Shown: positions 1 through 64,000 of the stretch, one piece after another
Numbering within the stretch: position 1 is the first letter of the stretch
Layout of the letters: every line of letters begins with the position of its first letter
DNA from: Tuwongella immobilis
GTDB taxonomy: Bacteria > Planctomycetota > Planctomycetia > Gemmatales > Gemmataceae
Assembly: GCF_901538355.1 (NCBI RefSeq)
Contig: NZ_LR593887.1
Coordinates: forward strand, 2,890,920 to 2,954,919
Length of the DNA stretch: 64,000 nucleotides
Direction of reading: 5' to 3'
Position numbers and translations under genes: made by a program
Notes under the pieces: generated by a model
The model's database searches: none
The model's input: only the letters and a program-made list of their open reading frames with translations
What the model was told of the DNA's origin: nothing

Positions 1-1453
<1,453 letters not shown>

Positions 1454-1497
1454 GGAATCTAACACCAAATCTGAGAATTTTTTTGGGGACGGAATTC

Positions 1498-2127
1498 ATG
1501 AGTGCGTCGGATGGTTCGGAATCGACGAATACCACGCTCCTCCGACGATTGCGCGATGCCCCGCAAGATCCTGAAGCCTGGGCCGCGTTTGTCGATCGCT
1601 ATGGCCGAATGATGGTTCGCTGGTGCCGGCATTGGGGACTGCAACAGGCCGATGCCGAGGATGTCACGCAATCGGTGATGGTCGAACTGCTACGGCAAAT
1701 GCGGCAATTCGTCTACGATCGTTCGGGAAGTTTCCGTTCCTGGTTGCGGACGGTCACGTATCGCGCTTGGACTCGCTTTCTGGAATCACGCAATCAACGG
1801 GCGACTCGGGAGCAGCAGGTGCCCGATCCGTTGGATTCGCCCGCAGCGTATCCGGATTTTCTGGAGCATTTCATTCGGGAGAACGACCGGGAATTGTTGG
1901 AAATCGCTATGGAACGGGTGCGCCTTCGTGTCCAGCCACAAACCTGGGAGGCGTTTCGCTTGACAGCCTTGGAGAATCTCGCTGGCGCAGAAGTCGCGGC
2001 GCAATTGGGCATGAATGTCGGCACCGTTTTCGTCGCACGCAGCAAAGTCCAACGCATGCTCCGTGATGAATATCTTCGCATCAATCCGGAAGGCAGCGAG
2101 TTGCTCCCGGAGGCCGACCCATCATGA
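1498..2127 (+). CDS. ECF-type RNA polymerase sigma factor
   Basis: A 209-residue sigma-70-family protein with only regions 2 and 4. Region 2 spans about 28-100: the acidic DAEDVTQSV helix resembles the core-binding segment, and SFRSWLRTVTYRAW fits the -10 recognition helix. Region 4 spans about 135-195, with a helix-turn-helix at GAEVAAQLGMNVGTVFVA. ECF factors redirect RNA polymerase to stress or envelope promoters. I chose ATG 1498 because a GGGG lies about 9 nt upstream and the sigma homology starts just after it; the frame is open further upstream without homology. Its TGA overlaps the next gene's ATG in an ATGA arrangement, so the two are probably translationally coupled and the kinase is its likely partner. 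This pairing is common in planctomycetes. Confidence 0.9.
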   Translation: MSASDGSESTNTTLLRRLRDAPQDPEAWAAFVDRYGRMMVRWCRHWGLQQADAEDVTQSVMVELLRQMRQFVYDRSGSFRSWLRTVTYRAWTRFLESRNQRATREQQVPDPLDSPAAYPDFLEHFIRENDRELLEIAMERVRLRVQPQTWEAFRLTALENLAGAEVAAQLGMNVGTVFVARSKVQRMLRDEYLRINPEGSELLPEADPS

Positions 2128-3404
2128 CCGTCTGTCCGGCGGATCGAGTCTGGGCGACGCTTCTGGATGACCCCACTCGGGATGCCGATGTCCATTTGGA
2201 AGCGCATCTGGCGAGTTGCCCCAGCTGTCAACGCCGATTGCTGCAACTATCCGACCCCGCAGGACTTCTGGCGATTCTTGCCGAGCGTGATGATTCCGAA
2301 TCACTCCCCGATTCGGAATTCTTTCGTGGCATCCTCCAGCAGGTGACCGAGGCCGCCCGTCGCGATCAACTCGGACTCAACGCCGATGTCTGGCCCGAAC
2401 GCTATGGCCCACGTTTGGGGTTGGAATCGATCAGTGAAATTGGCCGCGGCGGGACCGGCATCGTCTACAAAGGCTGGCAGGCGGGACGCAATCGCTGGAT
2501 CGCCTTGAAGGTAGTGCCGTTGGTGCGCTTGCAAGGCGATGCCTTGGCCCGACAGCGGCGCGGCGTCGAAGCGCTGACGCAGATTCGCCATCCGGCGATT
2601 GTCCGAATCGACGAAGTCGGACGAATCGATGATTGGGTTTACGGCCTGCTGGAATATGTCGAAGGGGGCGATTTGCGGCAGTGGCTGCGCGATGGGCATC
2701 TGGGCGACTGGCGACAGCGAGCGAATCTACTGGCCGAAATTGCCGATGCCGTGCAGATCGTGCACGATCACGGCATTATTCACCGCGATTTGAAAACATC
2801 CAACATTCTGATGACACCCGATGGGCAGCCGAAACTCGCCGATTTCGGCATGGCTAAATCGCTGATCGATCCCCGCGAACTCACGCATCGTGGCGACCTG
2901 CTTGGCACCCCGGCGTACATGGCACCCGAGCAGGCGAGTGGGCTACCGAACGTCAGCGGCATCGCCACCGATGTCTACTCGCTTGGGGTGATCGCCTACG
3001 AATTGCTCACGGGCCGCACGCCATTTCGAGGCAGCACCTCGTTCGACACCCTCTACCAGGTGGTGCATGTGCCGCCGGTCGCTCCCCGACGATGGAATCG
3101 GGAGATTCCCGAACCGTTGGAGCGAATCTGCCTGCAATGTCTGCAAAAATCGCCGGAGAATCGCCCCACCAGCGCCGCGAAGGTGGCCCACGCCTTGCGG
3201 CAATGGCTGGCCGGCGACACCGATGTGACCCGCAACTTGACCGCACCATCACCACCCCTCGCTGCGGGGGAGCCATCTTCAATTCCATCCTCCGAAACCG
3301 ACCGTGATTGGGGGATTCTCCAGGATCGACGATTCCACATCGGCGTTGGCATCGGCATGGTTGTGGGCATCGTTTTGGCTTGGTTCGTGGGGGGCATCCT
3401 GTGA
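2124..3404 (+). CDS. Membrane Ser/Thr protein kinase with anti-sigma-like zinc-finger N-terminus
   Basis: A 426-residue protein. Residues 24-35 contain H24, H28, C32 and C35 (HLxxHLxxCPxC), which resembles the zinc-binding motif of ZAS anti-sigma factors. The kinase domain runs about 100-362: glycine loop GRGGTG 107-112, catalytic Lys129, HRDLKTSN 220-227, DFG 240-242, APE 267-269 and an Arg in helix I (ENRPTS). A Pro/Ser-rich linker leads to one C-terminal membrane helix (406-426), so the kinase should face the cytoplasm. There is no extracellular sensor domain. The start overlaps the sigma gene by 4 nt. I infer that it binds and/or phosphorylates the adjacent ECF sigma factor. The kinase call is near certain, the anti-sigma role is a hypothesis. 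Confidence 0.92.
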   Translation: MTVCPADRVWATLLDDPTRDADVHLEAHLASCPSCQRRLLQLSDPAGLLAILAERDDSESLPDSEFFRGILQQVTEAARRDQLGLNADVWPERYGPRLGLESISEIGRGGTGIVYKGWQAGRNRWIALKVVPLVRLQGDALARQRRGVEALTQIRHPAIVRIDEVGRIDDWVYGLLEYVEGGDLRQWLRDGHLGDWRQRANLLAEIADAVQIVHDHGIIHRDLKTSNILMTPDGQPKLADFGMAKSLIDPRELTHRGDLLGTPAYMAPEQASGLPNVSGIATDVYSLGVIAYELLTGRTPFRGSTSFDTLYQVVHVPPVAPRRWNREIPEPLERICLQCLQKSPENRPTSAAKVAHALRQWLAGDTDVTRNLTAPSPPLAAGEPSSIPSSETDRDWGILQDRRFHIGVGIGMVVGIVLAWFVGGIL

Positions 3405-3519
3405 ATCCGAGGGATCGGAATTCGCTGAGAAATCGGTGGCAGAATCGCGCGGATCGGGCCAAGATACGGACACGCGATTGCGAGTTGACCGCGATTTCTG
3501 AGACTGAAAGGAACGACCG

Positions 3520-4587
3520 ATGCGCTCCGCACGCCGATTGCCGTTGTTGGCAGCAATGGTCTGGATGACGATTCTTGGCTCGCTGTCGGCACAAACCGAC
3601 AAGCCGACGCCGTACAACGACCCCAAGCCGAAGCGGTATGACCTGACCAAACGGGCCAGCGAAATCGATCCACGCGCCAAAGAACACCCCGAAATCGGCT
3701 TTCTCTTCAAAGATGCCAAGGGAAAGGTGATGGATCTGCAGCATGCCACCGTCGATACCAGCGTGGCACCGCAAGGCAAGCTGGTGATTTGGCTGATGGA
3801 TCACAACGCGGCACTGTTTCAGCGCGTCGCCAGCTACGGATTGCATGGAATCCAAGTGCATTACGCGAACAAATGGTTCGGCATGCTCAAGCCGGAAGTC
3901 CGCGACGATGGCAGCAGTCTGGGCAAGATTCGACTGGAAGCCGCCACCGGAGACGACATCACGCCCATCGTCACGATTCCGCAGCCCGATAGCCTGAAGG
4001 AACGCTCGTTGCAGTTTGTCAAATGGTTGGCCAAGGAACATCCGCAGGGGAAATGGGGGCAGTTTCTCACGAGTGACGGCAAGGATTTACGCTGGGACAA
4101 GGTGATTCTCGCTGGGGCATCGCACGGCTCGACCACTGCTGCACGCTTTGCCAAGCATCAAAAGGTGGACCGCGTCGTGATGTTCTGTGGTCCCCGCGAT
4201 CAACTCGATTCCTGGCAAGCGTTACCCTCCGCGACTCCCGCCAATCGCTTCTTCGGTTTCTCGCATGTGCTGGATACCGGCTGGTCGGGCGATCATTACT
4301 GCCGATCGTGGGAAATGCTGGGGCTGACCGAATTTGGGCCGATCGTCGATGTGGATACCACGCCCGCGCCGTTTGGCAATTCCCGTCGATTGACCACGAA
4401 TGCGGATGTGATGAAGAATGTGAATCGAGCGCATTCGTCGGTCGTGCCCGGCGGCGCGGCCGTCAAAGATGCCAAGGGGAAATTCATTCACGAAGCGGTG
4501 TGGAAATATCTATTCCTGCACCCGGTCGATTCGGTGGGCAAGCCCGTGGCGGCGGACCCGGAATGTAAAAAGAATCTGAAGAAGTAA
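3520..4587 (+). CDS. Secreted alpha/beta-hydrolase-like protein
   Basis: A 355-residue protein with a signal peptide (1 to about 25, cut near SLSAQ). GASHG at 199-203 is a nucleophile elbow (G-x-Ser201-x-G) preceded by a KVILAG strand, the usual layout of a serine hydrolase of the alpha/beta fold. Acidic and His candidates for the triad lie in the last third (DTGWSGDHYC, RAHSSVVP). The region after the signal peptide is polar, and a strand KLVIWLMDHN precedes the core. The substrate cannot be told. It somewhat resembles planctomycete proteins annotated as BPSS1187-like hydrolases, which I could not check. The start is supported by AAAGGA 7 nt before ATG. It ends one base short of the convergent DUF1501 stop, leaving no room for a separate terminator. 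Confidence 0.7.
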   Translation: MRSARRLPLLAAMVWMTILGSLSAQTDKPTPYNDPKPKRYDLTKRASEIDPRAKEHPEIGFLFKDAKGKVMDLQHATVDTSVAPQGKLVIWLMDHNAALFQRVASYGLHGIQVHYANKWFGMLKPEVRDDGSSLGKIRLEAATGDDITPIVTIPQPDSLKERSLQFVKWLAKEHPQGKWGQFLTSDGKDLRWDKVILAGASHGSTTAARFAKHQKVDRVVMFCGPRDQLDSWQALPSATPANRFFGFSHVLDTGWSGDHYCRSWEMLGLTEFGPIVDVDTTPAPFGNSRRLTTNADVMKNVNRAHSSVVPGGAAVKDAKGKFIHEAVWKYLFLHPVDSVGKPVAADPECKKNLKK

Positions 4588-4588
4588 G

Positions 4589-5992
4589 TTATCCTGCCGT
4601 GCCCGGAATCGGTGGCGTTTCCGCAAGTTTCGACAGCGCCGCCAGTTCCGGCATCAACCGCATCTGACCCACATCCAAGGTCGTATGCAGAATTGTGGAT
4701 ACCAGATGCGTGCTATTGACCGCATCGGAAAGCGGCTCACCCCCATCGGCGGTCGATTGACCGATGACCGCTCCGCGCGAGACTCCGGCCCCGGCGAGAA
4801 TCAGAGGCGTGAGTCGGGCCCAGTGATCGCGGCCGCCGTTGCGATTGATTCGCGGCGTGCGACCCATTTCACCCGTGGCGATCACTAGCACATCGTCGAG
4901 CATGCCCCGCGTTTCCAAGTCCCGAATCAGGCAAGCCAAACCGCGATCAAATGCCGGTCCCACAGCCCGCATGCCATCGGCCATGTTGAGATTTTCCGTG
5001 TCGGCGTGCATATCCCAGATGCCTTCGTAGCCGGTGTGCACGGTCACAAATCGACAGCCGGTTTCGACCAACCGCCGGGCTTGCAACAAGGCTTTGCCGA
5101 AGGAGCGTGCGTGGCCCGCGTAATATCCCCGGCGACCGCGGGCGACTTTCTTTCCGCCGTCGGGAATCGCCGTCGCGGAAGTGTCGTATTGGGCCAGAAT
5201 TTGCGGATCTTCCTGGCTGAGATCCAACGCATTGGCCACACTGCCGCCCAGCAGCACATCCATGGCCTGTTGTTGCTCGCGGGAGTAATCTGCATATCGC
5301 GGTTCGACTCGCCGGCGGAGGGAATCGAATTGCTGCAACAGCGCGGAGCGGTCGGTGAATCGCTCCAGAGTGAGATTCAGCTTGAGATTCTTCTGCAACT
5401 GTCCGCCGCCGCCGGGAATGAATGGCGCGGTCTGGCTGCCCAGTGCGCCGGTGGCGGCGAGATTGCCCCGGGCGCTCCCCTTGGCGACATCGGAGGCCAC
5501 CGATTGCGCAAACAGCACCACATTGGTCGGAATCAGCGAACGCGAATCGATCGGACCCACCACCCGCGAAATCAGCGATCCGAGATTGGCTTGCAGCGAT
5601 TCCGGCCCCACCATCGGGCGGATGTTATGCTCGGCATTCTGCGTGGCGTAGGATTTCACGATTGTGAGTTTATCGGCGAGTTTCGCCAACTCCGCGTAGG
5701 TTTCGCCGAACCAATGCCCCGGTAATCGTGTTGGCAGAATCGTGCCAATGGTGCGAATGCCCATCGCCGCATTTGGCTTCGGATCGGTGGTTTCGTATTG
5801 CGATGGTCCACCTTGCTGATGGATGAAAATCACCGATTTCCCAGTCAAATCGAGACGTTTCCCCGACGATTCCGCGACGGCATTTTGGCAGCGAAACAAC
5901 GACTCCAACGACAGGCCCGCCCACCCGAGTGCGCCGATGGTCAACCAGTGCCGCCGAGACATGCCTTGCGGGGGAGATTGGACGGTGAGCAT
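4589..5992 (-). CDS. DUF1501 domain-containing secreted protein
   Basis: A 467-residue protein of the sulfatase-like DUF1501 family, greatly expanded in planctomycetes. The N-terminus has a twin-arginine-like motif (MSRRHWLTIGALGWAG at about 11-26) ahead of a hydrophobic stretch, suggesting Tat export. Family motifs include GGPSQYETTDPKPNA near 76-90, the YAELAKLADKLTIVKS segment, VTVHTGYEGIWDMH, TGEMGRTPR and GGRDHW. The fold is related to alkaline phosphatase/arylsulfatase but it lacks the CxPxR formylglycine site. The biochemical role of the family is not established. The frame is open further upstream; I chose ATG 5992 for its GGAG 9 nt upstream and because homology begins here. It is divergent from the next gene and ends 1 nt from the preceding one. 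Confidence 0.88.
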   Translation of the reverse strand: MLTVQSPPQGMSRRHWLTIGALGWAGLSLESLFRCQNAVAESSGKRLDLTGKSVIFIHQQGGPSQYETTDPKPNAAMGIRTIGTILPTRLPGHWFGETYAELAKLADKLTIVKSYATQNAEHNIRPMVGPESLQANLGSLISRVVGPIDSRSLIPTNVVLFAQSVASDVAKGSARGNLAATGALGSQTAPFIPGGGGQLQKNLKLNLTLERFTDRSALLQQFDSLRRRVEPRYADYSREQQQAMDVLLGGSVANALDLSQEDPQILAQYDTSATAIPDGGKKVARGRRGYYAGHARSFGKALLQARRLVETGCRFVTVHTGYEGIWDMHADTENLNMADGMRAVGPAFDRGLACLIRDLETRGMLDDVLVIATGEMGRTPRINRNGGRDHWARLTPLILAGAGVSRGAVIGQSTADGGEPLSDAVNSTHLVSTILHTTLDVGQMRLMPELAALSKLAETPPIPGTAG

Positions 5993-6175
5993 CGCAGATG
6001 TCTCCGGAAGGAAGGCGAGCCGGGCCGATGACTGCGGAGCGAGCATTGGGGAGCGAATGCGTTCATTAGAATGGAACGCGGGCTGCGATGCAAGCGGGTT
6101 TCGTTGGATTCTGGGAACGAAATCGTCATCTACCCGGCGGGAACATCCGGGAAAACGACCTTGTGAGGATTTGTG

Positions 6176-7051
6176 ATGCGGCGATGGATGTTGGTGATTC
6201 CGGGATTGGTGGCGGCAATTGGGCTGATTCTGCTGGCCGATTCCAGCGTGGCCCAGGCTCCGAAGGCGGAGAATCCCTACAAGCGCATGCCCTGGCATCT
6301 GGTGGATACCTGGTGGGATCTCGGCAAGGAAGTCCCGTTTGAAAGTCTCGCCATTGATGTGACGCTCAGCGACGATGTGCCCAATTCGGTGAATCTGTAT
6401 GTGGCCCCGCTGGGCATCGCCTATTTTAACGGCACCCAATGTTATGGCGGAATCCAGACCAATTCGGACGGCAACACCAAGGAACAACCGCGATTGCAGC
6501 GCATTGGCCGCGGATTACTCTTTTCTCGCTGGGATGAACGGCGAATCGACGCGATTCGGCCTGCGGATGGCGGCTGGTTCCAAAGTTCGGGTCACGAGGG
6601 CGATTTCATTTCCGTGCGGCGACCGTATGCGTGGACCAAAGGCAAATATACCTACAAATTGGTGAAAATGGATGCGGACTTGCTCGATGGCAAGCCCGTG
6701 ACCTGGATTGGAGCATTTCTTTACTCGCATCAGAAGAATGAACATGTCTTTATTGGTGCGCTCCGATTCGACGGGAAAGATCTGAAATTGGGCCGGAAAA
6801 TGGCCAATTTTGTGGAAATCTACGGTGCCTATCGCCCCGTGTCGGAGATTCCCACGTTGACGATCACCTTCGGCACGCCGGTGGTGAATGGCACGCCGGT
6901 GAAATCTGCGACTGCCGAGGCGATTTATCCCAAGGGCGTGCCGGATGTTGCGGACACGCGTGCGGTGGATGGCAACTTGGTCATCGAAGTCGGCAAACCG
7001 ATCGACAACCGCAGCAAACGACGAGTTCCCGTCATTCCAGCCGGTGGGTGA
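6176..7051 (+). CDS. Secreted protein of unknown function
   Basis: A 291-residue protein with a clear signal peptide (MRRWMLVIPGLVAAIGLILL, cut after SVAQA). The body is rich in Trp, Tyr and Gly, with beta-type segments such as PLGIAYFNGTQCYGGIQ, GGWFQSSGHEGDFISVRR and VTWIGAFLYSHQKNEHVFIG, suggesting a jelly-roll or carbohydrate-binding-like domain. There is faint similarity to DUF3472-type proteins (a YF-x-GGIQ pattern followed by a glycine-rich strand), too weak to name. The start is ATG 6176 with GAGGA 6 nt before; a GTG three bases earlier is possible. It shares a 183-bp divergent promoter region with the DUF1501 gene. Confidence 0.65.
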   Translation: MRRWMLVIPGLVAAIGLILLADSSVAQAPKAENPYKRMPWHLVDTWWDLGKEVPFESLAIDVTLSDDVPNSVNLYVAPLGIAYFNGTQCYGGIQTNSDGNTKEQPRLQRIGRGLLFSRWDERRIDAIRPADGGWFQSSGHEGDFISVRRPYAWTKGKYTYKLVKMDADLLDGKPVTWIGAFLYSHQKNEHVFIGALRFDGKDLKLGRKMANFVEIYGAYRPVSEIPTLTITFGTPVVNGTPVKSATAEAIYPKGVPDVADTRAVDGNLVIEVGKPIDNRSKRRVPVIPAGG

Positions 7052-7066
7052 TGTCGCTCAGACATA

Positions 7067-7091
7067 TCTGAATGGATTGATTCGATTCAGA
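7067..7091. terminator. Hairpin between convergent genes
   Basis: TCTGAAT (7067-7073) and ATTCAGA (7085-7091) form a perfect 7-bp stem with an 11-nt loop, in the 35-bp gap between the convergent unknown secreted gene and the sigma-54 activator. The right arm overlaps the activator's stop codon. There is no long T tract, so at best it is a weak bidirectional terminator. Confidence 0.4.
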
Positions 7092-8748
7092 AATCGACTC
7101 GCGGCTCAATTCCCAGCGATTTCAGCCGCGAAAACACTGTGGTGGGCTTCACGCCGAGTAGTTCTGCGACGCCACCCCGGCCAGAAACCTTGCCACGACA
7201 AACCTTCATGGCCGCCCGCAGATTCTCTGCTTCGATCTGACGCAGTTGGGCATCGGTGAGAATCTCGCGCGGTGTGGCGGGGCCCCCTGACGCTGCCGGG
7301 AGCGGGGCCGATTCGACACCCGCCGATAGGTTGGAACCGGCGGCCGATGTCGAGCCGCTGGGCAGATCCACGCGAAAGCGATCGGGCGCGGAAATGATCA
7401 AACTGCGTTCCAAAATATGTTGCAATTCGCGGATATTTCCCGGCCAGTGATATTGCTGCATCTGCTGCATCACCGCCCGCGTCAGTCGGGGCTTGGGGCG
7501 ACCGAGTTGCCGCGCGGTGCGTTCCAAGAAATGCTCCGCAAGCAACGGCAAATCGTCCAGGCGATCCCGTAACGGCGGCACTTCGATCGGAAAGACGCTT
7601 AGTCGATAGTACAAATCCGGGCGAAACCGCCCAGCGTCGGCTTCCTGGCGTAAGTCCCGATTGGTCGCGGCGATGATCCGCACATCCACCGAGCGCGTCC
7701 GTTCTTCGCCCACGCGTTCGAGTTTGCCTTCTTGCAAGACGCGGAGCAATTTGGCCTGCAATTCCAGCGGAATCTCGCCGATTTCGTCCAAGAATAACGT
7801 GCCGCCGTTGGCCAACTCAAATCGTCCCATGCGGTCACGCAATGCCCCGGTGAATGCGCCCCGCACATGGCCGAAGAATTCGCTTTCGTACAACTCCCGC
7901 GGAATGGCCGCACAGTTCACTTGAATCAGCGGTTGCTTGGCGCGCAAGCTGCGTCGGTGGAGTTCGCGTGCGACCAATTCTTTGCCGGTGCCGCTCTCGC
8001 CGAGAATCAGCACATTGGCGGTTGTGGGGGCGACTAAATCGATGCGCTGAGTCACCTGTTGCAACGCAGCGCTCTGCCCGATCAACTCGCCAAATGCGCT
8101 GCGGCGTTCGACTTCCTCGCGGAGATATTCGTTCTCGGATTCGAGCTGACGCTTCAGGGACTCGATTTCCGCAAAGGCGCGGGCCGTGGCCAAGGCAGCG
8201 GCGGCATGATTCGCAATGGTTCGCAGCCACTGCATGCAAAGTTCGCCGATGGTTCCGCGGGCAAACACGGCGAGCACGCCCATGATTTCGCCACGATGCA
8301 CCAGCGGCTGACCACCAAAGCCAGTAATTCCTTCCCGTTGAATCCACTGCGGCTGAGCGATCCACGGGTTGCCGATGCCGAGATTCGGAATTTCCAACGG
8401 CTGACCATTGGCCGCAATCCAACCGACTTTCCGAACGCCGAGCGGAAATCGCTGAAAATCCCCATCGATGGAATTCCAACGGTCATCCGGCAAGTCTCGC
8501 GATTGACCCGCGCTGGCGACCAGATGCAGACATTCCGTCTGATTGGGGCACTCGGGGCGCATTCGACATTGTCCGCAGCGATCGCCCGGCCGTTTGAGCC
8601 AAATCCGCGCCAGCGCCACCCGAGGCGACTCCGCCAAGCGATGGACCAACAGCGTGAGCAAATGATCCATCTGATGCTCGTGTGCCAACTCGAGCAAAAG
8701 TTGCGGACCATTGGTCACGACTGGTTCATTGTCCCAAGCATCGGCCAT
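7087..8748 (-). CDS. Sigma-54-dependent activator: cysteine-rich GAF sensor, AAA+, Fis HTH
   Basis: A 553-residue enhancer-binding protein. A GAF-like sensor (about 15-190) carries C58-x2-C61-x5-C67-x5-C73 followed by LHLVASAG, a possible Fe-S or zinc site. A short coiled coil (195-217) leads to the AAA+ domain (about 221-455): Walker A GESGTGKE 250-257, sigma-54 contact loop GAFTGA 297-302, Walker B FLDE 319-322, arginine finger region [12 protein letters not shown] and [10 protein letters not shown] Ser/Ala/Gly-rich linker precedes a Fis-type helix-turn-helix (about 505-545). Such proteins open sigma-54 RNA polymerase at distant promoters. There is no receiver domain, so control is by ligand or redox rather than phosphorylation. 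ATG 8748 follows GGGAGG. I saw no clear sigma-54 promoter nearby. Confidence 0.93.
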
Positions 8749-9240
8749 CCCGCGCCTCCCTCATCGAGCAATTACCACAACGGATTCGCATGCGTTCGTA
8801 TGGATCCCCGAATTAATCCTCGCGGAACCCATGAGATCGTTTCATGATGCGAAATGATCGAAAATCGATGAATCGATCCTCGGCGTGGCTGAAATCGGGG
8901 TATGGATTTTTTTCCAGAAACCCTGCCCGCGCAATCCGCAAAATCCGCATCATCGCTCGGATTCCGATAATCGCCTGAAAAACTCGCCGAGTCTGCCAGG
9001 AAAGTCAGAAATCTTGTCGGTATTTTAGGCGGGGAATCGCCCCGAATGGACAGATCCTGATTGTGGTTGGCGGAAAATCAAAATGGTTCGGTGCATTTTC
9101 CGAACTGCTTCTGAATCGTTGTTGTGCCGTCAGGTAAATTGCTTGACAGAGCAAGTTGCGGACGGAACTGACGTGCGTGAATCACTTGTGTTTGTTCATT
9201 CGCTTGTTTGTTGCGAAATCTTTGCGGGAATAGGTGCTCC
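8749..9240. other. 492-bp gap upstream of the first giant gene
   Basis: No coding potential seen. It holds a GC hairpin CGGGG-AATCG-CCCCG (9030-9044). A TTGACA hexamer at 9143-9148 lies 92 bp before the giant's start, but the sequence 17 bp downstream (AACTGA) is a poor -10, so I do not call a promoter. Since the flanking gene is transcribed the other way, promoters for both genes should lie here. Confidence 0.5.
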
Positions 9241-12200
9241 ATGACCACGGAACCATCGCGTTTTCGATCATCTCGGTTGAAATCTCAGCGTTCAGCGTGG
9301 CGATTGGGCCACGACTTGGAGAAGTTGGAAGACCGCGTCACGCCAGCGGTTACCGCAGTGGCGGGGGGTGAGTTATCCATCGATCTGAATGCGGTCGGCG
9401 AGACGGTGAACATCACCACCGTCGGCTCCGATATCGTGCTCACCGGTAGCACATTCACCGGCGCGGGCAGCACCTTTTCCGCGGGTTCGATCAACAAAAT
9501 TGTCTTCCTGGATAGCGGTACCGATCAAGTCGCTCAGACGGTCAACTTTCTCAATGCGCTGACCTTATCCGGTGGGGTGGCAGGCACTGGCGTCGAATTT
9601 GTCAACTTCAAATCATCGGTCATCACCACCGGCACGGCCGGAGTAAGCGTCATTGCGCCGCAGCAAGTGATCGTTTCCTCCAAGGTGACAGGTGGCGATG
9701 GCGGCGTGAATCTGGTGGCACTGGGGGCCAGCAATTCTTTCAACACCGATGGCATCATCGTTCAAGGTGGCGCGACGGTGTCCGCAACCGGAACCGGAAA
9801 AGTCACCCTCAACGGGAAAGGTGCCGGGACCGGGGCGACCAATTTCGGCGTGGTCATCACCGGGACCAATAGCAAAGTGAGCTCCAGTAGTGGCGATGTG
9901 ACCATCGATGGCACCGGGGCAAATGGCAGTCGCGCCAACTCGGGCATTGTCATCGACACCAACGGCTCCGTCGTAGGCGGTGGCGAGGTCAAACTCAATG
10001 GATTTGGCGGCTCGACGGCAGACTTCAATCACGGCATCTTCCTGTCCAACGGGGCCAAAATTACTTCGACGAGCCTTACCGCCAAAGTGTATGTCACCGG
10101 GATCGGCGGCGGCACCACCGAAGACAATACCGGCGTCTGGATGGGCAACGATGGCGTTCAAATCCTCACCGGCGGCGGCCAACTCTTTGTCAAAGGAACC
10201 GGTGGCGATGGGACGAATTTCAATTATGGATTGTTGATCGGTAAAGGGACACTGATTCAAGCTGGTGGAATGGGCGACATGTCCATCACCGGCGTGGGAC
10301 TGGGAAGTGGCGAGTTCAATCTGGGGATCTTCGCCGAAAACGGCGGCACAGTGACCTCCAGCGGCGGCAATGTGGACTTGCTCGGAATTGGTGCGGATGG
10401 CACACAAGGCAACAGCGGGGTCTTCATTGTCGGATCAACCACCAAGATTACCGCAGGTGGGACGGGCAACGTCACGGTCACTGGCAAAGGCGGCAACGGT
10501 TCAGGAACGGACAATGATGGGGTGAACCTCATCGCAAATACTCAGATTACCTCCAGCGGCGGAAATGTCACGGTTATCGGCACGGGCGGCGGCGGGAGCG
10601 GGAACCAGAATGTCGGCGTCTTTCTGGATAAAGGAACGCAGATTCTTGCGACCGGCGCGGGCAACACCAGCGTCACCGGCCAAGGGGGGACTGGCGCGGG
10701 GAGTTTCAATCACGGCGTCTGGGTCTCGGGGATTGGCGCGAAAATCACTTCCGATACGGGCAAGGTCACTGTCACCGGCACCGGCGGCGGCAATGCCGGG
10801 TCAGGCAGCGAAAATCATGGCGTGTTAGTCGATGGCGGCGGGAAGATCCTCTCCGGCGGCGCGGGGTCGGTCACGGTCACCGGCAAGGGCGGGGCATCCT
10901 CGGGGAATTTCAACCGCGGCGTTTGGGTGGTCAACCTCGATTCGACCATCACTTCCGGCGGGGGCAATGTCAGCGTCATCGGCACGGCTGGAGCGTCATC
11001 CACCGGCGATGATAACCATGGGGTGCTTCTGGGTGACTTTGCCTTCGTCAGTGCGGTCGGAACCGGCAGCGTATCCGTGCAAGGAACGGGCAAAGGAACC
11101 GGGGAATTCAACGACGGAGTGCTGATCGAAGGCAAGGCGACGATCAATTCCGGGGGTGGCGATGTTTCGATCACCGGCACTGGGGCAGCCGGCACCAGCA
11201 ACAATGTCGGCGTCCGCATTTCGGGAGGCGGAACCGTCATTACGGCCGGTGGCCTCGGCAAGGTCAGTGTCACCGGAACCGGCGGCTCGGGATCGGGGAC
11301 GAATAATTCCGGAATCGAGATTGTTGAGTTTGGGGTCATTTTCTCATCCGGCGGCAATGTCGCGGTCACGGGGACGGCGGGCAATTCGGGTGCCGGGATC
11401 TTATTGGACAAAGCGACGGTTAATCCCGGCGGAACCGGGACATTGACCCTCATCGGCGATGCGTCGGGTAGTTTCGAGGGGATCCGGATCACGACGTCCA
11501 CGGTAGTCGGCGATAACTCGACCGAGATTACGCTGATTACGGATAGCCTGCTGGTCGATGGAACCAGTTTCGTTCGCGCGGGCACCAGCAACACGGCATT
11601 GATTCAAACCTTGACCGCCGGAACGAAGATCGACCTCGGCGGCGCGGACGTGCTGACTGGCTCACCGTTGACACTCGGACTGACCGATGCCGAGTTGGAC
11701 CGAATCAGCGGTCGGGTGCTCTCGATCGGAAAAACGGGCATCGGCGGCAGCGGCACGGTCACGGTGTCATCGGCGATTTCCCCCGGTGGAACGACTCGGT
11801 TAGTGATCGAGACCGCAGCCAACGTCACCGGCTCGGCAGTGATTACCGAAACGAATCTGGCCATCAACGCTCAGACGGGAATCAATCTTACCGGGCAAAA
11901 CTTGGTGAGCTTGGTGGCTCTGCTCAATGCCACCTCGGGCGGTATTACCTTCGTGGATGCCGATGGGTTCGTTGTCGATGACTTTGAATTTTCTTCGCCT
12001 TATCTGACCATTGAAGCCCCCAATCAAGCGATCGATCTCCAAGCGACGACTGGCACCATCACGGTGAATGACTCGATTCTCGCCAATGGAAGTAATGGCA
12101 AAGTGAGCATCGTGGCGGGGCAGTCCGTCGTCGTATCCGCTGGCATCTCGGCTGGGGATTTAGGCGTCACGGTCGAGGGGCAAGGAAAAGATCAGACACT

Positions 12201-15200
12201 GAACTCCATTGGCGTGATCGTTCAAAGTGCGGGCAAGATTGCGAGCAGCGGCTCTGTCAAGGTCATTGGCAAAGGCGGTGGGAAGGATGCCAATAACCAC
12301 GGTGTGTCGGTTCGAAGTGGTGGGGCGATCGTTGCGAAGACTAGCGGCACCACACTGGAAGTGATTGGCACTGCCGGGAATGGCACGACGGCCAATTACG
12401 GCGTGAATCTGGAAACCAATGCCGTCATCACCGGCGAAGCGAATGCGTCGGTGATTGTCAGCGGTACCGGGGCGAATGGCACCTCCGGCAATTACGGGGT
12501 CCGCCTCGCCACTTCGTCCTTGATCGTCACGGTCAACGGCGATCTGACCATCAATGGCACCGGTGGGAATGGTTCCGGGTCGGGAAATATTGGCGTTTTG
12601 GTCAGTTCCAGCCTGATCGAAACCACCGCTGGCACGATCTCGATCAATGGGACTGGCGGGAAGGGGACTTCCGACAACGATGGCGTGAATGTCTCGGCCA
12701 ACTCGACGATTCGCTCCATCGGCTCCGGATCGGTGACGGTCATCGGCAAAGGCGGTGACGGCAGCAGCGACAATAATGACGGGGTGGCATTGGAGGGGGC
12801 AAACGCCAAGATTGCCTCGGCAGGGGGGAATGTCATCGTCACTGGCACCGGTGGCGCGGGACTGGGCTTGAATCACGGCATCCTGATGAAGAACGGGTCG
12901 TTCATTACCTCGGCAGGGGTGACCGGGAAAGTCGATGTCACCGGCACCGGCGGCGGCGATGGCACTGGTTCAAACAACTCGGGACTGTTCATCGATGGCG
13001 GCACGATTGCTTCTGGTGGCGGCGATACCACCGTCATCGGCACCGGCGGCAACGGCACCTTCGCCAATGTCGGCGTCAACCTGCTTGGCGGCGGCAAGAT
13101 TTCTTCCGGCGGAACCACTTCGAAGGTGATCGTCACCGGCACCGGCAAGGGAACCCAGGTCAACAACTACGGCGTCGCAGTCATTGGCAAGGGCACGCAG
13201 ATCACCTCCGGCGGCGGCGATGTCACCGTGACTGCCACCGGCGCAAATGGCACCGACACCAATCGTGGGTTGATCGTGGTCGATCAGGCCAGCATCACAT
13301 CGGGCGGACCCAACGGCAATGTCACGGTCACTGGCACCGCACGCGGCACCGGCGGTGGGGCATACGGCGTCAATCTCACCACCAACGCGACCATCACTTC
13401 CGGCGGCGGAACGGTGAGTGTCACCGGCACCGGCGGCAACGGGACGCTGGTCAATCACGGGGTGTATCTGCAATCGGGATCGAAGATCACTTCCGGCGGC
13501 GGTGCGGTCACGGTCATCGGGAAGGGCGGCGATGGAACCTCCACGTCCAACTTCGGGGTGGAACTGACGGGGACGGATACCACGATCACCTCCGGCGGTG
13601 GCGCGGTCACCGTCACCGGCACGGGGGGCGATGGGATCAACTCCAACCACGGTGTCGTCCTTTCGAATGGGGCGGCGATCACTTCCGGTGGTGGTGCGGT
13701 GAGCGTCACTGGAACCGCAAGCGGAATTGGGGATAGCGGATTTGGTGTTTATATCGCGGGGAGTTCCACGCAGATTTCGACGGGCGGCGGGAACCTGACC
13801 ATCGTCGGGACTGGCGCGGCGGGGACGAATTTCAATTACGGCGTGCATCTGGCCGGCGGCACCATCACCTCCGGCGGACCGAGCGGCGCGGTCAGCATCA
13901 CCGGCAGCAGCAAGGGGATCGGGGCCGGTAACGTCGGGGTCTATCTGGTCAGTTCCGCGAGTCAGATCACCTCAGGTGGTGGGAACGTGACGGTGATCGG
14001 CACCGGCGGCACGGGGATCGAATCGAACTCGGGCGTCTCGGTTTCCGGTGGGGCAAGCATCATCGCTGGCGGCACCGGCTACGTTTCGGTCACCGGAACG
14101 GGCGGCACTGGCACCCAGTTGAACAATTTCGGCGTCAGCTTGGACTTCTCCTCCACAATTTCCTCCAACGGCGGCAATGTCGCAGTCACCGGGACGGGGG
14201 GCAAAGGCTTTGCCTCCAGCTATGGGGTGTCGGTCGTTGGCGGCTCGCGCATTTCGGCAGGCGGAGATGGCACCGTCACGGTTGAGGGGACCGGTGGCGA
14301 TGAGGGATTTGGCAACTACGGCATTGTCCTCAACTCCGCCTCCGAAATCACCTCGTCCGGCAATGGCGATGTGCTGCTCAAAGGCACCGGCGGCACCGGC
14401 ATCAACACCCATTATGGAATTCTGATCGACAACGAAAGCACCGTTAGCTCTGGTGGTCCATTGGCCGATGTGACGCTCATCGCACAAGGCGGCGATAGCG
14501 GAGCCAGCAACTTGGGGCTGCTGTTGCGTGGCGATAGCCTGATTACCACCGGTGGGGGCAATCTGCTGATTCAGGGGACTGGTGGCGACACCGCCGGGGC
14601 GGGATTCGGCATCTGGGTACCCGCCGGGACGATTACGGCAGGCGGAACCGGCACCGTAACGCTCGAGGGCAAAGGCGGCGTCGGCGGAACATCGCTGCAA
14701 ATCGGCGTCTTCATCGAAGGGGCGAACTCGGTCGTCACCTCCAATGGCGGCGATGTCTCGATTACCGGCACGGGTGGGTTCAGTGGCTCGAAAAACCACG
14801 GAGTCGCGGTCACTTTCGGCGCTGAAGTTTCCGCAGGCGGAACCGGCAAGGTCACCGTCGTCGGCAAAGCCGGTGATGCGGTCAACAGCGAAAACCACGG
14901 CGTGTTTCTGGACGGAACGGGCACGCAGATCACCTCCGCGGGTGGCGATGTCCGCGTGGAAGGGACCGGCGGCGGCGGGCCGATGAGCAATCATGGCGTG
15001 TCGATCTCGACCGGAGCGATCATTACCTCCGCAGGCACGACGGCGGCCATCACGGTCATCGGCACCGCGGGCGGGGATCTCCGGGCAAATCATGGCGTGT
15101 TCATCACCGGCTCGAATTCCGCGATTGTCTCCAGCGGCGGCAATGTCTCGGTCACGGGGACTGGGGGAACAATCGGCGGTGGCAACGTCGGCGTCAACCT

Positions 15201-18200
15201 CCGCAATGGCGCGAGCATTCGCACCATTGGGGCGGGGAACATTCTCGTCGATGGCACCACTGGCGGAACGCTGGATATCAATCAGGGGGTCTTCCTGAGC
15301 GATTCCAATTCGCGAATCGCGGCGGAAGGCACCGGCAACGTCACGGTCATCGGCAAGGGGGCCAACGGCACCGATGGCAACGTCGGGGTCAACCTGGCAA
15401 GCTCGGCGAAGATCACATCCGCTAGCGGCAATATCAGCGTCACCGGCACCGGCGGCAATGGCTCTGGGGCGGTCAATGCCGGCCTCGCGGTCGGGCTAAA
15501 CAGCCTGATTTCGGCGGGCGGCGACGGCAAGGTCACGCTCCTGGGCACCGGCGGCAGCGGAACCTCGCTCAACTTCGGCATCGCCGTTGTCGATGGCGGG
15601 AAAGTCCTGACCAACAACAACGCCATCGACCTGACCGCGGTTGCCGGCACAGCCTCAATCGGACTCCACGTCGGCATCGACGGGGTGATCCAAGCGGGGA
15701 ATTCGCCAATCACCATCGCTACCGACAGCATCGACATCGATGTGAGCGGCTCGCCGGGCAGCATCACCGCTTCGACCAAACAAGTGACGATTGTCCCAGT
15801 GACGGCTGGCACGCGATTCAATCTGGGCGGCGCGGATGGGCTGACTGGCTCGCCGCGAACGCTTGGACTCACCGACGCCGAACTCGACCGAATTGGTGCC
15901 AATCTGCTGGTGCTCGGCGATGCCACCGCGGGCGAAATTGAGATTAGTAACGATCTGACGCAGTCGCGATCGTTGACGCTGATTACCGCGCAAGGTCTCA
16001 TCGGCATCGGCGATTTGGCGATCGGAACGGCAGCCGGCTCCAAGCTGACGATTCAACAAGCCGGGGCCACCTCGTATGCGGGCACGCTCGGCGGAGTCGC
16101 TGCAAACGCCAACAACTTCGCGGTAGTCCTCACCGGCACCGGCACGTTGAACCTCACTGGCTCGCACACCTACTCCGGCACCACCTCGGTCGATGCAGGC
16201 ACGCTGCGGGTGAATGGTTCGCTCGGCTCGTCTGCGCTCACAACGGTGAAATCCGGAGCAACGCTCGGCGGGGCGGGCGAACTAGACGGCCCGGTGACGG
16301 TTCAAGCTGGCGGAACGCTGGCGCCGGGAAATAGCCCGGGCATTCTCTCGACCGGGAAACTGAATTTGGTCAGCGGCTCGACATTCCTGGTCGAAGTCAA
16401 TGGGCCGAATCCGGGAACCGATCACGATCAAGTCGAAGTGACGGGCACAGTCAACCTGAACGGCGCAATTCTCAGCGCCAGCGGCACCATTGCCAGCAAT
16501 CCCGGCCAAACCATCATCCTGATTGACAACGATGGCACCGACCCGGTCATTGGCACCTTCGCCGGGCTGCCAAACGCTTCGACCGTGGTGATCAACGGAG
16601 TGACGTTCTTTATTCGGTACAATGGTGGCGATGGCAACGATGTCGAGCTGTTGCAGTCGAATATCAACGTCTTTTTCGACTCCGATGGCAATTTGGTCTT
16701 CCTGGATGGTCTCGGGAACGTCAACGACAATGTCACGCTGACCAACGATGGTACCAATGTTGTCATCAGCAATACGGCACAAACGCTGTTCACCGACATT
16801 GCCGGGGCATCGGGTTCGGGGACGGGGTCGATCATGCTGCTCCGCAGTCAGATCGCCGGCAAATCGATTCTGATTCAGGGGGCAGGCGGCGACGACACGC
16901 TGACCGTGGAGTATGGCGCAGGCATCTATCAGCACATCGTTCAACTCATTGGCGGATCGGGGGACGACACACTGCGAACGGCGGGTACAGGTGCAGCCGA
17001 ACGCGATGTGGTCTTCATCGGCAATTTCGGGAATGACACCGTTGAACTGACCGGGTCGGTGATTCTCAACGGCGTCAATTTGCTGGCTGACCTGCAAGCC
17101 GATGCCGCGACGGGAGATGCCGACAATATTCGCTTCGTCGGTGGGAATTTCCGCCTGCTGGGAGCGGGGGCGGCGACGCTGACCGCTTCGCAAAGCATTT
17201 CGCTGGATGGAACATCGAAGCTCACCAGTGTCGATGGCGATCTCGTTTTGAAGGCCAACCTGCAACCGACAGCCACGACCGGCGATTTCGGCGGCATCGT
17301 CGTCGATGGCGGGCGGATTGTCACCAGCGGCCAGGGATCGATCACGCTGCAAGGTCGCGGCGGCAATGGCACTTCTGATCAGATTGGCGTGCATCTGCTC
17401 AATAGCGCGGTGGTCGATTCCAATGGCCAAGGCGATGTGAATATCACCGGTTTCGGTGGTGCGGGAAGTGGCGATCGGCATTCCGGCGTGGTCGTCGATT
17501 CGGGGCTGATTCGCATTACCGATGGCGCCATCACCGTCACCGGATTTGGCGGCGGCACGGTGAACTCCAACAGCTCGCGCGGGGTGTTCCTGACCAATGC
17601 TGGGGCGATTCGCGCTGCCAATACCAGCACCATTCAAGTCACGGGCACCGTCGGTAATAATACAAACGGTCGAGGCAACGTCGGTGTGTCGCTGGTCGGC
17701 CCCGGCACGTTAATCATCTCCTCGGATGGCGACATTCTCGTCACGGGGACCGGCGGGGCGGGGATCGATAACAACGACGGGGTGCGGCTGACCAACGGAG
17801 CGCAAATCGCGGGCGATGACACCGAAGCGGACATCATCGTCAATGGCTTCGGCAATGGCAGCGGCTTGTCGAATCGCGGGATCAGCCTCGACCTCGCGGA
17901 TACCGCCATCACCACACGCGGTGGGAACCTCACCCTCAACGGCACCGGAGGCAACGGCTTCTCCACCAATATGGGGGTCTTTCTCTCCTCGGGTGCCAAA
18001 CTGTCCACCCAGGGCACCGGCGAACTCACCGTCACGGGCACCGGACGCGGGACCGGTATCGAGAATAACGGCATCTTCCTCAACGGAACAGATACGCTGA
18101 TCTCCACGCAGAATGGCAACCTGACCGTGACTGGCACTGGTGGGAACGGGACGAATTCCAACCACGGCCTGGTGATGCAGAATCAGTCGGGGATTCAGGC

Positions 18201-21200
18201 CGGCGGAATCGGCAAGTTGACCATCAACGCCACGGGGGGCGGCACCGGCAATAACACGTCGGGGCTGCTCATGAACGGCAAGGGCACCTCGATTCAATCG
18301 GCCGATGGCGATTTGACGATCATCGGCGATAGTGGCATCGGCCTGCAGGATCGCTATGGCGTTTACGCATACAGTGGCGCGAAAATCTTCACCACGGGTG
18401 CAACGGCCAAAATCGCCATCAACGGCACCGGTCGGGGAACCGCTGCCGAGAATGTCGGGGTCTGGTTGGAAGATGCTGGTACAGCGCTGACCTCCAACGG
18501 CGGCAATATCGAAGTCATTGGCATGGCCGAAGGCACCAGCACCAACCGAGGCGTTTTGGTCGCACGTGGGGCCGTGATTTCGGCGGGCGGCATGGGGAAC
18601 GTGACCGTCAACGGAACCAACGACGGAACCGATACCAAGAACTACGGTGTGCTGGTCAGCGGCGATCTCTCGTTGGTGACTTCCGCAGGAGGGAATGTTG
18701 CGATTACCGGGGTTGGTGGAACGGGATCGATCTTGAATATCGGTGTCGCGGTGGCAACTTTCGCGAAGGTTTCTGCGGGTGGAATGGGCACACTGACCAT
18801 CACCGGCACCAGTCGAAGCACTGGCGATGAGGGCTTCGGCATTCGCATCTATGATTCGAAAGTGGTGGTCAGCACAGCAGGTGGCCCCATCATCCTGCAC
18901 GCGACGGCAGCGGACGGCAATCCGGATCTTCAGATCGGAGGATTCGCATCGATTGATGCGAAGGCGTCGGGCAATGTCACCATCCATGCCGATTCGATCG
19001 ATCTCGAATTTATCGGCAATCGTGGCAAAATCGATGCGGGCACCGGCACGGTGGTCATCCAACCGCGAACGGCAGGTACCAAGGTTGATCTCGGCGGCGC
19101 GGATGTGCTGACCGGGCCGAAGACGCTGGGCCTCTCGAACGGTGAGCTGAATGTGATCACCGCTGGAACGCTAGTAATCGGCAATGCGACCACCGGTGGA
19201 ATCGGTGTTAGCAGTGACGTTGTCACGCCGAAGAATCTGACGCTCATTACCGCCGATGGCGTGAGCGGCACGGCGAATCTGAGTGTCGGAGCGGCAACGC
19301 CAACCACGCTGACGATCAACCAAGCCGGTAAATCGACGTTTGCAGGGGTTCTGGGTGGAACGGGCACGAATGAGAACCAATTTGGCATCGTTCTGACCGG
19401 CGGCGGGACGTTGAATCTCACCAATGCCAGCACATTCACCGGCCCGACTGCGATCAACGCTGCGACGCTCCTAGTCAACGGCCAAGTGACGTCGCCCACG
19501 ACCGTCAATACTGGCGGCACCCTCGGCGGCAGCGGTACCGTCACTGCCCCAATCGCGGTGGCGACGGGTGGCAAACTGACGCCGGGCAATAGCCCTGGAA
19601 TTCTCGCATCCGGAAATCTATCACTCGCATCTGGATCGACCTTCATCGCGGAACTCAATGGGACCACTCCCGGCACCGATCACGATCAGGTGGCCGTGAC
19701 CGGGACGGTGAACCTGGGCGGGGCGACGCTGGCGGTTAGCGGTACGATTTCAGGCAACCCGAATCAGCAAGTGATCCTGATTTCGAATGATGGAACCGAT
19801 GCGGTGATTGGTAGCTTCGCCGGTCTGCCCGAAGGGGCGATCGTGCTGGTCAACGGCCTGAATTTCAGCGTCTCCTACGTCGGCGGCGACGGCAACGATG
19901 TCGTGCTGCGGCAAGAGGGAATTCCGCAATCGCTGATCTTCAATCTGCCGACCACCACCGGAACGTATGGTGATTCGCCGATTCGTTTGGCTGCGACGCC
20001 TGGTGAAAGCGGCAATCCGGTGACCTTCACGGTCGTCAGTGGTCCGGGGGTGATCGTCGGAAATGTGCTGACGATTACCGGAGCCGGTCCGATCGTCGTG
20101 GCCGCAACTCAAGCGGGAGATTCGGTTTACGGCGATACCACGGTGACTCGCACGCTCACGGTGTTGCCGGCACCGCTGACGATTCGCGCGGATGATTTTG
20201 CGATCGATGCCGGGCAGCCGTTGCCGACCTTCACGGTCAATTACAGCGGCTTTGTCAACGGCGAGGGGCCGAGCGTCGTGAGCGGGCTGATTGTCGGCAC
20301 CACTACCGATGGCAGCACGGCGGGCAGCTACGCGATTCTGCCCAGTGGAGCGAGTGCGGCCAACTATGCCATCACCTTCGTGCCCGGAACGCTCACGGTG
20401 CGATCGACGGTGGAGCCGATTTTCGAGCTGCCGAGTTTCACTGTCGGTGCCGGCGTCGGGTCGATCCCGGAAGTGGTGCTGTACAACGCCAACGGCACCG
20501 AGCGGGTGCGATTCCTCGCATATGAAGAATCGTTCCGCGGCGGCGTCACGGTGGCGACTGGCGACCTCAACGGCGACGGAATCCGCGACTTTGTGACCGG
20601 CACCGGCAACGGCGGTGGCCCACGCGTGCGGGTGTTCAACGGCATCGATGGATCGGTCATCGCTGATTTCCTGGCCTACGAAGAAACCTTCCGTGGTGGC
20701 GTCTGGGTGACGATCGGCGATTGGGACGGTGACGGAACCAATGAAATCATCACCGGTGCGGGAGTCGGTGGCGGTCCACGGGTGCGAATCTTCTCGATGG
20801 ACGGCACCGAGCAGGCGAATTTCTTCACAGCGGAAGATACACTGCGGCAAGGGGTTACGGTCGCGGCGGCGGATCTCGATGGCGACGGTGCCAGCGAAAT
20901 TGTCACCGGCGTTGGCAGCGAGGTGCTGATTTTCGCCGGTAAGACATTGTCGCTGGTGCGACGATTTGACAGCGGAATCTCCGGCCCAGTGACGGTGACG
21001 GCCAATTCGAACGAATTGTTCGTCGGCTCCGGCCCCGGCTCGACGGAACTGCGGGCTTTCACCCCCGAAGGCATCGCAATCACGGGTGGCACGGCATTCG
21101 AGGCGACTTTCGTCGGCGGCGTGCGTGTGGCATTCACCGACCTGAACGAAGACGGCATCTCGGAACGGGTGATCGGGGCTGGCCAGGGCGGTGGACCCCG

Positions 21201-21288
21201 AATTCGCGTCGTCGATACCGACCTTGCCGAGGAGCTGAATTTCTTCGCCTTCGATGATGAACAACGCGGTGGGGTGTTCGTCGGTTGA
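9241..21288 (+). CDS. Giant secreted repeat protein (4,015 aa) with LEDRV N-terminus and FG-GAP C-terminus
   Basis: ATG 9241 (AGGTG just upstream) begins a 4,015-residue protein. LEDRVTPA at 28-35 is the planctomycete export motif. Three blocks of Gly/Thr/Asn-rich repeats of about 34-38 residues follow, probably parallel beta-helix. Each block ends in a hinge LGGAD...LTG...LGL. Autotransporter-type beta-strand units (GTLNLTGSHTYSGTTSV, ATLGGAG, LAPGNSPGIL) occur at about 2297-2474 and again at about 3384-3557. A DSDGNLVFLDG domain follows the first. An Ig/MBG-like pair (PLTIRADDFAIDAGQPLPTF) sits at about 3560-3722, then FG-GAP repeats (GDLNGDGxxDxVTG) to the end. There is no autotransporter barrel, PEP-CTERM or LPXTG signal. 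It is probably a cell-surface or matrix adhesin. The frame is clear, the function is inferred. Confidence 0.92.
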   Translation: MTTEPSRFRSSRLKSQRSAWRLGHDLEKLEDRVTPAVTAVAGGELSIDLNAVGETVNITTVGSDIVLTGSTFTGAGSTFSAGSINKIVFLDSGTDQVAQTVNFLNALTLSGGVAGTGVEFVNFKSSVITTGTAGVSVIAPQQVIVSSKVTGGDGGVNLVALGASNSFNTDGIIVQGGATVSATGTGKVTLNGKGAGTGATNFGVVITGTNSKVSSSSGDVTIDGTGANGSRANSGIVIDTNGSVVGGGEVKLNGFGGSTADFNHGIFLSNGAKITSTSLTAKVYVTGIGGGTTEDNTGVWMGNDGVQILTGGGQLFVKGTGGDGTNFNYGLLIGKGTLIQAGGMGDMSITGVGLGSGEFNLGIFAENGGTVTSSGGNVDLLGIGADGTQGNSGVFIVGSTTKITAGGTGNVTVTGKGGNGSGTDNDGVNLIANTQITSSGGNVTVIGTGGGGSGNQNVGVFLDKGTQILATGAGNTSVTGQGGTGAGSFNHGVWVSGIGAKITSDTGKVTVTGTGGGNAGSGSENHGVLVDGGGKILSGGAGSVTVTGKGGASSGNFNRGVWVVNLDSTITSGGGNVSVIGTAGASSTGDDNHGVLLGDFAFVSAVGTGSVSVQGTGKGTGEFNDGVLIEGKATINSGGGDVSITGTGAAGTSNNVGVRISGGGTVITAGGLGKVSVTGTGGSGSGTNNSGIEIVEFGVIFSSGGNVAVTGTAGNSGAGILLDKATVNPGGTGTLTLIGDASGSFEGIRITTSTVVGDNSTEITLITDSLLVDGTSFVRAGTSNTALIQTLTAGTKIDLGGADVLTGSPLTLGLTDAELDRISGRVLSIGKTGIGGSGTVTVSSAISPGGTTRLVIETAANVTGSAVITETNLAINAQTGINLTGQNLVSLVALLNATSGGITFVDADGFVVDDFEFSSPYLTIEAPNQAIDLQATTGTITVNDSILANGSNGKVSIVAGQSVVVSAGISAGDLGVTVEGQGKDQTLNSIGVIVQSAGKIASSGSVKVIGKGGGKDANNHGVSVRSGGAIVAKTSGTTLEVIGTAGNGTTANYGVNLETNAVITGEANASVIVSGTGANGTSGNYGVRLATSSLIVTVNGDLTINGTGGNGSGSGNIGVLVSSSLIETTAGTISINGTGGKGTSDNDGVNVSANSTIRSIGSGSVTVIGKGGDGSSDNNDGVALEGANAKIASAGGNVIVTGTGGAGLGLNHGILMKNGSFITSAGVTGKVDVTGTGGGDGTGSNNSGLFIDGGTIASGGGDTTVIGTGGNGTFANVGVNLLGGGKISSGGTTSKVIVTGTGKGTQVNNYGVAVIGKGTQITSGGGDVTVTATGANGTDTNRGLIVVDQASITSGGPNGNVTVTGTARGTGGGAYGVNLTTNATITSGGGTVSVTGTGGNGTLVNHGVYLQSGSKITSGGGAVTVIGKGGDGTSTSNFGVELTGTDTTITSGGGAVTVTGTGGDGINSNHGVVLSNGAAITSGGGAVSVTGTASGIGDSGFGVYIAGSSTQISTGGGNLTIVGTGAAGTNFNYGVHLAGGTITSGGPSGAVSITGSSKGIGAGNVGVYLVSSASQITSGGGNVTVIGTGGTGIESNSGVSVSGGASIIAGGTGYVSVTGTGGTGTQLNNFGVSLDFSSTISSNGGNVAVTGTGGKGFASSYGVSVVGGSRISAGGDGTVTVEGTGGDEGFGNYGIVLNSASEITSSGNGDVLLKGTGGTGINTHYGILIDNESTVSSGGPLADVTLIAQGGDSGASNLGLLLRGDSLITTGGGNLLIQGTGGDTAGAGFGIWVPAGTITAGGTGTVTLEGKGGVGGTSLQIGVFIEGANSVVTSNGGDVSITGTGGFSGSKNHGVAVTFGAEVSAGGTGKVTVVGKAGDAVNSENHGVFLDGTGTQITSAGGDVRVEGTGGGGPMSNHGVSISTGAIITSAGTTAAITVIGTAGGDLRANHGVFITGSNSAIVSSGGNVSVTGTGGTIGGGNVGVNLRNGASIRTIGAGNILVDGTTGGTLDINQGVFLSDSNSRIAAEGTGNVTVIGKGANGTDGNVGVNLASSAKITSASGNISVTGTGGNGSGAVNAGLAVGLNSLISAGGDGKVTLLGTGGSGTSLNFGIAVVDGGKVLTNNNAIDLTAVAGTASIGLHVGIDGVIQAGNSPITIATDSIDIDVSGSPGSITASTKQVTIVPVTAGTRFNLGGADGLTGSPRTLGLTDAELDRIGANLLVLGDATAGEIEISNDLTQSRSLTLITAQGLIGIGDLAIGTAAGSKLTIQQAGATSYAGTLGGVAANANNFAVVLTGTGTLNLTGSHTYSGTTSVDAGTLRVNGSLGSSALTTVKSGATLGGAGELDGPVTVQAGGTLAPGNSPGILSTGKLNLVSGSTFLVEVNGPNPGTDHDQVEVTGTVNLNGAILSASGTIASNPGQTIILIDNDGTDPVIGTFAGLPNASTVVINGVTFFIRYNGGDGNDVELLQSNINVFFDSDGNLVFLDGLGNVNDNVTLTNDGTNVVISNTAQTLFTDIAGASGSGTGSIMLLRSQIAGKSILIQGAGGDDTLTVEYGAGIYQHIVQLIGGSGDDTLRTAGTGAAERDVVFIGNFGNDTVELTGSVILNGVNLLADLQADAATGDADNIRFVGGNFRLLGAGAATLTASQSISLDGTSKLTSVDGDLVLKANLQPTATTGDFGGIVVDGGRIVTSGQGSITLQGRGGNGTSDQIGVHLLNSAVVDSNGQGDVNITGFGGAGSGDRHSGVVVDSGLIRITDGAITVTGFGGGTVNSNSSRGVFLTNAGAIRAANTSTIQVTGTVGNNTNGRGNVGVSLVGPGTLIISSDGDILVTGTGGAGIDNNDGVRLTNGAQIAGDDTEADIIVNGFGNGSGLSNRGISLDLADTAITTRGGNLTLNGTGGNGFSTNMGVFLSSGAKLSTQGTGELTVTGTGRGTGIENNGIFLNGTDTLISTQNGNLTVTGTGGNGTNSNHGLVMQNQSGIQAGGIGKLTINATGGGTGNNTSGLLMNGKGTSIQSADGDLTIIGDSGIGLQDRYGVYAYSGAKIFTTGATAKIAINGTGRGTAAENVGVWLEDAGTALTSNGGNIEVIGMAEGTSTNRGVLVARGAVISAGGMGNVTVNGTNDGTDTKNYGVLVSGDLSLVTSAGGNVAITGVGGTGSILNIGVAVATFAKVSAGGMGTLTITGTSRSTGDEGFGIRIYDSKVVVSTAGGPIILHATAADGNPDLQIGGFASIDAKASGNVTIHADSIDLEFIGNRGKIDAGTGTVVIQPRTAGTKVDLGGADVLTGPKTLGLSNGELNVITAGTLVIGNATTGGIGVSSDVVTPKNLTLITADGVSGTANLSVGAATPTTLTINQAGKSTFAGVLGGTGTNENQFGIVLTGGGTLNLTNASTFTGPTAINAATLLVNGQVTSPTTVNTGGTLGGSGTVTAPIAVATGGKLTPGNSPGILASGNLSLASGSTFIAELNGTTPGTDHDQVAVTGTVNLGGATLAVSGTISGNPNQQVILISNDGTDAVIGSFAGLPEGAIVLVNGLNFSVSYVGGDGNDVVLRQEGIPQSLIFNLPTTTGTYGDSPIRLAATPGESGNPVTFTVVSGPGVIVGNVLTITGAGPIVVAATQAGDSVYGDTTVTRTLTVLPAPLTIRADDFAIDAGQPLPTFTVNYSGFVNGEGPSVVSGLIVGTTTDGSTAGSYAILPSGASAANYAITFVPGTLTVRSTVEPIFELPSFTVGAGVGSIPEVVLYNANGTERVRFLAYEESFRGGVTVATGDLNGDGIRDFVTGTGNGGGPRVRVFNGIDGSVIADFLAYEETFRGGVWVTIGDWDGDGTNEIITGAGVGGGPRVRIFSMDGTEQANFFTAEDTLRQGVTVAAADLDGDGASEIVTGVGSEVLIFAGKTLSLVRRFDSGISGPVTVTANSNELFVGSGPGSTELRAFTPEGIAITGGTAFEATFVGGVRVAFTDLNEDGISERVIGAGQGGGPRIRVVDTDLAEELNFFAFDDEQRGGVFVG
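9711..11460 (+). repeat. Repeat block 1 of the first giant (about 17 units)
   Basis: Tandem protein-level repeats of about 34-38 residues with the pattern V-x-V-x-G-T/K-G-G ... N-x-G-V ... I-T/S-S-G-G. I counted about 17 by the N-x-G-[VIL] signature. The DNA units are diverged, so this is an old array. It ends before the hinge TAGTKIDLGGADVLTG at about 11605. Confidence 0.85.
12163..15690 (+). repeat. Repeat block 2 of the first giant (about 36 units)
   Basis: The longest array of the same N-x-G-V / ITSGGG repeat, with about 36 counted units. Units between 13,200 and 14,000 share near-identical GGGAVTVTGTGG cores at protein level, suggesting more recent duplication there. It ends before the second hinge (LGGADGLTG, about 15830) and the first autotransporter-type strand unit. 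Confidence 0.85.
17281..18870 (+). repeat. Repeat block 3 of the first giant (about 16 units)
   Basis: The third array of the N-x-G-V repeat, about 16 units, before the third hinge (LGGADVLTG, about 19095) and the second autotransporter-type strand unit. With blocks 1 and 2 it makes a three-fold large-scale repeat. Confidence 0.83.
20440..21285 (+). repeat. C-terminal FG-GAP/VCBS-type repeats of the first giant
   Basis: About six repeats of roughly 50 residues built on GAGxGGGPRVRxF...FLAYEExFRGGVxVAxGDxxGDGxxxIxTG. FG-GAP repeats form integrin-like beta-propellers with calcium loops (DLNGDG, DWDGDG, DLDGDG). The same module closes the second giant protein. Confidence 0.85.
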
Positions 21289-21310
21289 TCAACTCTTGAA
21301 AATCATCAGC

Positions 21311-21351
21311 AGCCGAGTCGGATCGGGAATTGTCCTGAGTCCGATTCGGCT
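21311..21351 (+). terminator. Rho-independent terminator after the first giant gene
   Basis: AGCCGAGTCGGA (21311-21322) pairs with TCCGATTCGGCT (21340-21351), a 12-bp stem with one G-U pair, 23 bp after the stop codon. It is followed by a T-rich run (TTCCTTTTTCCATTCTTTTT). Confidence 0.8.
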
Positions 21352-21452
21352 GTGTTCCTTTTTCCATTCTTTTTCGGAACGAATTCGGCCCGGTTCCCGG
21401 CCAATGCTTCCCGAAACGCCTCCAGCCATGCACCAATGACCAAGCGGGACAA

Positions 21453-21486
21453 TTACGAGATTTCGTAAATTTACGAGATTTCGTAA
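21453..21486. promoter_or_regulatory. Tandem operator-like palindromes upstream of the DUF1348 operon
   Basis: TTACGAGATTTCGTAA occurs twice, at 21453-21468 and 21471-21486, spaced 18 bp start to start (under two helical turns). Each copy is an inverted repeat TTACGA-N4-TCGTAA. A third palindrome, TGATTG-CA-CAATCA, lies at 21520-21533, followed by another TTACGA half-site at 21535-21540. The cluster is about 150 bp before the DUF1348 start and looks like the binding site of a dimeric repressor. No regulator gene is adjacent. Confidence 0.65.
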
Positions 21487-21634
21487 TTGCGGATCTATGG
21501 AATGATTTTCCGTAACAATTGATTGCACAATCACTTACGAAAAATCGACCCGATTGGCACCGGAAATGAATTCATTGGGTTATCGCCAAGCGAGAACGTC
21601 TCCTTCGGCGAAGGTGATCCCTGGAGAATGTGCC

Positions 21635-22129
21635 ATGACCGCGCTGACGATTCCCACGACGCCCCAGTTGATCGTGCCCCCGTTCACGCTTGAGACGGCG
21701 ATTCTGAAAGTTCGGGCCGCGGAAGATGCCTGGAACTCCCGCGATCCGGAGCGCGTCTCGCTCGCCTACACGGTCGATTCCGTTTGGCGAAATCGATCGG
21801 AGTTTCCGGTTGGGCGCGAGCAAATCCGAGCATTCCTGCAACGCAAATGGGAACGCGAGTTGGATTACCGCTTGGTCAAGGCATTATGGGCATTCTCTGA
21901 GAATCGAATTGCCGTGCGATTCCGATACGAATGGCATGATGCGGCCGGGCAATGGCACCGCAGTTACGGCAATGAATTATGGGAGTTTGATGAACAGGGA
22001 CTGATGCGTCGTCGGGAAGCGAGCATCAATGATCGTCCCATTTCGGAACACGAACGGGAATTTTTTTGGCCGGCTCCCGGGCCACGTCCTGTATCGCATC
22101 CGGGAATTCCGAATGTGGACGCCGAGTAA
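21635..22129 (+). CDS. DUF1348 / NTF2-like (SnoaL-type) protein
   Basis: A 164-residue protein of the nuclear-transport-factor-2-like fold. It shows the characteristic DUF1348 segments [57 protein letters not shown] and [18 protein letters not shown], ending with a Pro-rich tail. The family makes small cone-shaped pockets; no reaction is established. There is no signal peptide, so it should be cytoplasmic. I chose ATG 21635 because GGAG lies 8 nt upstream and homology begins soon after; the frame is open further upstream from a TTG at 21554. It is followed after 58 bp by an alpha/beta hydrolase, probably in one transcription unit behind the tandem palindromes. Confidence 0.88.
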
Positions 22130-22187
22130 TCCGTTGAGCCTAACCAGTGGTTGATTGTGAAGCAGTTCATACCGAGGAGACAGAATC

Positions 22188-23219
22188 ATGACGCGGATGA
22201 TGAAGCGATTTTGGGCGATTTCGGCGACGATGGGCGTGGGAATTGGCAGTCTGTGGTTGGCACAATCGTTCCGCACGACTGCAACGGTCCGGGCCGAAGC
22301 CGGGCCGACCGAAGTGACGAGTTCTAAGCCAGCGTCGCAATCGACGGAAGATGCGGTGGTGACGTACCATACGGCGAAAATCGACGGGCTTTCGATCTTC
22401 TACCGAGAAGCGGGTCCGAAAGATGCCCCGACACTTCTGTTGCTGCATGGGTTCCCGACCAGTTCGCATATGTTTCGAAATTTGATCCCGAAATTGGCAG
22501 ATCAGTATCATGTGATTGCACCGGATTATCCGGGATTTGGACAAAGCGATGCACCATCTCACGATCAATTTACGTATACATTCGATCGATTGGCCGAGGT
22601 CATTGACAGACTCACCGAGCATCTGAAATTGAAGCGGTTCTCGCTATATGTGCAGGATTACGGGGCACCGGTGGGGTATCGGATCGCGGCGAAACATCCC
22701 GAGCGGATTCAGTCGATTATCGTGCAAAATGGCAATGCTTATGAAGAGGGAATTGACAACGATTTCTGGAAGCCGGTGAAGGCGTACTGGGCCGATCCGA
22801 AGAATTCCGAGAAACGAAACGCGCTGCGTGGCTTACTGACGAAGGACGCCACGAAATGGCAGTACACTCATGGCGTGCCGAAGCCGGAACGGATCAGTCC
22901 GGATGGGCCGCATCACGATCAACCGCTGCTGGATCGTCCCGGGAATGCGGAAATTCAATTGGATCTGTTTTTGAGTTATGGAAGCAATCCGCCGTTGTAT
23001 CCGCAGTGGCAGGCGTATTTTCGTAAGCATCAGCCGCCGATGTTGATTGTCTGGGGCAAGAATGACCAGATTTTTCCGGCGGCGGGGGCCGAACCGTATC
23101 GCCGAGATTTGAAGCAGGTGGATCTGCATTTGCTGGATGCCGGGCACTTTGCTCTGGAGAGTGCGGGGGATGAGATGGCCCAGAAAATTCGGGCATTTTT
23201 AGAAAAATCCGTAAAATAA
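22188..23219 (+). CDS. Exported alpha/beta hydrolase, haloalkane-dehalogenase/epoxide-hydrolase type
   Basis: A 343-residue protein with an N-terminal hydrophobic export segment (about 5-28). The core has the oxyanion motif [17 protein letters not shown], the strand [15 protein letters not shown] and the elbow VQDYGAPVG, where Asp replaces Ser as nucleophile. This Asp is typical of haloalkane dehalogenases, fluoroacetate dehalogenases and epoxide hydrolases. The late motifs [15 protein letters not shown] (acidic residue) and DAGHFALES (His) complete a triad. The reaction would be hydrolysis through an ester intermediate; the substrate is unknown. GAGGAGA precedes the ATG. It probably forms an operon with the DUF1348 gene, hinting at inducible processing of a small molecule. 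Confidence 0.85.
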
Positions 23220-23251
23220 TCGACGGATTTGAAATTTCCCTGCGAATGTGA

Positions 23252-23287
23252 TCCGTGTGGACATCATGCTCGGGATGTTCGCACGGA
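23252..23287. repeat. Inverted repeat between the hydrolase and arsA
   Basis: TCCGTGTGGACATC (23252-23265) and GATGTTCGCACGGA (23274-23287) match at 12 of 14 positions across an 8-nt loop. It lies 33 bp after the hydrolase stop and 44 bp before arsA. No T run follows, so it could be a weak terminator or an operator for arsA. Confidence 0.45.
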
Positions 23288-23330
23288 TTGTCGATTTCGC
23301 ATTGTCCAATGATCCGCAACGGAACCAGAT

Positions 23331-25145
23331 ATGATCCGTTCTTGGGACTCTCTCCAGTGGCCAGCATTGTTGTTTTTCACCGGCAAAGGCGGTGTCGGGA
23401 AAACGTCATTGGCAAGCGCCACGGCGGTGCAACTCGCGGAATCGGGGCGGCGGGTGTTGCTGATTAGCACCGACCCGGCGTCGAATTTGGACGAGGTTTT
23501 TGGCACGCGATTGACGGATCAACCGACGCCAATTGCCGGCGTGAACGGGCTTTCCGCGTTGAATCTCGATCCGCATGCCGCAGCGCATCGGTATCGGGAG
23601 CGGATGATTGGGCCGGTGCGGGGGTTGTTGCCGGAATCGGCGATCCGCAGCATGGAAGAGCAGCTTTCCGGCTCGTGTACGGTCGAAATCGCGGCGTTTG
23701 ATGCATTCGCGGCGTTCGTCGCCGATCCGCAGTGGCGCTCGCAATGGGATCATCTGATCTTCGACACGGCCCCTACCGGGCACACGCTCCGATTGCTATC
23801 GTTGCCGGCGGCGTGGGAGCAATTTCTGGAAGAGAACACCACCGGCACCTCCTGTTTGGGGCCACTCGCCGGATTGACGCATCAACGAGAATTGTATTCT
23901 CGGACCGTGCAAGCGCTCGCCGATGCCTCGCAGACGGTGATTGCACTGGTGACGCGACCGGAACGATCCAGTTTGACGGAAGCGGAACGCACGCGGCGGG
24001 AACTCGCGGAACTCGACATTACGCGAGTGCATCTGTTTGTCAACGCCGTATTTCGGGCAATCGACCCCACCGATTCCTGGGCCATGGCCTTGCAGCAACG
24101 CGGCGAGCACGCCTTGGCCGAACTCCCCGAGGGATTATCGCAGTTGCCCCGCACGGAATTGCCGTGGCTGGCCGAATCGCTCACGGGCGTGACCCGATTG
24201 CGGAACGTCGGTTTTGCCTCGCCGCAATCCGTCCCAGCGCCGCAGGCGACCTCGGAATCGACCGGCGGAATTGTGCGGAATGATCCACCTGTGGATTTTT
24301 CGTCGATCGTCTTGGGATCATCGGGTGTTCCGAATGTGATTCTGACGATGGGCAAGGGGGGCGTTGGCAAGACATCCGTGGCCGTTGCCATTGCGGTGAC
24401 GCTGGCACGGGCGGGGCATGCGGTGCATCTGACCACCACCGATCCAGCCGGGCGATTCCCGACCGAAATGCTGGCGGGGATTGCGAATCTGCGTGTATCC
24501 CGAATTGATCCCAAAGTGGAAACCCAGCGGTATTCGCAGGAAGTGCTGTCGCGGGCATCGGCGAATTGGGATGAGACCGCTCGCGCGATGCTGGCGGAGG
24601 ATTTGCGCTCGCCCTGCACGGAAGAAATCGCGGTGTTTCGGGCGTTTGCGGACTGTGTGGCGGCCAGTCAGAAGGAAGTGTTGGTGCTCGATACGGCCCC
24701 AACCGGGCACACGATTTTGCTGATGGATGCGGCGTTGGCCTATCATCGGGAGGTGAATCGGACGCAGCCGAATCTGCCGGATGCGGTGGCGGGGTTGCTG
24801 CCGCGATTGCGTGATCCCCAGCAAACGCGGATGATTCTGGTGGCGCTTCCCGAGGCGACTCCAGTCCACGAGGCGGCATCGCTTCAGGCCGATTTGGAGC
24901 GTGCGGGGATGCATCCGGCAGCCTGGGTGCTCAATGGCTGTTGGGCCGCGCGCCAGGTCCACGATCCAGCACTTCGCCATCGCCAGCGGCTGGAATCGGC
25001 GTATTGGGACGAGGCCGCTCGACTCCATTCGCGGGTTGTGGCACTGCCATGGATCGCCGATCCATTCGCATCGCTGGATGTGTGCCAATCGTGGGTGGCG
25101 GAAGCGGTCGCCGTTCGCGCTCCTGAAACGACCGCCGCCGTGTGA
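23331..25145 (+). CDS. arsA: ArsA-family ATPase, two tandem nucleotide-binding halves
   Basis: A 604-residue protein made of two homologous halves, as in arsenite-pump ArsA. P-loops GKGGVGKT lie at 18-25 and 341-348, and the switch/signature DTAPTGHT occurs in both halves (145-152 and again about 456). All three metalloid-binding cysteines of the classical enzyme appear conserved: C116 (SGSCTVEIAAF), C175 (TGTSCLGPLAGL) and C429 (LRSPCTEEIAVF). The family member ArsA drives As(III)/Sb(III) efflux through ArsB. It is cytoplasmic or membrane-associated. No arsB, arsD, arsR or arsC is seen in the window, so the partner must be elsewhere or the role differs. The ribosome site is weak. Its end is 6 bp from the convergent next gene. 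Confidence 0.92.
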   Translation: MIRSWDSLQWPALLFFTGKGGVGKTSLASATAVQLAESGRRVLLISTDPASNLDEVFGTRLTDQPTPIAGVNGLSALNLDPHAAAHRYRERMIGPVRGLLPESAIRSMEEQLSGSCTVEIAAFDAFAAFVADPQWRSQWDHLIFDTAPTGHTLRLLSLPAAWEQFLEENTTGTSCLGPLAGLTHQRELYSRTVQALADASQTVIALVTRPERSSLTEAERTRRELAELDITRVHLFVNAVFRAIDPTDSWAMALQQRGEHALAELPEGLSQLPRTELPWLAESLTGVTRLRNVGFASPQSVPAPQATSESTGGIVRNDPPVDFSSIVLGSSGVPNVILTMGKGGVGKTSVAVAIAVTLARAGHAVHLTTTDPAGRFPTEMLAGIANLRVSRIDPKVETQRYSQEVLSRASANWDETARAMLAEDLRSPCTEEIAVFRAFADCVAASQKEVLVLDTAPTGHTILLMDAALAYHREVNRTQPNLPDAVAGLLPRLRDPQQTRMILVALPEATPVHEAASLQADLERAGMHPAAWVLNGCWAARQVHDPALRHRQRLESAYWDEAARLHSRVVALPWIADPFASLDVCQSWVAEAVAVRAPETTAAV

Positions 25146-25151
25146 CCCACT

Positions 25152-25952
25152 TCAGCGTTTCGGTGGAGCTTCGCGTGGGGAATCCACTCGGGGTGGGCCG
25201 CTCTGCGTGGGTTGGAATCGACGGATGGACCCCTCGCAGCCCGCTGCGCCGTTGCATCGACCGCTCGCGATCCACAGCGATCCCGAATCATCGCCGACGA
25301 TGCCGAGTGACGCATCGAACTCGAATTTGCCCAGTAGTTCGAAGCGTTCATTGGCAATGAGCAGCATTGGCGGTTTGCCGTAACAACCGAAATACCAGCG
25401 ACCACCGGCAAAGGTGGCGGTCTGAATGCCCATCAATGTGTAGCCGCTGGTGATGCGGTGGGCCTTCTGAAATTTCCATTCGGAGTCATATTCATAGACC
25501 AGATTATGATCGATTCCCGGCGCTAATCCGCCAACAACGACAAAGCGATTCTCCCGGACACCGATTCCGCCTGCGCCATACTTCACCTGGGGAATCGCGA
25601 TTTTCCCCAGAAACTGCAAATCGGCAGCGCGATAGCGATAGATCCAATTGTCGGCGTTCCCTTGGGGATCATTGAATTTTCCCAAGTTGACCGCAACCAG
25701 CAGTTCGCCACGATGCAAACAAAGATCACCATGATGATCGACCACGTCGCGCTCCTGGAGCTTCTTGCCAGCACGATCCGTTTTGACGAGTTTGGTGGTA
25801 AAGCTCCAATACAGCGCATCACGATCCAGCGCAACTCCTTGCAGATGCTTGGGATACGTTCCCTCGCAGCGAATCACCGTTTCCCCATTGGCAACAATCG
25901 GGCAGGTGAGCAAGCCGAGCAGTGACAGCAACCAGGCGAACGATCGGTTCAT
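25152..25952 (-). CDS. Secreted beta-propeller-like protein of unknown function
   Basis: A 266-residue protein with a signal peptide (MNRSFAWLLSLLGLLTCPIV, cut near ANGET). The body alternates short hydrophobic strands and turns (ALYWSFTTKLVKTDRAGKKL, GDLCLHRGELLVAVNLGKF, DNWIYRYRAADLQFLG, GGRWYFGCYG, GSLWIASGRCNG), suggesting several propeller blades of the NHL/SMP-30/phytase-like sort, but no family is certain. The basic, Pro-rich tail (RVDSPREAPPKR) looks disordered. GGAGGAGG lies 6 nt before ATG 25952, which decides this start over an ATG two codons earlier. It is divergent from the metallophosphoesterase gene and convergent with arsA. Confidence 0.7.
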   Translation of the reverse strand: MNRSFAWLLSLLGLLTCPIVANGETVIRCEGTYPKHLQGVALDRDALYWSFTTKLVKTDRAGKKLQERDVVDHHGDLCLHRGELLVAVNLGKFNDPQGNADNWIYRYRAADLQFLGKIAIPQVKYGAGGIGVRENRFVVVGGLAPGIDHNLVYEYDSEWKFQKAHRITSGYTLMGIQTATFAGGRWYFGCYGKPPMLLIANERFELLGKFEFDASLGIVGDDSGSLWIASGRCNGAAGCEGSIRRFQPTQSGPPRVDSPREAPPKR

Positions 25953-26116
25953 CGGCATCCTCCTCCAAAGCGGAAAGCAAGCGGGTTCAACGTATCGGGT
26001 GCAGGTCGGGGTAGCGAATGAAATTCTGGTGAGTTTTGCGGCCGGACTCTGGGCGATTCGCTGGCGAACGAGACAACGACTGAAGTGACGCCTTCGCAAC
26101 GCCAAGGGGGAATTCG

Positions 26117-27100
26117 ATGAACCCATCCGCATTGGATCGACGGAAATTATTGCTTTTGGGAGCCGCGACTCCGCTGATTTCGCCCGCGCTGTTGAGTGGG
26201 AATCCGGGGCAGGCCAAGCCAGTGCTGCGGGCCGCGCACATTACCGATGTGCATCTCACTCCCGGTCGAAATGCCGCAGATGGGTTCACCGCCGCGCTCA
26301 AACACATGCAATCCCAACCAGATTGGTCGCCCGAATTGATCCTGAATACCGGCGACAGCATGATGGCCGTGGATGGCGGCGTCCCGGCTGAGTCGGCGAA
26401 AAAGCAAATCGATCTGTGGCAATCGGTGACGCAAAAGCAGACGAAATTGCCCATCCGTTCGATTCTCGGAAATCACGATATTTGGGGCGGAAAACAGCCG
26501 ACCGAGCAAATTCCGGAGAGCAAAAAGGGACCCAAGCTAATTCAAGAGGCGTTGCAGATTCCGTCGCCGTGGTATTCGTTCGATCTTGCGGGGTGGCACT
26601 TCATCGGCTTGAGCAGCGCGTGGCCGAATAACGGCACACTCGGCGATGAGCAATTCGCTTGGCTGCAAGCGGATCTCGCGGCAACACCCACGACTCGGCC
26701 CGTCTGTGTGCTCAGTCACTATCCGATTCTCAGCGTCACCTCGCAGACCTACGGGGATTCCTGCCGTCGCGGAAATGATCAATTGCTGCCCGGAAATTGG
26801 ACCCATGCCGATTGTTGGGCAATCACCGAGCTCTTTCGCCAACATCCGAATGTGAAACTCTCCCTCAGCGGGCATATGCACACTTGCGATCGCTGCGAAT
26901 ATCGTGGCGTGTGGTACATCTGCGGCGGGGCGGTCAGCGGGGCGTGGTGGGAAGGGGCGGAATATGGCTTTCCGCCGATGTATGGACAGATCGATTTCTA
27001 CGCGGATGGGGCGTTTGCGTATCGTTTCACCGATTATGGCTGGACAGCCCGCCAATGGAAGGGGAAGCAACTTTCCGCGACGACAAAACCGACGAAATAA
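26117..27100 (+). CDS. Exported calcineurin-like metallophosphoesterase
   Basis: A 327-residue protein with a twin-arginine-like start (LDRRKLLLLGAATPLISPAL), suggesting Tat export. It has the full calcineurin-type metal-binding set: DVH (D44, H46), NTGDS, GNHD, LSHYP and SGHMHTCD. These proteins use a dinuclear metal centre to hydrolyse phosphate mono- or diesters. The layout is close to purple-acid-phosphatase/YkuE-like exported enzymes. AGGGGG sits 9 nt upstream of ATG 26117. Substrate unknown. A long hairpin begins 4 bp after the stop. Confidence 0.9.
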   Translation: MNPSALDRRKLLLLGAATPLISPALLSGNPGQAKPVLRAAHITDVHLTPGRNAADGFTAALKHMQSQPDWSPELILNTGDSMMAVDGGVPAESAKKQIDLWQSVTQKQTKLPIRSILGNHDIWGGKQPTEQIPESKKGPKLIQEALQIPSPWYSFDLAGWHFIGLSSAWPNNGTLGDEQFAWLQADLAATPTTRPVCVLSHYPILSVTSQTYGDSCRRGNDQLLPGNWTHADCWAITELFRQHPNVKLSLSGHMHTCDRCEYRGVWYICGGAVSGAWWEGAEYGFPPMYGQIDFYADGAFAYRFTDYGWTARQWKGKQLSATTKPTK

Positions 27101-27103
27101 ACA

Positions 27104-27173
27104 CGACACCTTGCAAGCCGCTGTCAACTGGGCCGTGGGCGATTGGCCCAGGTGACAGGGTTGCAAGGTGTCG
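27104..27173. repeat. Long two-stage hairpin after the metallophosphoesterase
   Basis: The outer stem CGACACCTTGCAA (27104-27116) pairs perfectly with 27161-27173. The inner stem CTGTCAACTGGGCC (27121-27134) pairs at 13 of 14 positions with 27145-27158, leaving a 10-nt loop and a small bulge between the stems. It is far longer than a normal terminator and lacks a T tract. It could be a REP/MITE-like element or a structured 3' end. Confidence 0.65.
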
Positions 27174-27665
27174 CAGATCCTTGGGTTCGCCGGTTGGGGC
27201 GATTCATCGGGTGAGTTGGGGACGATCACCCCAGGCGAACCCGATGACTTCAAATTGCCTTCGCCGGAGCTGCAAATCCCCGATTTCAACCGGATGAATT
27301 CCCATCGATGAACGACACCGGGGCACCACCTTCAAAAATCATGGGATCGAACGGGCATCCCGCCCGGGGCCGGTCTCCACTCTTCCCGAAGTCTCAATCC
27401 AGTGGCCGTCCAGCGAATCAACTCATCGCAGATCGAAGGAATCATTTTGGAATCCCATCGACGACAATCGATCGATGGGGTCCAAGAATGCTTCCGATTT
27501 CAGGCAATCGCATCCCGCGAAGGCGAAATCGAAGTCACGATCCATCCTGGAGTTGCGCTTCATGATCGTCGGAGTCGGAACCAGTCCGTTCCAAGTCTCT
27601 CCTCGATGATGAATGTACTCTACCAGACAGCAGAACCGAGATCAAGAATAAAAGAGATGAAGTTC

Positions 27666-27694
27666 TTGAATTCTCCCAAAATCTTCGGTATCCT
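27666..27694 (+). promoter_or_regulatory. Candidate sigma-70-type promoter for the Rrf2 gene
   Basis: TTGAAT (27666-27671) and TATCCT (27689-27694) are spaced 17 bp and each match four of six consensus bases. Transcription would start near 27701, just before the two palindromes. Confidence 0.4.
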
Positions 27695-27706
27695 GATTTT
27701 CAGACC

Positions 27707-27740
27707 GATTCGCATCGCGAATCCCGGTCATTCGGACCGG
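27707..27740. promoter_or_regulatory. Back-to-back palindromes upstream of the Rrf2 gene
   Basis: GATTCGC-ATC-GCGAATC (27707-27723) is followed directly by CCGGTC-ATTCG-GACCGG (27724-27740), both perfect, ending 22 bp before the start codon. Rrf2 regulators often repress their own promoters, so this is a plausible autoregulatory operator. The sequences do not resemble the known IscR or NsrR sites. Confidence 0.5.
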
Positions 27741-27762
27741 ATTTGGGAATCAGGAATCGCAA

Positions 27763-28239
27763 ATGACCCCATACGGAAAGACCGCTCAAACGGCGATTGC
27801 AGCGATTAGTCGGCTTGCGGAAATGTACGACCCGGTGAAGCGGGTGAAGCTCAATTCCGCCGAGATTGCTGAGAATCGGAAAATGCCACAACCCGTTGTA
27901 GCAAAAGTGCTTACGATCTTATCGCAAGCAGGTTTGGTGAACGGCTCACCGGGACCGGGTGGCGGATATTGGCTTGCCCGCAATCCAGAAATGGTCACGC
28001 TGTATGATGTCGTTTCGCTGTTTGAACGTCAGGAAGAGAACGTCAGTTGTCCGTTCGGGCCGCATTACTGCGGGACTGGCCCACATTGCCCGATGCATTT
28101 TGATCTGCTCAAAGTCCGCGAACAGATGATTTCGTTCTTACGCGGATGCTCGCTGGCGAGGTTTGTCGGATGGAAGCCCGGTCAACCGGCGACCGACTCC
28201 CATTCGACCCGACAGTTGCCCATCTTGCCGATGATTTGA
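27763..28239 (+). CDS. Rrf2-family transcriptional regulator with three-cysteine Fe-S motif
   Basis: A 158-residue protein. The N-terminal winged helix (about 5-75) contains KLNSAEIAENRKMPQPVVAKVL and the wing SPGPGGGYWLAR, the hallmark of Rrf2/IscR/NsrR/RirA regulators. C96-x6-C103-x5-C109 (SCPFGPHYC...HCPMH) sits where these proteins bind a 2Fe-2S or 4Fe-4S cluster. The cluster would sense NO, oxygen or iron-sulfur status. The last 25 residues are family-untypical. AGGA lies 7 nt before ATG. No Fe-S assembly or NO-detoxifying gene is adjacent; the convergent sulfatase is next. Confidence 0.9.
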   Translation: MTPYGKTAQTAIAAISRLAEMYDPVKRVKLNSAEIAENRKMPQPVVAKVLTILSQAGLVNGSPGPGGGYWLARNPEMVTLYDVVSLFERQEENVSCPFGPHYCGTGPHCPMHFDLLKVREQMISFLRGCSLARFVGWKPGQPATDSHSTRQLPILPMI

Positions 28240-28260
28240 ATGGTGGCCCAATCCATCCAC

Positions 28261-28293
28261 CTGCTGAATGCAACACGGTGATGCCTTCAGCAG
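28261..28293. terminator. Hairpin between the convergent Rrf2 and sulfatase genes
   Basis: CTGCTGAA (28261-28268) pairs perfectly with TTCAGCAG (28286-28293), and an inner GCA/TGC extends the stem. It sits 21 bp after the Rrf2 stop and 27 bp before the sulfatase stop, so it could serve both as a bidirectional terminator. Confidence 0.55.
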
Positions 28294-28320
28294 GGATGAA
28301 AACGGTGCGACCCCAACCCG

Positions 28321-29778
28321 TTACGGTTTGACTTCCGGGCGAATATTTCCGTTGAAGTCAATCAACGGTTTGCCCATGGGAACGCGGCCCAATTCGCGAC
28401 AACCGGGGCCGATTCCTTGAACTCCCAAATCTTGATCCGTCACTTGGATCAGTTGATCCAGTTTCTTCACGATTTCGGGAAAATCGTTGAGCCGATCGCG
28501 TGATTCGCCCGGATCGGCTTCTAAATCATATAATTTGCGAGTCACATTCTTCATCGATGGATTCATCGATGGAAAATGGAGTTTCCATTTCCCATTTCGC
28601 ACGCCTTCCAATTGGAGCCCGCGAAAATAATAAAATGTCTCACGGGGGGCAGGGGCATTTGCGGTTCCATGCAACTGGGCACGAAGGCTCACACCGTCCC
28701 GTTTGCGAGCATCCGGCATTGGAATTCCCGCCAGATCCGCAATGGTCGGAAAGAGATCCATCATCCCACAAATCACGGAGCTCTGGCTGCCGGCAGGAAT
28801 TTTCCCAGGACACCACGCAATCATCGGCACCCGAATTCCACCCTCAAAGGTACTCGCCTTAAACCCACGCAGCGGGGTATTCACACTTCGGGCGGTCCCT
28901 CCATTATCACTGGTGAAAATCACGTATGTTCGCTGATCGAGCTTTAATTTCTTGAGTGTCTCCAAGATCACACCAACACTCCAATCCACTTCTTCGACCC
29001 AATCGGAGAAGATCCCGTGTGGCGATTTCCCAGCCCACTTCTTTCCCGGATAGATCGGAAAGTGAACCGCATTATGCGGAAGATAGAGCAAGAACGGATT
29101 TTGTTGATTTTTCGTGATCCATTCAACGGCTTCGTTGGTATATAGCTCCACCAGCGTCTGTTGATCGTTGGCGAAAATCCGTTGGATCACTTTTCCATTG
29201 CGAAGCAACGAGAGCGGCGGTTGACGATTGGTGCCTTTTTCCTGAGGAATTGGTTTCCCCAAATCACTCCGCGTCCCATCTGCAACCGGACCCATATCGT
29301 TTGAATACGGTAAGCCGAACGAATAATCAAAGCCTTGCTGATTGGGTAAGAATTCCGGTTGATCGCCAATATGCCATTTTCCGATGCTTGCGGTGTGATA
29401 TCCCTTCGGCTTCACCAGCTCCGCGATTGTGATTTCAGAGGGTGATAATCCGATTGGATTCGTGGGGAATAACACGCCAGGAATCGGCAACACCCGTTTG
29501 GGATAACAGCCCGTCATGAGTGCCGCCCGAGACGGCGAACAGACCGGAGCGGCATAAAAGGATGTGAATTTACACCCTTCTTTGGCCATGCGATCACAAT
29601 TGGGCGTGCGATTTTTCTCCGAACCAAAAGCACCAATATCAGCATATCCAAGATCATCGATCGTGATGATCACAAAGTTTGGCGGAGGCTCGTTGGCGTT
29701 CACGGGAGCCGAACTCAAGAAAATCAATGAGTATATTCCAGCCACGCGGAACAAGTTTAAGAAAACAAATCGATTCAT
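28321..29778 (-). CDS. Secreted sulfatase (arylsulfatase A type), formylglycine site CSPSR
   Basis: A 485-residue type I sulfatase with a signal peptide (about 1-28). Metal-binding DD at 41-42 (ITIDDLGYADIG). The formylglycine motif C80-S-P-S-R84 is followed by AALMTG. Further motifs: GKWHIGD, a His in YLPHNAVHFPIYPG, and TSDNGG plus the late Lys region. It hydrolyses sulfate esters, probably of polysaccharides or aryl compounds, outside the cytoplasm. It needs a formylglycine-generating enzyme, which is not in the window. ATG 29778 has GGAG about 9 nt upstream; the open frame extends upstream without homology. It is 100 bp downstream of the EEP gene on the same strand, probably co-transcribed. 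Its GC is clearly lower than in the flanking giant genes. Confidence 0.92.
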   Translation of the reverse strand: MNRFVFLNLFRVAGIYSLIFLSSAPVNANEPPPNFVIITIDDLGYADIGAFGSEKNRTPNCDRMAKEGCKFTSFYAAPVCSPSRAALMTGCYPKRVLPIPGVLFPTNPIGLSPSEITIAELVKPKGYHTASIGKWHIGDQPEFLPNQQGFDYSFGLPYSNDMGPVADGTRSDLGKPIPQEKGTNRQPPLSLLRNGKVIQRIFANDQQTLVELYTNEAVEWITKNQQNPFLLYLPHNAVHFPIYPGKKWAGKSPHGIFSDWVEEVDWSVGVILETLKKLKLDQRTYVIFTSDNGGTARSVNTPLRGFKASTFEGGIRVPMIAWCPGKIPAGSQSSVICGMMDLFPTIADLAGIPMPDARKRDGVSLRAQLHGTANAPAPRETFYYFRGLQLEGVRNGKWKLHFPSMNPSMKNVTRKLYDLEADPGESRDRLNDFPEIVKKLDQLIQVTDQDLGVQGIGPGCRELGRVPMGKPLIDFNGNIRPEVKP

Positions 29779-29878
29779 GATTGGAATCTCCAAGTGAGAA
29801 CTCTTGACATCCGAATGGACCGTGTCGAGGTTAACCAGGATTACATCATCAGCACAGAGTTCGCGATTGATGGTCGAA

Positions 29879-31465
29879 TTATTTGGACATGGACGGCAGC
29901 AGTCGAAGTTCGCAAAGCACGGGGAGATGATCCGATGCGATGGGTTCCGGAAGCTGTTGAGCCGACTTGACTTGGAGTCGATCACTCGGGCGAAACCAAA
30001 CAAAATCGATCTGATTCTTTCCAACCGATGGATGCCCAAGCGTCCAGATCTTTTGAAGTTCCCGGATCGGATCACTCCCAACAGTCGCGTTAAAGTCCCC
30101 CGCAAGGATTTGAATCCGAGATGAATCACGAAGGTATTCGTTTAATTTCTTCGCTTGTTCAGTCCGAATCTGTGAGTCGTTATGTGTGAAATGGGTTGAA
30201 ATCAATTCCATGTCAACATTTCCCACCCGGACTGGAATTATGAACGCAATTCGCGGCTCTTGTTTCTCAGGGCTTGGCAATTTCAGAACGCGTCCAGTTT
30301 CGATCGGTTGACGGGAGAGAATCGCTTGGCCGTATTGCCCCCCTTGGAACTCCATCGCGGAAGCGAAGCGACCGTGATAGCCGGAAAGTCTTGCTATCTC
30401 GGAAGTTTGGTCGATGCCGTTCGTCCGGCGAGTGCGATGATCGACTTCCTGAAGCATCACATAATCGGGATCTGCATTTCGAATAATTCGAGCAATCCGA
30501 TACAAATCAACTTTGCCATCAACCCCCTCGGCATGATGAATATTGTAACAGAGAATTCGGATCGTCTGTTCAGATGATGGAATTTTCGGTCGAAGCACGG
30601 CTGTTACGGGAAAATGATCCGAGGCGAATCGACCACGAGTTTGAGTCCGATCGATATGAGCCAATCGAACTTCCCAATCCGACGAACAGCCAATCCAATC
30701 GATGCGCTCGCCAGAATTCACGGAATTCCGGAACCCGTTAAAGGTGTAGCCATTTTTCTCAGTGGGATTGAAGCTGCGAAATGTATCAATGAGTAACGAA
30801 TTTTCGGATTCTTCCGGGAAGAACTGACGGTAGGGTTCGCTGGAATCTCCGCAGTTAAAATCCCCGGTGATCACAACTTGGGATTCTTTGCGATTTTTCT
30901 CAACAAATTTACGGATGAGCGACGCGCTTTCTCGCCTCGCATCACTTCCTCGGTGATCAAAATGCGTATTGAGAAAGAGGATCGTTGGATTGTTGGGGTG
31001 AAGTTTGTCTCGTAGTCGCACCCAACTACAAATTCGCGGCAGTGAGGAATCCCAACTCTTCGAACCAACCATTTCAGGAGTCAGGCTTAACCAAAAATGT
31101 CCCCCTTCCAATTGTTCAAATCGATCCCGACGATAGAAAATCGCCGTCATCTCACCTGAATTTTTCCCATCATCGCGCCCCACACCCCAACTCAGATAAT
31201 TCGCACAGTTTTGGAGAAGATAATCGCGTTGAAAATCAAGCACTTCTTGGGTGCCTAACAGATCAGGCTCGAATTCGCGGATTTTCTCAACGACTAAGTC
31301 ACGACGATTTTTCCAGGAGTTCGCGCCGTCGTTTGCGGTGCCATATCGAATATTAAAACTCATGACTCGGATTACATCGGTGCTCGGCGCTTCTGCAAAC
31401 GCAGTCGGAACGCTCGAAAAGAGCACAATAACGAACCCGAGCAAGCCAACAATCACGTTGCTCAT
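29879..31465 (-). CDS. Secreted protein with two tandem endonuclease/exonuclease/phosphatase domains
   Basis: A 528-residue protein with a signal peptide (about 1-25) and two full EEP folds. The first (about 31-300) has MSFNIRYG, GTQEV, NTHFDHRG, GDFNCGD and ASDHFPV; the second (about 305-525) has LCYNIHHAEG, LQEVD, STHFTHND, GDFNATVGSDP and ASDHLPV. Both keep the Asn, Glu, Asp/His and terminal SDH catalytic residues, so both could be active. The family cleaves phosphodiesters in nucleic acids, inositol phosphates or sphingomyelin. Export and the neighbouring phosphatases favour scavenging. GAAGGAG 8 nt before ATG 31465 sets the start. It is upstream of the sulfatase gene. Confidence 0.9.
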   Translation of the reverse strand: MSNVIVGLLGFVIVLFSSVPTAFAEAPSTDVIRVMSFNIRYGTANDGANSWKNRRDLVVEKIREFEPDLLGTQEVLDFQRDYLLQNCANYLSWGVGRDDGKNSGEMTAIFYRRDRFEQLEGGHFWLSLTPEMVGSKSWDSSLPRICSWVRLRDKLHPNNPTILFLNTHFDHRGSDARRESASLIRKFVEKNRKESQVVITGDFNCGDSSEPYRQFFPEESENSLLIDTFRSFNPTEKNGYTFNGFRNSVNSGERIDWIGCSSDWEVRLAHIDRTQTRGRFASDHFPVTAVLRPKIPSSEQTIRILCYNIHHAEGVDGKVDLYRIARIIRNADPDYVMLQEVDHRTRRTNGIDQTSEIARLSGYHGRFASAMEFQGGQYGQAILSRQPIETGRVLKLPSPEKQEPRIAFIIPVRVGNVDMELISTHFTHNDSQIRTEQAKKLNEYLRDSSRIQILAGDFNATVGSDPIRELQKIWTLGHPSVGKNQIDFVWFRPSDRLQVKSAQQLPEPIASDHLPVLCELRLLPSMSK

Positions 31466-31550
31466 CCTGCAAACTCCTTCTTCGAAAATCTCATTCGATG
31501 CAGACAACCGTACCAAATCCAGGGAATGAATGGAAAGAAGATTGCAACAA

Positions 31551-31570
31551 TTGGCTTGAAAATGAGCCAA
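31551..31570. promoter_or_regulatory. Palindrome in a divergent promoter region
   Basis: TTGGCT-N8-AGCCAA (31551-31570) lies in the 219-bp gap between the EEP gene and the divergent secreted-protein gene. It is a candidate operator shared by both; there is no second copy to support it. Confidence 0.3.
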
Positions 31571-31684
31571 AACTGTCCCGAGAGAAGTCGAACGGCATCC
31601 ACTGAAAAGAAATGATTGCGTTCCGCACGGCGAAACGATAGCCTGAGAAACACCTCTCCAATTGGTTGCTATCAGGAGAACGAA

Positions 31685-32794
31685 ATGAGAATTCGTTATT
31701 GGTTGCTCGGTCTGATTTGGCTGGTCAGTACGAGCGTTGCTCAGTGTGATGAATCAAAATCAGAATGGGTGAAGATTCAAGAAGACGATCGCGCGATTCG
31801 CATCGAGACCGATCTCATCGAAGCAGTGATTCCCAAGAAAAATCCAAAACAATGGATGACTGGAATCGAGAAGGGGACTTTTCGAGATAAAACCACCGGT
31901 GCGGCGGAAATTGGTGATGGGCTCATGGTGATTGATTGGTTGATGGAGTCGGGAAGTGATGCGGAATGGGCCGAGCAAGTGATTGCACCCGATGGAAATG
32001 GAGTCGGTAGATATAGTTGGTTCGAGAATGAATCCGATCCAAACCGGAGACAATATGTGTTAATGGCCCATGGGAGTAGCCACCGGAAACGGATGGTCGA
32101 AGGGCCACAGCTCTGTCACCGCATGAAACCAGTTCAACCGGAAGTGATTCGTGGCAAGGACTTTGTGGCAGTGCGAACATCGTATCGATTCGAATACGCG
32201 GCCCCCGGACGAAAACCCGGATCGCGATGGACACAACTTATTGTTTTCCCGAAAGGCGAGCGGTATTTTGTGTTAATGGATCAAGTCGAATGTGTGAATG
32301 ACTCGAAGGAACTGTTTTTGCGAAATGATACACCGGGCTGTGTTCGGCATAAAAAGGGGGATACATTTAGCGAAATCTATTTGAGTTATCTCAGTGGGCC
32401 AAACGGGATTCGGATCCCATCAAAAGAATTTGAGGAGCCATTTCCACCCGATCTAAAATATAATTACCGACGTGATACACATCGAATTCCGGAACACTTT
32501 ATTCGTGCGTACCATATTCGCGATCCCAAAACTGGGAAGGATGGTCCTTGGTTGGCAGGACTAACATTGGAACCATCCGTTGTATATGAAGCATGGTGCA
32601 GTCAGCGACCTGGTGATATTATTGTGATGATCGAAGAGGTTCATGGCAAACCGACCAAAGCCGGCGATCGTTTCCAGGCAGCACACATTGTTGGATTTTT
32701 TGATGATATTCCATCCATGCACAAAGTCTATCGAAAATATCAAGGATATACCGGGTTGGAAGTGAATTCAGCTGGATGGAAGCTCACGAAATAA
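31685..32794 (+). CDS. Secreted protein of unknown function
   Basis: A 369-residue protein with a signal peptide (MRIRYWLLGLIWLVSTSVAQ). Beta-rich sequence with Trp/Tyr-containing strands (RIETDLIEAVIPKK, TQLIVFPKGERYFVLMDQVE, WLAGLTLEPSVVYEAWCSQR, GDIIVMIEEVHG) suggests a carbohydrate-binding or galactose-mutarotase-like sandwich. I do not recognise a named family. AGGAG 6 nt before ATG 31685 supports the start. Its 3' end overlaps the convergent exonuclease by 27 nt. Lying between sulfatase genes, it may take part in the same polymer degradation, but this is only context. Confidence 0.75.
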   Translation: MRIRYWLLGLIWLVSTSVAQCDESKSEWVKIQEDDRAIRIETDLIEAVIPKKNPKQWMTGIEKGTFRDKTTGAAEIGDGLMVIDWLMESGSDAEWAEQVIAPDGNGVGRYSWFENESDPNRRQYVLMAHGSSHRKRMVEGPQLCHRMKPVQPEVIRGKDFVAVRTSYRFEYAAPGRKPGSRWTQLIVFPKGERYFVLMDQVECVNDSKELFLRNDTPGCVRHKKGDTFSEIYLSYLSGPNGIRIPSKEFEEPFPPDLKYNYRRDTHRIPEHFIRAYHIRDPKTGKDGPWLAGLTLEPSVVYEAWCSQRPGDIIVMIEEVHGKPTKAGDRFQAAHIVGFFDDIPSMHKVYRKYQGYTGLEVNSAGWKLTK

Positions 32795-33376
32795 AGTCGG
32801 TGGCTCATGCTGGGGCGATTCCGATGGCGTTTTCATCTGAATTGCAGCGATCATAATTCGGGCCGCAGCCTCGGCATCTGACCCAGCATCATGGTGGTTC
32901 AGACCAATTTTAAGTCGTTGGCAGACGCTTGCCAAATCGTTAGGCTTCGTCTGCCAACACGCTTTTGAGATTTGCACTGTGCAGAGAAATGGCACTGAAG
33001 GGGGAGTAATTCCCGCAATCTCGCAGGAAGTCAGAAGTACTTTGCGGTCAAAGCCGGCGTTATGCGCAACCAAGTAGTGAATTCCAACAAAGTGATGTGA
33101 GATCATCGGCCAAAGTTCTTGAAAGGTCGGACAACTCCGAACGTGATTCCATGTGATTCCATGGATATGCGTAAACAGAATTCGAGAACGAGGCGGCCGA
33201 ATCAGATGAGATTCTTTGTGAACAATCTCATTCCCCTCGACTCGAGCCAATCCGATTGCACAAGGGGAGTCAGACTGATAATCGGCAGTTTCAAAGTCAA
33301 TTGCGAGAAATGATTCTTCCCGCTTTGGCAAGACGAGTTTCGATTTTGTTGCCACGAACTGTGACTCCTGATTCAT
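32768..33376 (-). CDS. DEDDh-family 3'-5' exonuclease (DnaQ-like)
   Basis: A 202-residue protein with the DEDDh exonuclease core: D27 and E29 (LAIDFETAD), HIHGIT, D110 (LVAHNAGFD), H162 and D167 (HHDAGSDAEAAARI). This is the proofreading/RNase T/epsilon-like fold; stand-alone members trim DNA or RNA 3' ends. There is no polymerase or UvrC domain and no signal peptide, so it is cytoplasmic, unlike its neighbours. ATG 33376 is chosen because homology begins shortly after; the frame extends 17 codons upstream. It overlaps the convergent gene's end by 27 nt and is divergent from the next sulfatase. Confidence 0.9.
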   Translation of the reverse strand: MNQESQFVATKSKLVLPKREESFLAIDFETADYQSDSPCAIGLARVEGNEIVHKESHLIRPPRSRILFTHIHGITWNHVRSCPTFQELWPMISHHFVGIHYLVAHNAGFDRKVLLTSCEIAGITPPSVPFLCTVQISKACWQTKPNDLASVCQRLKIGLNHHDAGSDAEAAARIMIAAIQMKTPSESPQHEPPTLFRELPSS

Positions 33377-33490
33377 TCGGTTCAAAAACTTGAATCCCGC
33401 CAATGATTTTGCTCGTCTCGAACACAATTCTCAGGTATAGAAGACTGATTCCATCAATGTCAACAGTGTTTGCAGCAGAGGGGTGAAATC

Positions 33491-35083
33491 ATGCGATGGA
33501 TCACGTCTATTGTATCATGTCTTGTGTGTTTGTCAGTAGGAGTTGCAGCGGAAAATCGACCTCCAAACATCGTGATAATTCTTGCGGATGATCTTGGATT
33601 TTCGGATCTCGGTTGTTATGGCGGTGAAATTTCAACGCCGGTTTTAGATGATTTGGCCAAGAATGGACTACGATTCTCTCAGTTTTATAATACTGCACGA
33701 TGTTGGCCAACACGAGCTGCACTTCTGACGGGTTACTATGCTCAGTCGGTACGGCGAGATGCTGTGCCGGGCGTTAAGAGTGGCGGGCAAGGACTGAGGC
33801 CGAAATGGGCACCATTAGTCTCTGAACTCCTTCAGAAGGCCAATTACAGAACTTATCATTCTGGGAAATGGCACGTCGATGGAAAGCCGATCGAGTGTGG
33901 GTTTAATTCATCTTACCAACTCGAAGATCACGATCGTCATTTGAATCCCCAACGTCATTTACTCAATAGTAAACCGTTACCTCCAATTACAACAATCGGC
34001 GAGTATACAAGTTCTCATGGAATTGCAAGTTACGCCATCGACCAGTTAAAAGATCATGCGAGAAATTACTCCGAAAATCCATTCTTTTCATTCGTGGCCT
34101 TTACAGCACCGCATTTTCCGTTACATGCCCCCGAAGCCGATATTCAACTGTACGAAAAACGATATGCCGAGGGGTGGGATCAACTCCGATTTGCGCGTTG
34201 GAATCGGATGAAATCCTTTCCATTCCACTTGAATCAACTCCCAGAGATTGAACGTGATTTAGGTCCCCCTTATTCATTTCCAAAAGCATTCGATGCGTTG
34301 GGACCGAATGAAGTGAATCGACCCGTTGCATGGAATTCTCTCACAGCGTCGCAACAGCAATTTCAAGCCCGGAAAATGGCAATTCATGCGGCGATGGTCA
34401 CCGGGATGGATCGGGCGATTGGTCGGATTATGAAACAGATTCGTGATATGAATCAATTTGATTCAACACTTGTGATCTTTTTGTCGGATAATGGGGCCAG
34501 TGGAGAGATGATGATTCGGGGCGACGGCCACGCTCAATCCGAACGAATGGGATCTGAAAAGACATTTTTGTGTCTTGGACCGGGTGGATCGAGTCTATCG
34601 AACACCCCGTTTCGTCGCCATAAAACTTGGGTTCATGAAGGCGGGATTTCGACTCCATGTATCATGAGTTGGCCGGGACATATCAAAGATGTGAATTCCT
34701 GGAGAACAACGCCTGCGCATGTGATTGATATTGTCCCAACCATTCTTGAATTCGCTTCAGTATCTGCTCCAAAAGAATGGAAAGGAGTTTCTGTCCCCAA
34801 TAAACCGGGGATGAGTCTTACGCAATCCTTTCAACGTGAGACAAAATCTCAATCCCGATCCTTGTGGTGGCAACACGAACAGAATCGTGCATATCGTCAA
34901 GGTGATTGGAAGATCGTTGCTTCTGGTAAGGAACGACCTTGGGAATTATATGATCTCTCGGTTGATCGCGGTGAAGTTACGAATCTAGCCGATCGATATC
35001 CTGAGCGTGTCAACAAGCTTGCCGCAGAGTGGGAACAACTGCGGCAGCAATGGATTCGTTATGCGACCGATCGAAACGAATGA
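33491..35083 (+). CDS. Secreted sulfatase with CWPTR formylglycine site
   Basis: A 530-residue type I sulfatase with a signal peptide (about 1-20). Metal ligands D33-D34 (ILADDLGFSDLGCYGG). The modification motif is C71-W-P-T-R75 followed by AALLTG, within the C-x-P-x-R consensus though the second residue is bulky Trp. GKWHVDG, TAPHFPLHAPE and LSDNGASGEM mark the rest of the active site, and a C-terminal LYDLSVDRGEVTNLADRYPE segment is typical of arylsulfatases. GAGGGG lies upstream of ATG 33491. It ends 19 bp before the convergent PhoD-like gene. Confidence 0.92.
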   Translation: MRWITSIVSCLVCLSVGVAAENRPPNIVIILADDLGFSDLGCYGGEISTPVLDDLAKNGLRFSQFYNTARCWPTRAALLTGYYAQSVRRDAVPGVKSGGQGLRPKWAPLVSELLQKANYRTYHSGKWHVDGKPIECGFNSSYQLEDHDRHLNPQRHLLNSKPLPPITTIGEYTSSHGIASYAIDQLKDHARNYSENPFFSFVAFTAPHFPLHAPEADIQLYEKRYAEGWDQLRFARWNRMKSFPFHLNQLPEIERDLGPPYSFPKAFDALGPNEVNRPVAWNSLTASQQQFQARKMAIHAAMVTGMDRAIGRIMKQIRDMNQFDSTLVIFLSDNGASGEMMIRGDGHAQSERMGSEKTFLCLGPGGSSLSNTPFRRHKTWVHEGGISTPCIMSWPGHIKDVNSWRTTPAHVIDIVPTILEFASVSAPKEWKGVSVPNKPGMSLTQSFQRETKSQSRSLWWQHEQNRAYRQGDWKIVASGKERPWELYDLSVDRGEVTNLADRYPERVNKLAAEWEQLRQQWIRYATDRNE

Positions 35084-35102
35084 ATGAGACGGACATCACG
35101 GA

Positions 35103-37052
35103 TTAAGACATTAACGTGACCTCGATCGCTTCGGAAACGGGTTGGGCAACCGATTTCATACCAGTTCGCACCACCTGATTCGGGCGATCCTTGCCAACTC
35201 GAATTGTATACTTTCCCAGTGAGAAGATTGCGTTCGCCATTGGCTTACCCAATTGGCGATAACATGTGATTAACTCACCGGATGTCTCAGAAACCACCGC
35301 AATTACTGGGGTGTCACAATTCACTACTCGAATTGGGGGGAGCCAACCGACCGGAGACCGACCATCATTATCTTGGATTGAAATCGTAATTGGCCAACCT
35401 GGAAATTGTTGATTCGGTTGTGTCACATCACTAAATCGTGGCCAACATTCAAATGTGATCTCAGAAACTTTCCGATTGATTACTGCGATTCCGTAGCCAT
35501 CCGCACGTTGTTTTTCATCACGAATATCGATTGGATTTGCATAAGCGAGGATTCGAATTTGGTTCCCAAGCCCATCCTTAAATTCTCCGGTCCAGGGGAG
35601 AGGGCTATTCGGGACCGGATTGTTACCTGGTTTCTCATTTTCTGGATGCCACCAGCGACCATAAATTGTGTTCACGAGTGCTGGACTTGTAAAACTAAAT
35701 GGGCCATCGGAAGGCTTTTGAACTCCATGCTTCACAACAACTGCTAAGTGCTGATCTCCGCATAAGTGAGTTGCTCGCACCGATCGAATGATCTCTAGGG
35801 CTCGATTTCTCGGAGTTTGTGGCCAACCATTACAGTCTAAGTCGGCAAGCAGTCGATCCGTCGGTCCGCCGTGCATATGCACCGCGCCGCAAAACGCTGT
35901 TTGTGAGAGGATCATCTTGAAATCGCTCCCAACCCAATCTTCGCTCCATTTCCTAAGGAATGATTCTTGACGTGTTCCAAGCAGTTCCAAACCAGGAAGA
36001 TCAATTGATTTTGGATCATATTTCGGGTCATTAATGTGATCTGGCCGAGGGCCCATCTTTGGAATTTTTCCAAGTGGTCCCGATTTAAATTTTCGGTCTT
36101 CGAGGATTGCGAAATCGATTTTCCCCCAACGAAGTCGGGTAAAATAGACGCCAATCCCTCGCTGGATTGGTTCTGGATCGACAGGGTCGGGGAGATGCCA
36201 AGTCTGTTGGCGTTGGACTAAATTGACATATTCTGGGGGATAAAAATATCCGCCATCTGCTCCATCTGGCCGCAACGCTTGCTTCCCGTTCTCACCCCAG
36301 AGATTCGGGTGACCAACATCATGATCGTCTGGAATCGTGATGGTTGGACGATCTCGAATGATATCCCGAAATTGAAGACCGAATTCAATCCATCCTGCGG
36401 TATGTTCGGTATGACGATAGGTTTGATCACCCGCGAAAAATAATAGATCGGGATCCTGTTTGATGAGATTGCTGAGGATTTCTGGCCGTTGGCCAGTCGT
36501 GCGACTTGAGTTGCATGACATATTGGCAATGAGCAATCGAGCCGAATCAATCGGATTTTTCCGAATCTTTCCTTCAAAAATCGCCGATTTTCCATGTCGA
36601 ACGCGATAGGGTACCGACAGCGAATCATCCCATTTTTCGACCCGAAAATGGGCACTCCAGCCGGGATATTGGATCTGCGAAACGCTATGCTCGATCCAAC
36701 GACCATCCCTAAAAAATTCTAATCTCACATCACGTGATTCATCGGGATATAACGGAAAGAGCTGAGCGCTGAGTTTCAAAACATGCTGATCGATCGTATA
36801 CAACGCAAACGCAATCACTTGAGATCGTGGCACGTTCAAGTTCGGTGGAGCCGTTGGATTATTCTTGGCCGGCTTTCGCTTCCACCATTCACCGGCTGCA
36901 AATGAATCGAGATTGGCATATTTTTCACCGAACGGCTTTGATTCGAGAGGTTCTGTGCCGACTAAGTTTCCGCCTGAGAGTCCGAGAATTGTCCCGGTCA
37001 CAGCAACGGTGAACTCGCGTCGATTCGGCGGGGGAGAGGATTCATGGTTCAT
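35103..37052 (-). CDS. Tat-exported PhoD-like alkaline phosphatase
   Basis: A 649-residue protein with twin-arginine leader NRREFTVAVTGTILGLSGG. An N-terminal beta domain (about 60-170) precedes the PhoD-type metallophosphatase domain: MSCNSSRTTG, FFAGDQTYR, IPDDHDVGHPN, LSQTAFCG and LCGDQHLAV, all metal-ligand motifs. A further beta-rich C-terminal part (about 520-649) is present. PhoD enzymes are secreted Ca/Fe phosphodi/monoesterases. The start is ATG 37052; no strong ribosome site is seen, which fits translational coupling to the sulfatase gene ending 35 bp upstream. Confidence 0.88.
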   Translation of the reverse strand: MNHESSPPPNRREFTVAVTGTILGLSGGNLVGTEPLESKPFGEKYANLDSFAAGEWWKRKPAKNNPTAPPNLNVPRSQVIAFALYTIDQHVLKLSAQLFPLYPDESRDVRLEFFRDGRWIEHSVSQIQYPGWSAHFRVEKWDDSLSVPYRVRHGKSAIFEGKIRKNPIDSARLLIANMSCNSSRTTGQRPEILSNLIKQDPDLLFFAGDQTYRHTEHTAGWIEFGLQFRDIIRDRPTITIPDDHDVGHPNLWGENGKQALRPDGADGGYFYPPEYVNLVQRQQTWHLPDPVDPEPIQRGIGVYFTRLRWGKIDFAILEDRKFKSGPLGKIPKMGPRPDHINDPKYDPKSIDLPGLELLGTRQESFLRKWSEDWVGSDFKMILSQTAFCGAVHMHGGPTDRLLADLDCNGWPQTPRNRALEIIRSVRATHLCGDQHLAVVVKHGVQKPSDGPFSFTSPALVNTIYGRWWHPENEKPGNNPVPNSPLPWTGEFKDGLGNQIRILAYANPIDIRDEKQRADGYGIAVINRKVSEITFECWPRFSDVTQPNQQFPGWPITISIQDNDGRSPVGWLPPIRVVNCDTPVIAVVSETSGELITCYRQLGKPMANAIFSLGKYTIRVGKDRPNQVVRTGMKSVAQPVSEAIEVTLMS

Positions 37053-37087
37053 GTTCGTATCGATTCTTTTCTGGAGAGGGTGGCCAA

Positions 37088-38536
37088 TTATTGATTTAAA
37101 TCAGAATTTCGGATCTCAGCAAGTGTTTTCTGCAATACCGTTTTTCGTTCGTTGATCGTCGAGCGCCATTCTGGTTTCATCGCAAGGTTTGTAATTTGAT
37201 GAGGGTCTGATTGCATATCATATAATTCAACCCCTTTTTCACCTTGTTCGCCATATTGAAGATATGCCCACCGATTATTTCGGAGCAAGTATCCGGATTG
37301 CATTGGTGAGACGCTGAATATCGATTCACGCACAGAACCGTCGGGATTCGACAACACGGTTTTCAAGGATCGGCCTTGAATTCGTGAAGGAATTTCGAAT
37401 CCGCATAAATCACATGTAGTCGGAAATAAATCGATTAATCCGACAAATTGTGTTGCAACTCTCGAGGTGTGTTTGGGGATTCGAATGATGAGTGGCACCG
37501 TTGCGGATTCTTCATGAAGGCTGACTTTCGCCCAAAAGTCGTGTTCTCCCAGATGAAATCCATGGTCACTTGTAAAGATGATGATGGTATTTTCGGCGAT
37601 TCCGGCAGATTCAACGGCGTTCATCATTTTCCCGACAAGCGAATCAATGTATTGCACCGATGCATAATATGCCCAGATCGCTTTTTTTTGTTGATCGATT
37701 GACATCCGCATGTTTTGTGAGGTTTTGTAATTTATCCCAGCTTTTGGAATATCATTCCAATCTTGAGGGATTTTCTTCGGTAATTCGAGTTGTCCCCAAC
37801 GTGGGAGTGATTCGAAATATGCACTGGGAGCAACGAAGGGGACGTGAGGACGAACGAAGCCAACCGCGAGAAAAAAAGGATGATCCGGTTTTTTCTGAAT
37901 CCATTCGATGGCTTTTTGTGCGGTTTTTCCGTCGGCATGTTCCAAATCACTCGCAGAGGATTTGACATAAACGAACGTATTTCCGCCTTGGATTGGCTTT
38001 TTTCCCTCGGGGTTTCCTTCTAGGGTTTCACCGACTCCAGCTGCTTTCCATTCCGGACCGGCAATGTTGGTCCGTGTGGTCCAAGATTTCGGATCATCGG
38101 CGCCATCGACTCCGGACTCGATCTCGCCTGGGACACCCATGTGATAAATTTTTCCAAAGCGATGTGTCGAATATCCTCGATTCTTAAAGAATTCTGGCCA
38201 AGTTTCTCGATCTTGGATCACAGGTCGTGGGGAAGTGTAGCCGAAAATCTTTGTCGCGTCTGGGTAGTACCCACTTAACATGGATGCTCGTGATGGTCCA
38301 CAGTAAGTCGCTTGGCAATAGGCATTTGTGAATCGAATCCCCTGCGATGCGAGTCGATCAATGTTTGGGGTTCGACAGACCGCATTCCCATAACATCCAA
38401 GCGATGTTCGCGTGAGGTCATCTGACATGATTAATATGATATTCGGGCGTTTAATGGGTGCGGCGAACGAATACCCTTGAAAGAGAGTGAGCCATATGAT
38501 GGTGGCAATTTGAATAGTTTCGATTCGACTTTTCAT
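37088..38536 (-). CDS. Secreted sulfatase, iduronate-2-sulfatase-like, CGPSR site
   Basis: A 482-residue sulfatase with a signal peptide (about 1-25). MSDDLTRTSLGCYG holds the metal aspartates; the formylglycine motif is C79-G-P-S-R83 followed by ASMLSGYYPD. HRFGKIYHMG, VGFVRPHVPFVAP and TSDHGFHLGEHDFWAK are characteristic of the iduronate-2-sulfatase/choline-sulfatase branch. The C-terminal part (VELYDMQSDPHQITNLA) is standard. It probably desulfates a uronic-acid-containing or similar glycan. GGAGGAAAG precedes ATG 38536. It is the first gene of an apparent two-gene unit with the PhoD-like gene. Confidence 0.92.
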   Translation of the reverse strand: MKSRIETIQIATIIWLTLFQGYSFAAPIKRPNIILIMSDDLTRTSLGCYGNAVCRTPNIDRLASQGIRFTNAYCQATYCGPSRASMLSGYYPDATKIFGYTSPRPVIQDRETWPEFFKNRGYSTHRFGKIYHMGVPGEIESGVDGADDPKSWTTRTNIAGPEWKAAGVGETLEGNPEGKKPIQGGNTFVYVKSSASDLEHADGKTAQKAIEWIQKKPDHPFFLAVGFVRPHVPFVAPSAYFESLPRWGQLELPKKIPQDWNDIPKAGINYKTSQNMRMSIDQQKKAIWAYYASVQYIDSLVGKMMNAVESAGIAENTIIIFTSDHGFHLGEHDFWAKVSLHEESATVPLIIRIPKHTSRVATQFVGLIDLFPTTCDLCGFEIPSRIQGRSLKTVLSNPDGSVRESIFSVSPMQSGYLLRNNRWAYLQYGEQGEKGVELYDMQSDPHQITNLAMKPEWRSTINERKTVLQKTLAEIRNSDLNQ

Positions 38537-38688
38537 CTGCTTTCCTCCAAAACGAGCAATTTACCTTGGCCCGGCGTTGAATGCAATTTTCTGCGTGATT
38601 TTCTCGTCGATTTGGGTTCCGATAACGAGTCCTCTGGATTGTGCGAATCGTTGAAGATGTCCGAAATTCAACCGTGATGGAGAATAAG

Positions 38689-39960
38689 ATGGATCTACGA
38701 ATGAATCGGCGTGAGTTACTGATGTCGATCGGGATGTTCTTCAGCTCGACTGGTGTGCTTGCGGGCAGGGACTCGGGGAAAAGCCACCCCAAAATTCCGA
38801 TTCGGGCGATTACAAAAGGCCCGAAATATCATTGGCGTGGATATTACGATAAATTCTTATGGGACAACTCAAATCGATATGTGCTTGCAAATCAAGTCGA
38901 TTTTGAAGGTCGATCGCCGCGTGCCTCGGATTCTATTCAGGTTGGAATGATCGACCTGAAGGATCAGGATCGTTGGATTCCGTTGGGATCGACATCGGCA
39001 TGGAATTGGCAGCAAGGTTGTATGCTGCAATGGGTTCCGCAACAAAACAAGGTTGTCTGGAATGATCGAATTCGGGATCAATATGTGACACGGATTTTGG
39101 ATTGGAACACCAAGAAAATTGTCACGATCGATGATCCGATTTATTGTTTAAGCCCCGATGGAAAATATGCGTTCACCACTGATTTTCGACGACTCCAAGA
39201 TGTTAGACCTGGCTATGGCTATGCTGGAATCCCCGATCCGTTTGCGAAGGAGCGAGCCCCGGAAAAGTCGGGGATCTGGAAATTGGATCTCCAGAATGGT
39301 CAGAAATCGCTGATCTTTTCACTGGCTCAGGCGGCTCAAATTCCGTTTAACCGGAAATCCGAAGCGGCGTTTCAACTCAACTCTAAGCATTGGTTTAATC
39401 ATTTACTTTGCAATCCAGATGGTACGCGGCTCTTTTTCTTGCATCGTTGGAACACGCCAGGGAGAAAAAGGGCATTCGATACCCGTGCGTTCACAATCGC
39501 GTTCGATGGCGCGAAACCGTATGTGTTAGATCCTCATGGTTCAACCTCGCATTTTGTTTGGCGAGATTCCAATCATATCTTTGCCTGGGCCTGGCATCCT
39601 TCGCATGGGGAGCGATTTTATCTCTATCAGGATCAATCATCGCGAGTTGATGTGATTGGGAAGAATGTGATGATCCAAAATGGACATAATACATATGTGC
39701 CTGGGACGCGCTCCACGTGGGTTCTGAATGACACGTATCCGGATCGCGATGGGTATCAGACACCATATTTATTTCATATTCCCTCGAATCGCAAAGTTGA
39801 AATCGGACAATTCCGATCTCCCGCGGAGTATCGTGGAGAATGGCGATGCGACACGCATCCGTGTGCGAGTCGTGATGGTCGTTTCGTTGTTTTTGATTCG
39901 CCTCATGCGGGTGGACGGCAGGTGTATCTCGCCGATATTGCTGCGATCATCGAAGGGTGA
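38689..39960 (+). CDS. Exported TolB/PD40-like beta-propeller protein
   Basis: A 423-residue protein with a Tat-like leader (MNRRELLMSIGMFFSSTG). The body carries repeated propeller blades: GCMLQWVPQQNKVVWND, CLSPDGKYAFTTDF, CNPDGTRLFFLHRW, SHFVWRDSNHIFAWAW and ASRDGRFVVFDSPHAGGRQVY. The S-x-DG-x-x-x-x-F pattern is that of WD40-like PD40 repeats, and THPCAS-RDG with QVY recalls oligogalacturonate-lyase-type propellers, though catalytic residues are not evident. ATG 38689 is favoured by GGAG 6 nt upstream; ATGs at 38677 and 38701 are alternatives. It is divergent from the sulfatase by 152 bp and is the last gene of the low-GC gene cluster. Confidence 0.75.
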   Translation: MDLRMNRRELLMSIGMFFSSTGVLAGRDSGKSHPKIPIRAITKGPKYHWRGYYDKFLWDNSNRYVLANQVDFEGRSPRASDSIQVGMIDLKDQDRWIPLGSTSAWNWQQGCMLQWVPQQNKVVWNDRIRDQYVTRILDWNTKKIVTIDDPIYCLSPDGKYAFTTDFRRLQDVRPGYGYAGIPDPFAKERAPEKSGIWKLDLQNGQKSLIFSLAQAAQIPFNRKSEAAFQLNSKHWFNHLLCNPDGTRLFFLHRWNTPGRKRAFDTRAFTIAFDGAKPYVLDPHGSTSHFVWRDSNHIFAWAWHPSHGERFYLYQDQSSRVDVIGKNVMIQNGHNTYVPGTRSTWVLNDTYPDRDGYQTPYLFHIPSNRKVEIGQFRSPAEYRGEWRCDTHPCASRDGRFVVFDSPHAGGRQVYLADIAAIIEG

Positions 39961-40048
39961 TCGTTTGAACCGAGCGACTCGTGGTCCATTCCCGATGTGC
40001 TGACGAAATCGATCGTTGCGATTCGGTTTTGCAACAGTTTTGCTCCAG

Positions 40049-40108
40049 TTTTTCGCTCTGAGCAAAAATCGAGAAGACCAATCCAAGTTAAGCTTTTTCG
40101 CTCAGAGC
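40049..40108. repeat. Direct repeat of a small hairpin sequence
   Basis: TTTTTCGCTCTGAGC (40049-40063) and TTTTTCGCTCAGAGC (40094-40108) differ at one base and are spaced 45 bp. Each contains GCTC-N-GAGC, and the first is followed by AAAAA to pair with its T run. They could end the upstream transcript or bind a regulator. Confidence 0.4.
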
Positions 40109-40759
40109 TGAATTGTCGATCCAAGAACTATCAAGAGAATGAGATGTTCGGATGTTGATCGCTTCTCGGTGTGTTTGAGTGCGTGAAGCGATTATGCTCA
40201 TAGCTGAAACAGTGGGTTTAGCGTGTTGACTTCACTCAATGGGCGGCGAACTAAGTGTCCTGGAAGAAAAAGTGTCGATTCGGCATTTTTCTTGTTTCAT
40301 TGCAAGTAAAGAACTCGATATGTGTGGAAATAAAATTGCCGGTTTTCCATCTCCTCTTCAAGCCGTTTCGTAATTTGGGAAATCTACTGGCGATTCCCCG
40401 GTATTTGCAAAGATACCGATTTTACGGATTCTATTCGAAGGTTCCCCGTTTATCCGGCCGTTTCGGATTGAAAGCGTGCGAATTCTTGGTTGATTTCGTC
40501 TGGCAATTCATCTGAAGCGAGAAAAAAATTGACACTCTTTTCTCACGCATGGCTGCTGATTTCTGTCTCTGCTGGTGACGATGCGTGATCTGGGGGACCC
40601 TTTTGAGACCGAATCGGTTGCTGGCATCGGAATTGCTAATCTTCAATTCGTGATTCCTGTGGAAACAAGAGTTCAGATCCGGATTCAATGTCCCGTCCAA
40701 ACAGTGAATTGGGTCTTTCTTGTTTGAGCAGAAAATTTTGTTCTGGCGATAGATTTGAT

Positions 40760-40787
40760 TTGATTTCTCGATCGTGACTGGTACGAT
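40760..40787 (+). promoter_or_regulatory. Weak candidate promoter for the second giant gene
   Basis: TTGATT (40760-40765) and TACGAT (40782-40787) are spaced 16 bp, each matching four of six bases. This would give a leader of about 170 nt before the GTG start. Confidence 0.25.
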
Positions 40788-40962
40788 GTTCCCAGCATCG
40801 TCTTTTTGTGGATCGGGATTGAATCTGTTGATCTTTTGGGTGTCCAGGCGCTCATCGGGTCGAATTATCGCCGAGTGACCGCGATCTGACTTGAAACGAT
40901 GCTCGTCCCATCGTTTGTTTTGGTCGCGCTGAGTTGTTCTATTTCTAGCTGAGGTTTTTTCC

Positions 40963-43900
40963 GTGAAGAAGTCCCCTCCTTCTTGGATTCGGAAGCTGTT
41001 TGAATTGCCGAAGTCGACTCGTCGAACTCACTCGACCCAACTAGACCTACCGCGGCTTGAAGACCGCGTTGTACCAGCTCCACTCGCGACGATCACCGGA
41101 TTGCCAAGCCCTGGTACCACTCAGCCGTTGCTCGGCGAAAATGTGAACCTCTCTTTCACGTTCACCAATACCGACCCAACTGATGTGGGCTACAGTCCAT
41201 ATATTGTTGTGGCTGTTGATACCTCCGGTGTCGATGGTGCAACCACTGCGCCACTCGATGGGTTAACGGCTCCAACGGTCACCGGGGCAGGGTTGAATCT
41301 TTCGCCCGTTGGTTCGCCAGTCACCTTAATTGCTGGCCAGACCACGTTCGTGAACCCATTCACGGGATTAACCGAGTCGGTTCCTGCCGGGTTTGGGAAA
41401 AATGATACGATCTACGTTTATCAACTTCCATTTGGTAGCTTTAACCCGAATCAATCGACGGCTGTCACTATCACAACGGGTGTGAGTAAGCTTGCGGATG
41501 TGAATACGCCGCTCAATCTCTCTGTTGTTGGTGGATACCGTTCCAGCCAACCGAACTCAATTGTTCCGGTCACACCTCCTCCTGCGGTTGCGACGAATAT
41601 CACGCCGCAATTGTATCGGTTGAAGAAGGTCTATCAGGGACCGGAAGATGAAACCGCGACCGGTCCGAACTTTGTTCGTCGCTATCGATTAGAACTGGAT
41701 GTCGCGGATGGGCAGACGCTCACGAATCTGCGTGTGATTGATGATCTTCCTCCGAGTCATCAAATTGTTGGTGCCAACACGACCGTCGTCGCCGGGCAGC
41801 CAAATATGGCTGCTTATCGCTATTTGAGCCCTGGTGTTCAGGGCGGCAATATCTTTAATTCGTCGAATTTGACCGGCACAGCGGTCTCATCGGCTCCAGA
41901 TGGGACGCTGAATTATAATTTCGGCACGCATCTGGGTGTTGCCGGTGTGGATGCCGTTTTTGAATATAATTTTTATGTGCCGCGGGATCAGGCGAATCCG
42001 CCGGGTGGAGCGGTCATTCCCCAAGGCGTCGATAAAACGCTTGGTACCAACACGGTTTCCTCGACTGCGAATTGGACTCCGACCGACACGCGTGACCCCG
42101 CAACTGCGGTCACCCCGGCGATTAGTGGCTCGACATTTCAGCATGTCTTGGAGCAACAATCGATCGCTGTCCAAAAAGGTGTGACACTCTTTGATCTCAC
42201 AACCGGGACTGTACTGAACGGGCAAGCCGTCCAACCGGGTCGGACGCTCGCGCGATATACCATCGACTTTCAAGTTTCGGATTATTTCGCGCTTCAAAAT
42301 ATCACATTAGAAGACTTGTTGTCCGACGGTCAGCGTCTGTATTTGGCGAATCTGCCTGCGGGATTAGGTGGCACCGCTGCGTTGCCGACGCTCGCTGTTA
42401 ACAATGCATTTTTGGCCAATGCTGCGACCAATGTTGGTACCCGTACCAATACGACTGGCGCCTTCACGGCGAACGGGGTGATCGAGTATCAGGGGCGTTT
42501 CACGACTGGAAATACGCTCTCTGATCCCTCCGTTGGTGTGCATGGATATGCCGCGACGGGGCCAACCTCGGGGATCTTCACGAACCTTGGTCAGACGCCC
42601 GATACCAATGTGAATACGGGTGGGGCAACTTATCTCAAGTTTGATATTTCAGCCGAATTGCGTCAGCGGTTGGGAGCGAATGCGGGTCGATTAATCGGTG
42701 GCGAAATCAACAATGATGGCACCGGTCCGGATAACGATCCGTTTGCAGGTCCACGATTGGGACCGACGACCGGGCAGATTATCTTTTACGCGTTGGTGAG
42801 TGAAGAGTTTAGCGATGCGTTTCCTTCGGGGAACCCATCGGTTGACCAGGGGGACATTCTCCAAAACTCGGTCCCTGAGATTTTTGGCGAACAGATCACC
42901 GCTGCTACCATCAACGCCGTGACGCCGACCCGAAACCCGGGTGCTGCGATTTCCACGGATGATTCGGGTGCCTCGTTCTCGGTCCCGTATGGGGTTTCCG
43001 AAAAGCAAGTTTATGCAATTAACAGCCAAACGGTTCCGGCGGCTGGCCCGACTGATCCGCCGTTAGAAATCCAAGCGGGCGATCGGGTAACGTTTAAACT
43101 TACGTATACGCTGCCAATCACCAGCTTTGAACAGCTTTCGCTGGTCGATATTCCTCCACTGCCAGTGATGCCAGTCGGGGCTCAAGAACAATATCGATTT
43201 GAATCCAGCGGAGCGACGTTTAATCCGTACAGCGTTTCGATTGCGCCAGATGATACATTCTTCTCCACGATTAATGCGATTGCGACGCCGGTTCAAGCCG
43301 CGACGATCGCGGCGTTAGGATCGGGGACATACAGTCCCACGGGTGGGGCATCGGGGAATGGTGCATTTACGGGTGCGCCCACGACGATTGATGGCCGCGC
43401 GTTGGTCAACGGCGATCGCGTCTTGGTGAAAAACCAAGCGGATTCGCGTCAAAATGGTGTGTATGTTGTCCTGAATGCGGCAACGGGAGCTTGGCAGCGA
43501 GCCACCGATTTTGATGCCGTTACGGAAGTTCAAAATACCCGAATTTTCCAAGTTCAATTTGGTGCCGTGAACACGGGGAACGCGTTCGTTCCGAATAATC
43601 GGGAATTTCTCTCGTTTAATTCCGGCAGCGCGACGTTAAGTGGGATTTCGTTCCAGTCGTTTGTGACGACGGATCCGCTCCAAAATGAAATTCGATTTAA
43701 TTTCGGGAATTTGTCGGATACGGGTGTTCGCCGATCGACAACGATTTCGTTGTTGCTGACGTTGCCGATGGGCACCGATCCGTTTGTTGCCGATCTGTTT
43801 CTGACCAATCAATTGCGGATTCTGGAAGCCTCGACAAACCAAGGAACGACCACCGAAGAAGACCTTCGGATGATCGAGTTGGTTCGTCCGAATGTGTCGA

Positions 43901-46900
43901 TCCAGAAGGGGGCTGTCGCTGGTCGAAATATTGGCCTGACGACCTCGGATAATGTGTTCCAATTCGCGCCCGCGACGAATCCGACTGGAACCGTGACGCG
44001 CTCCGGCAATCCGCTCTCGCCCACGAACGCCATTTTTTCTCCGGGGCACGCTTCGGCAATTGGCGGGTTGAATATTAACCCGTCTAATATCTCGTTGGAC
44101 GCCTCCGATGCGGTTCGTTATGCGTTGGTTGTGAACAACCAGGGGGCTGGCGACGCTTATGATGTCGTGGTTGAAGATCAGATCCAACCCGGGTTAGTGA
44201 TTCCTCCGACATTTAACGATTTGAATCTTCGCGTCTTTCGTGGAGATGGCTCGGCTCTCACCACGCGGACGGATGTGAACGGAGTGGTGCGGGCGGCTTC
44301 CAACGGTGCATTTCCCCCGGCGATGGGTGTGGTGTATACCACCACGAGCGGCGGGCGGTTCACCAATGTCGATCGCACTTTCAGTGGGATTCAATTGAAT
44401 CTCGGCGACCGAGTGCTGATTAAGAATCAAGCAAATGCCCAAGAAAACGGGATCTATTCCGTTACGTCGGTAGATCTTGCGACTCAGAAGGTCGTCCTCA
44501 CGCGTTCGGTGGATTTCAACGAAAGCTCGGAACTGCAAGCAGGGTATCGGGTTGGCGTGCTTGGGGGCGCGAATCACGACAATACGTTATATACATTCCC
44601 CGCAACGCCTGGTGCGGTGTTAAACTCCACCAATGTGAATTGGGTTGCTGGTGGCGATTTTGATTATTTCTATCAATATAATCCGAATGTAACGCCACAA
44701 TTCGGCCTGGAGCAAGGCGGCTTCCGGCTGTTCTTCCGCGATAGTTATACCGCTGGAAACGTCGGTGGAGCGGCGGCAGATTTCGGTTCTGGAGCATTGA
44801 GCAGTGCTTCGAACAATGGTCTTCCGATCACCAATGGCTCGAATTCGCTGTTGGTTCTCTACGATACCACGGTTGCGCCGGTCTCTAACACCCGTCCGGT
44901 CCATACGGGTCAGACGATTGTGAACACCGCCTTTGTGCGGAACTTCTCGAACCAATCGGGCGGTCTGGATTTCACGGATCCCACTTATGTGGCGGATTCG
45001 ACAGATCCGAGCGATACCGCGACCGTGGAAATCCTGCGCCCAACTTTGGACAAGGTGTTCACCAGCTCCAGCGTGGTGAATTCGACGAATTCAAACACGC
45101 AAGTCGTTGTGGGTGAAATTGTTACCTACACCCTGACACTGACGATTCCGGAAGGTCAAACGCGGAATACGGTCCTGTTGGATACGTTGGATTCCGGATT
45201 GGCGTTTGTTGATGTGACGTCCGTCACTTCCAGCGGCTCGCTCACGTTTACTGGCGGCGGCTTGCCGACAGTCGGCACGAATCCCGCGAATACGACGATC
45301 ACGAATAACGGGAACAACGTCAGCTTTAATCTTGGCACGATTAACAACTCGAACTCCGACAACACGACAGCCGAGACGATCACCATCGTCTATCGAGCAG
45401 TCGTGTTGAATGTCGCGGGGAATCAAGCTGGCACGCAGCTGAATAACTCCGTGCAATTGACCGCGGATCGGACCAATTCGCCGGGTACGACGTCCACCTC
45501 GTACAACGTGAATCAGACGAATCCGACTCAAAATGTCACGGTGATCGAACCGCGAATCGTGACCGCGAAACAGGTCAGCAAAGACGGTACCAACTTCACG
45601 GTGGGCACCTTCGATCTGGATCGTGAAGATACGCTGTATTATCGAATTGTGTTAGGCAATAACACGCTTCCGTTAGATCCCTCGGTTCGAGTTGCCACGA
45701 CGGCTAACATCGGAACGGGATATGTCACGAATATCGAAGGCTATTCGCGACAAATCACGGGTGGCCCGACGAGCATCGACGGCGTCACGTTGCAATTGCA
45801 GGATCGCGTGTTGGTGAAGAACCAATCCAATGCGGCCCAAAACGGGATTTATGTGTACACAGCTCCGGGGGTGTTCACCAGCGCACCGGAAGCGGATATT
45901 GCTGCGGAATATGTGCCGAATCAATTTCTGCGAGTGGCTCTTGGGACCGCGAATGGTGGACGAATCTTCCGCCAGAATAACACGGTCACGACGCTGAGCA
46001 CCGATCCGATTGCGTATACGGAAATTTCGCCGACGTATACCGATGCGGTGGATGCGTATGATGTGACGGTGTTTGATCCGCTGCCGACGAGCAGCCGCCA
46101 AGCGTATGTGGCGACGAGCTTTACGGCACTCTTAAACGGCACGACCGATATTTCGTCGCTGTTTGAATTGGTGCAACCGGGTGGACCGAATACCCGTCAA
46201 GTGCTGCGGACGCGTGATGGGTCGTCGTTCGATCTGTTGGTCGGTCAATTTGTGCAGATCACTCTGACGGGGACGGTCTCGCCGTCGATTAACCCGGCGG
46301 AAAGTTTGGCAAACTCGGCGACCGTCCGCTGGACCTCGCTCAACGATGCAATCCCCTCGCCGGCGGCCGGTTTGGAGCCGCAAGCGGGCGTTCCGATTGT
46401 GCAATCGATCCACAATCCCAATTCGACCGAACGCTCGGGCACTCCGAACGACGATGGATCGGGGAATGTCAACGATTACGCCAGCACGGGATCGGTTGCC
46501 CCACAAGCGGCCACTCCGATTTTGACGAAGTTGGTGGTTGGTTCCTCCGAAGATCACACGATTCAGAATCGTTCGCTGGTCAAGTTCGGGAACAACGCTG
46601 CCGTGGACGGCAACTTCACCAGCACCAGCGGCACGGGGACCGTGACACCCGCACCGTTCTTCTTGCGAGTGGATGGCAACGAAACCTTCCGCGGCAATTA
46701 CACCTTCCCAACTCCGGTCAATCTGCGTGGGTATACCACGCTCGGCGTGTCGCTGCGAGCCGATGTTGGAAGCACTGCGGATAACATCGTTTTGACGTTG
46801 TCTGATGTCGACGGCACGACGGCATCCTACACCTTCGCGATTGACGGGGCATCGCTGCCGCCGGGGAGCCTGAGCTTCTCGACGCTGTTTGCCAATTTGT

Positions 46901-49900
46901 TGGCCCCGACGATCACCTCGAACGGTGCCGATAGCATTCTCGACATTACGCGCATTGCGAATGTCAGCATTGGCGGCGATGGCGGCACGGCGGTGTTCCG
47001 AATGGATATCCGCGATATCACCGCACTTCGCACGCTGGTGGCACCAGGCGAAATCGTTCGCTATCGACTCATTTTCCAAGCGCCGGAAGGCCAGTTGAAT
47101 GATCTGATGCTTCGGGATCTGCTCCCGGCTGGCATGCAGTTCCTGAACGATGGCACGGCTCGGGTGGCGTTTGTCACCAACGGTGCGGGGATGACCTCTT
47201 CCACGCTTGCCGGGGCGGGGCTGTTGTTCGCGGGCGATCAAGATAACATCAATCAGATCGATCTTTCCGTCGCTTCTGGCAACGGTTTGATTCTGCCGGA
47301 TGGAGCGATTTCGACCTCGTTCACCATCAACGATGACGCCTACGGCAACGGTACCGATGTCATCTTCAAGTTTGGGAACATCCTCAACATTGAGAATGAT
47401 TTCGATTCGGAATATATCGTTGTCGAATTCAACGCGCAAGTGTTGAACGTCGCCACGAATCAATCGGGTGTGGATCTTTCCAACCAGTTTGAAGCGTTCC
47501 TGAATGGCAGCACCACGCCGCTGCAACTCGGCTCGTCGTCGGGTGGTGACATTCCGGGGCCGTCGGCGGTCACGGATCGCAACCGCATCGTGGTGGTTGA
47601 GCCGCAGATCAACAATCTTTCCAAGCAAATCAACGGAACGGCCCCGACGGATGCGGGCGACCCGATTTCGTATGAAATTCGCTTCTCGAACAATGTGGCG
47701 CATCCGACGGTTGCCGCGCCTCGCGTTCGTGCTTCCACAACGGGTAACATCGCGCCGGTTTCATCGACCGCCAACACGCTGATTATCCCGGCAACGGGTG
47801 GTGTGCTGACGATTGATGGGGTGGCATTGCGGTTGCAAGATCGTGTGCTGGTCCGCGCTCAATCGACCGGCACGCAGAACGGCGTTTATGTCGTTACCGA
47901 ACTGAACACTCAGACCGGGCGAGCGACGCTGACTCGGGCGAGCGATTTCGATGCCAGCAGCGAACTGGTCTTTGGCGCACGGGTGCAAGTGTTGGAAGGT
48001 TCCAACGCGGGCCGAATCTATGGCATTCGCACCACGGGCACCATCACGCCGGGATCGTCCAACATTGCCTTCGAGCAACTGGCTGCGAATCCGGAAGTTC
48101 GGGTGGCGACGGTAACCGCAGTGGGCGGTACGTTCAATTCGGGAACCAACACCTACACGGGTGCCAACCGAACCATTGATGGCGTGACGCTGAACAACGG
48201 CGATCGCGTGTTGGTGAAGAATCAAGCCGCTGGTGAAGCACAAAATCACGGCGTGTTTGTCGTGACGAACGCGTCGGGCAGCACCGTGAATTTGGTGCGA
48301 GCGACCGATTTCGACCAATCCGCCGAATTCACCGTTGGCCGACAGATTAGCGTTTTGGAAGGTGCCGTGAACGCGGGCCGCGTCTTCGGCATGTATTCGA
48401 CGGTCAACACGCTCAACACAGACAACATTCTGTGGCGAACCGTAGATCAAGTGGCCGCGTTTAATCTGGTGCTGACGGATCCGCTGCCGACCGATGTGCT
48501 GTTCCAAAGCATTACAATCTTCACCCCGGAGAATCCCGCTGGGATTACGCTGACGGCGTCGGGTTCGTTCACGGGTGGCTCGGTGACGTTGCCGGCGGTT
48601 GGCACGACTGGCACGATTACGATTACGCTGGATCGCTTGGATGCGGAAGAAGACATCACCGGCGCGGTCAAGAATGTGCGGATTCTGGTCAACGGCGTGG
48701 TGCGTGATCTCGCCGCGGGCGGACAATTCCTGCTGAACAAGACCAACCTGACCTATACCGGCTTGCCTGGTGGTGGCACGTTGGGCAATCCGACTGGGTC
48801 GAACATCCTCGGGGCTGCCGGCACGACTACCGGCGAACGCACCGGTCAAGATGTCACCCTGCCGAATGACAATACGCCTCCGACGTTCTCACCGACGCTG
48901 AACAACTACTCGGTTGGTGCCGTGTTGGTGACGCCGCTGGTGACACCGTCGATCGACAAGCGCTTCCAAGGCGGATCGCTGACCGAAGACGATACGTCGT
49001 TCAGCTCGACCACGGGTAGCAACGTCGCCATCGGCGAAAGCATTGTTTACGATCTGCGAGTGACCTTGCCGGAAGGCCAAATCAACAACTTGGCCATTCA
49101 AGATTTGCTGCCTCCGGGATTGCGGCTGGATACCACCTTCAACGGCGGTCTGGGCTATGAACTGATCACGGCGGCATCGCTGTCCAACGGGCAACTCACG
49201 GCCGACTTCAATGGCACGCTGAATCTCACGCCCACGCTGACCGCTTCCGGCGGAACGCTGGGCAACGACGGCGTCGATTTTGTGCTGACGTTCGGCAATA
49301 CGACGGTCAACACGGCGTTGACGACGGACAACAGCTTCCTGATTCGCGTGCGAGTGATCGCCACGAATGTGGGCAGCAATGTTCGCGGCACGCTGCTGAC
49401 CAACGTCGCCACGCTGAGCTACACCGATCCGAATACCAACACCACCGCAACGGTGTTCGATACCACGAACACGGATGGCGACGCGACGCCGTTTGATCCG
49501 ACGGTGATCATCGTCGAACCGCAATTGCAGATCGAAAAGACGGTGCTTGGCGGCGACACAACTCGTGACGCTGGCTTGCCTTCCGCCGCGACATTTGAAT
49601 TGGTCATTCGACACACGGGTGTCTCCAACGGCCCGGCGTTCGATCTGCAAATCGCCGACTTGATTCCGACGGGACTGAGCATGGTCGCGGGCAGTGCGAT
49701 CATCTTCTCGGCACCGGCATATAGCAACGCGGCGATTGTCAACAACGGACCCAGCCTCAGCGCGACTGCGGATGAGTTGCGCGTTGGCGACGTGATTCGG
49801 ATTCGGTACGAAGCCTTCATTGTCGGGCCGCCGAATGCGAATGCACCGGCACCAGGTGGCACGATCACCAACACGGCGACGACCAATTACGACACCGCGC

Positions 49901-52900
49901 CGGGCAATAATCCGGATGAACGCGATGAAGCGCAGATTTCGGATACCGAAACGCTGACGGTTCACACCAACACCATCTCCGGACGGATTTATTCCGATCG
50001 GAATAATAACGGCTTGTTCGATGGCACCGATGTGCTGATTACCGGCCAGAATATCCGTGTGCGGCTGACCGGCACGGATCACTTGGGCAACGCGGTGGAT
50101 CGGGAAATCACCACCAACACGGGGCTGTATTCATTCACGGGCTTGCGTCCGGGGGTGTACAGCGTGACCCAGTTGGACCAGCCAGTCGGCTTCTTGGATG
50201 GCCGCGATACGCCGGGCACCAGTTCGCCGGGAACGCCGTTTGGCGGAACGGGAACCGCTGCGACGGACAACCGCGGGACGCCCTCGACTCCGACCCGCGA
50301 CGGTGAAGCCATCAACAGCATCACCATCGGCTTGGAGCAGAACAAAGACGGCATCGAATACAACTTCGGTGAAGTCCAGCCGGCGGAATTGGGTAACTTG
50401 GTGTGGGAAGATCTCAACGGCAACGGCCGATTCGATGCCGGTGAGCCGGGCATCAGCGGAATCTCGGTGCAAATCAACGGCACCGACGACACCGGAGCCA
50501 GCGTTTCCGAATCGACCACCACCAACGGTACCGGCAACTATCTGTTCACGAATCTGCGCCCGGGCTCGTATTCGGTCACGTTCGGCAATTCGAACGGATC
50601 GAAGACCTACGATCGCACGGTGGCGAATTCGGCGGTGGCCAATGACACGAACGACAGCGATGCCAATCCGACGACCGGCATCACGGGCAGCTATACGCTG
50701 ATCGCGGGCCAAAGCGATTTGACCGTGGATGCGGGCCTGTATCTGCCGATCACGCTGGGCAATCGGGTCTTCTTCGATATCGATGCCGATGGGAAGCAAG
50801 ATTCGGGCGAACCGGGGATTGCCAACGTCGATATTCAAGTCGTTTGGCTGGGACCGGACGGCGTCTTCGGCGGTGGCGACGACAAGACCTTCACCACGCA
50901 GACCGATGCGCTGGGAATTTGGACTGTCGCGGGGCTTCCGCCGGGTTCGTTCAAGGTGACGGCCACGCCGCCGCTCAACTCCGGCTACACGGTGCTGACC
51001 GACAGCTTCGACAACGGAATTCTGTCGCCAACGAATCCAGTGACGCCATCGACCACCTCGGGTGTCAACCGCGACGATATCGACTTTGGCTATCGCGGAA
51101 CGGCGAAGTTGGGCGATTTCGTCTGGCATGATCGCGACGCCGATGGTGTGCAAGACGTGGGTGAGCCGGGCTTGCCGGGCGTGACCGTTCGATTGACCTT
51201 CCTGGGTAGCGATGGGGTGCTCGGCGGTGGCGATGATGCCGTCTTCGAAACCATCACCGACGCCACCGGCAAATATCAGTTCACGAATTTGCCCGCCGGC
51301 AAGTTCCAAGTCGAAGTGTTGACCAACACGCTCCCCGATGAGTTCGTGCAAACCTTCGATCTCAACGGTGGGTTGGACAACCTGGCGACTCGTCAATTGG
51401 CCAGCGGCGAAACCGCGACCGATGTCGATTTCGGCTACGTCGGCAAGGGCAGCATCGGCGATACCGTGTGGTACGATGCCGATGGCGATGGGGTCCAAGA
51501 CCTGACCGCCTCGGCCACCGAACGGGGCATCCCGGGCGTGACCGTGACGCTGACCTGGGGCGGCCAAGACGGTGATCTCTCCACCACTGCCGACAATCTG
51601 ATCTACACCACGACGACCGATGCCGATGGCAAGTATCTGTTCTCGGGCCTCTTCGCCGGGGATTTCCTGGATGCGACGGCACCGAATTACCGGGTGACGG
51701 TCGCGCAACCGGCCTCGTTCCCGATTCGCACCTTCGATGCGGACGGTTTGGGGACGGCCAACGTCTCCAGCTTGCGGCTGCCTGCGAATACCGCCAATCT
51801 GAATCAAGATTTCGGCTATCGTGGCACGGCCAGCCTGGGCGATTTCGTCTGGGAAGATACCAACGGCAACGGGAAATTCGATTCCGGCGAGTTGGGTGTG
51901 GCGGGTGTCACGGTCGAACTGTACTGGGATGCCAACAACAACGGCCAAGTCGATGGGGGCGAGCTGGCGGCTCCGATCCGATCGACCGTGACCGATGCCA
52001 ATGGCAAGTACGCCTTCCCGGATTTGGCCGCGGGCAACTACCGCGTGCGATTCGTTCGGCCGGTGGGTACCGAATTCACGGTGCCGAATTCGACAGTACC
52101 GGGTGCCAATGACACCAACGATAGCGATGCATCCAATCTGCCGGCTTCGCAAGGGCTGACGCAGGTGGTCGCGTTGGCGAATGGCGGGTCGGATGACACG
52201 GTCGATGCCGGTATTGTGCGACTGGTCAACATTGGTGATACCGTTTGGTATGATGTCAACAAGAACGGCGTGCAAAACGTCGGTGAACCGGGCATCGCCA
52301 ACGTGCGAATCAACCTCGCCTATGCGGGGCCGGACGGCGTGTTTGGCACCGGCGATGACAATCTCACCTTGGCATTCACCGATACCGATTCCGAAGGCAA
52401 GTACTTCTTTAACTTGCTGTTCCCCGGTGTCTACAAAGTCAGCGTGGATACCAGCACCGGCGATATGGATACGTTCGGTCTGACGCAGCAAACCTACGAC
52501 CGCGATGGAATTGTCGTCACACCGAACAGCGACACCAAGTTGGTGCCGTCCGGCAAGAACGACTTTGCCTTCGACTTTGGCTACGTCGGCACGCGAAAGC
52601 TCGGCGATCGCGTCTGGGTCGATCAGAACGATGATGGCATCCAAGACCCGAACGAACCGGGCATCAGCGGCGCGAAAGTGACCGCACAATGGGCCGGTGC
52701 GGATGGTCTGTTCAACACCGCCGATGACGTCACGCAGACGCAAATCACCGGCGCGAACGGGATTTACACCTTCACGGACATTCCGTCGGGTAAGTATCGC
52801 GTCTCGGTCGATCCGACAACGTTGCCCAACGGCATCACGATTCCCACCTACGATCTGGATGATACGCCGGACTCCACGACGGACGTGACGCTGAATCCGG

Positions 52901-55900
52901 AATTCGATCGGGATGATGTCGATTTTGGCTACCGTGGAACGCTGTCGCTTGGCGATCGGGTGTGGTTCGATCACGACGGCGACGGGGTGCAAGACTCCGG
53001 CGAACCGGGCGTGGTGGGTGCCAAGGTCAACTTGATCTGGGCGGGCCAAGACGGTGATCTGACCACGACTGCGGATAACCTGGTGATCTCGACGATCACT
53101 GGTGCCAACGGCATCTACAACTTCACGAATCTGCCGACCGGCAAGTTCAAAGTCAGTGTGGATGCCTCGACGCTGCCCCCGAATTTGACGGTTGCGACCT
53201 ACGACCTGGATAGCGGTACCACCGCACCGGATCAGATCGTGACGATTGACAACCTCACTGCTAATCGTGTGGATGTCGATTTCGGCTACAAGGGGACGTT
53301 GTCGCTGGGCGATCGCATCTGGCACGACCAAGACGGCGACGGCTTGCAAGACGGCGGCGAACAAGGCTTTGTCGGTGTCACGGTCACGCTGGTGTACGCG
53401 GGTCAAGACAATGACTTTGCGACCACTGCGGACAATCTGGTGCTGACCACAACCACCGGTGCCAACGGATTGTATGGCTTTAGCGCACTGCCACAAGGGG
53501 CCTACAAGGTCACCGTGGGCGCGGGATTGCCGACGAACATCGTGGCGACCTACGACCTCGATAACGGCACGACCAACCCCAATGGCGAAGCAGTCCTTGC
53601 CGGCGCGGGCAAGCTGACGGTGAGTCGCACGGACGTTGATTTCGGCTATCGTGGCAATGTCACCATCGGCAACGAAGTTTGGTTCGATATCGATGGCGAT
53701 GGCGTCTTCGATGGCGACGAAATCGGCATCGGCGGCGTGACGGTGAATGTCCGCTACTTTGGTGCCAACGGCATCGAAGGTGACGGCGATGACATGCTCT
53801 TCAGTGCGGTCACGGTCGATGGCACAGGGTTCTGGCAGATTGCTAATCTGCCGGAAGGCAAGTACCGCGCCACCGTGGATACCACCACGCTGCCGACGGG
53901 CTTCAACCAACAGACCTATGACCTCGATCTGGGCACGAACGGGCTGGGGAACACCGCAGTCTTCACCGTGACCGGAACGGGGCGGCAAGACGTCGACTTC
54001 GGCTATCGTGGAACGGCGAAACTCGGCGATTTGGTCTGGGAAGACTTTGTCGCGGAAGCCAGTGCCACCACGGTCAACAACGATCCGCGTAGCGCCAATG
54101 GTAAGTTCGATACCGGCGAAAAGGTGCTGCAAGGGGTGGAAGTCTCCTTGCGGTGGGCGGGCCGTGACGGTGTCTTTGGCAACGGCGATGACTTCACCCG
54201 CACGGTGACTACCGATTCCAACGGCATCTATCAGTTCCTGAATCTGCCGGCTGGTCAGTTTGAAGTAACCTTCAAGGCACCAACGGGTTATGTCTTCTCC
54301 CCGCAGAATGCCGCAGCCGACAATCTGGATAGCGATGCCGATCCGGTCACGGGCAAGACGGCACCGATCACCCTGCTGACTGGCGAGAGCAATCAGACCG
54401 TTGATGCAGGGGTGTTCCAACCGTTCTTGATTATCGAAGCCGTGCCGGTTTGCTTCTTCGATACGCCGTACATCAGCTACACCGTCACTCCGGTGGGAGT
54501 TGCTAATCCGCAAGAAGTGGATATCAGCTTCTTCAAGAACGACGGCTCGAACGAGTTCGTTTCGACCTTCACGAATCCGACCTTCTCGGGTGGCAAGTTC
54601 ACCGGCAAGGTTCTGTATCCGGGTGCGAAACTCGACGGGAACGGCAACCCGATCGATTGGCCGGGCTGGGATCTGGTCGGCGGTCGGTGGGTGCAGGTGA
54701 ACGATGGCCTGCGTCCGAACATCCGCATGAGCTTTGGCATCAATCCGAACGCCTCGTTGATTGTCTCGTATCCGGACCCGTCTCAGTTCTGTATCTCGGA
54801 ACCGACGGTTTCCATCGGGAACCTCATTTTTGCGGATCTCAATGGCAACGGCGTCTTTGATCCGGGTGCGGGGGAAACGGGTATCGACGGAGTCGTCGTC
54901 GAACTCTGGAATCCGGGCGCGGATGGCAAGATTGGCGGGGGCGATGACACGCTCGTCGATGCGGATACGATCGCACCGGGCATCCAAGGTTCGGTTGTGA
55001 CCGCCAACGGTGGCGCATATCTGTTCAACCGGATTATTTCTGGCCAATACTATGTCCGCATCCCGGAATCGAATTTCCAGCCGGGCGGGGCATTGGTCGG
55101 ATTGGTCAGCTCGTATCAATTCGGTAGCGACAGCACGACCGATCAGAACGCAGACGAAAACGGCATCGACGCCGTCAATCCGGCGGCGGTGGGCATCAAT
55201 GGATCGGTGTTCGACGCGCAAGCGACGCTGCAACCGACCGGCGAACCGCAATTCGGTCCGGGAACCTTCCAGGCCGACATCAGCACCAATTTGACCTTCG
55301 ACTTCGGCTTCGTCGAACCGGTGACCGTCGGCGACTATGCGTTTATCGATTCCAACGGCAACGGTGTCCAAGACGCGGGTGATCTGCCCTTGGCATCGGT
55401 GGTTGTGGAACTGATCGACATCAACGGCAATGTGTTGCAAACGGCGACGACCGGTGCCGATGGCAAGTATAGCTTTGAGACCGCTCCGGGGGCGTATTCG
55501 ATTCGCTTCACGCCGCCCAGTGGTTATCGCGCCACGGTGGCGAATGTCGGGGCAAATGACGCCAACGATAGCGATATCGATGTCAACACGCTGACCACGG
55601 CCCAGTTCACGCTGCTCGCCGGAACCGACGATCTGACGCGCGATGCGGGCTTCTACATCCCCATCTCGTTGGGTGATCGCGTTTGGTATGACACCAACAA
55701 CGACGGCCTGCAAAACAACGGCGAGCCGGGCATTCCGAATGCCAAGGTCACGGTGACGTGGCTGGGCGTCGATGGTGTGTTGGGTGGCGGTGACGATATT
55801 GTCTACAACCCAGTTACGACCGACGCGAACGGCAACTGGACACTCGGGAGTCTGCCGCCGGGCAACTTCAAGGTCCAAGTCACTAATCTGCCGGAAGGCG

Positions 55901-58900
55901 TGGTGCCGACTTACGATCTGGACGGCGTGGGCACTCCGAGCGTGACCGGCGTGACGACGACTTCGGGTGTCGATCGCACCGATGTCGATTTCGGCTATCG
56001 CGGAACCGGCAGCCTGGGCGACCGCATCTTCTTGGACCTCAACAAGAACGGTGTGTACGACGCAGGCGAAGGTCTCAACAACGTCACGGTCACAGTGGCA
56101 GGCGATCTCAACGGCGACGGAATCGTGGGAGCAGGCGAAACGCTCACCACAACGACCGGGTCCGACGGATTCTACCAGTTCACCAATCTGCGGGTGACTG
56201 CGGCGGGTGTCGACTACACCGTCACGGTCAACAAGGCGGACTTGCCGCAACGCTTCAACGGTAGCCTGGTCATCAACAGTGTTGATCCCGATACCGCATC
56301 GCCGGGTGACAGCACCTCCAAGGTGACGCTCACCGCTGCGGTGCCGAATCGCCCGGATCAAGACTTCGGCTACATCGCCGATGGTGCGCTGGGCGATACG
56401 ATCTTCGTCGATGTCAACAACAACGGTGCCTACGACGCTGGCGAAGGCGTCTCCGGTGTGACCGTGTCGTTGACCGCCGATTTCGATCTGGACGGCACGC
56501 CGACAACGATCACCACAGTGACCGGTGCCGATGGCAAGTATCTGTTTGAAACGCTGCCGGTGCGAGACAAGAACGGCTCGTTCCTGCCGTATACCGTCAA
56601 TGTGATTACCAACACGCTGCCTGCGGGGCTGACCAACACGGTCGATCCGGATGGTGGCAACAATAGCAAGTCGGTGACGACGTTGGGCAATGGTGTTCCG
56701 ACACCGGAAGTCGAACTCGCACAAGACTTTGGCTATCGTGGGCCGGGTAGCATTGGCGATCGGATCTTCGTCGATCTGAATGGCGACGGAGTCTTCACGC
56801 CGGGCGAAGGGCTGTTTGGCGTCACAGTGCGGCTGACCGCCGACCTGACTGGCGACGGCATCCCGGAAGTGGTCACCACCACGACGGGGGCTGATGGGGC
56901 GTATCTGTTCTCGGGGCTGCCGATCTTCCGGCCCGATGGTACCACGCCGATCACCTACACCGTCGAAGTGCTGACCAACACGATTCCGACCGGGTTGACC
57001 AATTCGGTCGATCCGGATGGCGGAAACAACAGCACTTCGCAACTGACGCTCGTGGCCAACGCCAACAATCTGGATCAAGATTTCGGCTACGTCGGCACGG
57101 CGAAGTTGGGCGATCGCGTGTGGCTGGACAGCAACGGCGACGGTGCCCAAGGGCCGCTCAATCTCGAACCGGGGCTGCCGGGGAGCAAGCTGACGCTGAC
57201 TTGGGCCGGGGCGGATGGCCAACTCGGCACCATCGACGATGCCTTCACGGTTCTCGTGACCGATCAGTTTGGCAACTATCTGTTTGAGCGATTGGCACTT
57301 GGCAACTATTCGGTGACGGTCGATCCGGCCTCGATTCCGGGTAATCTGACTCCGACGTATGACCTGGACGGAGTTGGCACGGCGAACGTCGCAACCCGCG
57401 CACTGATCCTCGGCGAAGTGGCGACGGATGTGGACTTCGGCTATGTCGGCAACGCGTCGCTGGGCGACCGTGTTTGGATTGATCAGAATCGGGACGGCAT
57501 CCAAGATCCGACCGAACCGGGAGTGCCGGGCGCGATTGTGGAAGTCCGCTGGGCGGGCGTCGATGGCATCATCGATACGTCCGACGATGTGCTCTATTCG
57601 ACCACGACTGGGCCGAATGGCGCGTATCTGTTCCCGGGCCTGCCGGTCTTCGGGGCGGATGATGTCTATCGGGTTTCGGTGACGGGTCTGCCGATCGTCG
57701 GCCTGATTCCGGTCTATGATCTCGATAGCGGAATCGCGACTCCGGACCAAACCACGCTGGCGACGGTGGCCTCTTCGGGTGCCCTGCAAAACCGCCGCGA
57801 TGTGGACTTTGGCTACGACGGTGAAGGGGTGTTGGGCGGCACGGTCTATCGTGACGACAACAATAATGGGGTGCAAGATCCGGGCGAACCGGGCATCGCC
57901 GGAGTGACGCTGACGTTGTTCGGTGTCGATCCGTTCGGCAACCCGATTCTGAATCCGGTCACCGGCCAGCCGTATACCACCACGACCGATGCCAATGGCA
58001 ACTACGGTTTCCAAACGGCGATTCCGGGTGTGTATCGCATCGTGGAAACGCAGCCGGGAGCGTACAACGACGGTATCGATTCCGCAGGGAACCTCGGCGG
58101 CAACACCGGGAACGATGTCATCGATGGCATCAACGTCCCGGCCAATGCGACCGGGGTGGCCTATAACTTCGGCGAAATTGGCACGTTTATCTCGGGTACC
58201 GTCTTCTACGACGCCGCACGAGATGGGGTGTTCAACACGGGGGATTCGGGCCTCGGCGGCGTTATCATCGAACTGCGAGATGCCTCGAATAACCTGGTGG
58301 CAACCACCACCACGGCAGCCGATGGCACCTACCGCTTCGACAACTTGCCGGCTGGCAACTACACCATCACCGAAATTCAGCCGCAAGGCTACGGCTCCAG
58401 CACACCGAATACGCTCAACGTCACGGTGCCGCTGGCCGGGCTGACCAACCAGAATTTCGGCGAAACCCTGTCGACCATCTCGGGCAACGTCTTCCACGAC
58501 GCCAACAACGATGGCATCCGCAATGCAGGCGAAGTTGGCATCGCCGGTGTGGTGGTGACGCTGACCGGAACCGACCTCCTCGGAAATCCGGTGAATCGCA
58601 CGACCTTCACGGATGCGAACGGCAATTATCGCTTCGTGGAATTGCTCGCATCCAACGATGCGGGCTACACGATCAGCGAATTCTTGCCGACGGGATATCT
58701 CGACGGGAAGGACCAAGTCGGATCGTTCGGCGGCAACGTCGGTCAGACCGGCCCGGTCGATACCATCGTCGCCATCCCGACGCCATCGGGCAGCGACGGG
58801 TTCAACTACAACTTCGGCGAAATCGCTTCCCCGCTGCGGACGGTTTCGGGCACCGTGTTTGTCGATGTCGCCAAGAACGGCATCCTCGAACTGGGCGACC

Positions 58901-61900
58901 AAGGACTGTCGGGTGTGCTGGTCACGCTCTACGATTCGAAGAACAACATCGTCGGCACGACGACGACCGATGCCAACGGCAACTACGCCTTCACCGCGTT
59001 GCCGCCGGGCAAGTACACGATCGTGGAATCGCAACCGAATGCCTATGGAAGCAGTTCGCCGAATCTGCTGGCGGTCGATCTGACGGCGGGCAACAAGACG
59101 GGCCAAAACTTCGGCGAAACCACCAGCGACCTGGCGGGAACGGTCTACTTCGACGCCAACCAAGACGGGCAACTGTCGGCGGGCGAAACCGGAATCGCGG
59201 GCGTGACGGTCACGCTGACGGGCACCGATGTCAATGGTAACCCGGTCACGCAATCGACGACGACCGACGCGAACGGCAACTATCGCTTCACGGGGCTGCT
59301 GGCCGGAAATTACACGGTCACAGAAACCCAACCAGCGATCTATGCCGATGGTCAAGAATCGCTCGGCAGCCTGGGCGGGATTACCGATGCCAACGATGTC
59401 ATTCGAGCGATCCCGCTCGGAGCCGGCATCTCGGCGACGGCGTACAACTTCGGCGAAATCGGCGTCCCGGTCTCGGGCACGGTCTTCTACGATGTCAACC
59501 GCAACGGCGAAATCGACGGCGGTGAAACGCCCATTGGTGGTGTGACGATTCAACTGGTGGATTCCAATGGCCAAGTCGTGGCGACCACCACGACCGACGG
59601 CTTCGGCAACTATCAGTTCAGCAACGTGCCGCCGGGGCAGTACACGATTGTCGAAATTCAACCGGCCGGGTACGGCGATCCGCTGGTGGGCAGCTTCGCT
59701 CCCAACTCGCGGCCGATCACCGTCGCCAATACGCCGATCACCGGGCAGAATTTCGGCAACACGCTCAGCACGATCAGTGGCTATGTCTATGTCGATACGA
59801 ACGTGAACAACGTGCGGGATGTCGGCGAGCCGGGGATCGGCGGCGTGGTGATGCAGCTCGATTCCGCCGGCAACGACGGTGTCTTCGGCACCTCCGACGA
59901 TGTGCTCGAAGTCGCCTTCACGACCACGGGAACGAATGGCTTCTACAGCTTCACGAAACTGCCGCAAGGTGTCTATCGTGTGGTGGAAGTCAATCAGCCG
60001 GGGCTGTACCAAGACGGGGCCGAAACTGCGGGCGCGGCGGGTGGCGATATTTCCACCAACGATCAGATCTCCGCAATTCCGTTGGCCGCTGGCGTGGATC
60101 AACCGGATTACAACTTCGGTGAAGTGCTCGTCACGGTGCAAGGGACCGGGGCGATCACGGGCACGGTCTACCTGGATACCAATAACAACGGTGTCCAAGA
60201 TCCGGGCGAAGTGGGGCTGATTGGCGTCGAAGTCTCGGTAACCAACGGCCAAAGCACGTTTGTGACCCTCACCGATGCGAATGGGAACTACTCGTTCACG
60301 AATTTGATCCCGGGTGATTACACGGTCACGGAAACGCAACCGTCGAAGTATCTCACCGGGTTGGAAAATTCGGGGAATACTTCCTCGGCGACGGTTCCGG
60401 CGAATGGTCAGGCCGTTGTCAACTTCGGCGAACTGCCGGGGACGATCACCGGGGTGGTTTACTTCGACGCGGATCAAAGCGGAACGCTGACTGCGGGCGA
60501 CAAGGTTCTGCCTGGCGTGTTGGTGTCGCTGGTGGATGTCGAAGGCTTCCCCGTGTTGGATCGTCTCACCGGCAAACCGTTGACCGCCGTCACGGGGGCC
60601 GATGGCAGCTACACCTTCACGGGATTGGCAGCTGGCACGTACCGCGTGCTCGAAACGCAGCCGAACCAGTACAACCAAGGGGCGACGAATCCGGGCGATT
60701 TCGGCAGTCTGTTCGATGTCGATGCCATCACGGTGGAATTGCCTGCTGGTGGACTGTCGGCCAACAACAACTTCGGCGAAATCGGGGCTTCGATCTCCGG
60801 CGTGGTGTTCTTCGACGCCAATGCCGACGGCGACCGTCAGCCCACGGAAACCAATGTACTGGCAGGGGTTACGATCACGCTCTTGGATGGCCAAGGGAAC
60901 CCGATTGCGACCACGACCACAGCCGCCGATGGCAGCTACTCCTTCGAGAATCTGCCACCGGGCGAATACTTCGTGGTGCAAACGCAACCCTCGACCCATG
61001 CCAGCTCGCCGAGCGGATTGTTCGCACCGAACCTCCGACCGGTGACGTTGGGAACCGCCGATGTCGTCAATCAGAACTTCGCCGAAACGCTGGGAAGCAT
61101 TGCTGGGGTGGTCTACAACGACTTCAACAACAATGGAATCCAAGACGTCGGTGAGCCGGGCATCGCTGGGGTGTTGCTGACCCTGACGGGGACCGACATT
61201 AACGGCAACCCAGTCTCGGTGACCACCACCACGGACGCCAATGGCAAGTATCTGTTCAGCGAGTTGCTCACTGGCACCTACTCGGTGACTGAAACGCAAC
61301 CCGCCCAGTACAACGACGGCCTGGATACGATCGGCTCGATCGGCGGTGTCGTCGCCAATGACTTGCAAAGCCAGATTCAACTGGGCGCTGGCATTCAAGC
61401 GACCGGGTACAACTTCGGCGAAATCGGGGCCGACATCTCCGGCAAGGTGTATGTCGATTACAACCGCAACGGCACCATCGACGGTCGGGACATCGCCTTC
61501 GCTGGCGTGACGATTCAACTGCTCGATGCGAACGGGAAGTTGATCGCCACCACCAAGACGGCGGCCGATGGCACCTATCTGTTCGAGCATCTGCCCGCTG
61601 GCAAGTACACCATTGTGGAACTGCAACCCAATGGCTACGGCTCGAGTACGCCGAACACGCTGCCGGTCACGCTCCCGCTCACGGGGTTGACCAATCAGAA
61701 CTTCGGCGAAACGCTCTCGTCCATCGGCGGGGTTGTCTTCCTGGACGACAACAACAACGGTGTCCGCGATGCCAATGAAATCGGTGTCCCGAATGTGACG
61801 ATTCGCTTGACCGGTACCGATGTCAACAATCTGCCGATCGATCGCACCGTCCTCACGGGGCCGGATGGCAGCTATCGGTTCGATGATCTGGTGCAGGGAA

Positions 61901-64000
61901 GTTACACGCTCACCGAAACGCAGCCAGTGACTTACGGCGATGGCCAAGACATTGTCGGCAGCTTCGGTGGCACGCTGGGCAACGATGTCATCTCGAAGAT
62001 TCCGGTGCCTGCGGGCAAGATCGGTGTCGGATATGACTTCGGCGAACTGCGTGGGGAAGTGCGTGGAACGGTCTATGTGGATGCGGACCGCGATGGGGTG
62101 CTGGATCCGGGCGAGCAACGCTTGCCGGGTGAAATCGTGTCGCTGGTCGATTCGCAAGGCAACGTCTATGCCACGACGACGACCGATGCCAACGGGAACT
62201 ATGCCTTCATCGGCATCCCGCCGGGCAACTATCGAGTGGTGCAAACGCAGCCGAATGGCTACTCGTCCAGCACCAGCAACGATGTTCCGGTTTCGGTGCC
62301 GCCTAGCAACATTCCGGTGATCGTCAACTTTGGCGAAACCACTGGTTCGCTGTCGGGTTACGTCTACCGCGACTTCGCCATCAACGGCCTGCGTCAGCCC
62401 GATCAGGGCGAAACCGGCATCGGTGGGGTGCGCATCACGCTCACTGGAACCGATGTTCGCGGCAACCTCATCAATCGGGAAATCTTCACCGATTCCGCCG
62501 GACGGTACGACTTCACCGGTCTGCTGCAAGGCAACTATGTCATCTCTGAGTCGAAGCCCAATGGCTTTTTCTACGATGGCCTGGATACCATCGGCAGCCA
62601 AGGTGGATCGACCACCAACGATCGGCACGAGTTGTTCCTGGGTGCGGGTGTCGATGGCATCGAAAACAACTTCGGTGAGAATCCGCCAGCCGATCCGTTT
62701 GGGTATGTCTACACGGATCTGAACCGCAACGGCGTCCGCGATCCGGGCGAGCCGGGCATCGCTGGGGTGCCGATCCGCATCGAGGGGATTGCCTTCGCGG
62801 GAACTCCGCTGGCTCGTCCGCTGCAAGATTCGGACCTGCCGGGTGGCTCGCGAACCATCTTCACGAATGCTGCGGGACGATACGAGTACCCGATCATTCC
62901 GCCAGGCGTCTACACGATCATCCAAGTGCTCCAGCCCGTGGGCTACCTGGACGGTGTGGAAGAGAATGCCGACCCGAACGAACCCGCGACGGTGATCGTC
63001 GGCAACGATCGCTTCGACAACATCGTCCTGGATCCGTTCCCGATTCGTGGGCCGTTCAACTTCGGCGAACTGCTGCCGCAGAATATCAACGAAGTTGGCA
63101 AGCAATCGTTCTTGGCGTCCACGCCATCGGAAATGACGCCGGGAACTTCGGTGATGCCGGTCTTCCCGAGCACGCCGTCGTTCCAAGTGACCACCGGCAC
63201 GCCGCTGCAACCGGCCTTCGTGGTCACCAGCAGTGGCACGGGTGGCTCTCCGGTGGTGCGAGTCTTTGACTTTGCGACCGGCGGCGAAATGCTGCGATTC
63301 GAAGCCTTTGAATCGACCTTCACCGGCGGGGTTCGCACGGCAACCGGCGACATTAACCAAGACGGAATCGCCGACATCATCGTCGTCCCCGGCTTTGGTG
63401 GTGGCCCGATCGTGCGAGTCTTCAGCGGTGTCGATGGCACGGTCATCCGCGAGTTCTTCGCCTATGACCCGAACTTCCGCGATGGCTTGTTTGTCGCGGT
63501 CGGCGATGTCACCGGCGACGGCGTTGTCGATATTGTCACCAGCCCCGGCCAAGGTGGTGGCCCGCACATCCAAGTGTGGGACGGCGTCACCGGCCAAAGC
63601 GTGCGGAGCTTCTTCGCCTACGATTCCAGCTTCCGCGGCGGGGTGCATGTGGCCGTTGGTGACACCGACGGCGACGGATTCGCGGATATCATCACCGGAG
63701 CTGGCTTCGGTGGTGGACCGCACGTCCGAGTCTTTAGCGGTCGAACCGGCGACGAACTGCAAAGTTTCATGGCCTACGATCCGAATGTCCGCGGCGGGGC
63801 ATTCGTGGCGGCAGGCGATGTCGATGGCGATGGCCGAGCGGAAATCATCACTGGGGCCGGTGTGGGCGGTGGACCGAATGTGAAGGTCTTCCGTGGCAGC
63901 GACCTGATGGTGTTGTCCAGCTACTTTGCCTTCGATCCGCGATTCTTCGGCGGGGTCCGAGTCTCCACGCAGGACATCGACGGCGATGGCCGAGCGGAAA
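40963..64000 (+). CDS. Giant secreted adhesin-like protein, at least 7,679 aa, 3' end beyond the window
   Basis: GTG 40963 is the first possible start after an in-frame TGA at 40930; GAGG lies 8 nt upstream. I read 40,963 to about 45,480 codon by codon without a stop. LEDRVVPA occupies residues 32-39. Adhesin-type domains (DUF11/isopeptide-like, for example GEIVTYTLTLTIPEGQ) run to about 49,980 and include five phage-fibre-like modules. Then come 36 SdrD-B-like repeats to about 63,060, interrupted by one two-cysteine domain, and FG-GAP repeats to the edge. SdrD-B domains bind calcium through DxNxDGxxD loops and form stiff rods. It is probably a surface or matrix fibre of extreme length. GC is about 40% in sampled lines at the 5' end and above 60% later, suggesting mosaic origin. 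Confidence 0.93.
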   Translation, partial: MKKSPPSWIRKLFELPKSTRRTHSTQLDLPRLEDRVVPAPLATITGLPSPGTTQPLLGENVNLSFTFTNTDPTDVGYSPYIVVAVDTSGVDGATTAPLDGLTAPTVTGAGLNLSPVGSPVTLIAGQTTFVNPFTGLTESVPAGFGKNDTIYVYQLPFGSFNPNQSTAVTITTGVSKLADVNTPLNLSVVGGYRSSQPNSIVPVTPPPAVATNITPQLYRLKKVYQGPEDETATGPNFVRRYRLELDVADGQTLTNLRVIDDLPPSHQIVGANTTVVAGQPNMAAYRYLSPGVQGGNIFNSSNLTGTAVSSAPDGTLNYNFGTHLGVAGVDAVFEYNFYVPRDQANPPGGAVIPQGVDKTLGTNTVSSTANWTPTDTRDPATAVTPAISGSTFQHVLEQQSIAVQKGVTLFDLTTGTVLNGQAVQPGRTLARYTIDFQVSDYFALQNITLEDLLSDGQRLYLANLPAGLGGTAALPTLAVNNAFLANAATNVGTRTNTTGAFTANGVIEYQGRFTTGNTLSDPSVGVHGYAATGPTSGIFTNLGQTPDTNVNTGGATYLKFDISAELRQRLGANAGRLIGGEINNDGTGPDNDPFAGPRLGPTTGQIIFYALVSEEFSDAFPSGNPSVDQGDILQNSVPEIFGEQITAATINAVTPTRNPGAAISTDDSGASFSVPYGVSEKQVYAINSQTVPAAGPTDPPLEIQAGDRVTFKLTYTLPITSFEQLSLVDIPPLPVMPVGAQEQYRFESSGATFNPYSVSIAPDDTFFSTINAIATPVQAATIAALGSGTYSPTGGASGNGAFTGAPTTIDGRALVNGDRVLVKNQADSRQNGVYVVLNAATGAWQRATDFDAVTEVQNTRIFQVQFGAVNTGNAFVPNNREFLSFNSGSATLSGISFQSFVTTDPLQNEIRFNFGNLSDTGVRRSTTISLLLTLPMGTDPFVADLFLTNQLRILEASTNQGTTTEEDLRMIELVRPNVSIQKGAVAGRNIGLTTSDNVFQFAPATNPTGTVTRSGNPLSPTNAIFSPGHASAIGGLNINPSNISLDASDAVRYALVVNNQGAGDAYDVVVEDQIQPGLVIPPTFNDLNLRVFRGDGSALTTRTDVNGVVRAASNGAFPPAMGVVYTTTSGGRFTNVDRTFSGIQLNLGDRVLIKNQANAQENGIYSVTSVDLATQKVVLTRSVDFNESSELQAGYRVGVLGGANHDNTLYTFPATPGAVLNSTNVNWVAGGDFDYFYQYNPNVTPQFGLEQGGFRLFFRDSYTAGNVGGAAADFGSGALSSASNNGLPITNGSNSLLVLYDTTVAPVSNTRPVHTGQTIVNTAFVRNFSNQSGGLDFTDPTYVADSTDPSDTATVEILRPTLDKVFTSSSVVNSTNSNTQVVVGEIVTYTLTLTIPEGQTRNTVLLDTLDSGLAFVDVTSVTSSGSLTFTGGGLPTVGTNPANTTITNNGNNVSFNLGTINNSNSDNTTAETITIVYRAVVLNVAGNQAGTQLNNSVQLTADRTNSPGTTSTSYNVNQTNPTQNVTVIEPRIVTAKQVSKDGTNFTVGTFDLDREDTLYYRIVLGNNTLPLDPSVRVATTANIGTGYVTNIEGYSRQITGGPTSIDGVTLQLQDRVLVKNQSNAAQNGIYVYTAPGVFTSAPEADIAAEYVPNQFLRVALGTANGGRIFRQNNTVTTLSTDPIAYTEISPTYTDAVDAYDVTVFDPLPTSSRQAYVATSFTALLNGTTDISSLFELVQPGGPNTRQVLRTRDGSSFDLLVGQFVQITLTGTVSPSINPAESLANSATVRWTSLNDAIPSPAAGLEPQAGVPIVQSIHNPNSTERSGTPNDDGSGNVNDYASTGSVAPQAATPILTKLVVGSSEDHTIQNRSLVKFGNNAAVDGNFTSTSGTGTVTPAPFFLRVDGNETFRGNYTFPTPVNLRGYTTLGVSLRADVGSTADNIVLTLSDVDGTTASYTFAIDGASLPPGSLSFSTLFANLLAPTITSNGADSILDITRIANVSIGGDGGTAVFRMDIRDITALRTLVAPGEIVRYRLIFQAPEGQLNDLMLRDLLPAGMQFLNDGTARVAFVTNGAGMTSSTLAGAGLLFAGDQDNINQIDLSVASGNGLILPDGAISTSFTINDDAYGNGTDVIFKFGNILNIENDFDSEYIVVEFNAQVLNVATNQSGVDLSNQFEAFLNGSTTPLQLGSSSGGDIPGPSAVTDRNRIVVVEPQINNLSKQINGTAPTDAGDPISYEIRFSNNVAHPTVAAPRVRASTTGNIAPVSSTANTLIIPATGGVLTIDGVALRLQDRVLVRAQSTGTQNGVYVVTELNTQTGRATLTRASDFDASSELVFGARVQVLEGSNAGRIYGIRTTGTITPGSSNIAFEQLAANPEVRVATVTAVGGTFNSGTNTYTGANRTIDGVTLNNGDRVLVKNQAAGEAQNHGVFVVTNASGSTVNLVRATDFDQSAEFTVGRQISVLEGAVNAGRVFGMYSTVNTLNTDNILWRTVDQVAAFNLVLTDPLPTDVLFQSITIFTPENPAGITLTASGSFTGGSVTLPAVGTTGTITITLDRLDAEEDITGAVKNVRILVNGVVRDLAAGGQFLLNKTNLTYTGLPGGGTLGNPTGSNILGAAGTTTGERTGQDVTLPNDNTPPTFSPTLNNYSVGAVLVTPLVTPSIDKRFQGGSLTEDDTSFSSTTGSNVAIGESIVYDLRVTLPEGQINNLAIQDLLPPGLRLDTTFNGGLGYELITAASLSNGQLTADFNGTLNLTPTLTASGGTLGNDGVDFVLTFGNTTVNTALTTDNSFLIRVRVIATNVGSNVRGTLLTNVATLSYTDPNTNTTATVFDTTNTDGDATPFDPTVIIVEPQLQIEKTVLGGDTTRDAGLPSAATFELVIRHTGVSNGPAFDLQIADLIPTGLSMVAGSAIIFSAPAYSNAAIVNNGPSLSATADELRVGDVIRIRYEAFIVGPPNANAPAPGGTITNTATTNYDTAPGNNPDERDEAQISDTETLTVHTNTISGRIYSDRNNNGLFDGTDVLITGQNIRVRLTGTDHLGNAVDREITTNTGLYSFTGLRPGVYSVTQLDQPVGFLDGRDTPGTSSPGTPFGGTGTAATDNRGTPSTPTRDGEAINSITIGLEQNKDGIEYNFGEVQPAELGNLVWEDLNGNGRFDAGEPGISGISVQINGTDDTGASVSESTTTNGTGNYLFTNLRPGSYSVTFGNSNGSKTYDRTVANSAVANDTNDSDANPTTGITGSYTLIAGQSDLTVDAGLYLPITLGNRVFFDIDADGKQDSGEPGIANVDIQVVWLGPDGVFGGGDDKTFTTQTDALGIWTVAGLPPGSFKVTATPPLNSGYTVLTDSFDNGILSPTNPVTPSTTSGVNRDDIDFGYRGTAKLGDFVWHDRDADGVQDVGEPGLPGVTVRLTFLGSDGVLGGGDDAVFETITDATGKYQFTNLPAGKFQVEVLTNTLPDEFVQTFDLNGGLDNLATRQLASGETATDVDFGYVGKGSIGDTVWYDADGDGVQDLTASATERGIPGVTVTLTWGGQDGDLSTTADNLIYTTTTDADGKYLFSGLFAGDFLDATAPNYRVTVAQPASFPIRTFDADGLGTANVSSLRLPANTANLNQDFGYRGTASLGDFVWEDTNGNGKFDSGELGVAGVTVELYWDANNNGQVDGGELAAPIRSTVTDANGKYAFPDLAAGNYRVRFVRPVGTEFTVPNSTVPGANDTNDSDASNLPASQGLTQVVALANGGSDDTVDAGIVRLVNIGDTVWYDVNKNGVQNVGEPGIANVRINLAYAGPDGVFGTGDDNLTLAFTDTDSEGKYFFNLLFPGVYKVSVDTSTGDMDTFGLTQQTYDRDGIVVTPNSDTKLVPSGKNDFAFDFGYVGTRKLGDRVWVDQNDDGIQDPNEPGISGAKVTAQWAGADGLFNTADDVTQTQITGANGIYTFTDIPSGKYRVSVDPTTLPNGITIPTYDLDDTPDSTTDVTLNPEFDRDDVDFGYRGTLSLGDRVWFDHDGDGVQDSGEPGVVGAKVNLIWAGQDGDLTTTADNLVISTITGANGIYNFTNLPTGKFKVSVDASTLPPNLTVATYDLDSGTTAPDQIVTIDNLTANRVDVDFGYKGTLSLGDRIWHDQDGDGLQDGGEQGFVGVTVTLVYAGQDNDFATTADNLVLTTTTGANGLYGFSALPQGAYKVTVGAGLPTNIVATYDLDNGTTNPNGEAVLAGAGKLTVSRTDVDFGYRGNVTIGNEVWFDIDGDGVFDGDEIGIGGVTVNVRYFGANGIEGDGDDMLFSAVTVDGTGFWQIANLPEGKYRATVDTTTLPTGFNQQTYDLDLGTNGLGNTAVFTVTGTGRQDVDFGYRGTAKLGDLVWEDFVAEASATTVNNDPRSANGKFDTGEKVLQGVEVSLRWAGRDGVFGNGDDFTRTVTTDSNGIYQFLNLPAGQFEVTFKAPTGYVFSPQNAAADNLDSDADPVTGKTAPITLLTGESNQTVDAGVFQPFLIIEAVPVCFFDTPYISYTVTPVGVANPQEVDISFFKNDGSNEFVSTFTNPTFSGGKFTGKVLYPGAKLDGNGNPIDWPGWDLVGGRWVQVNDGLRPNIRMSFGINPNASLIVSYPDPSQFCISEPTVSIGNLIFADLNGNGVFDPGAGETGIDGVVVELWNPGADGKIGGGDDTLVDADTIAPGIQGSVVTANGGAYLFNRIISGQYYVRIPESNFQPGGALVGLVSSYQFGSDSTTDQNADENGIDAVNPAAVGINGSVFDAQATLQPTGEPQFGPGTFQADISTNLTFDFGFVEPVTVGDYAFIDSNGNGVQDAGDLPLASVVVELIDINGNVLQTATTGADGKYSFETAPGAYSIRFTPPSGYRATVANVGANDANDSDIDVNTLTTAQFTLLAGTDDLTRDAGFYIPISLGDRVWYDTNNDGLQNNGEPGIPNAKVTVTWLGVDGVLGGGDDIVYNPVTTDANGNWTLGSLPPGNFKVQVTNLPEGVVPTYDLDGVGTPSVTGVTTTSGVDRTDVDFGYRGTGSLGDRIFLDLNKNGVYDAGEGLNNVTVTVAGDLNGDGIVGAGETLTTTTGSDGFYQFTNLRVTAAGVDYTVTVNKADLPQRFNGSLVINSVDPDTASPGDSTSKVTLTAAVPNRPDQDFGYIADGALGDTIFVDVNNNGAYDAGEGVSGVTVSLTADFDLDGTPTTITTVTGADGKYLFETLPVRDKNGSFLPYTVNVITNTLPAGLTNTVDPDGGNNSKSVTTLGNGVPTPEVELAQDFGYRGPGSIGDRIFVDLNGDGVFTPGEGLFGVTVRLTADLTGDGIPEVVTTTTGADGAYLFSGLPIFRPDGTTPITYTVEVLTNTIPTGLTNSVDPDGGNNSTSQLTLVANANNLDQDFGYVGTAKLGDRVWLDSNGDGAQGPLNLEPGLPGSKLTLTWAGADGQLGTIDDAFTVLVTDQFGNYLFERLALGNYSVTVDPASIPGNLTPTYDLDGVGTANVATRALILGEVATDVDFGYVGNASLGDRVWIDQNRDGIQDPTEPGVPGAIVEVRWAGVDGIIDTSDDVLYSTTTGPNGAYLFPGLPVFGADDVYRVSVTGLPIVGLIPVYDLDSGIATPDQTTLATVASSGALQNRRDVDFGYDGEGVLGGTVYRDDNNNGVQDPGEPGIAGVTLTLFGVDPFGNPILNPVTGQPYTTTTDANGNYGFQTAIPGVYRIVETQPGAYNDGIDSAGNLGGNTGNDVIDGINVPANATGVAYNFGEIGTFISGTVFYDAARDGVFNTGDSGLGGVIIELRDASNNLVATTTTAADGTYRFDNLPAGNYTITEIQPQGYGSSTPNTLNVTVPLAGLTNQNFGETLSTISGNVFHDANNDGIRNAGEVGIAGVVVTLTGTDLLGNPVNRTTFTDANGNYRFVELLASNDAGYTISEFLPTGYLDGKDQVGSFGGNVGQTGPVDTIVAIPTPSGSDGFNYNFGEIASPLRTVSGTVFVDVAKNGILELGDQGLSGVLVTLYDSKNNIVGTTTTDANGNYAFTALPPGKYTIVESQPNAYGSSSPNLLAVDLTAGNKTGQNFGETTSDLAGTVYFDANQDGQLSAGETGIAGVTVTLTGTDVNGNPVTQSTTTDANGNYRFTGLLAGNYTVTETQPAIYADGQESLGSLGGITDANDVIRAIPLGAGISATAYNFGEIGVPVSGTVFYDVNRNGEIDGGETPIGGVTIQLVDSNGQVVATTTTDGFGNYQFSNVPPGQYTIVEIQPAGYGDPLVGSFAPNSRPITVANTPITGQNFGNTLSTISGYVYVDTNVNNVRDVGEPGIGGVVMQLDSAGNDGVFGTSDDVLEVAFTTTGTNGFYSFTKLPQGVYRVVEVNQPGLYQDGAETAGAAGGDISTNDQISAIPLAAGVDQPDYNFGEVLVTVQGTGAITGTVYLDTNNNGVQDPGEVGLIGVEVSVTNGQSTFVTLTDANGNYSFTNLIPGDYTVTETQPSKYLTGLENSGNTSSATVPANGQAVVNFGELPGTITGVVYFDADQSGTLTAGDKVLPGVLVSLVDVEGFPVLDRLTGKPLTAVTGADGSYTFTGLAAGTYRVLETQPNQYNQGATNPGDFGSLFDVDAITVELPAGGLSANNNFGEIGASISGVVFFDANADGDRQPTETNVLAGVTITLLDGQGNPIATTTTAADGSYSFENLPPGEYFVVQTQPSTHASSPSGLFAPNLRPVTLGTADVVNQNFAETLGSIAGVVYNDFNNNGIQDVGEPGIAGVLLTLTGTDINGNPVSVTTTTDANGKYLFSELLTGTYSVTETQPAQYNDGLDTIGSIGGVVANDLQSQIQLGAGIQATGYNFGEIGADISGKVYVDYNRNGTIDGRDIAFAGVTIQLLDANGKLIATTKTAADGTYLFEHLPAGKYTIVELQPNGYGSSTPNTLPVTLPLTGLTNQNFGETLSSIGGVVFLDDNNNGVRDANEIGVPNVTIRLTGTDVNNLPIDRTVLTGPDGSYRFDDLVQGSYTLTETQPVTYGDGQDIVGSFGGTLGNDVISKIPVPAGKIGVGYDFGELRGEVRGTVYVDADRDGVLDPGEQRLPGEIVSLVDSQGNVYATTTTDANGNYAFIGIPPGNYRVVQTQPNGYSSSTSNDVPVSVPPSNIPVIVNFGETTGSLSGYVYRDFAINGLRQPDQGETGIGGVRITLTGTDVRGNLINREIFTDSAGRYDFTGLLQGNYVISESKPNGFFYDGLDTIGSQGGSTTNDRHELFLGAGVDGIENNFGENPPADPFGYVYTDLNRNGVRDPGEPGIAGVPIRIEGIAFAGTPLARPLQDSDLPGGSRTIFTNAAGRYEYPIIPPGVYTIIQVLQPVGYLDGVEENADPNEPATVIVGNDRFDNIVLDPFPIRGPFNFGELLPQNINEVGKQSFLASTPSEMTPGTSVMPVFPSTPSFQVTTGTPLQPAFVVTSSGTGGSPVVRVFDFATGGEMLRFEAFESTFTGGVRTATGDINQDGIADIIVVPGFGGGPIVRVFSGVDGTVIREFFAYDPNFRDGLFVAVGDVTGDGVVDIVTSPGQGGGPHIQVWDGVTGQSVRSFFAYDSSFRGGVHVAVGDTDGDGFADIITGAGFGGGPHVRVFSGRTGDELQSFMAYDPNVRGGAFVAAGDVDGDGRAEIITGAGVGGGPNVKVFRGSDLMVLSSYFAFDPRFFGGVRVSTQDIDGDGRAE
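43315..48465 (+). repeat. Five phage-tail-fibre-like GDRVLVKNQ modules inside the second giant
   Basis: Modules of about 110-120 residues lie near 43315-43665, 44335-44660, 45691-46035, 47722-48095 and 48103-48465. Shared pattern: (T)IDGVxLxxGDRVLVKNQ-x-QNGVYVV...TRATDFD...(V)xEGxxNAGRxF. At 44401 it reads LGDRVLIKNQ, at 45790 LQDRVLVKNQ, at 47830 LQDRVLVRAQ and at 48201 NGDRVLVKNQ. This pattern is familiar from phage tail-fibre and baseplate-associated proteins. They are spread between the DUF11-like domains. Confidence 0.8.
49981..63060 (+). repeat. Array of 36 SdrD-B-like repeats in the second giant
   Basis: I counted 36 units by the opening motif. Units 1-20 (to about 57,830) mostly begin G-D-x-V-W/F-x-D-x-N-x-DG-x-x-D and end DxDFGYxGT. 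Units 21-36 mostly begin SGxVFxDxNxxG and end NFGE. Each has an EF-hand-like calcium loop at its start and a G-Y/N-Y-x-F-x-x-L-P/x-x-G-x-Y core (TTDANGNYxFTxLxxGxY). Unit length is about 90-125 residues. Confidence 0.88.
54421..54795 (+). other. Non-repeat two-cysteine domain interrupting the SdrD-B array
   Basis: About 120 residues between units 12 and 13 do not fit the SdrD-B pattern. They start PFLIIEAVPVCFFDTPYISY and end SLIVSYPDPSQFCISEP, with cysteines encoded at 54451 and 54790 near the two ends. The middle has GKVLYPGAKLDGNGNPIDWPG. A disulfide across the domain is plausible. The family is unrecognised. Confidence 0.6.
63190..64000 (+). repeat. FG-GAP repeats at the visible end of the second giant
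   Basis: Five or more repeats of about 50 residues, GAGxGGGPxVRVFSG...FFAYDxxFRGGVxVAxGDxDGDGxADIITG, matching the C-terminal module of the first giant protein. Calcium loops DINQDG, DVTGDG, DTDGDG, DVDGDG and DIDGDG are visible. The array runs off the window edge, so the gene's end may be near. Confidence 0.87.

What the first reader, a model, noticed from the sequence alone, without database searches (positions are those of the whole stretch)
21453..21540. Tandem 16-bp palindromes and a third site ahead of the DUF1348-hydrolase pair
Two exact copies of TTACGAGATTTCGTAA 18 bp apart, a further palindrome at 21520 and a half-site at 21535 make a dense operator-like cluster. Exact repetition in otherwise unconstrained intergenic DNA implies function. 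No repressor gene is adjacent, so it may answer to a distant regulator.
Basis: seen in the sequence. Interest (0 to 1): 0.5.

Follow-up and report, generated by a model that had tools for sequence, protein, structure and literature searches.

The report
Genome-private clustered palindromic protein-binding sites
A 16-base DNA palindrome that stands twice in front of a small enzyme gene pair occurs 16 times at seven places in this one planctomycete genome and hardly ever in its relatives; it is most likely a docking site for a DNA-binding protein that has not been identified.

Summary
TTACGAGATTTCGTAA lies at 21453-21468 and 21471-21486. A degenerate third copy may start at 21535; the palindrome at 21521-21534 is background. 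In the window's own 6.69 Mb genome TTACGA-N4-TCGTAA occurs 16 times at seven loci, against about 0.17 expected from composition. Spacer 4 takes 16 of 22 matches over spacers 0-24, and core bases are 58 of 64 A/T. That pattern is typical of a dimeric DNA-binding protein's site. Pfam on 38 ORFs at the seven loci found no regulator beside a cluster (10 had no match). None of 94 other family genomes or 391 other sampled phylum genomes has more than two copies. Eight relatives with a DUF1348 homologue have none. One five-copy array lies between convergent genes and one copy lies inside a gene, so 'operator of each downstream gene' does not cover everything. Best reading: sites of an unidentified dimeric regulator with a small private regulon. 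Rivals: an architectural protein, or palindromic repeats without function. parS and terminator readings are unlikely. New member of a known kind; modest interest.

The parts
21453..21468 (.). palindromic site 1, TTACGA-GATT-TCGTAA, exact
21471..21486 (.). palindromic site 2, identical to site 1, 2-bp gap
21535..21550 (.). possible degenerate third site TTACGAAAAATCGACC (9 of 12 arm positions)
   Evidence: weak
21521..21534 (.). TGATTGCACAATCA, unrelated short palindrome, at background frequency; not counted as part of the system
21635..22129 (+). DUF1348 (SnoaL-like) gene; ATG 148 bp after site 2 (start codon is my choice)
   Evidence: PF07080 E 1.9e-65 (scanned from the longer ORF 21554-22129); ATG checked
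22188..23219 (+). alpha/beta hydrolase gene, second of the pair
   Evidence: PF00561 E 4.3e-37
9208..21288 (+). giant repeat protein ORF (4026 aa, MBG_2 and FG-GAP) ending 164 bp before site 1

Best explanation
The palindromes are the binding sites of one sequence-specific, dimeric DNA-binding protein, most likely a transcriptional regulator encoded elsewhere on the chromosome. Each 6-bp arm TTACGA would be read by one subunit, and the A/T-rich 4-bp core would set the spacing. Tandem copies (18, 20, 32 or 46-48 bp apart) would let several dimers bind side by side. At the window locus, dimers bound 148-181 bp before the DUF1348 ATG would modulate the DUF1348-hydrolase transcript. Shown: copy number, fixed spacer, A/T core, clustering, position mostly between genes, restriction to this genome. 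Inferred: protein binding, dimer, regulation, and control of this gene pair.
For: 16 exact copies at seven loci of the own genome, reversed control 1; composition expectation 0.17; Poisson probability of 7 or more loci about 1e-8 at mean 0.25 and 8e-5 at mean 1. Spacer 4 takes 16 of the 22 matches for spacers 0-24, the other 24 lengths 6 in all. Cores differ (GATT, AATT, TTTT, AAAA, TTTC, AACT) but only 6 of their 64 bases are G or C in a genome of about 58% G+C; the next two bases outward lean to A/T. In the first three L006 units the two spacers agree at 23 of 30 bases, and in L009 at 12 of 16, while the arms are unchanged in L006 and have one change in each of two of three L009 sites; copying of a whole element would have carried core and spacer along. 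In 430,639 bases of this genome 192 N4 palindromes with 6-bp arms were counted and only TTACGA recurs in tandem within 60 bp, 8 of 8 pairs (seven of its 40 stretches were chosen for exact sites and 13 for near or other-spacer matches). Fifteen of 16 copies lie outside genes by ORF models and Pfam. Elsewhere the same word in tandem stands beside Cro/CI-type repressor genes and near DtxR/MntR-type regulators, both palindrome binders.
Against: No regulator was recognised beside a cluster (38 ORFs, 10 without a Pfam match). The largest array (L006, five exact copies) lies between the 3' ends of convergent genes and also holds decayed units (4141, 4189, 4238), so not every unit is kept; that its five exact arms agree is partly circular, since exactness was the search rule. 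The L005 copy lies inside a 3-keto-disaccharide hydrolase gene. Target genes share no evident function. No sigma-70 promoter match at 21250-21700. No conservation in relatives. Matches with up to 2 mismatches (131) are fewer than for the reversed pattern (266), so there is no halo of weaker sites. Of the nine 1-mismatch copies three are in the clusters; of the other six, four lie inside predicted ORFs and two between ORFs (L077, L081), with G- or C-containing cores.
Confidence: 0.6

Rival explanations
1. The palindromes bind a chromosome-organising or nucleoid-associated protein (Noc-like, or a private architectural factor) and not a promoter regulator; clusters act as nucleation points wherever they lie.
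For: Position does not follow promoters: one array between convergent genes, one copy inside a gene. GC skew puts the origin at about coordinate 0 (one of 20 samples, L128, has the wrong sign). Loci lie 659, 872, 2130 and 2912 kb from it on one arm and about 647, 880 and 1302 kb on the other, two near-symmetric pairs, and none lies between 2.91 and 5.39 Mb around the terminus. This was noticed afterwards, with seven loci.
Against: Only seven loci; post hoc symmetry; no candidate protein; no exact or 1-mismatch site within 120 kb of the origin on either side.
Confidence: 0.15
2. They are small dispersed palindromic repeats (REP- or minisatellite-like) multiplied by slippage and copying, without function.
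For: Tandem arrays with regular periods: 18 bp x5 in L008, 32 bp x3 in L009, 46-48 bp in L006 with decayed units; genome-private; positions at 3' ends and between convergent genes.
Against: Cores and spacers vary more than arms. No flanking sequence shared between loci beyond scattered 12-mers: 19 observed, 13.8 on average in 200 random sets, spread not computed and the two counted slightly differently. No other tandem N4 palindromes in 430,639 bases.
Confidence: 0.17
3. They act as RNA or single-strand hairpins (terminators or mRNA 3' structures).
For: Five of seven loci (window, L006, L008, L009, L010) begin or end about 36-164 bp beyond the 3' end of a gene.
Against: Stems are 6 bp and A/T-rich; the terminator scan of the window locus picked another place; no Rfam family at gathering score in L005-L010 and only a chance-level hit in the window (mir-753, 19.4 bits against 62). 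Hairpin energies were not computed.
Confidence: 0.05
4. They are the organism's parS centromere, replacing the canonical one.
For: The genome encodes a ParB-like protein at 54 kb (by eye) and has no canonical parS with 0-1 mismatches; with 2 mismatches there are two, at 1.38 and 2.59 Mb. The sites are 16-bp palindromes.
Against: No site with 0-1 mismatches within 120 kb of the origin. 87 of 95 family genomes (own included, some incomplete) lack canonical parS too, yet 90 of the 95 have no TTACGA site, so TTACGA is not the family's replacement.
Confidence: 0.03

Closest known systems
Sites beside Cro/CI-type (XRE) genes in Clostridia and viral contigs, and beside DUF3693 phage genes in Vibrio, with the same palindrome in tandem (L028, L033, L039, L044, L135, L138)
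   Same: TTACGA-N4-TCGTAA in pairs next to an HTH_3/HTH_26 or DUF3693 gene
   Different: There the site sits beside a regulator gene. In this genome HTH_3 gives six hits (one is ParB-like), none at a cluster; in the roughly 3-kb loci around them the best match has 3 mismatches (L141, L142, L144, L145 one each; L140, L143 none)
Paired palindromes with 32-bp period upstream of DUF4143/AAA_14 ATPase genes (L035, L043, L046, L049, L050, L051, L057)
   Same: Same arms and N4 spacer; 32-bp period, as in L009 of this genome
   Different: Those have GACC/GACTATT-type flanks and a DUF4143/AAA_14 gene next door; DUF4143 was not found in this genome
Archaeal sites near DtxR/MntR-type regulators and a ZnuA transporter gene (L053, L055, L063)
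   Same: Tandem TTACGA palindromes between genes
   Different: No metal transporter or DtxR gene was recognised at the clusters here
parS (consensus TGTTTCACGTGAAACA, recalled)
   Same: 16-bp palindrome, few copies per genome
   Different: Different sequence; not near the origin

Membership tests
Transcription-factor operator | Conserved palindromic half-sites at fixed spacing, beyond chance | tested here: met
Transcription-factor operator | Located at promoters of target genes | tested here: inconclusive
   window, L007, L008, L009, L010 lie about 10-227 bp before a start codon of my choice; L006 lies between convergent genes and L005 inside a gene
Transcription-factor operator | Bound by an identified regulator | not testable with these tools
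   no regulator recognised beside a cluster among 38 ORFs
Conserved DUF1348 operator | Same site with orthologues in relatives | tested here: not met
   8 of 60 other family genomes with a DUF1348 homologue, all with 0 sites genome-wide
DUF4143-linked palindrome pair | DUF4143 gene adjacent | tested here: not met
   PF13635: 0 of 1, own genome
parS centromere | Clustered near the replication origin | tested here: not met
   no site with 0-1 mismatches and one with 2 within 120 kb on either side of the origin
REP or mobile palindromic element | Shared sequence beyond the palindrome between loci | tested here: not met
   scattered 12-mers only, 19 against a control mean of 13.8 without spread
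Intrinsic terminator | G+C-rich stem followed by T run | tested here: not met
   scanned for the window locus only; other loci by eye

The most novel reading that the evidence does not exclude
A private chromosome-organising system: a DNA-binding protein of this lineage nucleates on a few clustered palindromes irrespective of promoters, in a family where most genomes show no canonical parS, so that segregation or nucleoid layout uses unknown sites.
Probability: 0.1. Interest if true: 0.7.

Novelty: new member of a known kind. Interest (0 to 1): 0.33.

Why it matters
It gives a clean, testable binding word for an unidentified DNA-binding protein in a planctomycete; a pull-down with this 16-mer could name the protein in one experiment. 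It also shows the same palindrome beside different regulator types in different phyla, so a motif match alone must not be used to name the regulator.

Tried and rejected
Looser motif: no halo above control, so it does not extend the regulon. Contexts of six 1-mismatch copies, four symmetric or A/T-core 2-mismatch copies and three other-spacer matches: of the six, four lie inside predicted ORFs. The two between ORFs were followed with Pfam: L077 lies between an amidohydrolase gene and a TPR/RNA-polymerase-alpha-CTD gene; L081 has an AraC-type regulator with a sugar-binding domain 1.1 kb away. That regulator is not excluded as a candidate, but its near copy (TTCCGAAACCTCGTAA) is not at its own start. 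Pfam was not run on the neighbours of the remaining near-matches. DUF4143 as the factor: not found. XRE genes with an S24/LexA-like tail (Pfam for L143 only): no good site in their loci. The region just upstream of L144's gene holds another long palindrome. parS: rejected as above. Rfam: nothing.

Literature: no paper of the held library contains any of four 16-mer forms of the site, nor DUF4143 with promoter and palindrom. Searches for the two arms, planctomycete operators, planctomycete parS (one paper on VirB) and the presumed species gave nothing used here. Papers were seen as search listings with abstract starts only; none was opened.

Mended in checking: the region printed for L068, L069 and L073 is on the hydrolase side (minus-strand matches, loci in genome orientation), so absence in relatives rests on the genome-wide zero counts. 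One search translated four loci on the wrong strand; one search gave the right one. The gene models missed the 3-keto-disaccharide hydrolase gene of L005, which Pfam shows.

Full report
What is there. The half-site at 21535 can be read as a third, degenerate copy with 3 mismatches of 12; the sample of 240,020 bases holds 41 such places, 0.017 per 100 bp. The palindrome at 21521-21534 has another sequence and is at background frequency (0.27 such palindromes per 88 bp).

Genome-wide. The window is G000:C1:2890920-2954919 of a single-contig genome of 6,690,754 bases. From size and kinship I take it for Tuwongella immobilis; that is recalled, not shown. TTACGAN4TCGTAA occurs 16 times: 659444; 872001, 872047, 872093, 872282, 872330; 2129775, 2129795; 2912372, 2912390 (the window); 5388273, 5388291, 5388309, 5388327; 5810384; 6044179. 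The reversed pattern occurs once. Composition predicts 0.17. With the spacer free from 0 to 24 there are 22 matches, 16 of them with spacer 4. Nine copies have one mismatch; three lie inside clusters (5388345, 5810320, 5810352), and of the other six four lie inside predicted ORFs. With up to two mismatches there are 131, fewer than the 266 of the reversed pattern.

Form. The arms are invariant by the rule of the search; the core was free, and 58 of its 64 bases are A or T. The next two bases outward lean to A/T. Sites repeat at 18 bp (window x2; L008 x5 with one 1-mismatch copy), 20 bp (L007, where two sites form one long inverted repeat), 32 bp (L009 x3, two with one mismatch) and 46-48 bp (L006). 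The first two L006 spacers differ at 7 of 30 bases, the two L009 spacers at 4 of 16. L006 also holds decayed units at 4141, 4189 and 4238.

Places. Window: 148 bp before the DUF1348 ATG, 164 bp after a giant repeat ORF. L007: 226 bp before a DUF1559 gene. L008: 227 bp before a 150-aa ORF without Pfam match, 85 bp after a DUF6268 gene. L009: 112 bp before a superfamily-1 helicase gene, 36 bp after a PMT_2-type gene. L010: about 10-61 bp before an ORF of at least 3723 codons, 136 bp after an SGL-type gene. L006: between a small lipoprotein-like ORF and a DUF1559 gene that point at each other; DUF1559 stands on both sides. L005: inside a 3-keto-disaccharide hydrolase (PF06439) gene; one chance copy per genome is what the reversed control shows. 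(Also.) Start codons are my choice. Pfam on 38 ORFs at these loci (10 without match) found no transcription factor except the Rrf2 gene at 27763-28239 of the window.

Relatives. Of 95 family genomes (own included) five have any copy: own 16, the others 2, 1, 1 and 1. Of 392 sampled in the phylum (own included) 24 have any, and none but the own has more than 2. A DUF1348 homologue is found in 9 of 61 family genomes (own included; one of the others is a weak partial match); the eight others have zero palindromes. The hydrolase follows DUF1348 in at least L070 and L075, as read. In L071 and L072 a TetR gene lies upstream.

Elsewhere. A scan of 84,980 genomes for two copies 2-32 bp apart gave 39 stretches. 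Fourteen hold a gap of exactly 16 bp; seven of these stand directly upstream of a DUF4143/AAA_14 gene (L057 shows only AAA_14, as its contig ends). The other seven: L028 and L041 are in Clostridia with XRE-like genes (Pfam for L028), L034 ends at the contig end, L037 has a DUF4143 gene more than 1 kb away on the far side of other ORFs, L045 has a lumazine synthase gene, L061 has a signal-peptidase-type gene (S26) next to it, and L064 showed nothing of the kind by eye. Among other gaps, pairs stand near Cro/CI-type genes (L031, L033; L060 below the Pfam cut-off), DUF3693 genes (L039, L044), and in archaea near DtxR-type or ZnuA genes (L053, L055, L063). Not all 39 were tested. Five viral contigs hold such pairs; in the two that I read, L135 and L138, the pair is beside a Cro/CI-type gene. 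So several unrelated regulators appear beside this word, and it does not name the regulator here.

Mechanism. Fixed spacing, a free but A/T-rich core and close repetition are best explained by a dimeric DNA-binding protein, most likely a transcriptional regulator. The convergent array and the lack of a shared function keep an architectural protein or neutral repeats alive. Two pairs of loci are near-symmetric about the origin (659 and 647 kb; 872 and 880 kb; origin from GC skew); I give that little weight, since it was noticed afterwards.

Verdict. Real, clearly non-random, nearly confined to this genome in the sets searched, function inferred. A new member of a known kind with an unknown partner protein.

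Noticed in passing
L035, L043, L046, L049, L050, L051, L057 (positions): Pairs of TTACGAN4TCGTAA with exactly 32-bp period recur directly upstream of DUF4143/AAA_14 ATPase genes in records titled Deltaproteobacteria/Desulfobacteraceae, Parachlamydiales and Gammaproteobacteria: seven of fourteen gap-16 loci. No paper of the library holds DUF4143 with promoter and palindrom.
   Followed up: partly
own genome and family: No canonical parS with 0-1 mismatches in 87 of 95 family genomes, own included, some of them incomplete, although the own genome encodes a ParB-like protein at 54 kb (L145, by eye).
   Followed up: partly
L154:18899, L156:8261 and 9824, L146:15551, L148:9158 and 9727, L120:10846: A longer repeat around TGGGACN3GTCCCA occurs six times in 240 kb about the origin and once in 418,638 bases elsewhere; pairs in opposite orientation 0.57 and 1.56 kb apart suggest terminal repeats of an IS or MITE.
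   Followed up: no
L140, L142, L143, L144: Four similar repressors with XRE head and S24/LexA-like tail (Pfam for L143; the others by eye); L144 has a 41-bp inverted repeat with 17-bp arms just upstream.
   Followed up: no
window 9208-21288 and L008:5566-8022: Two giant repeat-protein ORFs share MBG_2 and FG-GAP domains; both lie within about 1.5 kb of a palindrome cluster, and a third giant ORF (at least 3723 codons, no Pfam match in its first 1323) starts next to the L010 site.
   Followed up: no
L081:4120-5343: An AraC-type regulator with a sugar-binding domain lies 1.1 kb from a 1-mismatch copy of the palindrome.
   Followed up: no
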